This document shows positions 1-35,156 of a stretch of 35,156 nt of DNA, piece by piece. Below the pieces are notes generated by a model. The model searched no databases, was not told the origin of the DNA, and worked only from the letters and a program-made list of their open reading frames with translations. A program made the position numbers and the translations under genes. The stretch is taken from contig QWRJ01000007.1 of the NCBI GenBank assembly GCA_003670475.1, positions 1-35,156 on the forward strand. The letters run 5' to 3'. Source of the DNA: Candidatus Limnocylindrus primus. GTDB taxonomy: Bacteria > Chloroflexota > Limnocylindria > Limnocylindrales > Limnocylindraceae. Positions within the stretch are counted from its first letter, which is position 1. Every line of letters begins with the position of its first letter.

Positions 1-132
1 ACCCTCCGTGGCGATGATGTCCAGCACACTAACGCGGAACGGCGTGCCGCTGATCGGTTGACGACAGCCTTCACAGTGAATGCCGCTGTTCTCCGTCAGG
101 ATCGTTGGAATCTTGATGCCCATGATCTCCAT
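1..132 (-). CDS. Partial hypothetical protein with CxxC motif (N-terminus MEIMGIKIPTILTENSGIHCEGCRQPISGTPFRVSVLDIIATEG), continues off left edge
   Basis: Open frame from ATG at 132 to window edge; TACGAT -10-like hexamer exactly 6 nt upstream of the ATG. Not in the supplied ORF list because it is truncated. Confidence 0.55.
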   Translation of the reverse strand, partial: MEIMGIKIPTILTENSGIHCEGCRQPISGTPFRVSVLDIIATEG

Positions 133-228
133 GCCTGAATCGTACCCGAGCAGGGGCGGCGTGTCGGCGCTGCGCAGGCGCCGCAGATGTAGCACCCACG
201 ATTGGGCGTGAGGTCGTACCCTACGGAG

Positions 229-561
229 ATGAGCCAGAACCGTGGGCGTCGTATTCGAGGTGTGGTCTCTCTCGGCACGGGGGTGGCCGTGGTCGTGGCG
301 CTCGGCGCTTCGCTCCTCTACTTCCTCTGGGTTGCCAGCATCCGCAATGCGGATCAGATCGGCCAGCTCTCCATTGGCACCCTTGTCGTTGGGATCGCCT
401 GCGCCTTCGCGGCGCTGATGCTCGCGCTCAGCATGATCCGCGCCATCCGGCGCGCTGAAGACGGGCGGGCGCTGCTCGCTGCGCTCCTCGGCGGTGGCTT
501 CGCGATCGCCGCAGCGGCGGCCCTCGCCGCCTCGGACGTGCTCGGCAAGCTCGCTGGCTAA
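229..561 (+). CDS. Small hypothetical membrane protein
   Basis: Hydrophobic segments; ORF track starts at 202, but the ATG at 229 has TACCCT exactly 6 nt upstream. Confidence 0.6.
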   Translation: MSQNRGRRIRGVVSLGTGVAVVVALGASLLYFLWVASIRNADQIGQLSIGTLVVGIACAFAALMLALSMIRAIRRAEDGRALLAALLGGGFAIAAAAALAASDVLGKLAG

Positions 562-622
562 CCCTCCGCCTTCCCCTATTTGGGGCCGCCACGGCAGTCG
601 GATGCTACCCTCGCGTTCGCGC

Positions 623-699
623 GCCCCTATCGTCTAGCGGCCTAGGACGCCACCCTTTCAAGGTGGAGATCACGGGTTCGAATCCCGTTGGGGGCACCA
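623..699 (+). tRNA. tRNA-Glu (anticodon TTC), 3' CCA encoded
   Basis: Acceptor GCCCCTA/TGGGGGC, anticodon stem-loop CCACC-CTTTCAA-GGTGG, T-arm GGGTTCGAATCCC, CCA. Confidence 0.95.
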
Positions 700-742
700 C
701 GCCACCCAGGACGAGCGCCGCTCGGCGTGCCATCCTGAGCGC

Positions 743-1096
743 ATGCCGATCAGCATCGTCGCCTTCCTTATCTACGCGCTCCTCCTCCTCGCTGGGCTCG
801 GCCTCACGCTCGGTCGGATCGTTGAGCAAGCGACCAACGCGCCAGTCACCCTGCAGGGCGTTGTCTGGATGGCCCTCATCGCCGCCTGCATCTTCTCTAT
901 TACGCTCGTGATCCAGCGGAAGGGAGCGGGGCGAGGATTCGCAATCGGACTCAGCACCGTGCTCTTGCCGGCCGGCCCACTCATCGCGCTCACCCTTGGC
1001 AACTGGCTCCCTGGCCTCCCGCCGATCCTCCTTGCACTTCTCCTCATTCGTGGCCTGCGCGGCGCCAACGCACGAGAATGGTTGAACGAGATATGA
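743..1096 (+). CDS. Small hypothetical membrane protein
   Basis: 117 aa with several hydrophobic helices; ATGA overlap with the next gene. Confidence 0.6.
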   Translation: MPISIVAFLIYALLLLAGLGLTLGRIVEQATNAPVTLQGVVWMALIAACIFSITLVIQRKGAGRGFAIGLSTVLLPAGPLIALTLGNWLPGLPPILLALLLIRGLRGANAREWLNEI

Positions 1097-1959
1097 GTAG
1101 CGACGAGCGACCGAAACAACTCGCGCTGAACGGCACCTTTGATCTGCCGCTGGATGTGCATCTCCATACGCTGTTGTCGCCAGATTCGTCAGTTCCGGTT
1201 GATGTCTACCCAGCGCTTGCCATTGCCCTTGGGATGCCGCGCATCGCCATCACCGATCACCTCGACTTTGACCCGCGTGAGCCAGGGACAACGCTTGCGC
1301 CGCACCAGCGGCGCGTTGAGGTAGCTGAAGATCTACGGCGAAGATTCGGCGACAAGATCGAGATCCTGCTCGGCGTGGAGATCACCTACGAACGCGCCTA
1401 CGAATCCGACATTCGCGAACACCTCAAGCGATACCAGTACGACCTCACGATAGGCAGCGTGCATCCGGGTATTGATTCGCCGTTCAAGCGATCTCGTACA
1501 GCAGTCTTCGCAGGAAGTGATGCGAACGTGACGGCGCCGTACTTTGACGAAGTGCTCGGCGCCGCGGAGAGCGGCCTCTTTGACATTATTGGTCACGCTG
1601 ATTACGTTCGGAAGTACGTCTTCCCGCACATCAGCACGGACCAATTCGAGGCGGCGCCTGAACTTTATGAGCCGTTCTTGCAGGCACTGGTGAAGACGGG
1701 GACGGCGCTTGAGATCAATAGCTCCGGCTGGCGTCAACGCACTGGCATCTGCTATCCGCTGCCGCAAGCGGTCGCGCGCTACAAGGAGCTTGGCGGCAAG
1801 TACATCGTCACTGGCTCCGATGCGCATGAGCCTGACTGGTTTGCGCTGCACTTTGACCGCGCGCGCGACTTGCTACTAGAGAACGGATTTGATGAACTTG
1901 CTACCAAGCGCTGGAAGAGCGCGGGCGAACACTGGCCGATCAAGGCTGCCAAGGGTTGA
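1093..1959 (+). CDS. PHP-domain phosphoesterase (histidinol-phosphatase-like)
   Basis: DVHLHTLLSPDS, ITDHLDFD, GSVHPG, GHADYVRK, GSDAHEP motifs; start chosen at the ATGA overlap. Confidence 0.8.
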   Translation: MSSDERPKQLALNGTFDLPLDVHLHTLLSPDSSVPVDVYPALAIALGMPRIAITDHLDFDPREPGTTLAPHQRRVEVAEDLRRRFGDKIEILLGVEITYERAYESDIREHLKRYQYDLTIGSVHPGIDSPFKRSRTAVFAGSDANVTAPYFDEVLGAAESGLFDIIGHADYVRKYVFPHISTDQFEAAPELYEPFLQALVKTGTALEINSSGWRQRTGICYPLPQAVARYKELGGKYIVTGSDAHEPDWFALHFDRARDLLLENGFDELATKRWKSAGEHWPIKAAKG

Positions 1960-2000
1960 CTTTTAGCGCCGCGGCCTAGCCGCAGCGAGTTGCGGCAGGT

Positions 2001-2522
2001 TCAGTCTGGCGGAAGTGTTGGGTCTGCGCTAGAGAATCCACGCTCTACTGCAAGCACAACAGCGCCGCCTTGATCGACCAAGACGTAGGCGCGAATTACA
2101 TCGAGCGAATCGCCTGCTGGGATCTCCATCGTTGGGCGAACATCATCGGTGACGATGAGCCAGTAGACCCCGCTAAGTGCTGCGGCGTCAGCACCTGCAC
2201 TGGTGAGTGTGATGAGTCGAACGCGCGGCGTTGCGCCGATCGGTGCGTCAGCTGAGCGCGCGGCGCGCACCGCGCTTTGTGGGGAGATCCCAGCGAGGAC
2301 GGTGTCGGCGGTGACCGCCACCCATCCGGCGGGGAGTGGAAGGTCGAGTGGCCGGATGCGGTCTGCCTGCGCGCGGAGGAGGAGCGCGCCAACGATAAAG
2401 GCGGTGGTGAGGAGGAGCGCGACGCGAACGATCTGCCCGCGGCTCACCGGCGTGGCGATCTCCACCCCTGCGGGGGGCGGCGTGGCGGCCGACTGGGTTG
2501 TGGGCGACTCGTTCTGGCTCAT
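2001..2522 (-). CDS. Hypothetical membrane-anchored protein
   Basis: One N-terminal TM segment; ATG at 2522 (MSQNES) preferred, with CACGAT 6 nt upstream. Confidence 0.55.
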   Translation of the reverse strand: MSQNESPTTQSAATPPPAGVEIATPVSRGQIVRVALLLTTAFIVGALLLRAQADRIRPLDLPLPAGWVAVTADTVLAGISPQSAVRAARSADAPIGATPRVRLITLTSAGADAAALSGVYWLIVTDDVRPTMEIPAGDSLDVIRAYVLVDQGGAVVLAVERGFSSADPTLPPD

Positions 2523-2561
2523 AGCGCCATCGTGCCAGAGTTTCACGGCTACGATTCAGCC

Positions 2562-4376
2562 ATGACAAAACAAGGGGGAACCCCAGACGGAGCTGAGCGC
2601 GCCGCCGCGCTCCCCCGCGACCCACTCCTCGGCACCCCGCTTCGTCACGTGGTGCGCGACGCCATCGGCCGCGCTCTCCGCCGAGCGATCGCCTCAGGGG
2701 CGCTCCCTGGTCCAGAGGATGCGGTGGCGCTCGATGCGCTCATCCAGGGGATTGAAGTTGAAGTTCCCGCAAGTAGCGACCATGGCGACTACGCATCAAA
2801 CGTTGCGATGAAATCGAGCAAGCTGCTGAAGCGCGCGCCAGCGCAGATCGCAGCGGCGATCGTTGCAGAGTTGGCTGCGGAGGCGGGAGAGAGGATCCAC
2901 GGAGGTGATGGCGCACTCGGACCGATCGCGAGCGCCAGCGTTGCCGGCCCTGGCTTCCTCAACGTACGCCTCCGCGCCGGACTACTCGCAGATCTCCTTG
3001 ACGCCATGATTGCTGCGCCAAACGCATGGGGACACCTTAGCCGCGACGCGAAGGAGAAACCGCTGCGGGTCAACGTGGAGTTTGTCTCTGCAAATCCAAC
3101 CGGACCGCTCACCGTTGGCAATGCGCGCGGCGCCTTTGTTGGCGATCTCCTCTCGCGCGTCCTTGAGGCGGCGGGGCAAGAGGTGACGCGCGAGTATTAC
3201 TTCAACGACTTTGGCGAGCAGGTGCGCCGACTCGGCGAAAGTGTGATCGCCCTGCGTGATGGAAAAGCGGTAGCTGAAGATGGGTACAAGGGTGACTACG
3301 TTGCCGAACTTGCTGGAGTAATCCCTAACGACATTGATGTGCGTGCTGCAGCGGCGCGTTCGTCGGAGACCACGAATCCTGATGATGACGAGGTTGCGGT
3401 GATTGGCAAGTGGGCATCAGAGCGCATTCGTCTTGGGATTGAGGCGTCACTTGCGGCACTCGGTGTGGAGTTTGATGTCTGGCGATCAGAAGGTTCGCTC
3501 TATACCGAAAGATTTGTTGATCGCGCCATTGAGAAGTTGCGCGCCGCCGGATGGCTGGAGGAGCGCGATGGTGCGCTCTGGTTCAAGAGCACAGCGTTTG
3601 GTGATGACAAAGATCGGGTCATCAGGAAGTCAACCGGCGCATATACCTACTTCGGCTCTGACATTGGATACGTTGAAGAGAAGTTTGGCCGGGGATTCGA
3701 CCACCTTGTCTACGTCTGGGGCGCAGACCATCACGGTACCGTCGCACGCGTGCGCAACGCTGGCGAGGCGCTCGGCTACGCAAAAGAGCACATGGAGATG
3801 CTGCTCGTCGCCTGGGTGCGCTTTGTACGTGATGGTGTTGAGATGAGCATGTCAAAGCGCGCTGGAACATTCGTCACACTTGACGAGTTGCTTGAAGAGA
3901 TTGGCGTAGATTCGGCGCGCTGGTACTTCGCTTCGCGTAGTGCAAGCACTGCGATTGACTTTGACATCAAAGCTGCCACCGCGCGTAACAGCGAGAACCC
4001 TGTCTACTACGCGCAGTACGCGCATGCGCGTATGCAGTCAATCCTGCGCAAGGGTGAAGCCGAAGGGATGAAAGCATCAGAGAACATCGGCGATCTCCTT
4101 AACGACGAGGCCACGCCAGATGCAAAGCTTGCGCGCGTGATTGTGCGCCTCCCAGAAGTTGTTGAAGATGCCGCCGCCCATCACGAGACGCAGGGGGTCA
4201 CCACCTATGCAACCGAACTCGCCACCGCCTTCTCCGCCTTCTACCGCGACGCGAAGGTGGTGGACGCAGGCGCGGCGAAGCTCTCCTCCCAGCGCCTCCG
4301 CCTTGTGGCGGCGGCGGCGACGAGCCTCGCCGCCGCCCTCCGCCTCCTCGGAATCTCCGCCCCCGCCGAGATGTAG
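2562..4376 (+). CDS. argS: Arginyl-tRNA synthetase
   Basis: FVSANPTGPLTVGNARGAFVGDLL, REYYFNDFGEQ, YVWGADHHGT, MSKRAGTFVTL. Start at 2562 (MTKQGG) rather than 2277, with TACGAT 6 nt upstream. Confidence 0.93.
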   Translation: MTKQGGTPDGAERAAALPRDPLLGTPLRHVVRDAIGRALRRAIASGALPGPEDAVALDALIQGIEVEVPASSDHGDYASNVAMKSSKLLKRAPAQIAAAIVAELAAEAGERIHGGDGALGPIASASVAGPGFLNVRLRAGLLADLLDAMIAAPNAWGHLSRDAKEKPLRVNVEFVSANPTGPLTVGNARGAFVGDLLSRVLEAAGQEVTREYYFNDFGEQVRRLGESVIALRDGKAVAEDGYKGDYVAELAGVIPNDIDVRAAAARSSETTNPDDDEVAVIGKWASERIRLGIEASLAALGVEFDVWRSEGSLYTERFVDRAIEKLRAAGWLEERDGALWFKSTAFGDDKDRVIRKSTGAYTYFGSDIGYVEEKFGRGFDHLVYVWGADHHGTVARVRNAGEALGYAKEHMEMLLVAWVRFVRDGVEMSMSKRAGTFVTLDELLEEIGVDSARWYFASRSASTAIDFDIKAATARNSENPVYYAQYAHARMQSILRKGEAEGMKASENIGDLLNDEATPDAKLARVIVRLPEVVEDAAAHHETQGVTTYATELATAFSAFYRDAKVVDAGAAKLSSQRLRLVAAAATSLAAALRLLGISAPAEM

Positions 4377-4660
4377 GCCCGCCCTCGGGGCGAGCCGTGT
4401 GGGGTCCAGAAGCATTGCGAAGTCTTTACCTGGCTGCCCTGTGGGGATTCACCCGAGAGGCAGATGATGAACGTCCGGTTCACTGGACCTCCCTCCTGAG
4501 AACCGACCTCCCGCCAGGCGGGGGCGATGGGCATTGTCCCTCGCCTGGCACATCCCTCCCTCTTACCCTGGGCTCCCTCATCCCCCAGGCACACAGCCAC
4601 GCTCGTTTGAGCACCCCACGGCGTACGACACTGGGGGGTGCCGCGTGGGAGAATAGGGCG
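4377..4660. other. Long structured intergenic region (candidate ncRNA/leader)
   Basis: Several inverted repeats, including GCCAGGCG...CGCCTGGC, CCTGGG...CCCAGG and a long-range TGGCTG...CAGCCA; no convincing coding frame. Confidence 0.4.
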
Positions 4661-5353
4661 ATGGAACTCACCTATTACGGACGCAGCTGCGTTCGAATCC
4701 GAGGACGCGAGGCGACGATCGCCTATGACCCGTACACCTCCATCGTGGGGCCGACGGGGCGTGGCATCACCGCAGACATCGTCACGCTCAGCCACCCAGA
4801 CGACGCGCCGCTCGCGCGCGTGAAGGGTCGCCTGGCGCCCCGCGACGGCCGCACCCCTATTGCCACCAGCCTAGATAACGCGGTGGTCCTTGAGGGACCG
4901 GGCGAGTATGAAGTGAAGTCGGTGCTCATCACTGGCATTCGTAGTTACCGCGACAACCACCGCGGCCCTGCGGCGCGGCACAACACCGTCTTCTACGCTG
5001 AAATCGATGGCATCCATGTGGTGCACCTCGGCGATCATGCCGAAGGATTCTCCACCGATCAGATCAAGGAGCTCCCAGGTGCGGACATTGTGCTCGTTCC
5101 TGTTGGCGGAGAGTTGAGCGCAGAGGCTGCTTCCGCGCTGATCAGCGAACTTGGCCCCAAGATTGTGATCCCAATGCCGATGACCGATGACGTTGCAAAG
5201 GCGAATGCCGCAGTGAGGGCCTTCTGCAAGGAGGAGGGGCTCACCACGCCACCGACTGCACAACCGAAGCTGACGATCACCATCTCCGGCCTTCCAGAAG
5301 AGACCACCACGATCGTGGTGGAGCCACGCGGCGAGGCCTTCGGCGCTGAATAA
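4661..5353 (+). CDS. MBL-fold metal-dependent hydrolase (UPF0173-like)
   Basis: MELTYYGRSCVRIRGREATIAYDPY, TLSHPDDAP, VVHLGDHAEG; start at 4661 instead of 4397. Confidence 0.75.
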   Translation: MELTYYGRSCVRIRGREATIAYDPYTSIVGPTGRGITADIVTLSHPDDAPLARVKGRLAPRDGRTPIATSLDNAVVLEGPGEYEVKSVLITGIRSYRDNHRGPAARHNTVFYAEIDGIHVVHLGDHAEGFSTDQIKELPGADIVLVPVGGELSAEAASALISELGPKIVIPMPMTDDVAKANAAVRAFCKEEGLTTPPTAQPKLTITISGLPEETTTIVVEPRGEAFGAE

Positions 5354-5450
5354 CCTCCGTTAAACGGATGCGGCGCGACAGACTGATGGCACAACTCCTT
5401 GGTGTAATTCATGTAGTCGGCGCGTCAGCGCCGTCAAGCACGGAGGTTGC

Positions 5451-5699
5451 ATGAGTGACGGAGATTTCGGTGGCGGTGATGATGGCGGCGAAGATCGTGG
5501 TGCGTTTGATCTAAACAACAACGGTTCATCTCTTGATGAATTCGTGCTATTCGCCGCGATTACTGAAAATCAACGCCGACGCGAAGAGAAGCGCGTGGCA
5601 AAGGCCACACTCAGTGCGGGGAAAAGTGGAGCGCGAGCCTCTGGCTGTCTCTTGCCTGTAGCTGCCGTTGTGCTCTTAATGACGCTGTTTACTATCTAG
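5451..5699 (+). CDS. Small hypothetical protein: acidic/Gly-rich N-terminus, C-terminal TM helix
   Basis: 82 aa ORF with SD GGAGG 4 nt before ATG; ends LLPVAAVVLLMTLFTI. Confidence 0.6.
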   Translation: MSDGDFGGGDDGGEDRGAFDLNNNGSSLDEFVLFAAITENQRRREEKRVAKATLSAGKSGARASGCLLPVAAVVLLMTLFTI

Positions 5700-6666
5700 C
5701 AAGACGCGATTCAATCGACGCACGCTGCCAGCCGCTACGAATCTTCAGCGCGTTTGGATCTCCTCCCGCGCGAAGCGCGGACTCTGGCACAAGCCCCACG
5801 ATCTCACTCTCACCAAGCTGGACGCCGAGCAGACGCGCCTCTTCTTCCGCGCGGGCTCGAATGCTGTGAAGAGTGACCCCCGCAGTGCTGGCCGTGACAA
5901 CGTTGTGCAGGTTCATAGAGAGTTGCGCGCCGTTGATGCTCGGCAGCGAGAAGCCGAGCGCTTGTAGTCCAGGGACGCCCCCTGGGCTCGTAGCGCGCAG
6001 CTGCGCAGCGAGCGCGCGCGCCGCATCAAGAAGTGCCGGCGCTGGTGTTCCAGTGAGTTGAATGTTCCAGGCGGCCATGATCGGTCGCACGCCAACCGCT
6101 ACAGCGCCTGCGGTTGGATGCGGTACGGCTGGACCTTCGTCTGGTTCGCCATCAGGTTGCGCCTGACGCTCGCGCAGTGACTCAAATCCTCCTCGTCGAA
6201 TAGCTGGCAGCGCTGCTCGTGCAGCGGAACGCGCGGCGGCACCGTAGAGGTGCACAGAGAGGTTGAGATCTGCGGCGAGCGCGCGAGCAAGTGCTCGAGC
6301 GATCACGATCGCGCCGCGCTCACTCCCCTCTGGCCCGAGCGGTACGACTGGAACGACATCAATTGCTCCGATGCGTGGGTGCACCCCGCGACCAGCGCCA
6401 CTCTTTTGTGGCGACGTGAGATCAATGGTTGCCACGGCAAGCCGCGCGAGCGCACGTGTGGCGAGGGAGAGGGCGTCACCATCGCCAACATAGGTGTAGA
6501 CGCTGCGATCGTGATCGGCGTCGTGGTGCACATCTAAGAGGCGCACGCCAGGTGATCCGGCAACGACCGCCGTGAATACAGCGAGGATCGCCGGATCGCG
6601 CCCCTCGCTGACGTTCGCAACGATCTCGTACGGCGGGAGGGGGACGGCGCCCAGCGCGCCGCTCAA
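5692..6666 (-). CDS. ftcD: Glutamate formimidoyltransferase (FTCD N-terminal family)
   Basis: EIVANVSEGRDPAIL, LLDVHHDADHDRSVYTYVG, GVHPRIGAIDVVPVVPLG; start appears to be TTG overlapping the upstream stop. Confidence 0.85.
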   Translation of the reverse strand: MSGALGAVPLPPYEIVANVSEGRDPAILAVFTAVVAGSPGVRLLDVHHDADHDRSVYTYVGDGDALSLATRALARLAVATIDLTSPQKSGAGRGVHPRIGAIDVVPVVPLGPEGSERGAIVIARALARALAADLNLSVHLYGAAARSAARAALPAIRRGGFESLRERQAQPDGEPDEGPAVPHPTAGAVAVGVRPIMAAWNIQLTGTPAPALLDAARALAAQLRATSPGGVPGLQALGFSLPSINGAQLSMNLHNVVTASTAGVTLHSIRARAEEEARLLGVQLGESEIVGLVPESALRAGGDPNALKIRSGWQRASIESRLAR

Positions 6667-7427
6667 TCGAGCACGCGCCGCATCACTGGCCAGCGTCCAT
6701 CGGGTCCTGTAGCAGCAACGGAGAAGTTCAGTCGCTCCCAGAAGCGCAGCGTTGCAGAGGAGGTTGTGTCGGCGTCGAGTGCCGCAGCGGTCGCTGGCTC
6801 TTCGGGATACGCCTCGACTGCGGCAAATCCTGCGGTACTGAGTCGTGTAAGCACCCCTTCAACGAGTGCGCTGCCGAGTGCGCTTCCGCGTGCTGCAGGA
6901 ATCACTGAGATACAGGTGACCACTGCGGGTGGCGGGGTAGATGGGAGATCGGGGTAGCGATCACGGAGTCGTTGCGCGCGTGGAAAGGCAGAGAGTGGTC
7001 CGGCCTGGCAGTAGGCAACCGGCTCGCCTTTGGCGAGAAGGATCCAGCCCATCGGTCCGCTGATTGGAAGTTGTCGCGTGAGTAGGCGCAGCTTTGCCGG
7101 CTGACCCGGAGCTGCTGCCGCGTCGCGCAACGCTTCTTCGCGCGTCGGCTCTTTCGGCGCAAACGGATTGAAGGCTGGCGCTTCGCTCACTTCGGCACCG
7201 AGGAAGGCGGCGAGCGCCGCCTTGCCACCTGCTGGCGCGCTCGCGCGTTGTGCGGGAGTCGCGGTGAGTGCATCAACCCGCGCCGCCTTACTCCCCTTGT
7301 CGGCGTCTTCCCACCAGGTGCAGGTGGCGTGATCTGCATCGTCGCGGCTGCATGGCGGGGCGAGCAGCAGCTCCTCGGCGCTCTCCACGCCGATCAGCTC
7401 AAACCCGTCGCCGATGTCAATCCTCAT
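6663..7427 (-). CDS. GNAT-family N-acetyltransferase-like protein
   Basis: C-terminal VTCISVIPAARGSALGSALVEGVLTRLSTAGFAAVEAYPEE acetyl-CoA-loop-like region; ATG at 7427 preferred over 7520. Confidence 0.65.
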   Translation of the reverse strand: MRIDIGDGFELIGVESAEELLLAPPCSRDDADHATCTWWEDADKGSKAARVDALTATPAQRASAPAGGKAALAAFLGAEVSEAPAFNPFAPKEPTREEALRDAAAAPGQPAKLRLLTRQLPISGPMGWILLAKGEPVAYCQAGPLSAFPRAQRLRDRYPDLPSTPPPAVVTCISVIPAARGSALGSALVEGVLTRLSTAGFAAVEAYPEEPATAAALDADTTSSATLRFWERLNFSVAATGPDGRWPVMRRVLD

Positions 7428-7447
7428 CGTCTGGGATACTAGACGGC

Positions 7448-7582
7448 ATGGGAGACCACGCGTCAGAGGAGAGCGAGAAACTTGGTCCGCTGAACCTGCG
7501 CGCCTGGCTTGCCGGCGCAATCGGTGTGGCGATTGGCCTACTCACCGTTGCCGTAATCGCGATCGCCGCCGGAGCCATCTAG
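7448..7582 (+). CDS. 44-aa single-TM small protein
   Basis: MGDHASEESEKLGPLNLRAWLAGAIGVAIGLLTVAVIAIAAGAI, in frame within ORF 7268..7582; ATACTA 6 nt upstream of ATG. Confidence 0.5.
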   Translation: MGDHASEESEKLGPLNLRAWLAGAIGVAIGLLTVAVIAIAAGAI

Positions 7583-7614
7583 CCCCAGCGGCGCTTCCGT
7601 TCAGTAGCTACGAC

Positions 7615-8562
7615 TTAGCGGCGGGCCGCTCGACGCGTACCCTTGCCTGAACCGTTCAACGACTTCTTGACCCAAGCGGCAACTGCGTTCAGCACTCGCC
7701 CAATCAGTGAGCCAAAGAGGGCGCCGATCACGGCGATCGGAATCCCAATGACCACGATGTTGATCGCTACGCTGATCACCGCTCGACCCACGCTGATCAG
7801 GTTTGCGAGTGCGCTACTGATCTCGTGGCCAAGATCAAAATCGCCTGACGCAGCATCAACAGCAGAGACCGGAAGGGAGAGCGATACGATGACGCTCGCC
7901 ATGTCAATCTGATCTTTCACGCCACTGAGCTGTGCTTCAAAAGATTCAATGTCTCCCTGGATGCGGCTCAACTCCGACTGCACGGCAACGACATCCGCAA
8001 CCGTCTGGGCGCGATCAAGCAGCTTAAGGAATGCGCTCTCGCTTGCGCGGAGGTTCTCTAGTCGCGCCTCAAGATCAAGTACCTGCATGGTTACTTCGTA
8101 GCTGTAGATGTCTTCATAGAGAACTTCACCTTCACTGCGCAGCGATGCCATGACGGCGCTGAACTCTGCGGCAGGGACACGGAGGGTTACACTCAGGTAG
8201 AGGTACTCCCCTTCGCCTGAGCGAGAACTTGAAGAGATGTACCCACCCGCGCTCTCAATGATCGTTGTGATGAGCGCCAGCGCGTCATCGACGTCGTTGA
8301 CTTCAAGCGAGAGGTTGCCGTAGCGGACTATGTCGCTCGTGCCATCTCCCTGATTCGAAGAAACTGTGTCGCCAAGCTCAGGAGCTACGCCCCTCACGCC
8401 GCTCTCTTTGCCATCCGGGTAGGACGAGTCAACGCCTCCATCCAAGCTGCTTGATCCGCCAGCGACTCCGAGTCCGGAGATCAGGGCGAGAGCGAGGGCA
8501 AGGACGGCACCTACGACTGCAGGTACTCCGAGCCGCGTCATCAGAGCGCTTCGTGTTCTCAT
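7615..8562 (-). CDS. DUF4349-type membrane/secreted protein
   Basis: GNLSLEVNDVDDALALI...GGYISSSSRSGEGEYLYLSVTLRVPAAEF...coiled coil...C-terminal TM; AAGGAG SD upstream. Confidence 0.75.
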   Translation of the reverse strand: MRTRSALMTRLGVPAVVGAVLALALALISGLGVAGGSSSLDGGVDSSYPDGKESGVRGVAPELGDTVSSNQGDGTSDIVRYGNLSLEVNDVDDALALITTIIESAGGYISSSSRSGEGEYLYLSVTLRVPAAEFSAVMASLRSEGEVLYEDIYSYEVTMQVLDLEARLENLRASESAFLKLLDRAQTVADVVAVQSELSRIQGDIESFEAQLSGVKDQIDMASVIVSLSLPVSAVDAASGDFDLGHEISSALANLISVGRAVISVAINIVVIGIPIAVIGALFGSLIGRVLNAVAAWVKKSLNGSGKGTRRAARR

Positions 8563-8664
8563 TCGTTCACTCCTTCTATGTGAGCCCAGGAGGGCCCTTC
8601 GCTCCAGTAACGCCCCAAGTGTGGCGGGGGTTCCAGCCGTGCTCAGCGGAGCACGAAAACAGGC

Positions 8665-10377
8665 CTAGAAGAGGCCGACGATCTCCCCGCCACGGGTGAG
8701 GTCGAGGTCAATCCGCTCGCCGCCAGGCGCCTTGTTGAGGCCCGGCATCAGGCGCATATCGCCACAGATCGCGGTGATGAATCCGGCCCCTGCCGCCAAG
8801 GTGACGCCGCGAACGGGCACCCGGAAACCGGTTGGGCGACCGAGCTTGCTTGCGTCATGGGAGAGCGAGTACTGCGTCTTCGCCATGCAGATCGGGAGCC
8901 TCCCGTAGCCGAGCTCCTCAAGTCGTGCCAGGCGCTTCGTAGCGGCCGGTGAGATATCCACGCCATCGGCGCCGTAGATGCGCATCGCGATCGTCTCGAT
9001 CTTCTTTGCCAGTGGCGCATCGTCTGCGTAGATCGGCGCATACTTCGCCTCGCCAGAGGTGACCGCCTCCCAGACCGCCTCAGCGAGTTCCGTCGCACCC
9101 TTGCCGCCATCGGTGAAGTGCGACGAGATCACTGCAGCGCGTGCGCCTGCGGCGAGTGCGACCCGCTTGATCGCCTCGTGCTCTGCTGGGGTGTCAGTTG
9201 GAAATTTATTGATCGCCACAACGGCGGGGATGCCGAAGGCGAGAACGTTCTCAATCTGCTTTGCAAGATTCTGTGCGCCGGCTTCAACCGCCGCAACGTT
9301 CTCCTGATTCAGCGCGGGGTCAAGCGGCTTCCCTGCAATAATCTTGCCAACGCCGCCGTGCATCTTCAACGCGCGCACCGTTGCCACAATCACTGCGGCG
9401 TCTGGCGCAAGACCAGATGCGCGGCACTTGATATCAAAGAACTTCTCCGCACCCATATCTGCGCCGAAGCCAGCTTCGGTGACAACAATCTCGCTCGTTG
9501 CAAGTGCGGCGCGATCAGCGATGATTGAGTTATTCCCGTGCGCAATATTTGCAAACGGTCCGGCGTGCACAAAGGCAGGGCCACCCTCAAGTGTCTGCAG
9601 CAGGTTCGGCTTGATCGCGTCGCGCAGCAGCGCCGCCATTGCACCGGCAACTTTTAGATCTTCCGTTGTCACCGGCTTCCCATCGGTGGTCTCTGCGACG
9701 ACTATGCGGCCGAGGCGTGCGCGTAAGTCAGAGATGTCCGACGCGAGTGCGAGCACCGCCATCACTTCACTTGCAACGGTGATCACCGTCTCTGATTCTC
9801 GAACCACACCGTTCTCGCGTCCGCCAAGACCGATGATCGTCTTGCGAATGGCACGGTCGCTAATGTCCACGACGCGCGGCCAGGTGATGGCGCGCAGATC
9901 AATACCAAGCGCATTGCCGTGATGAAGATGGTTGTCCAGGAACGCGGCGGCGAGATTGTGCGCAGCGCCAATGGCGTGGACGTCACCGGTGAGATGCAGG
10001 TTGAACTCTTCCATGGGGATCACCTGGCTGTAGCCGCCGCCGGCGGCGCCACCCTTGATGCCGAAGACGGGACCGAGGCTCGGCTGGCGAATCGCCACTG
10101 TTGCCTTCTTCCCGATCACGTTGAGTCCCTGCGCAAGTCCGATCGTTGTGGTGGTCTTCCCTTCGCCGAGCGGTGTTGGCGTGATCGCTGTCACCACCAC
10201 GTACTTGCCGCGCTTGCCAAGCTTCTCCATCCGCTCGATCGCTTCAATGGAGATCTTCGCCTTGGTTCGGCCGTATGGCTCCACCTCGTCTGGAGTGAAA
10301 CCAAGGTCGGCGGCGACCGCGTCGATCGGCTTCGGCGTGGCGCTGCGCGCGATCTCTAGGTCTGACGGGAAGGACAT
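8665..10377 (-). CDS. fhs: Formate--tetrahydrofolate ligase
   Basis: TAITPTPLGEGKTTTTIGLAQGL, IRQPSLGPVFGIKGGAAGGGYSQVIPMEEFNLHLTGD, PGLNKAPGGERIDLD. Confidence 0.95.
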   Translation of the reverse strand: MSFPSDLEIARSATPKPIDAVAADLGFTPDEVEPYGRTKAKISIEAIERMEKLGKRGKYVVVTAITPTPLGEGKTTTTIGLAQGLNVIGKKATVAIRQPSLGPVFGIKGGAAGGGYSQVIPMEEFNLHLTGDVHAIGAAHNLAAAFLDNHLHHGNALGIDLRAITWPRVVDISDRAIRKTIIGLGGRENGVVRESETVITVASEVMAVLALASDISDLRARLGRIVVAETTDGKPVTTEDLKVAGAMAALLRDAIKPNLLQTLEGGPAFVHAGPFANIAHGNNSIIADRAALATSEIVVTEAGFGADMGAEKFFDIKCRASGLAPDAAVIVATVRALKMHGGVGKIIAGKPLDPALNQENVAAVEAGAQNLAKQIENVLAFGIPAVVAINKFPTDTPAEHEAIKRVALAAGARAAVISSHFTDGGKGATELAEAVWEAVTSGEAKYAPIYADDAPLAKKIETIAMRIYGADGVDISPAATKRLARLEELGYGRLPICMAKTQYSLSHDASKLGRPTGFRVPVRGVTLAAGAGFITAICGDMRLMPGLNKAPGGERIDLDLTRGGEIVGLF

Positions 10378-10387
10378 GGTCGGAAGT

Positions 10388-11257
10388 CTACGCCCCAGCA
10401 CGCCGCGCGGCGGCCTGCGCCGCCTGCAGCACCAGGATCGCGTTCGTCATGGGGCCAACGCCGCCCGGCACGGGGCTGAGCGCCCCTGACTCGCCGATCG
10501 CTGCGCTCACGCTCTCAGCATCAACGTCCCCCACGATGTGGTCGCCATCGGCATGGATCCCAACATCAATGACCACGCAGCCTGGTGCAACGTGCTCACC
10601 GCGAACAAGGCCTCGCACGCCCGCCGCCACCACCAGGATCTGCGCCGTACGCGTGATCGCCCCCATATCTGGCGTCTTTGAGTGGACCACCGCTACCTGC
10701 GCGCCGGCGAGGGCAAGCAGCTGCGCCACCGGGCCTCCCACCACAGCGCTTCGGCCCACCACCACGGCGCGCTGACCGCGCAGTGGGATCTCATAGACAC
10801 GCAGTAACTCCATCACCGCCGCCGCCGTTGCAGGGAGAATGGTGCCGTCAAGATCTCCCACCGCAAGCCCCGCGGCGTTTGCTTCGGTTGCCCCGTCAAC
10901 GTCTTTTTGTGGATCAATCGCCACCGCGACCCGAGCGCGATCCACACCGCTCGGAAGTGGCGACTGCAGGATGATCCCCGCAACATCTGGATCGTCTGAT
11001 AGACGCTGCAGCGTTGCGCTGATCTCCGCTTCACTTGATGTTGCAGCGAGTGAAATCTTCTTCACCGCAAGGCCAGCGGCGGCCGCCTGTTTCAATAGCT
11101 GCTCCATGTAGATCAGCGCATCGATCTCTTCTGTGGCAACGACTGCAGCAAGGACTGCCGGCCTTCCGCCGCGCGCCGCAGTTGCCGCTGCAACAATGCG
11201 CGCCGCCTCTGTAGCAAGCGCAGTAGAACGCGGCTTTGCGGCGAGGCTGCGACTCAC
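10388..11257 (-). CDS. folD: Bifunctional methylene-THF dehydrogenase / methenyl-THF cyclohydrolase
   Basis: GIILQSPLPSGVD, DPQKDVDGATEANAAGLAVG, VVVGRSAVVGGPVAQLL, PVPGGVGPMTNAIL. Confidence 0.93.
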   Translation of the reverse strand: MSRSLAAKPRSTALATEAARIVAAATAARGGRPAVLAAVVATEEIDALIYMEQLLKQAAAAGLAVKKISLAATSSEAEISATLQRLSDDPDVAGIILQSPLPSGVDRARVAVAIDPQKDVDGATEANAAGLAVGDLDGTILPATAAAVMELLRVYEIPLRGQRAVVVGRSAVVGGPVAQLLALAGAQVAVVHSKTPDMGAITRTAQILVVAAGVRGLVRGEHVAPGCVVIDVGIHADGDHIVGDVDAESVSAAIGESGALSPVPGGVGPMTNAILVLQAAQAAARRAGA

Positions 11258-11862
11258 TGTGGCGTTGCGCGGTGCAGTGCGGTGAGCGCCGCGCTTGTCT
11301 GGCTCGCAATCTCCGCACGCGTCTGTGGATCGTCAATGTATGGAAGGTTTGCCTCAACATTCTCAGCGGCACTCTCGCCAGATGCGCGTGCAAAACGTGC
11401 AGCGACCTCAAGGTCGCTTGCGGCGGCAAGGAGTGACTTGTCTAGAATGCTGCGCGCCGCTTCGGCAACGGCAACCGTGGCGCGAAGCGTTGCGAGCGGA
11501 ACTTCGGCGGCACGCTGCGCTGCAGCTGATATTGCAGCGGTGCGCGCTGTGCGTTCGTCGTCAGAACTCTTTGGCAGTTTCAGTGCCTCCATAAATGCGC
11601 CGTACGCAACGGCGTCATCGTCGGCGAGTTGAAGAAGTTCAGCGCGGGCGCTGCGTGCGCGCTCAAGCGCCACCTGTTGCAGTGCGCTGTGCTCGCCGCC
11701 CTGCGCTCCTGACTTTGCGAGTGAGAGCCCGGCGACCATCTCAACGAGCGCCGCGCCCATGGCGCCAGCAACGCCGGCCGCTGAGCCGCCACCTGGCGCT
11801 GGGGTCGCTGCGGCGAGCGCGTCAAGATAGTCGCCAAGTGAAGTGGTTGATAGGTGCGTCAT
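11254..11862 (-). CDS. fchA: Cyclodeaminase/cyclohydrolase family (FTCD C-terminal domain, FchA-like)
   Basis: ATPAPGGGSAAGVAGAMGAALVEMVAGL, DDDAVAYGAFMEALKLPK; 4-nt overlap with folD. Confidence 0.8.
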   Translation of the reverse strand: MTHLSTTSLGDYLDALAAATPAPGGGSAAGVAGAMGAALVEMVAGLSLAKSGAQGGEHSALQQVALERARSARAELLQLADDDAVAYGAFMEALKLPKSSDDERTARTAAISAAAQRAAEVPLATLRATVAVAEAARSILDKSLLAAASDLEVAARFARASGESAAENVEANLPYIDDPQTRAEIASQTSAALTALHRATPQ

Positions 11863-11892
11863 GCGGCCCCTCTCAGTGTGCGCAAGGAGAAG

Positions 11893-12399
11893 TTAATCTG
11901 CCTCGTAATCGCTGCTGCGGCCGCTATGCTTTCGCGCGAGCGAGAGTGCGATGGCGAGCGAGAGGACGAGCCCCGCGAGTGCGCCGAGCTCATAAAGGAG
12001 TGGCGCAATATCTCTTTCGGCCACGAGCCACTGCTCTACTTGTGCAGTTGCAATGAGGATGCGCCGCACCACGGCGACAAGGCCGATGATGAGGAACGGT
12101 TCAAGAATGAGCTGGGACCTGGCGAGCGAGATGCGCAGCGTGTAGATCAGCTCCGCAATGATGAAGAGGAGGAGTACGCGATCAAGGATCTTGAGCGCCG
12201 CTTCAATGCTGCCGGATTGGAGCCCAACGACGATCTCATGAAGTACCTCGCCGCCAATGATGAGCACAGCGACCATGAGGACTGCGGCGAGGGTGAGGTC
12301 GAGCCCGATCTCGACCAAGCGAAGCGCGGAGCGCGCAGACTCAACCGGGCCCCCTTGCCTCTTCGATGCCCTCGTTCGTCTCTGCGTTGCCATATGCAT
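11893..12399 (-). CDS. PsiE-like phosphate-starvation-inducible membrane protein
   Basis: 168 aa with four hydrophobic segments; ILEPFLIIGLVAVVRRILIATAQ resembles the PsiE family. Confidence 0.65.
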   Translation of the reverse strand: MHMATQRRTRASKRQGGPVESARSALRLVEIGLDLTLAAVLMVAVLIIGGEVLHEIVVGLQSGSIEAALKILDRVLLLFIIAELIYTLRISLARSQLILEPFLIIGLVAVVRRILIATAQVEQWLVAERDIAPLLYELGALAGLVLSLAIALSLARKHSGRSSDYEAD

Positions 12400-12428
12400 A
12401 GCATCGCACGGCGAGCCACTTTGGCGAG

Positions 12429-12746
12429 TTAAGCGTGGCTGAGGAGGCCGCCAGGCACTTCAGTCGTGGAGGCGAACGGAAGGGTGCGCCACGCGTCGTC
12501 GAAGGCCTCGATGCTCCAGGCGCCACTGCGGCGCGAGAAGGAGAGGACGAGGGCGGCGTCTTCGGTCTCCAGCTCCCAGAGGGTGCGTGGGCCGCTCTCG
12601 GCTCGATAGGCGCCGTACTCACGACGAAGGGCGAGCACCTTGGTCACCTTGCGGACGATCCCCTCAAAGGCGACCGCCGTGGGGGCCCCTGTGCGCCAGT
12701 GTGCGGTGACCTTCACCGCGACCGAAGCGATCTGCTGCATTGCCAT
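12429..12746 (-). CDS. Small hypothetical protein, possibly DUF6504-like
   Basis: WRTGAPTAVAFEGIVRKVTKVLALRR...LWELETEDAALVLSFSRRSGAWSIEAFDD; SD GGAGG; shares an intergenic region containing two LexA boxes. Confidence 0.5.
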   Translation of the reverse strand: MAMQQIASVAVKVTAHWRTGAPTAVAFEGIVRKVTKVLALRREYGAYRAESGPRTLWELETEDAALVLSFSRRSGAWSIEAFDDAWRTLPFASTTEVPGGLLSHA

Positions 12747-12801
12747 CTCGTACCTCCTCCCCCGTGGGGGCTACCCCCTTGACGGGGACTTCGTTTGACT
12801 A

Positions 12802-12813
12802 GAACATCTGTTC
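12802..12813. promoter_or_regulatory. LexA/SOS box 1 (GAACATCTGTTC)
   Basis: Matches the GAAC-N4-GTTC LexA operator; flanked by A/T giving AGAACA-TC-TGTTCT; abuts TTGACT at 12795-12800 on the plus strand. Confidence 0.85.
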
Positions 12814-12831
12814 TGCTTGGGTAGTCTCATA

Positions 12832-12843
12832 GAACATCTGTTC
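12832..12843. promoter_or_regulatory. LexA/SOS box 2 (GAACATCTGTTC)
   Basis: Identical second copy exactly 30 bp from box 1; next to TTGACA on the minus strand (12851-12846). Confidence 0.85.
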
Positions 12844-12851
12844 TCTGTCAA

Positions 12852-12907
12852 GGGGGAGTTTCAGGAGTGTGCGAGAATCCCCGCACCAGCGCGGGGGGCT
12901 CTCCCCC
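12852..12907 (+). promoter_or_regulatory. rplI 5' leader with nested hairpin
   Basis: GGGGGAG (12852-12858) pairs with CTCCCCC (12901-12907), enclosing CCCCGC-ACCAGC-GCGGGG (12879-12896). Confidence 0.5.
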
Positions 12908-12927
12908 GCCCCAGAAAGGAGCGCATC

Positions 12928-13374
12928 ATGAAGGTCATCCTCACCGCCAATGTCCCGAAGGTCGGCAAGGCCGGCGAGCTCAAGGAGGTCGCCGGGGGCT
13001 ACGCCCGGAACTTCCTGATCGCGAACGGTCTCGCCATCCCTGCCATCGGTGGGGCGGCCACCCGGGTCGCCGCCGAGATCGCGTCGCGCGCCTCAAAGGT
13101 TGACCGCGTCAAGCAGGAGTCAGAGGAGTACGCCAAGAAGATCAGCGCCACCGCCCTCACCATGGGGGTGAAGGTCGGCGAAGGCGGGAAGCTCTTCGGC
13201 TCCATCACCAACAAGGAGATCGCCGAAGCGCTCGAGCGCCGCGGCATCAACGTAGAGAAGCACCAAGTCCTACTCGATGAGCCGCTGAAGCAGCTCGGCA
13301 CCTACAAGGTGCAGGTCAAGGTTGCCGCACACCTCATCGCCGAGGTCACGGTCACCGTTGAGCCAAAGAGTTAA
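12928..13374 (+). CDS. rplI: 50S ribosomal protein L9
   Basis: MKVILTANVPKVGKAGELKEVAGGYARNFLIANGLAIPA; SD AAGGAG before ATG 12928. Confidence 0.95.
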   Translation: MKVILTANVPKVGKAGELKEVAGGYARNFLIANGLAIPAIGGAATRVAAEIASRASKVDRVKQESEEYAKKISATALTMGVKVGEGGKLFGSITNKEIAEALERRGINVEKHQVLLDEPLKQLGTYKVQVKVAAHLIAEVTVTVEPKS

Positions 13375-13386
13375 CAAGAGAAACGG

Positions 13387-14574
13387 CTGATCACAACGAA
13401 GAGCACCGCGCCGCGCAGCATCCTTCACGTTGACCTTGACGCCTTCTTCGCGTCGGTAGAGGTCCGCGACAATCCGAAACTGGCGGGGAAGCCAGTTGCA
13501 GTCGGATACAGCGAAGGGCAGCGCGGCGTAGTCTGCGCCGCAAGTTATGAGGCGCGCGCATTCGGCGTCCGTGCCGCCATCTCTACTCGACTCGCTCTCG
13601 CACGCTGTCCGCAACTGATCCTGGTCGAGCCGCGTCATGCGCGATACAGCGAAGCGTCAGATGAGGTGATGGAGCTGCTCGACGCATGGAGTCCAGTGAT
13701 TGAGCAGGTCTCGGTCGACGAAGCGTATCTCGATCTTGCTGGCACCACGCAACTCCACGGCGATGCAGATCGCGTTGCGCGCGGACTGAAGCGCGCGGTG
13801 AAAGAGAAGACAGGCTTAACAATCAGCGTTGGTGGTGCTGCGAGCAAACTTGTTGCCAAGATCGCATCTGGCGCATCAAAGCCGGATGGCCTGCTCATCG
13901 TTCCGCCAGACGAACAGGTTGCCTGGCTTGCGCCACGGCCAGTCGGTGAGATCCCGGGGATCGGCCCTGTTGCCCAGCGCACACTTCGCGAACTCGGCAT
14001 CACCACGTGCGGGCAACTCGCCGCCGCACCTGACGATCACCTGCTGCGCCGATTTGGCGCACATGGGCCCGACTTGAAGCTGCTCGCGATCGGCGAGGAT
14101 GAGAGCCCTGTTGATACGGGTGACGACCGCAAGTCGCTCGGTCGCGAGATGACACTCGATGACGACGTCGCCGACCCGCACGCACTTGAGACGCTGTTGC
14201 TCGGCCTCGTTGAGTCCGTCTCGCACTCACTGCGAAACGAACATCTGCTCGCGCGCACCGTCACGCTAAAGCTCAAGGACACCGAGTTTCAATCCTTTAC
14301 GCGCCAGGTGAAGCTGCCACAGCCGAGCGACCTAAGCGGGCCGATCTTTGAAGCGGCGCGTGCACTACTGAAGAAGGCGGCGCGCGGCGAGCCGTACCGA
14401 CTGATTGGCGTCTCGACCTCCGACTTCACGACTGACGAGCAGCTCCCACTCTTTGGCGGCGCGGCCTCAGCGCGTGAGCGCGCCATCACCAGCGCCGCCG
14501 ACAAGATGCGCGCCAAGTACGGCGACGATGCCGTCACACGCGCCCGCCTGATCGAGCCGGGCGAGGACGAGTAG
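13387..14574 (+). CDS. dinB: DNA polymerase IV (Y-family), non-canonical start (CTG proposed)
   Basis: ILHVDLDAFFASVEVRDNPKLAGKPVAVG...YSEASDEVMELLDAWSPVIEQVSVDEAYLDL; no in-frame ATG/GTG/TTG between the rplI TAA (13372-13374) and the catalytic N-terminus. Confidence 0.85.
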   Translation: MITTKSTAPRSILHVDLDAFFASVEVRDNPKLAGKPVAVGYSEGQRGVVCAASYEARAFGVRAAISTRLALARCPQLILVEPRHARYSEASDEVMELLDAWSPVIEQVSVDEAYLDLAGTTQLHGDADRVARGLKRAVKEKTGLTISVGGAASKLVAKIASGASKPDGLLIVPPDEQVAWLAPRPVGEIPGIGPVAQRTLRELGITTCGQLAAAPDDHLLRRFGAHGPDLKLLAIGEDESPVDTGDDRKSLGREMTLDDDVADPHALETLLLGLVESVSHSLRNEHLLARTVTLKLKDTEFQSFTRQVKLPQPSDLSGPIFEAARALLKKAARGEPYRLIGVSTSDFTTDEQLPLFGGAASARERAITSAADKMRAKYGDDAVTRARLIEPGEDE

Positions 14575-14603
14575 TAGGGGGGAGACAACTCCGTGCCAGC
14601 TAC

Positions 14604-14632
14604 TTGACAAGATTCCGAACAGCCGTTCTAAT
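14604..14632 (+). promoter_or_regulatory. lexA promoter with embedded LexA box
   Basis: TTGACA (14604-14609), 17-nt spacer, TCTAAT (14627-14632); LexA box GAACAGCCGTTC at 14617-14628. Confidence 0.85.
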
Positions 14633-14638
14633 GGGTGT

Positions 14639-15286
14639 ATGACGAAGCATGACCAGGACAGGAAGACGCGGATCCTCCAGGCGATCGCCGAGGGGAGCCG
14701 CCGTTCGGGGACGCCCCCTACCGTGCGAGAGATCGCCGACCTCGTGGGGCTCGCCGCACCGTCCGCCGTCCACCACCACCTTGAGACGCTTGAGCGTGAG
14801 GGGCTGATCCAGCGTGACTCGGGCCTCTCCCGATCCGTCCGCCTCACCGCCCGCGGCCGCTCCCTCCTTGAGATTGACGACGCGGTCGAGACGACCAACC
14901 TCCCCATGGCGGCGCGCGAGCTGGTCGTGGTGGGGCAGATCGCCGCCGGCGGGCCGATCGAGGCGTACGAGGAGCGATCGGAGTCTGTGGCGGTGCCAGA
15001 GTTTATGTCCACCGCAGACTCCTACCTACTGAAGATTCGCGGCGACTCCATGATCGACGCGCAGATTGCCGACGGCGACTACGTGGTGATTAAGCCGAGC
15101 AAGGTCGCGGCAGATGGGGACATCGTGGTCGCCCAGGTAGAAGAGAACGAGGTGACCCTGAAGCAGCTCTTCCGCGAGAGCGGTCGCGTGCGCCTCCAGC
15201 CGGCAAACAAGGCGTATGCGCCGATGTACTACCCAACGGTCAACGTGCAGGGCGTGCTCGTTGGCGTTCTCCGACGCGTTCACTAA
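14639..15286 (+). CDS. lexA: LexA repressor
   Basis: N-terminal wHTH (PPTVREIADLVGLAAPSAVHHHLETLEREGLI), AAG cleavage region (QIAAGGPI), GDSMID catalytic Ser, VTLKQLF catalytic Lys. Confidence 0.95.
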   Translation: MTKHDQDRKTRILQAIAEGSRRSGTPPTVREIADLVGLAAPSAVHHHLETLEREGLIQRDSGLSRSVRLTARGRSLLEIDDAVETTNLPMAARELVVVGQIAAGGPIEAYEERSESVAVPEFMSTADSYLLKIRGDSMIDAQIADGDYVVIKPSKVAADGDIVVAQVEENEVTLKQLFRESGRVRLQPANKAYAPMYYPTVNVQGVLVGVLRRVH

Positions 15287-15324
15287 TCCACAAATCGGCG
15301 CGCTAGGGCGCCGACTTATCCACA
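15284..15324 (+). promoter_or_regulatory. Candidate DnaA-box pair upstream of dnaB
   Basis: TTATCCACA at 15316-15324 (consensus) and TAATCCACA at 15284-15292 (one mismatch). Confidence 0.45.
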
Positions 15325-15418
15325 GCCGACGCGGCCTTTGCCCGCTTCGTGGAGAGTTCAGCATGTATTCGTGGAGATCTGACTGGAGACTTCCCGCCGC
15401 GACTGCGATGATGCGCGC

Positions 15419-16795
15419 ATGAGCAACCAACTCCCCCCACAGTCAAGCGACGCCGAAGAGAGCATTATTGGCTCGCTCCTGATTGACGGCGATGTGATGA
15501 TCGAGATCGCCGAGAGCTTGAAGCCAGGCGACTTCTATAAGCCGGCGAACGGCAAGGTCTATTCGGCGATCATGAAGCTCTACGAGCAGCGCCAGCCGAT
15601 CGACATCCTGACCGTCTCCGAAGAGCTGGAACGACGCGGGCAGATTGAGGAGATCGGTGGTCGTGCCGCCCTCGCCGATCTCTGCGACCGAACGCCAACG
15701 GCGGTGCACGCTAAGCAGTACGCAAAGATCGTGGAGCGAAAGGCGATGCTGCGCGGCCTGATCGGCGCCGCCGGTCGCATTGCATCTATCGGTTATGAGG
15801 ATCCTTCTGACATCTCCGAAGCGATCGATCGCGCAGAGGCAGAACTCTTCGCCGTCAGCGAACGACGCGCCGTCACCGGCTTCTCATCAATTAGCACACT
15901 GCTCGGCGAAACGTACGAACAGCTGGATCACATGCACCAGAATCGCGGACAGTTGATGGGCCTGCGCACCGGCTACTCCGACATTGACAAGATCATGCAG
16001 GGGCTGCAGAACTCTGACCTGATCGTCCTTGCCGCGCGACCATCTGTTGGTAAGACGTCGCTCGCGCTGAACATTGCAGAGAATATTTCGGTGCGCGAAG
16101 GGAAGTCGGTCGGCATCTTCTCGTTGGAAATGAGCAAGGAGCAGCTTGTGCTGCGACTCCTCTCCAGCGTCACGAAGATTAATTCATTCAACCTTCGCAG
16201 CGGCCATGTGACAGACATGGACTTTCCGAAGATTGCGAACGCCATGGGGACGCTCTCTAACGCGAAGATGTTCATTGATGACACGGCGAGCATCTCCGTG
16301 ATGGAGCTACGCACGAAGGCACGCCGGCTGAAGATGGAGCAGGGGCTCGACCTTCTGATCGTGGACTACCTGCAGCTGATGCAGCCGGGTCAGCAGGGCC
16401 GCGACGGCAACCGCGTGCAGGAGGTCTCAGATATCTCGCGCGGGCTGAAGGCGCTGGCGCGCGAACTCTCCATCCCTCTCATCGCGATCAGCCAGCTCTC
16501 CCGCCAGACGGAGATGCGCGAGAAGGGGGAGCCACGCCTCTCAGATCTCCGCGAGTCGGGCGCAATTGAGCAGGATGCCGACGTGGTGATCTTCCTCTAC
16601 CGCGACGGTGAGCGAAGTGACGACCTCTCAATCGGCGGCGAGGCGATCAACTTCAGCGTGGCGAAGCACCGCAACGGGCCAACGGGAAGCGGCCAACTCT
16701 GGTTCCGCAAGGAGGAGACGCGCTTTATGAACCTTGTGCGCGAGCGGGCACCCGAACTCCCAGCGCCAGGAACGGAGAGCGACCCGCTAATGTGA
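15419..16795 (+). CDS. dnaB: Replicative DNA helicase
   Basis: PPQSSDAEESIIGSLLID, LAARPSVGKTSLALNIA, DYLQLMQPG, ISQLSRQTEMR. Confidence 0.96.
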   Translation: MSNQLPPQSSDAEESIIGSLLIDGDVMIEIAESLKPGDFYKPANGKVYSAIMKLYEQRQPIDILTVSEELERRGQIEEIGGRAALADLCDRTPTAVHAKQYAKIVERKAMLRGLIGAAGRIASIGYEDPSDISEAIDRAEAELFAVSERRAVTGFSSISTLLGETYEQLDHMHQNRGQLMGLRTGYSDIDKIMQGLQNSDLIVLAARPSVGKTSLALNIAENISVREGKSVGIFSLEMSKEQLVLRLLSSVTKINSFNLRSGHVTDMDFPKIANAMGTLSNAKMFIDDTASISVMELRTKARRLKMEQGLDLLIVDYLQLMQPGQQGRDGNRVQEVSDISRGLKALARELSIPLIAISQLSRQTEMREKGEPRLSDLRESGAIEQDADVVIFLYRDGERSDDLSIGGEAINFSVAKHRNGPTGSGQLWFRKEETRFMNLVRERAPELPAPGTESDPLM

Positions 16796-16799
16796 GGGT

Positions 16800-18032
16800 A
16801 TGACCCTCATGCTGACGCGCCCAGAGATGCGGCGCGCCTCTTCTCTCTACTTCGTGATCGGCCTGATGCAGGCTGCCTACCTCCCCTTCTCGGGCATCAT
16901 CTTCCGTGATCGCGGTATCTCCTTCGAGGCGATCGGCCTGATCGGCGCCGTGAACTCAATGATCGCCCTCGCCGCAGGACCCATCTGGGGACACCTCGGA
17001 GACGCAGTCCTTGGGCGTGCCAACGCCTTTCGTCTCGCGCTCGTCTTGGCGGCGGTTGGCGTTGCGATTTTTGCTGTTGGACCGTTTGCCGGAATCCCGG
17101 GTGCGGCACTCGCTGCGTTTGCTGGGGCGGGCCTCGTCCCGCTTCTTGATTCGATTGGGATGGAGCAACTTGCAAAGGTTGGCGGCCAGTGGGGACCGCT
17201 ACGCGCAATCACGAGTTTCAGTTACGCCGCCATGTGCGTGCTTAGCGGCGCCCTCGTTGCGGCTGGTGGAGCAATCGTGATCGGTCCGCTCTACGGTGTT
17301 GCTGCACTAGTCATGATTGCAGGAACGCTCGGCCTACACACAGCGCCCGCACTTCATCACGCCGCGCGCCCTGCGCGGAGTGAAGCGATCGCGGAGATTG
17401 AGCGCTCCGAGATTGCCGGAACGAACGCAGAGATTGCCATTGCAGGTGACTGGCGTGATCGATTCGGAACCGTCAACCTCGCCTTCCAGCAGTCCCCAGG
17501 TCTCTTCACATTCTTGATGCTTAGCCTGCTCGTCAACATCGGCGCGGGGCTCTTCTACGCGTATGGCTCCTTTCGTATCCAAGAGGTTGGCGGGGACGCC
17601 GCCGCTGTGGCGTTTAGTGGCACTGTCTCTGCCACAGTCGAGATTCCATTCTTCCTTGCTGGCGGCGCTATTGCAGCCCGTCTTGGAATGCGCACGCTCT
17701 TCGCGCTTGGACTGATCGCCATGGGAGTGTGCAGTGTGGGCTATGCGGTGATTGATACACCATTCGCACTCGCGATTGTGCGATCGCTTGTTGGTGTTGG
17801 CTTCGCCTGCACGCTGCTCGCAAGCGTCCTCAGCATCCGCGCCCTTGTCCCTGCCGCACTGCAGGCCACCGGCCAGGCGCTCTATCAGAGCGTCTCATTC
17901 GGACTCTCCATTGCGATTGCCGCACTCGTTGGGGGAATCATCTACGGCGAGCTTGGTGCTGTGCCGCTCTTCCTCTTGTCTGGCGTAATCATGTTCGGCG
18001 CCATCCCGTTCGCCTGGAGGGTGCTCCGCTAG
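16800..18032 (+). CDS. MFS transporter
   Basis: 12-TM-like pattern; YFVIGLMQAAYLPFSGIIFRDRGISFEAIGLIGAVNSMIALAAGPIWGHLGDAV. Confidence 0.8.
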   Translation: MTLMLTRPEMRRASSLYFVIGLMQAAYLPFSGIIFRDRGISFEAIGLIGAVNSMIALAAGPIWGHLGDAVLGRANAFRLALVLAAVGVAIFAVGPFAGIPGAALAAFAGAGLVPLLDSIGMEQLAKVGGQWGPLRAITSFSYAAMCVLSGALVAAGGAIVIGPLYGVAALVMIAGTLGLHTAPALHHAARPARSEAIAEIERSEIAGTNAEIAIAGDWRDRFGTVNLAFQQSPGLFTFLMLSLLVNIGAGLFYAYGSFRIQEVGGDAAAVAFSGTVSATVEIPFFLAGGAIAARLGMRTLFALGLIAMGVCSVGYAVIDTPFALAIVRSLVGVGFACTLLASVLSIRALVPAALQATGQALYQSVSFGLSIAIAALVGGIIYGELGAVPLFLLSGVIMFGAIPFAWRVLR

Positions 18033-18061
18033 TTCGCCGCGTTGCTTTGTGATGGGGCGCG

Positions 18062-19021
18062 TTATCGCTTCGCGAAGATCTCCATCATCAGGTCAACAAA
18101 TCGCTGCGCGTTCGCATCAAAAGCAACTGCGGCGTTCGGCTCCTTCCCGCCGCGGAAGTGCGTATCTACAACGGTACGGCCAAGCGTCAGTGTGCCGGCG
18201 GTCTCCACCGCAACGTGATGGCGGCTCGTGGTGATGATGTTCGGCTCAACGAGTGCTGCAACGCAGAGCGCGTCGTGCACTGGGGCTGACTCTGGAACAT
18301 CCATCTTCTGACTGCTCTCGTAACTTGCGACGCGGCGCTGGATGAAGATCGCCGCAGCCTTCCCTGCTGGCGTGCCGAGCGCATCGAGCGCGTCGCACTG
18401 CGCCGCTGTAACGAGCGCCTTATGCGTAGCGTCGAGTGGCACCATCAGGACGTTCTTGAAGCCAGCCTCAAAGACGCTCGCGGCAGCTTCAGGATCAGCC
18501 CAGATGTTGAATTCGGCGGAGGCGGTCATGTTGGGCACCTCGTGGCCACCACCCATGATGATCAGCTCAGGGACCCACTCGGCGAACTTCGGCTCTTGCG
18601 CCACAGCCGCAGCGATGTTGGTGAGCGGGCCGATCGGCATCAGTGTGATCGGTTGCGTAGCGGTGCGGTACGTCTCAATCAGCCATTCAACAGCACGGTT
18701 CGACGCGGCGGCACGCGTGCTACGCGGAATGTCAAGATACGTCCCGTGAGGATCCTGCACTGAGTCGGCCTTGAAGAATCGTTCTGACGGCATCGTCTTT
18801 CGTACGAGCGGCCGTGGCAACCCTGAGTGCACTGGGATGTCAGAACGCCCGATTAGGTCGAGCACGGAAATACTGTTCGTTGTGGTGGCGGTAAGTGGCG
18901 CATTGCCGAAGACGGTGGTGACGCCGATCAGATCGATCTCAGGGTGAAGTGCGGCGAGCATCAGGGCAACGGCGTCATCCGTCCCCGTGTCGCAATCGAT
19001 GATCAGGCGGTGCTTGCTCAT
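18062..19021 (-). CDS. Inosine/uridine-preferring nucleoside hydrolase family
   Basis: LIIDCDTGTDDAVALMLA, GVTTVFGN, PIGPLTNIA, IIMGGG. Confidence 0.88.
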   Translation of the reverse strand: MSKHRLIIDCDTGTDDAVALMLAALHPEIDLIGVTTVFGNAPLTATTTNSISVLDLIGRSDIPVHSGLPRPLVRKTMPSERFFKADSVQDPHGTYLDIPRSTRAAASNRAVEWLIETYRTATQPITLMPIGPLTNIAAAVAQEPKFAEWVPELIIMGGGHEVPNMTASAEFNIWADPEAAASVFEAGFKNVLMVPLDATHKALVTAAQCDALDALGTPAGKAAAIFIQRRVASYESSQKMDVPESAPVHDALCVAALVEPNIITTSRHHVAVETAGTLTLGRTVVDTHFRGGKEPNAAVAFDANAQRFVDLMMEIFAKR

Positions 19022-19251
19022 GAGGGGAGCATAGTGGAGCCGCTAGCTGGCGGAGAGCCACGTCGCACGGTGCCAGAGGAGGCGGGTGCGCACGTGATAC
19101 GCGCTTGGTACGCGATACACCCTCATTTCCCCGCAGCCGTTTGATGCGGCGACCCGTCGCGGCGGCTCTTAGAGGGGTGCGATGAGTAGATGGAGATCCC
19201 GCCGCCTGCAGCGCTCGCTGCTGCAGTTAAGCTAACGGCAAGAGCTGCAGA

Positions 19252-19692
19252 CTACGCGCGTGTTGAGCGAGCGTACGAAAGACTTGCACTAATCGCAGCT
19301 GCTGCGCCAATCAGCACCGTGGCTCCGTACAGCAAGCACTTGCCGCACCATTCGCCAATGAAGAGCGCCTGAATGAGGATCAGCGCGATCTCTATTGCAG
19401 ACCCGGCAATCCCAGCGAGGAGCCAGATCGCGAGCGCCTCTTCGCGCTTCGTTCTCGCGTGCACATACGCGGCAACAAGTAAGACGAGGGATCCAACAAG
19501 ACCGATCGCCGCAATTGGAATTGGACCAATGCTTGACCACTGTGACGCCTCTACGGTCTTGCATCCACCGAACGGACCCCATGCAGGGCCGCACACTTCA
19601 GGGAAGATTCCGATCTTCTCTCCAAGAATGAATGCAGAGATTAGGACGCCAACTACAGAAGCAGCGATGCCGATGCGGTGGGCCCGCGACAC
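19252..19692 (-). CDS. Vitamin K epoxide reductase (VKOR) family protein
   Basis: GCKTVEASQWSSIGPIPIAAIG and GEWCGKCLLYG CxxC motif in a 4-TM protein. Confidence 0.85.
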   Translation of the reverse strand: MSRAHRIGIAASVVGVLISAFILGEKIGIFPEVCGPAWGPFGGCKTVEASQWSSIGPIPIAAIGLVGSLVLLVAAYVHARTKREEALAIWLLAGIAGSAIEIALILIQALFIGEWCGKCLLYGATVLIGAAAAISASLSYARSTRA

Positions 19693-19695
19693 GAG

Positions 19696-20373
19696 CTACT
19701 TCTTTAGTGCTGCGTCGATGCGTGCGTAGAGATCCTCAGGCGCTGGAATTCCTGATTCCATCCAGTCGCCAAGGACAAGTGTTGGCGTACCCGTGATGCC
19801 GAGTGACTTCGCCTCTTCTGCATCTGCCTCTACCTCTGCGCGTATGGCAGGATCGGCGATGCAACTATCCCAGGCGGTGAGATCGACTCCTGCCGCTCCA
19901 GCAATCTTTCGTAGTCGCTCGGCGCTGAACGCACCTTCGTTCTCGCCACTCTGATTTGCGTAAAGGTACGAATGGAAGTCCCAGAAGAGATCTTGATCGG
20001 CGGCGCACTCCGCACCAACCGCTGCTGTGAATGACTCTTCACCGAGGAATGAGTAGTGGCGGTGTTCGATGCGCAGCTTCCCTTCGGTGACGTAGCGCTC
20101 ATAAAGGGATGGCTCTGCGCCATTTGCCCACGCGCCGCAGATCGGGCACTGATAGTCGGTCCAGACGGTGAGCACCACTGGGGCGTCTACGGCGCCAAGG
20201 CCGTGATCCGTGGCAAGGCCGTCAGCAGGGATCAACGTTGGGGCGACCGGCGTGAAGTCGCCGCTCATTGAGGGGGTTGGCTTGGAGTCGAACGGGTTGG
20301 AGAGGAAGAGGACGACCACGCCTACAGCTCCGACCACGAGGCCCATGAGCACGGCGCGTCGAATAAGTTCCAT
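19696..20373 (-). CDS. DsbA-like thioredoxin-fold oxidoreductase, membrane anchored
   Basis: N-terminal TM; VVLTVWTDYQCPICGAW, GITGTPTLVLGD. Confidence 0.85.
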   Translation of the reverse strand: MELIRRAVLMGLVVGAVGVVVLFLSNPFDSKPTPSMSGDFTPVAPTLIPADGLATDHGLGAVDAPVVLTVWTDYQCPICGAWANGAEPSLYERYVTEGKLRIEHRHYSFLGEESFTAAVGAECAADQDLFWDFHSYLYANQSGENEGAFSAERLRKIAGAAGVDLTAWDSCIADPAIRAEVEADAEEAKSLGITGTPTLVLGDWMESGIPAPEDLYARIDAALKK

Positions 20374-20418
20374 TTGGGGAGTATAGCGCTGGAGCCTCAG
20401 GGGCTCTGCGGCCGTCTA

Positions 20419-20447
20419 TTGATACTCGGTATCATATGTGGTAGGCT
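20419..20447 (+). promoter_or_regulatory. fur/zur promoter with operator-like palindrome
   Basis: TGATAC-TCG-GTATCA (20420-20434) overlaps -35 TTGATA (20419-20424); 17-nt spacer; TAGGCT -10 (20442-20447), 6 nt before ATG. Confidence 0.6.
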
Positions 20448-20453
20448 CTGGGT

Positions 20454-20876
20454 ATGACAGAAGAGATGCTCGACGCGCTGGATCGCGCAGGGGTGCGCCT
20501 GACCGGCCCCCGCCGAAAGCTCGCCGCGCTTATTGAGCGCCGCGAGGGGCACTTCACCGCCGCTGACCTGCTGAAGGATGCTGGCCGGCGGAGGATGGGG
20601 ATCGGACGCGCAACCGTCTTCCGACTCCTGGAGCTCCTCAGCGAGCAGGGGCTCGTTGAGCGGATTGACCTCCCGGACGGAACGCACGCCTACATTCCAT
20701 GCGAGCCAACACATCACCACCATCTTGTCTGCCTCAACTGTGGCGCCACAACAGATGTGGACGACTGCGGAATTGAAGCGGTGACGCGCGAAGCGGCGCG
20801 CCGCTCCGGTTTCAAGATTGAACAGCACCGGCTCGAACTCTTCGGCCGCTGTCCCGACTGCCGCTCGGCCAACTAG
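20454..20876 (+). CDS. Fur-family regulator (Zur-like)
   Basis: RLTGPRRKLAALIERREGHFTAADLL, HHHHLVCLNCGATTDV, GRCPDC; adjacent znu-like transporter. Confidence 0.88.
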   Translation: MTEEMLDALDRAGVRLTGPRRKLAALIERREGHFTAADLLKDAGRRRMGIGRATVFRLLELLSEQGLVERIDLPDGTHAYIPCEPTHHHHLVCLNCGATTDVDDCGIEAVTREAARRSGFKIEQHRLELFGRCPDCRSAN

Positions 20877-20891
20877 GCCGAGCAGTTTTTT
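20863..20891 (+). terminator. Intrinsic terminator overlapping the 3' end of the fur/zur CDS
   Basis: GCTCGGCC-AACTA-GGCCGAGC perfect 8-bp stem followed by AGTTTTTT. Confidence 0.85.
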
Positions 20892-20928
20892 ATCCGCCTA
20901 GCAACCCTAGGCATACGTAGGAGGAACC

Positions 20929-21930
20929 ATGAGACTAGGTATCAAGAGATCCACATGGACGACAGTGGGCGCAGCGCTTTCGTCGCTCGTCCTGGTTGCT
21001 GGATGCAACGGAAGCGCAGCTTCGCCGTCTCCTAGCGAGAGCACTGGAGCAGCTGCTGACTACACGGTGATTGCAACAACCAGCGTGTTTGCTGATCTTG
21101 CGCAACTTGCGCTTGGTGACAACGTGGTGATCGAAACGATCGTCCCGGCTGGTGTTGACGTCCACACATTTGAGCCATCCCCCGCCGACGCGCAGAAGCT
21201 CGCTGGCGCGGACCTCATCGTCATGAACGGACTCGGCCTTGATGAGTGGGCACTCTCGCTGCTCGAAGCTGCTGGCAAGAGCGAAGAGGATGTGCTTGAG
21301 CTTGCAGAGGGCATCGACGAGAGCAACGCGTGGGTCTACCTTGAGGGAGAGGAGCACGACGAGGAAGAGGGTAAAGAGGAAGCAGAAGAGGGTGAAGAGC
21401 ATGGGCATGGTGGCAGTGATCCACACATCTGGCTCGACCCAAAGGGTGCGGCGATCTATGTTGATCGCATTGCTGCGCGAGTAGCAGCCGAACTTCCGGA
21501 GCGCGCGGCGGAGATCGAGTCAGCACGTGATGCAGGACTCGCTGAGATCGCAGCCCTGGACGAAGAGTTGCGAGTCGGATTTGCAGCGGTAGAGGCTTCC
21601 GCGCGCAAGATCGTCACGTTCCACGACGCATTCGGTTACTTCGCTCGCGCCTACGGAATTGAGATCGTTGGTGTTGCGGTGGAAGCACCCGGGCAAGAGC
21701 CGAGCGCGAAGGAGATTGCAGCGTTGATTGACGCAATCAAGGCGGCTGGAGTGACGTCGGTCTTCAGTGAAGCGCAGTTTCCTTCAAAGGTCCTCGACCA
21801 GGTTGCGGCCGAAACTGGCGCGACCGTCCTAGAGAACCTCTACTCCGATGCACTAGGTGACGCACCTGCGAACAGCTACCTTGGCGCGATGCGTGCAAAT
21901 GCATCAGCGATCTTGGCTTCGTTCAAGTAG
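20929..21930 (+). CDS. znuA: Metal (probably Zn) ABC transporter substrate-binding lipoprotein
   Basis: Lipobox LVLVAGC; VPAGVDVHTFEPSPADAQKL, acidic/His loop EEHDEEEGKEEAEEGEEHGHGGSDPHIWLDP, FHDAFGYFARAYG. Confidence 0.85.
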   Translation: MRLGIKRSTWTTVGAALSSLVLVAGCNGSAASPSPSESTGAAADYTVIATTSVFADLAQLALGDNVVIETIVPAGVDVHTFEPSPADAQKLAGADLIVMNGLGLDEWALSLLEAAGKSEEDVLELAEGIDESNAWVYLEGEEHDEEEGKEEAEEGEEHGHGGSDPHIWLDPKGAAIYVDRIAARVAAELPERAAEIESARDAGLAEIAALDEELRVGFAAVEASARKIVTFHDAFGYFARAYGIEIVGVAVEAPGQEPSAKEIAALIDAIKAAGVTSVFSEAQFPSKVLDQVAAETGATVLENLYSDALGDAPANSYLGAMRANASAILASFK

Positions 21931-21945
21931 TGCGATGATGGTGCA

Positions 21946-22791
21946 ATGAACGAACGCGTTGCACCATCAGTTATCGAAGGCCGCACGCCCTTCTCGCGTT
22001 CTGAGGGGCGTGCGGTCACTATCTCCAGCGTGTCCGCAGGATACGGTGATCGTGCAGCAATCAGCGACATCACCCTTGACCTCGCGCGCGGTTCGCTGAC
22101 GGCAATTTTTGGACCGAACGGTGGTGGGAAGTCCACGCTGTTGAAGTGCATCGCTGGGCTGATGAAGCCGTGGTCGGGAACCATTGAGGTGTTGGGTGCC
22201 GCTGTTGGGGTGCATGCGGCGCGTGTCGCATATGTCCCCCAAGCGGAGCAGGTTGACTGGAGCTTTCCGATCGCCGTTGATGAAGTGGTGGCGATGGGTC
22301 GCACGCCGCGCATTGGACCGCTTGGTCGTGCTGGTGCCGCAGATCGCGCCGCCGTCGCAGAGGCGCTCGAGCGCGTCGACATGGCTGGCCTCGCCGATCG
22401 TCAGATCGGAGAGCTCTCTGGTGGCCAGCGACGACGGGTCTTTATTGCGCGCGCGATCGCCGCAGATGCTGAGATCTACCTCTTGGATGAGCCGGTGACT
22501 GGGGTTGACCCGGTCACGCAGGAGAAAATCATGAACATCCTGGATGCCGAGGCGGCGCGAGGGAAGACTGTGGTGGCAACGACTCATGATCTCGCCTGCG
22601 CCGCGCAGCGCTTCCACGATGTGGTCGCCCTCTCAGAGCGTGTGGTTGCCCACGGCCCAGCGCAGCTCGTCCTTGACCGCGAGGTGCTCGAGAAGACGTA
22701 CGGCGGCCACCTTGTCCCACTCGCGGATGGCGGCGTGGTGCTCCTTGATGACCCACATCACTCACACGGCAGCCACGAGGGTCACGAGTGA
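21946..22791 (+). CDS. znuC: Metal ABC transporter ATP-binding protein
   Basis: FGPNGGGKSTLLKCIAGL, LSGGQRRRVFIARAIA, LLDEPVTGVDP; His-rich tail HHSHGSHEGHE. Confidence 0.88.
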   Translation: MNERVAPSVIEGRTPFSRSEGRAVTISSVSAGYGDRAAISDITLDLARGSLTAIFGPNGGGKSTLLKCIAGLMKPWSGTIEVLGAAVGVHAARVAYVPQAEQVDWSFPIAVDEVVAMGRTPRIGPLGRAGAADRAAVAEALERVDMAGLADRQIGELSGGQRRRVFIARAIAADAEIYLLDEPVTGVDPVTQEKIMNILDAEAARGKTVVATTHDLACAAQRFHDVVALSERVVAHGPAQLVLDREVLEKTYGGHLVPLADGGVVLLDDPHHSHGSHEGHE

Positions 22792-23621
22792 ACCCGATCG
22801 ACCTACTCCTTGAGCCACTCGCCTACGACTTCTTCGTTCGCGCGCTCGTTGCCAGCGCGCTGGTTGGGGTGGCGTGCGCTGTGGTCGGCTCGTTCGTGGT
22901 GTTAAAAGGGATGAGCTTCATCGGCGACGCGGTGAGTCACGCAGCCTTCCCTGGCATTGTGATTGCCTACATGCTCGGGCTCCCAATAATCCTTGGCGGC
23001 GCCGTTGCTGCGATCGGCACGGCACTCGGTATTGGCGCTCTGACGCGTCGATCTGGACTTCGCGCGGACTCCATCATCGGCGTTCTCTTTGCGGGAATGT
23101 TCGCGCTTGGCGTTGCACTCTTCTCGTCAATCCCAAACTATGTTGGTGATCTCTTCCACTTCTTGTTCGGCGATGTGCTCGGCATCAGCCTCTCGGACAT
23201 GATCGCCCTGAGCGCGCTCGTGGTTGCACTTCTTCTTGTGATTCGTGCGCTGTGGAAGGAACTTCTCTTTGCAACGTTTGATCCGCTCGGTGCTGGCGCC
23301 GCGGGACTCCCTGTGCGCAGACTAGACGATCTACTACTCATTCTTATCGCCGTGACGATTGTGATCAGCCTGCAAGCAGTCGGCATTGTCCTGGTGGTCG
23401 CCATGATCACCACGCCGGCGGCAACAGCGCAGATGCTCGTCAAGCGATTCGGTCAGATGATTCTGGTCGCTGCGCTCATTGGTGTCACCGCTGCAGTCGC
23501 CGGACTCTACCTTAGCTATGCGTTGGACCTTGCGTCTGGCGCTGCAATTGTCTTGTTTGAAACCGCGCTCTTCTTGGTTGTCCTACTTTTCACGTCACTG
23601 CGCGGACGCCGCGCGGCGTAG
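22788..23621 (+). CDS. znuB: Metal ABC transporter permease
   Basis: VVGSFVVLKGMSFIGDAVSHAAFPGIVIAYMLGLP; 4-nt overlap with the ATPase gene (GTG start). Confidence 0.88.
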   Translation: MNPIDLLLEPLAYDFFVRALVASALVGVACAVVGSFVVLKGMSFIGDAVSHAAFPGIVIAYMLGLPIILGGAVAAIGTALGIGALTRRSGLRADSIIGVLFAGMFALGVALFSSIPNYVGDLFHFLFGDVLGISLSDMIALSALVVALLLVIRALWKELLFATFDPLGAGAAGLPVRRLDDLLLILIAVTIVISLQAVGIVLVVAMITTPAATAQMLVKRFGQMILVAALIGVTAAVAGLYLSYALDLASGAAIVLFETALFLVVLLFTSLRGRRAA

Positions 23622-24554
23622 TTAGCGGAGTCCGGCGAAGAGATCCTCTTCTGGAAGCGTTGGCTCGCTGCTCAGTCGATGCGCAAGAAGTCGATACTGT
23701 TCACGCGCTCCGAGTGCGATCTGATCCTCTTCGCTCAACAGTAAGAGAGGGCCATCTGACTTGATCTGTGTCGCGTGCGCTTGGATCGCGCGGCGCTTTG
23801 CGCCGAGCTGATCTTTGATGTTGATGCGCGTTGTGATCAGCTCATCTGGACAGGCCATCATGGCGCGCCAGGCACGCCACTTCTCTAGCTCTTCTGCCGT
23901 GACGTCTTTCGGTTCACTCCACCACGATTCAATTCCGCGCGACTCAAGGAGTGCCAGCACGGCGTCGCGCTGCGAATCGGGAATACGTACCTCATAGAGC
24001 TTCTTCGGTGACCATGCTGGCCCAGCCGCTGGTCGCCATGCTGGGTCACCTGCAACCTCCCATGCACGGCGCGCGATCTTTGCGGCGGCGATGTGATCCG
24101 GGTGGCCGTAGCCGCCGAAGTCGTCATACGTAGCGATCACGTCAGGACGTGTACTGCGAATGAGGCGCACGAGAGACTCGGTTGCTGCGTCAAGGTCGGT
24201 GGTGATGTGCTGGTGAAACGAGCGTGGATCGGCGTTCCCCTCACTCCCATCCATTCCAGAGTCGCGATAGCCGAGGTTCTCCCAGTGCGTCACGCCGAGT
24301 GCGCGCATTGCCGCGGCGATCTCACCCATGCGTGTCTCACCTAGTCGCTCGTGCTCATCTGGTGTGTCGCGCTCTGGGATGACGATCTCGCCGAGCTCAC
24401 CGCGCGTGCCAGTTACCACGATCACATCTGTCGCTTCGCCTCGGGCGGCGGAGTTCGTGGCGGCGTAGTGCGCCAGGGTGCCGCCCATGCTGATCGTCTC
24501 GTCGTCTGGGTGGGCGTGCACTGCCATGAGGAGGAGTTGCCCTGCGTCGTTCAT
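23622..24554 (-). CDS. PIG-L/LmbE family deacetylase, Mca/MshB-like
   Basis: MAVHAHPDDETISMGGTLAHYA, GTRGELGEIV, GYRDSGMDG, TYDDFGGYGHPDHI. Confidence 0.85.
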   Translation of the reverse strand: MNDAGQLLLMAVHAHPDDETISMGGTLAHYAATNSAARGEATDVIVVTGTRGELGEIVIPERDTPDEHERLGETRMGEIAAAMRALGVTHWENLGYRDSGMDGSEGNADPRSFHQHITTDLDAATESLVRLIRSTRPDVIATYDDFGGYGHPDHIAAAKIARRAWEVAGDPAWRPAAGPAWSPKKLYEVRIPDSQRDAVLALLESRGIESWWSEPKDVTAEELEKWRAWRAMMACPDELITTRINIKDQLGAKRRAIQAHATQIKSDGPLLLLSEEDQIALGAREQYRLLAHRLSSEPTLPEEDLFAGLR

Positions 24555-24659
24555 CCCTGCATCGTACGCGTGGGCTCGGCGAGGCGCGCGGGTCGGCTAC
24601 CCTACCGCTAGAGAGAGCGCCGAGTGGGCGCGAGCGAGCGAGAGGCGCAGGAGGTCGAG

Positions 24660-25481
24660 ATGGGAGAGAAGAGCGTGCAGCGATGGGCCCTCGTGCTCGG
24701 CGCCTCGAGCGGGATTGGCGAGGCCTCGGCACGCCACGCCGCAGAGGCCGGCTACAACATCTGCGGCGTCTACCTCGGTCGCTCCCGCGGCGAGAAGCTC
24801 GATGCCGCTATTGCCGCAGTGAAGGTGACTGGCGTTGAGGCGCTCTATATCCGGGGCAACGCCGCCGATGACGAGAAGCGTGGCGAAGTGATTGCGCAGC
24901 TCTCCGAACGCTTCGCCGCCGCGCGCGCCGCTGGCGCCGCACCAGAGCTCGGCATCGTGCTGCACTCGCTCGCCTTCGGCAGCCTGCAGCCCTTCCTGCC
25001 TTCTGGCGATACGCCAACGATCACGCGCAAGCAGATGGATATGACCTCTGACGTGATGGCGCACTCACTCGTCTACTGGGTTCAGGATCTCTACACCGCT
25101 GGGCTCATCGGCGGCACCACGCGCATCTTCGCGACGTCATCTGAAGGTGCATCAAAAGCGGTCCCAATGTACGGCGCCGTCTCCGCCGCTAAGGCCGCAG
25201 TAGAGGCGCACTGTCGTCAACTCGCCATTGAGCTCGCAACACTCGTCCCTGGCGCAACGGTGACTGCGCTGCGGCCAGGTGTTGTTGACACCCCAGCGCT
25301 ACGCAAGATCCCAGGAAGTCAGGACTGGATTGACGTGGTGATGAAGAAGCATCCAGGGAAGCGACTCACCACACCTGATGATGTTGGTCGCGCAATTGTG
25401 GCGCTCTCCGCGCCAGGAATGAACTGGGTGACAGGGAATACAATTACGATTGACGGCGGTGAGCAGATCGCCGGCGGCTGA
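24660..25481 (+). CDS. SDR-family oxidoreductase
   Basis: ALVLGASSGIGEASARHAAEAGY, YGAVSAAKAAVEAHCRQLA, PGVVDTPAL, GNTITIDGG; SD CAGGAGG before ATG 24660. Confidence 0.85.
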   Translation: MGEKSVQRWALVLGASSGIGEASARHAAEAGYNICGVYLGRSRGEKLDAAIAAVKVTGVEALYIRGNAADDEKRGEVIAQLSERFAAARAAGAAPELGIVLHSLAFGSLQPFLPSGDTPTITRKQMDMTSDVMAHSLVYWVQDLYTAGLIGGTTRIFATSSEGASKAVPMYGAVSAAKAAVEAHCRQLAIELATLVPGATVTALRPGVVDTPALRKIPGSQDWIDVVMKKHPGKRLTTPDDVGRAIVALSAPGMNWVTGNTITIDGGEQIAGG

Positions 25482-25797
25482 TCCAAACGACCAGCAACGG
25501 CGCGAGCACCGTTACCGCGGCGATCGGCAACGTCACCTCTGCAACGATCCCCGTGAGGCGCAACAGTGCAAGTGCCAACGCGGCAACACCAACCGCAACG
25601 CCGCGCTCTGATGGTCGTGCGCCGACGTTGAGACGCGCCGCATTCGCGACGAGCAGAATTGCTGCAACGCCAAGCCATGCCCAACCGGCAGATGGTGAAG
25701 ATGCGTCTCCAACAATAAGTGCGTAACTGATTGCTAGTGTGGCGAGTGCAGCGAGCGCCGCCTGCTCGATCGTTTTGGCGCTTACGCGAAGCGACAC
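25444..25797 (-). CDS. Small multi-TM hypothetical protein
   Basis: 117 aa with about four hydrophobic segments; abuts the next minus-strand gene; 3' end overlaps the SDR gene. Confidence 0.5.
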   Translation of the reverse strand: MSLRVSAKTIEQAALAALATLAISYALIVGDASSPSAGWAWLGVAAILLVANAARLNVGARPSERGVAVGVAALALALLRLTGIVAEVTLPIAAVTVLAPLLVVWISRRRSAHRRQS

Positions 25798-26471
25798 TAA
25801 ATCTTCTTCCCGATCATCTGCTCTAGAAGTTGCGATGGTGCTGCGATCACTGGCGTCTCTTCATCGGGCGTCAAACCTGTAAAGCGCGTCTCCATCTCCA
25901 GCACGCCGGCCCAGATCTTTTCGTTCGCGTCGTCGCTGTTGTCATGGACGCTGCCGTCGCGAATCTTTCCAGAGGCTTCGATGATTTTCATGCCAAGCAT
26001 CGTGGTCGCTTTTAGTTCCTGATCGTGTGAAGCGCGTAGCTCTTTTGATCGACCAGGGACAATCTTCTCAACGAAGGCATCAAGTTGTGTCACCTTCTCC
26101 GCGCCAGTGATCTCTTCGCAGATGCCGAAGAGTGTTGCGGAGCGATAGTTCATAGAGCTGTCAAAGCCACTGCGTGCCAAGACGATGCCGTCAGTCAGGT
26201 GGATTGAGACGCAGACTTCTGTTCCGACGACGCTCTTCAGGAAGCGGCTCGCCGCCGAGCCGTGCCAGTAGAGCTGATCGCCGTCGCGCCAGTGCGCCGT
26301 TGGTGTGGCGATCGGACGACCATCAAGGAGGTAGGCCACGGTGCAGGTGAGGGCGGAGTCAATGACCGGGTAGATCTCGCTGCGCTCATAAAGACCGCGC
26401 TCAGGGAGGCGGCGGACACGTGTGCGCTCGCTCGGCGGGAAGCCGTCGCTGACAGGGATCTCTCGTGGCAT
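25797..26471 (-). CDS. Pyridoxamine 5'-phosphate oxidase-like flavin-binding protein
   Basis: RRLPERGLYERSEIYPVIDSALTCTVAYLLDGRPIATPTAHWRDGDQLYWHGSAASR; start 26471 (MPREIP), TACGAT 6 nt upstream. Confidence 0.8.
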   Translation of the reverse strand: MPREIPVSDGFPPSERTRVRRLPERGLYERSEIYPVIDSALTCTVAYLLDGRPIATPTAHWRDGDQLYWHGSAASRFLKSVVGTEVCVSIHLTDGIVLARSGFDSSMNYRSATLFGICEEITGAEKVTQLDAFVEKIVPGRSKELRASHDQELKATTMLGMKIIEASGKIRDGSVHDNSDDANEKIWAGVLEMETRFTGLTPDEETPVIAAPSQLLEQMIGKKI

Positions 26472-26505
26472 AGAGGGATCGTAGACGACGGAGGAAGGAG
26501 TTTCC

Positions 26506-26582
26506 TGGCGGACCCGACCGGATTCGAACCGGCGATCTCCAGCGTGACAGGCTGGCATGTTGGGCCGCTACACCACGGGTCC
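26506..26582 (-). tRNA. tRNA-Asp (anticodon GTC), 3' CCA encoded
   Basis: Minus strand GGACCCG...CCAGC-CTGTCAC-GCTGG...GGTTCGAATCC...CGGGTCC-G-CCA. Confidence 0.95.
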
Positions 26583-26625
26583 GCGACAGGACTGCGAAGC
26601 CTAGCAGAGGGGGTAGGATCCGACT

Positions 26626-27759
26626 ATGGGATATGGAGCTGACGCGGCGAAACGAGCGGGGGGCTCAGGCCGCATCGACCTACGCTCCGACACGGTCAGC
26701 CACCCCACCCCCGAGATGCGCCGGGCCATGGCGAGCGCCGAGGTGGGCGACGACGTCTTTGAGGACGACCCCACCGTCATCGAGCTAGAAGAGCGTGCCG
26801 CCGACCTGCTCGGCAAGGAGGCGGGGCTCTTCGTGGCCTCTGGAACGATGGGGAACCTGGTCAGTGTGATGGCGCATGTCCCGCGCGGCGGCGAAATCAT
26901 CACCCCCGCTGAAGGGCACATCCCGAACGACGAGGCGGCGAACTACGCCGTTGTCGCTGGCGCCGGACTTCGACCAGTGCACGAGCTGCCGAACGGCGAG
27001 ATGCCTATTGACGCCGTAGTCGACGCAATTCAAGACGCATCCGACCCGCACTCGGCGATCACAAGCCTTGTTGTTGTTGAGAACTGCCACGCGCACACCT
27101 TCAGTCGGCCGATCACCCCCGCGTACATGAAAGAACTCCGCGCAGCGCTGAAGCCCGCCGGGGTCCCGATCCATGTTGATGGGGCACGCCTCTTCAATGC
27201 CGTTGTGGCACTCAACGTGAACGTCCGCGATCTGGTCAAAGATGCGGAGAGTGCAACCTTCTGCTTGAGCAAGGGGCTCGCCGCACCGATCGGCAGCGTC
27301 GTTGTTGGGAAGAAAGATTTTATCTTTAAGGCGCGCCGCGCGCGCAAGCTACTTGGTGGCGGCATGCGCCAGGTCGGCATCCTTGCCGCGGCGGGACTCG
27401 TTGCGCTTTCAGATGGCCCTGAGGGGACCGTCAAGCGACTCACCGAAGATCACGTCAATGCGCGCGTACTCGCCGAAGCACTCACCAGCATGAAGGGCGT
27501 CATCTCACCCGGACACAATGCGCAACCTGAGGGTGATCGCCTTGATCCGAACCGCGTCGTCACGAACTTTGTCATCTTCAAGATTGAGGGCGGCCTGAAG
27601 CGGCGCCAGAAGTTTCTTGATGAACTTGAGAAGCGTGGCGTGCTGATGGTTGCCTACACACACGGTCAGATTCGCGCCGTTACGCATTACGGTGTTGATG
27701 AGGCGAATATCCAGCAGGTGATCAAGGCGTCATCCGAAGCGCTCGCCGCCTCCGCATAG
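26626..27759 (+). CDS. ltaE: Low-specificity L-threonine aldolase (beta-eliminating lyase family)
   Basis: [65 protein letters not shown]. Confidence 0.9.
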
Positions 27760-27776
27760 CGCAGGGGCGCTGATAT

Positions 27777-28490
27777 ATGCGCATTGTTCCCTCCATTGAT
27801 CTTGACGGCGGACGATCGCGCATTGTTTTCTGGCCAGGAGCTGCGACCGGTGTTGGTGTGCCAACGGATCAGCCGGCGCGCGTTGCGCGGCACTTTGTTG
27901 ATCGCGGCGCAACGCTGATTCACCTCGTTGATTTTGACGGCGCGCGGGCGGGCGCGCCGCAGAACCTTGAGGCGATCGGTGCGGTGGCGGGACTCGTTGC
28001 AACACCACTTCAGGTTGCGGGCGGCATGGAGTCGCCCGAGGCAATCAAGATCGCGTTCGCCACAGGTGCAACACGCGTCGTTGTTGGAGCGGCCCTCCTG
28101 GACGAGCCAGAGCTCCTCGCCGCCTGCGCCGTCGCCGCGGGTGACTGGCTCGCCGTTGGCCTCGATCCACGCCCAGATCGCCTCGCCGACTTCCCCTGGA
28201 AGCGCGCCTCCCGCCCCACCATTGACGATCTCCTCCAGCAGCTCAGCGCCGCTGGGATTCAGCGAATCGTGCTGAGCCACGGCGGTAACGCGAGCGAGGC
28301 GAGCGCATTCGCGCAGCTCGCGCAGCGCTACCCCTCAATGGAGCTCAGCGTTGCTGGTGGCGTCACTGATCTTGATGGCGTGCGGCGACTCCGCGATGCG
28401 GGCGTGAGTTCTCTCATTCTCGGTGAGGCGCTCCTCTCCGGTGCGATCGACTTTGAAGAGGCGCAGGCGCTCGCCGCGCAGACGCAGTAA
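27777..28490 (+). CDS. HisA/HisF-family (beta/alpha)8 barrel protein, divergent HisA-like
   Basis: MRIVPSIDLDGG, LIHLVDFDGARAGAPQNLEAI, LQVAGGMESPEAIK, VVVGAALLDEPEL, ELSVAGGVTDLDGVRRL. Confidence 0.8.
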   Translation: MRIVPSIDLDGGRSRIVFWPGAATGVGVPTDQPARVARHFVDRGATLIHLVDFDGARAGAPQNLEAIGAVAGLVATPLQVAGGMESPEAIKIAFATGATRVVVGAALLDEPELLAACAVAAGDWLAVGLDPRPDRLADFPWKRASRPTIDDLLQQLSAAGIQRIVLSHGGNASEASAFAQLAQRYPSMELSVAGGVTDLDGVRRLRDAGVSSLILGEALLSGAIDFEEAQALAAQTQ

Positions 28491-28506
28491 CGCGTAGTAT
28501 TCCCAG

Positions 28507-29148
28507 ATGAGAAAGTTGCCACTGACTTGGGCGCTTGTCGTTGCAGCGGCGCTACTCCTCGCCGCCTGCGGCTCCAGCACTACGGGTGAGTCGCCAGCCA
28601 GAAACGCAAACGGATGTCCAACGTCACAACCCGCAGCGCTTGCAGCGGGCGAGAAGCGTCAGATTGTCATGACTACCTCCATGGGAGAGATCACACTCCT
28701 CGTTGAGGCGGACCTCTCACCGATTGCGGTTGGCAACTTTGTGGCACTCGCTGAGTGTGGCTTCTACGACAACGTCATCTTCCACCGCATCGCCTACATG
28801 CAGGACGGCATCCCGTTCGTTATTCAGGGCGGCGATCCAACAGGTACAGGGACGGGCGGCCCTGGCTACAAGATCAAGGACGAACCAGTGGTCGGCGAAT
28901 ACGCGCGCGGCGTCCTTGCTATGGCGCGCAGTGCGGCACCAGATTCGCAGGGGAGCCAATTCTTCATCGTCTTGGACGACGGGGCGCAGCCACCACTCGA
29001 GAGTGCGCGAACGTACGCGATCCTTGGTCAGGTCACTGCGGGGATGGACGTCGTCGATGCGATCGCGGGCGTCGAGCGCGACGCGGAGGACCGCCCGGTC
29101 GTCCCTGTCACGATTCTCAGCACCACGGTGAGCACCTCCGCGCCATAA
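28507..29148 (+). CDS. Lipoprotein cyclophilin-type peptidyl-prolyl isomerase
   Basis: Lipobox LLLAACG; NFVALAECGFYDNVIFHRI, FVIQGGDPTGTGTGGPGY, GSQFFIVLDD. Confidence 0.9.
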   Translation: MRKLPLTWALVVAAALLLAACGSSTTGESPARNANGCPTSQPAALAAGEKRQIVMTTSMGEITLLVEADLSPIAVGNFVALAECGFYDNVIFHRIAYMQDGIPFVIQGGDPTGTGTGGPGYKIKDEPVVGEYARGVLAMARSAAPDSQGSQFFIVLDDGAQPPLESARTYAILGQVTAGMDVVDAIAGVERDAEDRPVVPVTILSTTVSTSAP

Positions 29149-29228
29149 GCGACGCGGGCGGGTAGACTCTCACGACGCGCCAGTAGAAGCTGGCAAGAGG
29201 CGGCATTTGCCGCAGAAGTGAGGAGAGC

Positions 29229-29681
29229 ATGGCGACCGCAGTCATTGAGACCACCCTTGGGACGATCGAATTTGAACTCCTAGATGACGATGCGCCGAAG
29301 ACGGCGGAGAACTTCGTCACGCTCGCAAACAAGGGCTTCTACACCGGCGTGATCTTCCATCGCGTGGTGCCAGGTTTCGTGATCCAGGGGGGTGACCCAA
29401 CAGGAACAGGATCAGGTGGACCTGGCTATAAGTTTGCCGATGAGCCGATCACGATGGGCTACGCGCGTGGGACGGTTGCGATGGCGAACGCTGGGCCGAA
29501 CACTAACGGAAGCCAATTCTTCATCTGCCTCGCCGACCTGCCGCAGCTTCCGCCGAACTACACAATCTTCGGCCAGGTCGTCTCAGGGTTGAGCGTGGTC
29601 GATGCGATTGCCGCCGCCCCGTGTGGCCCTGGCGACCGGCCTGTTGAACCTGTAACAATGAAGTCGGTCAGCATCCGCTAA
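29229..29681 (+). CDS. Cytoplasmic cyclophilin-type peptidyl-prolyl isomerase
   Basis: NFVTLANKGFYTGVIFHRVVPGFVIQGGDPTGTGSGGPGY, NGSQFFICLADLP; SD GAGGAG. Confidence 0.93.
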   Translation: MATAVIETTLGTIEFELLDDDAPKTAENFVTLANKGFYTGVIFHRVVPGFVIQGGDPTGTGSGGPGYKFADEPITMGYARGTVAMANAGPNTNGSQFFICLADLPQLPPNYTIFGQVVSGLSVVDAIAAAPCGPGDRPVEPVTMKSVSIR

Positions 29682-29727
29682 CCCCCACCCGCCGCGCTGG
29701 ACGAGCGCGCACGGGAAAAATAGGGGG

Positions 29728-29756
29728 TTGGAATTGGCCCTTCGGCGCGGTATCCT
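29728..29756 (+). promoter_or_regulatory. sigma70-like promoter of candidate sRNA
   Basis: TTGGAA (29728-29733), 17-nt spacer, TATCCT (29751-29756). Confidence 0.65.
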
Positions 29757-29761
29757 AAGCG

Positions 29762-29923
29762 CAGCTGTTCTTGTTCGAAGGCCATGGGTAGGTGGGTTAG
29801 GGTAGTCGCTTTAGGCGACGTGATAGATGCTCTTCGGGCGTAGCTGCGGAACTGACTTGTTCGTTCTAAAAGCGGACCGGCTTCAGGTGGCTCCCTTCAC
29901 GGGGAGTCACCTGATTTATTTTC
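29762..29923 (+). ncRNA. Unassigned structured small RNA, about 160 nt
   Basis: Promoter, nested stems CGCAGCT/AGCTGCG, CGAAG/CTTCG, GTCGC/GCGAC and terminator; no substantial coding frame. Start approximate. Confidence 0.7.
29884..29923 (+). terminator. Strong intrinsic terminator
   Basis: CAGGTGGCTCCC-TTCACG-GGGAGTCACCTG, 12-bp stem with one G-T wobble, followed by ATTTATTTTC. Confidence 0.88.
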
Positions 29924-29953
29924 ATCACGTATTCCCGCTATTCTGCCCCTCTC

Positions 29954-30030
29954 GCGCTCGTAGCTCAGTGGATTAGAGTGTCTCCCTCCGAAGGAGAAGG
30001 TCGCAGGTTCGAATCCTGTCGGGCGCACCA
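29954..30030 (+). tRNA. tRNA-Arg (anticodon CCG), 3' CCA encoded
   Basis: Acceptor GCGCTCG/CGGGCGC, anticodon arm TCTCC-CTCCGAA-GGAGA, T-arm CAGGTTCGAATCCTG, CCA. Confidence 0.95.
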
Positions 30031-30082
30031 TCCCCCGCCGAACGATACGCGCCTCCCTGCCGTCAAGCCCTAGAATCGGCGC

Positions 30083-30574
30083 ATGGCTGACCCACGGTTA
30101 AAGAGCGTCCCACCGCTTAGGCGGCCACTCCTTCTCCTGGCGTGCCTCGTCACGCTCGTCGCGCTCGCCGTTGGCTTCAGTGGAACTGATGAGCGACTCC
30201 TCTTGGCGCCAGCCGCCGTTGCACTCGTCTGGGCGGCCGCTTACCGCGCGCAGCCGAACGAGAGCGTTCGCGAACTTCGTGGCACCTCAGCTGGCGTTGT
30301 TGTGGTCCGACGACCTCCGCCATCCGGACCACGCCGCAGGACAGAGATGCCGCCAACTCCATCTGAATACGCACCCTCCGCCGCAGTTGCGCAGGCTCGC
30401 GCCAAGTCAAAAGACGGGAAGCCGCTCATCAAGCGCGTGCAGTACGGACTCCCTGATCGACCGGCGGCACCTGTCAGCAACGAGAAGAGCGAGAAGGACG
30501 AGAAGAAGCCAAAAGGGAAGCGCCGCAAAGCGAAGGGTGGCGGAGAGGGCGGAAAGCCGACGCTCGGACTCTAG
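30083..30574 (+). CDS. Hypothetical membrane protein with Lys/Arg-rich C-terminal tail
   Basis: Two N-terminal TM segments then a disordered basic tail; TAGAAT 6 nt before ATG. Confidence 0.65.
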   Translation: MADPRLKSVPPLRRPLLLLACLVTLVALAVGFSGTDERLLLAPAAVALVWAAAYRAQPNESVRELRGTSAGVVVVRRPPPSGPRRRTEMPPTPSEYAPSAAVAQARAKSKDGKPLIKRVQYGLPDRPAAPVSNEKSEKDEKKPKGKRRKAKGGGEGGKPTLGL

Positions 30575-30592
30575 GTTCTTCGCGCTCGTTCG

Positions 30593-31252
30593 TTATGGTG
30601 CAATACGCACATCAACGGTTGGCGGGTTGGCTCGATTACTGCATCCGGCAGAACGCCACGACGAAGTGATGCTCGACTTCTCAGCAGAATCCACGCTGAG
30701 CCCCCAGCGCAACTTCACTCCAACCCAACCAACAAGGTAGGTGCAGACAGCAGCGCGGTACAACGGGATCCAGCTTGATGGATCTCGATCACTTTTTGAC
30801 ATGTTGACGTTGTCCGTTACCGCGCGGAGCGCCCAAGAGACACCAATATCGTTTGCGAATGCAAGCCTTCGAGTGGAGGACCAAGCGTGCGCGCCAGACT
30901 TCCACGCCTCACTTAGCGCAACGACATGATCAATATCTACATCCGACGCATTGGTCCATGTCACGTTGTCGTAGAGGCTCAGCCACTTACCAGTGCGCAC
31001 CGTGCGATAACTGATTGTCACGTTCACTGTTGATTCAGTGATGAGCACCTCGGCGCGTGTATCAAAACCGTCTCCATCGGCGTCAATCCAGCCGCCAAAC
31101 TTTGAACGAGCGTATCCGCTCGTATGCTCCGCCTGCACCTTGAGCCGGTCCAGCGCCGTGGTCATGGAGATCCGCGCGGTTGGAAGCGCGGCGAACGCTG
31201 GGGTGATCGCTGTGACGAGCGAGAGGAACATGGCAAGGAAGATTGGCGTCAT
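30593..31252 (-). CDS. Secreted HNH/DUF1524-type endonuclease
   Basis: Signal peptide; DVDIDHVVALSEAWKSGAHAW, LAFANDIG, NVNMSKSDRDPSSWIPL. Confidence 0.8.
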   Translation of the reverse strand: MTPIFLAMFLSLVTAITPAFAALPTARISMTTALDRLKVQAEHTSGYARSKFGGWIDADGDGFDTRAEVLITESTVNVTISYRTVRTGKWLSLYDNVTWTNASDVDIDHVVALSEAWKSGAHAWSSTRRLAFANDIGVSWALRAVTDNVNMSKSDRDPSSWIPLYRAAVCTYLVGWVGVKLRWGLSVDSAEKSSITSSWRSAGCSNRANPPTVDVRIAP

Positions 31253-32076
31253 CTGCTCACCGTAAAAAGGCCGCGAAGTAGCGCCACACCGTGCTCGTCG
31301 CGCACGTCAACCCGTAGATCAGAGTTCTCTGGCTGCTGGCTGATCTGGACAAGCGCGCGAGTCCCTTCCGTGACGGCGAGATATTCAAGGCGGATGCGGC
31401 GGCGCGTTGCGGCGAGCTGCTCTGGCGCTACGGAGTTCAGCGCCTCCTCAATCACCTCGAGCCAGGCGGCATGGTTCACATGGCCGAGCGGATCAATGTC
31501 TGAGGTGCGGAGTGGGATCTCAACGGTGCGTGTGCTTGTGCCTTCAGGTGGAGCAGCCGGAATCTTGATCGGAAGGAAGGTTGCGCCAACGCGTTGAACA
31601 AACGCCTCAAACTCTGCTGGGAATCGGCTCGGTCTGCCCTCCGTGTCGGTCATCACCCAATCAATTGCCGCGTCGGCGATCACGCGTCCGCCCGCAGTAA
31701 AGAGGCGGGTGTGTCGTCGCGCCATGACGTGGCGGAATCCGGCGAGCGAGGTGGTTGCAGTGATCACCTCATTGGAGTGCGGGGGTTGATCAATGAGTAA
31801 GTCAATGCCGCGCACCACCCAGCCGACGCCGCGTGCTTCGTACCATGCACGTCCATATTCGAGCCCTTCGCTATGAAGCCAGGCCACATCTTGCGCGTGG
31901 CGCAGCAGCGCCGCAGCACGCATACGCCCGTCACGCCCGCACTCGTCGAAGCGCACGCCGCGCCCCTCTTCGCGGTAGCGCGCCTCAGCGGGGAGGGCGA
32001 CCTCATCTGGGGCGTCGCCTGGGGTGAGCCGTGCGGCAAGTGCCTCTTCTGCGCTCACTTCGCTCACCGCGGTCAC
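31249..32076 (-). CDS. Acyl-ACP thioesterase-like double hotdog protein
   Basis: RYREEGRGVRFDECGRDGRMRAAALLRHAQDVAWLHSEGLEYG; second hotdog RTSDIDPLGHVNHAAWLEVIEEAL. Confidence 0.8.
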   Translation of the reverse strand: MTAVSEVSAEEALAARLTPGDAPDEVALPAEARYREEGRGVRFDECGRDGRMRAAALLRHAQDVAWLHSEGLEYGRAWYEARGVGWVVRGIDLLIDQPPHSNEVITATTSLAGFRHVMARRHTRLFTAGGRVIADAAIDWVMTDTEGRPSRFPAEFEAFVQRVGATFLPIKIPAAPPEGTSTRTVEIPLRTSDIDPLGHVNHAAWLEVIEEALNSVAPEQLAATRRRIRLEYLAVTEGTRALVQISQQPENSDLRVDVRDEHGVALLRGLFTVSR

Positions 32077-33110
32077 CCTGCGGCTAGCCGTGCCAGCGTG
32101 TCGAGAGTGATCATTCGCGTCTGTTCGCGTGGGCCGCGCAGAACGCTGAGTCGCGCAGCAACCGTGGCGGCGGTATCAAAGGCAACGATCCCGATCGCAA
32201 TCCGAACTCCAACCCCCGCCGCTCGAATCCGCGCATCCTCGAGCTCGGCAAGGAGGCTGTCGTCGATGCCGCGCGCCCCCCACTTGCAGTCCCAGAGCTC
32301 TGGCACTGGGCCAGTCTCTACGGTCACATCAAATGGATGCGGATCGGCTGAGGCGCCGTCAACAGCGAAGCGGCGTTCACGGCGCACCATTCGTTCAGGT
32401 TCGCGCGAGAGTGCGGCGCGGCGCTTGAGTAGCTCAGCGGTGGTCGCCTCAACGATTGCGCCGCGATACTGCGCGTTCGACTGCGCCGCCTTCCCGCCAA
32501 TCGCAAGTGCCCCTACGACGAGCGCGTCGCTCGGCGCACGGTGCGTTGGGAGAAGTCCAAAGTAGGCGGCGGCGGTTGCGGCGTCTGGCTCCGGATCACC
32601 CATCAACGCGCGCGCAAAGAGTCGATCGGGTGGCGCCGCGGCGGCAATCGCCTGCGCGAGCGGCTTCAAGATTGGATCGGCCTGAATACCTGAATAGACA
32701 ACGGCGCGGCCGTCGCGTGGTGCGTCGGTGAATGAGATGCCACCTGGGAGTCGCGCCGCGCTCCCGCTCCCCGCCGCGCCACCAGCTGCCTGCGCCTCTG
32801 TTGGGAGCGCCTTCGGATTAAGTGCCGCCACAAGTAGCGTGGTGAGGAGGCGTGGATAGATCCCGATCCAGTCGATTGCGCGATGCGGATCGTTTGCGCT
32901 GATGACACGCTCGGCAGCCGCGGTGAGCGCATCAAGCGCTCCCGTTACTGGTGCTGGTAGCTCGCGTGCGCCGATTGCTGCAACGGTGCGCTCAATCTCT
33001 GTTGCACCTGACGCGCTGATGACCTGTGTGTAGTCGAGCGCTTCCATAACCGTTTCACCGAGTGCTGTCAGACGTGTGAACGTTTCAACCTGCGAGTTGA
33101 GCGCGCTCAT
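32073..33110 (-). CDS. Hypothetical protein with possible C-terminal PD-(D/E)XK-like motif
   Basis: PFDVTVETGPVPELWDCKWGARGIDDSLLAELEDARIRA resembles the D...DxK core; 4-nt overlaps with both neighbours. Confidence 0.55.
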   Translation of the reverse strand: MSALNSQVETFTRLTALGETVMEALDYTQVISASGATEIERTVAAIGARELPAPVTGALDALTAAAERVISANDPHRAIDWIGIYPRLLTTLLVAALNPKALPTEAQAAGGAAGSGSAARLPGGISFTDAPRDGRAVVYSGIQADPILKPLAQAIAAAAPPDRLFARALMGDPEPDAATAAAYFGLLPTHRAPSDALVVGALAIGGKAAQSNAQYRGAIVEATTAELLKRRAALSREPERMVRRERRFAVDGASADPHPFDVTVETGPVPELWDCKWGARGIDDSLLAELEDARIRAAGVGVRIAIGIVAFDTAATVAARLSVLRGPREQTRMITLDTLARLAAG

Positions 33111-34330
33111 GCGCGAGGCCAGCGCAGCGCAATCGCATCAAGAAGCAGTTCTGGATTCCCGTTGCGGCGCACCGCGGTGAGCGCGCGGTCAATGCTGATC
33201 AGCGCATCACGCCAAACCGTTGCCTCACAACGTGCCGCAACTGGGGTGAGCTCGTGCAGATCTTCTGGAAATCCGATTGATTCCGTAGCACCAGCGGCAA
33301 CAAGTGCGAGGTCGCGCGCAACACCGCGCCAGAGACGCAGCAGCGCGGCGGCGGCGGCACGTCGTTCGGCGGGTGTTGGCTTTGCGCCACTTCGCTTCGC
33401 CGCAGTCTTCTTCTTCGGCTCTGCTTCAGCAGCATCATCTGGCTCACTGTCTTGCGTATCAGCTTCTCCGTCTACAGATGCTGCATCGCCCTCTTGTGTG
33501 TCTACTCCTGCAGCGAGGATGGCGCTCGCGTCACCGATCAGCGCAGGGATCTGTCGCAGTCGTGCATGTGGCGCCACACCAACGAAGTCAAGGAGCTGAC
33601 GGCGAAGTTGCGCGTGTGCGCGTGCAGCGTCTCCAGTGACGCCAGCCTCAAGGAGTGGTCCGGGCCGACCGCCCGCCATTCGGGGCAGGCGCAGAGCTGG
33701 GGCGGCGTCAAGACCGAGCTGCGTGGCGAGGAGCTCGCTCGCCGCTGTACTCTCCGGAAGGCCGAGACGCACTGAGGCGCAGCGGCTACGGATGGTTGGC
33801 ATGAGTGAAGAGTCCTCTGCCGCCGAGAGGATGATGTGCGTGCGTGGTGGTGGCTCTTCCAGCGTCTTTAGGAGTGCGTTCTGCGCCGCCTCACTCATGC
33901 GATCGGCGCGCTCGATGAGGGCGATGCGACGGCCGCCCTCAACTGGGAGGAGGGCGAGGCTCTGCTCGAGTTCGCGAATTGGCGTGATCCCAATCTCGTC
34001 TGCTGCGCCGCTCGGCGTGATCAGTGCTAGGTCGGCGTGACTCCCTGACGCAACGAGCCTGCAGGAGCGACAGGCGCCACATGCGCCGCCCTCAACTGGT
34101 GCGGTGCAGAGGAGTGTGGCAACAGCGTCGCGCGCGAGCGTCCCAGCGCCAGCACCACGAGGTCCAACGATGAGTAGCGCGTGGGGTGGCGAGTCGGCGA
34201 GGAGTGTTGCAAGGCGCGCGCTCGCCTCATCGTGACCACGCGTCTTAAAGCTCGCCGGCGGGCGAGCGCTAACGATAGGGCGCGAGGTGGCGGCGGAACG
34301 CTTGGCCGGCGTGCTGACCGCCTTCGCCAT
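33107..34330 (-). CDS. holB: DNA polymerase III delta' subunit
   Basis: HALLIVGPRGAGAGTLARDAVATLLC, CGACRSCRLVASGSHADL, ADRMSEAAQNALLKTLEEPPPRTHIIL, IRSRC. Confidence 0.88.
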   Translation of the reverse strand: MAKAVSTPAKRSAATSRPIVSARPPASFKTRGHDEASARLATLLADSPPHALLIVGPRGAGAGTLARDAVATLLCTAPVEGGACGACRSCRLVASGSHADLALITPSGAADEIGITPIRELEQSLALLPVEGGRRIALIERADRMSEAAQNALLKTLEEPPPRTHIILSAAEDSSLMPTIRSRCASVRLGLPESTAASELLATQLGLDAAPALRLPRMAGGRPGPLLEAGVTGDAARAHAQLRRQLLDFVGVAPHARLRQIPALIGDASAILAAGVDTQEGDAASVDGEADTQDSEPDDAAEAEPKKKTAAKRSGAKPTPAERRAAAAALLRLWRGVARDLALVAAGATESIGFPEDLHELTPVAARCEATVWRDALISIDRALTAVRRNGNPELLLDAIALRWPRA

Positions 34331-34342
34331 CTTGGTCGCCTC

Positions 34343-35156
34343 TTACCTCTTGCTCTTTGGTCGGGCGGCAGCCTTCTTCACCAGTGCCACCTTGGCGGCT
34401 GGCTTCTTTGCGGCAGGCTTTGCCGCAGCTGGCTTCTTTGCGGCTGGCTTTGCCGCAGCAGGCTTTGCCGCCGCGCGACCGCGTCCGCGGCCACTCACCG
34501 GTGCGTCCTTACCGCTGAGGGCTGGTGCGCTCTCTGCGGATCGGCCGGTCGCCTCGAGCTGTGAGCGGAGGAGTGCCGCAACATCGGACGGGACGGACTC
34601 TGTGTCCATGCCGCCAGACATGTTGGAGCGACTCGAACCGTCACGCTGCGAGCGCGCAACTTCGTCTGCAATGCGCGATGGCCCCGAGCCGAGCGCACGA
34701 CGTGATGCACCAGACGGCTGTACGCGTCCAGCACCACGTCGCTCTGCGAGCAGGTACTCCGGAACGCCGCGAGGTGCGTCGTTATCAAGATCAGAGAGCG
34801 ACATCGTCTCGATCGGTCCGTCATACGACGAACCGCGAACCGGTGCCTCACCGCGCACGCCGTCACCGGCTGGTGCTTCGGCAAACCCTTCGCCACGTCC
34901 GCGTCGACCGCGTCCGCCACGACGGCGTCGACGGCGTGGCGCATCGCCAAACTCACCGGTCGCCGCATGGTCATGCTCTTGTCCTGGCGCTGGTCGTGCG
35001 AGATCGCTCGGCTCTAGATCATCGAGTGACATCGTCTCAATGGAGTCAGCGTCAATCACGCTGTTTCCAACGCGCACCACCGCTGCTCCGCGGCCTCGTG
35101 CTGCGACTGGTCGCCCCACAGCACTGCGTCGTGGGCGCCCACGCTCTTCTCGTGGC
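34343..35156 (-). CDS. C-terminal part of a protein with Arg/Gly-rich and Lys/Ala/Pro-rich (H1-like) tail; truncated at right edge
   Basis: Frame stays open to 35156 (PREERGRPRRSAVGRP...); RRRRRRGGRGRRGRGEG; KPAAKKPAAAKPAAKKPAAK repeats. Confidence 0.65.
   Translation of the reverse strand, partial: PREERGRPRRSAVGRPVAARGRGAAVVRVGNSVIDADSIETMSLDDLEPSDLARPAPGQEHDHAATGEFGDAPRRRRRRGGRGRRGRGEGFAEAPAGDGVRGEAPVRGSSYDGPIETMSLSDLDNDAPRGVPEYLLAERRGAGRVQPSGASRRALGSGPSRIADEVARSQRDGSSRSNMSGGMDTESVPSDVAALLRSQLEATGRSAESAPALSGKDAPVSGRGRGRAAAKPAAAKPAAKKPAAAKPAAKKPAAKVALVKKAAARPKSKR

Follow-up and report, generated by a model that had tools for sequence, protein, structure and literature searches.

The rplI–dinB junction

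The window, a 35,156-nucleotide stretch of DNA from Candidatus Limnocylindrus primus, is a contig of a 977-kb, 70%-complete assembly (G000). It carries rplI, dinB, and lexA, along with three LexA boxes (Table 1). The rplI gene ends in ...GAG CCA AAG AGT TAA, and the same frame continues behind that stop as CAA GAG AAA CGG CTG ATC ACA ACG AAG AGC ACC GCG CCG, followed by CGC AGC ATC CTT CAC GTT GAC. Between the rplI stop and the Pol IV core at 13420, which specifies the catalytic HVDLD motif, the dinB frame contains no ATG, GTG, or TTG. The window codons thus bear out a preliminary description of this DNA, which had reported that dinB lies in frame behind the rplI TAA and possesses no such start. 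The same description held that the first canonical codon would delete the catalytic Asp. That loss is real, while the position given, 13663, is one codon too early: no canonical codon comes before GTG 13666, which is followed by ATG 13669. Specifically, the sole dinB call in an ATG/GTG/TTG-only list of open reading frames is a 302-aa ORF (13666–14574) that has neither the start of the IMS domain nor the catalytic Asp.

Table 1. Features of the window, with three further CTG-start candidates elsewhere in its genome
Feature	Location	Strand	Details
LexA box 1, GAACATCTGTTC	12802–12813	+	126 nt before the rplI ATG; position conserved in congeners
LexA box 2, GAACATCTGTTC	12832–12843	+	96 nt before the rplI ATG; position conserved in congeners
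rplI, ribosomal protein L9	12928–13374	+	TIGR00158, E 1.9e-35; stop TAA 13372–13374
Spacer CAAGAGAAACGG, rplI stop to CTG	13375–13386	+	12 nt; purine-rich, without a good Shine–Dalgarno sequence
Putative dinB start codon, CTG	13387–13389	+	CTG in 14/16 congener genomes with the junction
dinB, DNA polymerase IV	13387–14574	+	395 aa counted from CTG
LexA box before lexA, GAACAGCCGTTC	14617–14628	+	single box
lexA, SOS repressor	14639–15286	+	TIGR00498, E 5.3e-50
tgt	L157, 11286–12680	−	CTGA in 17/17 genomes; overlap with queA
Sensor histidine kinase gene	L135, 8543–10327	+	CTGA in 15/15 genomes; overlap with response regulator gene
LON-substrate-binding-domain protein gene	L162, 13768–14880	−	CTG in 16/16 genomes

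The open dinB frame matches Pfam IMS (PF00817, 2.1e-46) and IMS_C (PF11799, 8.1e-28). The IMS match covers open-frame residues 19–165 and begins at profile position 1, so codons upstream of GTG 13666 are needed. NCBIfam Pol IV models likewise match, and Pol IV from the PDB aligns from residue 14. The acidic residues that mark DinB/Pol IV are present in HVDLD and SVDEAYLD, as is the IMS_C little finger. Within the genus, dinB dN/dS is 0.02–0.20, the pattern of purifying selection. On the strength of this low ratio, we regard the frame as functional and the window dinB as an intact Pol IV gene. The window assembly also contains a second, partial dinB at a contig end (C39, 5899–6240; L129), with a 77% identical C-terminus; no lexA was seen beside it by eye. 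Two dinB copies also occur in G012 and G001, reflecting either a paralogue or strain mixing.

The junction across the genus

We compared 18 congener genomes. The genus is uncultivated, and the named close relatives of the window genome, "Candidatus Aquidulcis" among them, are MAGs of freshwater Chloroflexi. The counts given for the junction refer to the 16 genomes in which it is assembled. CTG occupies the homologous place in 14 of them: G000, G016, G008, G017, G013, G009, G012 (in two copies), G018, G014, G002, G011, G006, G001, and G004. In a fifteenth, G005, GTG stands there instead, preceded by the Shine–Dalgarno sequence GGAGAG. The last, G010, has CTA within CTAA and keeps two ACG codons, and its dinB frame runs intact across two contigs. 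With no CTG and no canonical start at its junction, at least one member of the genus must use another start, perhaps ACG or CTA.

The CTG is kept while its surroundings change. It lies 12 nt beyond the rplI stop only in G000 and in G016, the latter repeating, independently, the window's exact TAA-CAAGAGAAACGG-CTG. The distance is 28 nt in G008, G017, G013, and G009. In the other eight CTG genomes (G012, G018, G014, G002, G011, G006, G001, and G004) it is −4 nt: the rplI end GGC-TGA turns into a CTGA overlap. The codon following CTG is ATC, ATT, ACC, ACG, or GCC, depending on the species, and the reading frame of dinB relative to rplI also shifts.

The space available for initiation is small. 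An in-frame stop precedes the I/VLHVDLD core by 9–15 codons in G000, G016, G017, G013, G009, G012, G018, G011, and G006, and its type differs (TAA in G000/G016 and G017; TGA in G013/G009 and G012). None of these nine genomes has ATG, GTG, or TTG between that stop and the core. In the first six, initiation must therefore fall within this short stretch, which holds only CTG plus ATC/ATT/ACG near-cognates. No ATG, GTG, or TTG is present within the 44–50 codons before the core in G014, G002, G001, and G004. The sole CTG genome with a canonical codon upstream is G008 (TTG, 26 codons before ILHVD); we rejected this TTG as the start because an in-frame TAA intervenes in the close relative G017, making it unusable there. 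Among outgroup dinB loci, from the sister family and others, 80 of 84 have ATG, GTG, or TTG within 20 codons of the core. Sister-family loci without one in that interval are L019 and L040 (TTG at 26 codons) and L021 and L026 (ATG further up).

A genome-wide screen provides a second line of evidence. We scored third-position mismatches upstream of the first ATG/GTG/TTG of each of 325 genes, comparing 670 kb of the window genome with 656 kb of G004 and 545 kb of G010. The dinB gene ranks first, with a score of 17.7 (over 58 codons, against G004), and the next score is 7.4. Since this is the strongest upstream coding signal of the 325 genes, the dinB frame upstream of the canonical codon is not a product of chance.

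We are nearly certain that dinB needs a non-canonical start, and CTG is very probably that start. Initiation at CTG 13387 was among the options named in the preliminary description; its conservation in 14 of 16 congeners, with GTG in its place in the fifteenth, singles it out. An ordinary start combined with separated frames, which that description proposed to look for in relatives, is found in full only in G005 and the sister family; elsewhere the junction carries CTG, G010 apart.

Other readings of the junction

The alternative that fares best places initiation shortly after CTG, at one of the near-cognate codons ACG 13396 and ATC 13390, with CTG serving as an ordinary Leu codon. ACG does follow CTG by two to three codons in the CTG genomes, and it is also present in G010, where CTG is not. 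However, Thr codons near the start switch freely among ACA, ACC, and ACG, and the distance from CTG to ACG is not constant. The ATC option, put forward in the preliminary description, is not supported, since the codon after CTG varies from species to species. Moreover, G005 has GTG exactly where the others have CTG, and at the tgt and kinase genes (see below) it is CTG that is conserved rather than ACG. We consider a downstream near-cognate start unlikely.

A second possibility, also raised earlier, is readthrough of the rplI TAA to yield an L9–DinB fusion. The two genes do share one frame, with one TAA CAA between them, in G000 (the window species) and its close relative G016, and in no other genome. 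The frames differ in G008, G017, G013, G009, and every CTGA genome, and a further in-frame stop precedes CTG in G017, G013, G009, and G012. A fusion as the general mechanism is thus excluded, because outside G000 and G016 either the frames differ or another stop intervenes. Of the three stop codons, UAA is usually the one least prone to readthrough. The shared frame is a by-product of a spacer that in one sub-lineage measures 12 nt rather than 28, and readthrough is very improbable.

Other routes to dinB translation were considered and set aside. A −1 frameshift from rplI into dinB finds no canonical slippery heptamer at the CTGA junction (by eye) and is blocked by in-frame stops in G012, G009, G013, and G017. 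A leaderless dinB transcript would need its own promoter, yet a consensus promoter scan of 12700–14800 returned none, and the region before CTG varies. Nor does an altered initiator tRNA appear to be the cause: in G010, tRNA-fMet, read by eye, has the usual three G-C anticodon-stem pairs. IF3 genes are present.

The gene might instead be a pseudogene that has lost its start, with dinB untranslated or decaying, or yielding no more than a shortened protein initiated at GTG 13666. Genome reduction removes repair genes, Limnocylindraceae have lost most base-excision glycosylases (PMC13212565), and no dinB match exists in G015. Against decay stand the dN/dS range, the intact catalytic motifs, and the purifying selection upstream of GTG 13666 that the screen score reveals; this reading has scarcely any likelihood. 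Finally, although the sequences of the window genome and its named relatives were assembled from metagenomes, loss of an ordinary start by assembly or base-calling error, a check suggested in the preliminary description, has negligible probability, because the same CTG recurs at the homologous place, with different spacers and no conserved canonical start, in 14 genomes, including independent assemblies of other species and G016 with its identical junction. Translation of dinB from CTG, as an intact Pol IV gene and the second gene of an rplI–dinB unit, is the reading we judge probable.

LexA boxes upstream of rplI

Boxes of the form GAACNNNNGTTC occur three times in the window against 0.39 expected by chance. 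Two of them precede rplI, and twin boxes precede rplI in the congeners as well, mostly at −96/−97 and −119 to −127; the positions differ in G004 (−115/−145) and G010 (−81/−111). Given that the twin boxes are present genus-wide, rplI–dinB looks SOS-linked in this genus. In the sister family, box pairs are found downstream of dinB, probably before lexA. We suggest that in the present genus the rplI promoter probably brought dinB under SOS control, and that rplI, a ribosomal-protein gene, is possibly SOS-controlled. A divergent 105-aa ORF (12429–12746, − strand), which has a GGAGG-type Shine–Dalgarno sequence and no Pfam or NCBIfam match, shares the twin-box region. It may be an SOS gene, and the twin boxes may serve it as well as, or instead of, rplI.

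Candidate CTG starts elsewhere in the genus

Inspection of the top of the screen and of earlier candidates revealed three further genes with a shared CTG: tgt, a sensor histidine kinase gene, and a gene encoding a LON-substrate-binding-domain protein (Table 1). Genus-wide alignment shows no conserved ATG, GTG, or TTG start for any of the three. The genes that overlap the first two, queA and a response regulator gene, were named from gene context and reading by eye. The LON-domain gene follows a short gene with what looks, again by eye, like an IscA/ErpA C-terminus. At tgt, a second NTG column (C, T, or A) lies four codons upstream and leaves the start there less certain than that of dinB; a Leu-Trp codon pair in queA can account for this column. 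A plain count of NTGA overstates CTGA, as CTGATG is an ordinary ATG start.

Most of the other high scorers in the screen are wrong-frame ORFs, with one run of N and one interrupted M16 peptidase gene. The N run lies inside a window-genome gene (L146, + strand, 3876–4365) and is either masked sequence or a scaffold gap. The M16 peptidase gene (L161, 3582–4550, − strand) appears interrupted by an in-frame TAG relative to G004 and G010, the result of a frameshift, a pseudogene, or an assembly error.

The overlaps allow the C of CTGA to be examined, since this base doubles as the third position of the final codon in the upstream gene. In queA, the last codon ends in C in 16 of 16 species while the amino acid is R, S, P, H, or G; in the response regulator gene it is TCC, GCC, or ACC, with C in 15 of 15. 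By comparison, 2 of 128 fourfold sites are invariant in the last 250 codons of queA, and 2 of 86 comparable sites in the response regulator gene, ratios that are guides and not exact probabilities, as the species are related and the two loci were chosen for showing CTG. Because C is invariant although A, G, or T would each give a canonical start, CTG itself, and not merely any start, appears to be kept at the tgt and kinase loci. The test is weak at rplI, where 8 of 26 fourfold sites are invariant C among nine close sequences.

A possible role for a weak start codon

We propose that ribosomes ending rplI would reinitiate at CUG, directly within the CTGA overlap in eight genomes and, in the window clade, across 12 or 28 nt of spacer. 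Among coupled gene pairs in prokaryotes, the 4-nt overlap is the most frequent arrangement; reinitiation peaks where genes overlap and drops steeply by about 20 nt (PMC10666635). The 12-nt gap of the window and the 28-nt gap of its relatives are less favorable for reinitiation than the overlap. Coupling to ribosomal-protein translation, as suggested in the preliminary description, is plausible but clearer in the relatives than in the window itself; overall, we lean toward dinB initiation being coupled to rplI termination.

CUG initiation complexes are less stable than those formed at AUG, GUG, or UUG (PMC11497404), so DinB output per round of rplI translation should be low. The notion is that the weak start would hold the ratio of DinB to L9 down. 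With the twin LexA boxes, the SOS response would probably raise rplI–dinB transcription while the weak start keeps Pol IV scarce. This low-dose rationale for the dinB start is tentative, a suggestion that we favor less than its opposite. At least three other genes of the genus would use this arrangement too, with CTG placed mostly in CTGA overlaps. It is a real possibility, though short of an even case, that CTG ranks beside ATG, GTG, and TTG as a fourth regular start codon of the genus, mainly in CTGA overlaps; that the selected C holds translation of the second gene low; and that the Pol IV dose is so set within a LexA-controlled ribosomal-protein operon. Alternatively, CTGA could have been fixed by drift as spacers contracted in a reduced genome; Limnocylindraceae have reduced genomes and short intergenic spacers (PMC13212565). 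Drift alone is disfavored at tgt and the kinase gene, where the invariant C argues for selection.

If CTG is used in this way, gene finders limited to ATG, GTG, and TTG would truncate or misplace such proteins, and standard ones probably cut the CTG-start proteins of this genus short; here, the casualty is the catalytic Asp of a mutagenic polymerase. The genus also offers two natural tests: whether bacteria rely on a poor start codon as a constant setting for the output of the second gene in a coupled pair, and how, in a streamlined lineage poor in repair genes (PMC13212565), an error-prone polymerase is kept in check.

Relation to known systems

Neither CTG starts nor 4-nt overlaps are new in themselves. 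In ATGA overlaps and termination–reinitiation (Huber et al., PMC6728339, PMC10666635), the downstream start likewise lies inside the upstream stop. Those two papers name ATGA and TGATG, and CTGA is not found in them; here, the start is CTG, which makes the overlap CTGA. The pairs with ATGA-like geometry are rplI–dinB in eight congeners, queA–tgt, and response regulator–kinase. In the open-access literature searched, we found no report of the CTGA combination being kept in several operons of one genus, including that of an SOS-linked polymerase.

Non-AUG starts limit expression, as the AUU codons of infC and pcnB do in E. coli. Near-cognate CUG starts of Salmonella proteoforms were found by Ribo-RET (PMC11005335). 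In each of these examples, as here, a rare near-cognate start sits in a chromosomal gene; in contrast to them, no codon other than CTG is plausible as the main start of dinB, and this CTG is retained across the genus. In other prokaryotes, switches to CUG number 4 among about 69,000 reconstructed starts (PMC5622118). Against so rare an event, a CTG start kept genus-wide in several operons is unusual.

The protein itself is conventional: it has the same full IMS, HHH, and little-finger domains as other Y-family DinB/Pol IV proteins, and only its start codon and operon context are out of the ordinary. The dinB gene is LexA-controlled in other bacteria. Here too it stands beside lexA and would belong to the SOS regulon, with the difference that the boxes lie upstream of rplI, so that a ribosomal-protein gene would be controlled together with the polymerase.

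Follow-up and report, generated by a model that had tools for sequence, protein, structure and literature searches.

The 6S RNA binds the sigma-70 holoenzyme and templates a product RNA; with a long helix on either side, its central bubble resembles an open promoter. Different RNAs that bind RNA polymerase are present in lineages where 6S is not detectable, examples being Ms1 (Actinobacteria) and CoRP (Corynebacterium) (PMC9130861, PMC11077062). On small RNAs of the class Limnocylindria (Chloroflexota), a group from fresh water and soil that is represented mainly by metagenome bins, our search found no literature. The window considered here, the whole analysed stretch of 35,156 nt, comes from the genus Ca. 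Aquidulcis of this class (NCBI places Aquidulcis in Candidatus Limnocylindria) and encodes on its + strand a structured RNA of about 160 nt at 29763..29922. Both ends are inferred, the first from the onset of conservation at A29763 and the second from the end of a terminator tail at about 29922, with a covariance model (R1, below) matching 29762-29882. We propose that this RNA probably represents a new stand-alone, non-coding structured family of Limnocylindria, which would act in trans through a loop on a fixed, conserved partner. An earlier note, made from the sequence alone, had called it an uncharacterised stand-alone structured RNA, a view borne out by wide conservation, covariation, promoter, terminator and gene order; the sequence strings it quoted all lie where it had placed them.

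Its reported failure to match 6S, SRP, tmRNA, RNase P or a riboswitch class was checked against Rfam 15. At gathering thresholds the window yielded three tRNAs only, and the interval 29670-29960 gave no match at E up to 10, so that the claim of novelty stands; in relatives drawn from each of the three families that carry the RNA, the same search gave no match over it, only sub-threshold noise. The family is nonetheless widespread within its class. A DNA search found matches in 55 of 61 related genomes, and R1, built from 45 distinct sequences, matched 128 of 177 class genomes: 18 of 19 in the window's genus, 92 of 107 in its sister family (f2; a few of these matches being partial, at contig ends) and 18 of 22 in a third family (f5). 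None of the 29 genomes of class families f3 and f4 matched R1, and a core-only model, R2, run on these and on several other non-matching genomes, produced chance-level scores only; nor did R1 match outside Limnocylindria in an even sample of 349 genomes of the phylum. A scan for the core pattern recovered, among the matches listed, Candidatus Aquidulcis, Chloroflexi bacterium CSP1-4 (f2) and a QHBO01 bin (f5). The two foreign matches inspected among those listed, in a Chloroflexaceae bin and in Arthrospira, have no RNA around them and are ascribed to chance. Copy number is normally single. Two bins (G174 and G103) hold two or three copies; with a Steroidobacteraceae label on one and 8% contamination in the other, these multiple copies are likely due to mixed bins.

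Folding of the single sequence is better than that of 200 shuffles (z -3.7), falling to z -1.5 once the terminator is removed; since much of the score comes from the terminator, this is weak evidence when taken alone. The comparison of aligned relatives, on the other hand, shows a conserved predicted architecture consisting of a three-way junction of helices P1, P2 and P3, an apical hairpin P4, and an asymmetric loop between P2 and P4. P1 closes the structure, its 5' arm GCUGUUCU (29764..29771) pairing, with one mismatch, with the 3' arm GGACCGGC (29874..29881); P2 joins 29773..29785 to 29827..29839; and P4 is the hairpin GUCGC-UUUAG-GCGAC at 29805..29819. Over the 45 sequences, 97.9% of the cells in these three helices are paired. 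Two-sided changes occur at 11 pairs and in 86 cells, against a shuffle mean of 26, and the covariation score is 0.32, against at most 0.08 when partners are slid. Taken separately, P1 is paired in 100% of cells, with two-sided changes at two pairs, and keeps seven of its eight pairs in every locus of the genus; the 12 pairs of P2 are 95.7% paired, seven of them with two-sided changes, values that become 96.1% and eight pairs across the three families; and P4, also 100% paired, has two-sided changes at two pairs, its lower count when the third family is included arising because the f5 apical hairpin is misaligned by one position. The third arm of the junction, P3 (GGAAC-UGACUUGUUC-GUUCU, 29848..29867), is more local: each of the 13 genus loci has all five pairs, and A-U to G-C exchanges occur among them, whereas the hairpin varies in the sister family and is lost in the third.

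Several helices of the earlier note are thus recovered, GTCGC (29805-29809) with GCGAC (29815-29819) inside P4, CGAAG (29776-29780) with CTTCG (29832-29836) inside P2, and the GAAC-TGACTT-GTTC hairpin as P3. Its outer helix, CGCAGCT with AGCTGCG, does not survive comparison, as half of the genus loci keep only two to five of its seven pairs, and its 5' arm begins before the point where transcription is inferred to start. The polarity of the RNA follows from the helices themselves: G-U cells far outnumber A-C cells (74 against 6), which marks the + strand as the RNA strand and rules out an RNA from the opposite one. ViennaRNA folds the window sequence from 29763, minus terminator, in the three-way form; for many relatives the fold of lowest energy is not the comparative one. 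An alternative helix, CUGCC with GGCAG (columns 4-8 with 84-89 of alignment A1), is 95.6% paired; it shares the 5' arm of P1 and excludes that helix. Being almost as conserved as P1, it suggests that the outer architecture may switch, and alternation between two outer helix forms is accordingly possible on comparative grounds.

The most constrained part of the molecule is its loop. The G-rich strand GGGUAGGUGGGUUAGGGUA (29786..29804, + strand), with G-runs GGG, GG, GGG and GGG, is near-invariant in 106 distinct loci, and the strand opposite, GUGAUAG (29820..29826), is conserved in alignment A2. Over all loci the loop reads GGGUAGGU(N0-2)GGGUNAGGGUA facing GUGAWAG, and it differs between loci only at one U, at one N and in the second spacer, which may be longer by 0-2 nt. 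The loop motif was itself part of the pattern or model used to pick these loci, so that selection somewhat favours the invariance; the search with R1 alone turned up no other form of the loop. Across the three families 32 of 73 core columns of A2 are invariant while the helices covary, and a near-constant loop beside freely covarying helices argues for a fixed partner. A coding explanation was rejected: a frame beginning ATGGGTAGG is open for 19 codons in the genus, but the 1-2 nt spacer indels of other families shift every frame, and the RNA is therefore regarded as non-coding. As a mode of action, we envisage that the covarying helices would hold the G-rich loop and present it in trans. Its predicted target is a single macromolecule, fixed and conserved, either a protein or a ribonucleoprotein, and pairing of the loop with mRNAs is not expected. 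In a clade without recognised 6S, the transcription machinery would be the first guess for that partner.

The four closely spaced G-runs, which have no duplex partners, occur in all 106 distinct loci, with a second spacer of 1-3 nt. Locked between two helices, they could conceivably fold into an RNA G-quadruplex of two layers, or of three layers with one guanine vacant; quadruplexes with such vacancies exist (PMC8266575). We think this quite unlikely for the present loop, most of whose A and U residues are as invariant as its G residues in A2. ViennaRNA does not prefer a quadruplex when this option is enabled, its parameters disfavouring long-loop two-layer forms. Should one form in the loop, it would be a naturally occurring G-quadruplex RNA of class-wide extent in bacteria, to which a guanine metabolite or a protein could bind.

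A more specific version of the proposal names the partner, and would make the molecule an RNA that binds RNA polymerase, specific to its clade and replacing 6S in function, in the manner of Ms1 and CoRP. Polymerase ranks first among single candidates on the precedent of these RNAs, which bind it in lineages where 6S is not recognisable (PMC9130861, PMC11077062). The Rfam 6S model (RF00013) matches 34 of 151 Chloroflexota genomes, none of them in Limnocylindria, and 0 of 41 relatives, with the reservation that failure to match this model does not equal absence of 6S. This missing 6S and the precedents elsewhere are the sole pointers toward polymerase. Against it, the layout is not that of an open promoter, the arm beyond the loop being only the apical hairpin of 5-6 bp, and in families f3 and f4 neither this RNA nor an Rfam 6S match is present. 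We hold the polymerase assignment only tentatively, as a doubtful refinement of the broader proposal.

Regulation of mRNAs in trans by base pairing, here through the loop, is the commonest mode among bacterial sRNAs (PMC9130861) and has to be weighed against binding to a fixed partner. The near-constancy of the loop over three families would be unusual for an mRNA-pairing seed, a strand so rich in G would not be expected to pair with Shine-Dalgarno sequences, and Hfq was detected in none of 20 genomes, several of them incomplete assemblies. Such pairing thus appears unlikely. Since 6S was not recognised in Limnocylindria and the genomes tested gave no Hfq, this RNA is a strong contender for the part of a global RNA regulator in the class.

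The surroundings of the gene bear on whether it acts in cis. Directly upstream, outside the RNA and on the same strand, lies ppiB (29229..29681), a cyclophilin-type peptidyl-prolyl isomerase gene named from the earlier note and by sequence resemblance; it holds this position in 93 of the 96 loci with enough sequence, among the 106 distinct loci. Downstream, also outside the RNA, is tRNA-Arg(CCG) (29954..30030, + strand), the only tRNA within 700 nt on that side; though often lost, it is found in 38 of 91 loci and in all three families, always as the same tRNA on the same strand. On these counts, ppiB, RNA, tRNA-Arg(CCG) is most likely the ancestral order. Two tandem cyclophilin-type isomerase genes (28507-29681) precede the RNA in the window, the first with a lipoprotein-like signal (LLAACGSS), and a similar pair occurs in relatives. 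One genome of the sister family (G057) has an intact ppiB followed by a plain terminator hairpin in place of the RNA, and two other genomes (G125 and G043) have no RNA behind their best ppiB-like gene. As these few genomes do without the RNA although ppiB-like genes are present, it is not indispensable in a strict sense.

The gene also has its own signals for transcription, as the earlier note had supposed. The -35 hexamer TTGGAA (29728-29733) and the -10 hexamer TATCCT (29751-29756) are separated by a 17-nt spacer (whole promoter 29728..29756, + strand). In all 13 distinct genus loci TTGGAA, the spacing and TATYCT, with one C/T position in the -10, are unchanged, while the spacer sequence is mostly variable, as are the 6 nt 3' of the -10; perfect conservation resumes at A29763, exactly 6 nt past the -10. 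The promoter call is made from this conservation of hexamers and spacing and not from a generic promoter scan, which listed no site. The -35 sits inside a genus-invariant box, GGGGGTTGGAAT (29723-29734), longer than a usual sigma-70 -35, and this extended box may reflect an unusual sigma factor. In other families a different, conserved box precedes the promoter by some tens of nt before the -35, GTTAAGGAATTTTCAC in 59 of 68 f2 loci and TGTAAAGGAATCTTAAC in 17 of 19 f5 loci; it was not found in the window's genus, and is possibly an UP element or regulator site. At the other end, pattern scan and comparison identify a rho-independent terminator (29883..29922), with a stem-loop at 29883-29914 (14 bp stem, loop of 4) and a U-rich tail. 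Counting stems of 8 bp or more that lead into a T-rich tail, 98 of 100 loci have a terminator after the RNA, with many different stem sequences, and one of the two exceptions is a run of N.

These arrangements permit two cis explanations, an attenuator of the downstream gene or a processed 3' UTR of ppiB, and some features suit them: the RNA ends in a terminator and is followed by tRNA-Arg(CCG) in those 38 loci, no terminator was found between ppiB and the RNA, and two outer helices compete. Yet the remaining downstream genes differ in identity and strand, often lying on the opposite one, which leaves no common cis target and argues against a cis-regulatory element; the promoter immediately upstream of the RNA is conserved; and the distance to ppiB varies. 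We consider both explanations very improbable. A riboswitch or leader was likewise rejected, there being no conserved kind of downstream gene and the tRNA-Arg occurring in only 38 of 91 loci. That the RNA is a strongly diverged 6S homologue missed by the Rfam model, as a long hairpin with an unpaired centre in a class where no other 6S was found might suggest, is hardly tenable given its short apical arm and three-way junction, the want of a 6S match at E up to 10, and the lack of any R1 match at typical Chloroflexota 6S loci.

The stand-alone family, proposed to act through its loop, can finally be set against known systems. The RNA has no place among the other housekeeping RNAs: the genome has its own SRP RNA (RF00169, G000:C2:708-806) and tmRNA (RF00023, G000:C43:11-386) elsewhere, and it falls far below RNase P RNA in length and matches nothing in Rfam. 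Sub-threshold Rfam matches to RsmY, istR and the like are attributed to chance. The RsmY-type CsrA sponges (RF00195) do share G-rich loops with it, and one locus reached 22 bits against a cut-off of 57 (E = 0.09), but conserved GGA repeats are lacking here; a CsrA sponge was rejected, CsrA above cut-off being found in 0 of 20 genomes, and a Y RNA likewise, Ro60 (TROVE) being found in 0 of 20, with several of these assemblies incomplete. Chloroflexi-1 RNA (RF01698) is another predicted structured RNA of the phylum (PMC2864571), listed for Chloroflexus aggregans, and has no Rfam match to the present one. With 6S (RF00013; 150-200 nt, present in other Chloroflexota) it shares a stand-alone, rod-like form with an unpaired centre, for which the earlier note had termed it loosely 6S-like. 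That likeness does not hold up: it has no similarity to the 6S model, nor do Chloroflexota 6S loci match R1, and it differs in its 5-6 bp apical arm, three-way junction and invariant G-rich loop. What emerges is a well-supported structured RNA family, in no RNA catalogue, whose alignment, fold and gene order are ready for a database entry. The actinobacterial Ms1 and CoRP differ in length (about 300 and 500 nt) and in phylum, homology having been compared through Rfam only; like them, the RNA of Limnocylindria is lineage-restricted, stands alone, occurs where no 6S is recognisable and keeps a conserved gene order, and CoRP too lies among tRNA genes (PMC9130861, PMC11077062).
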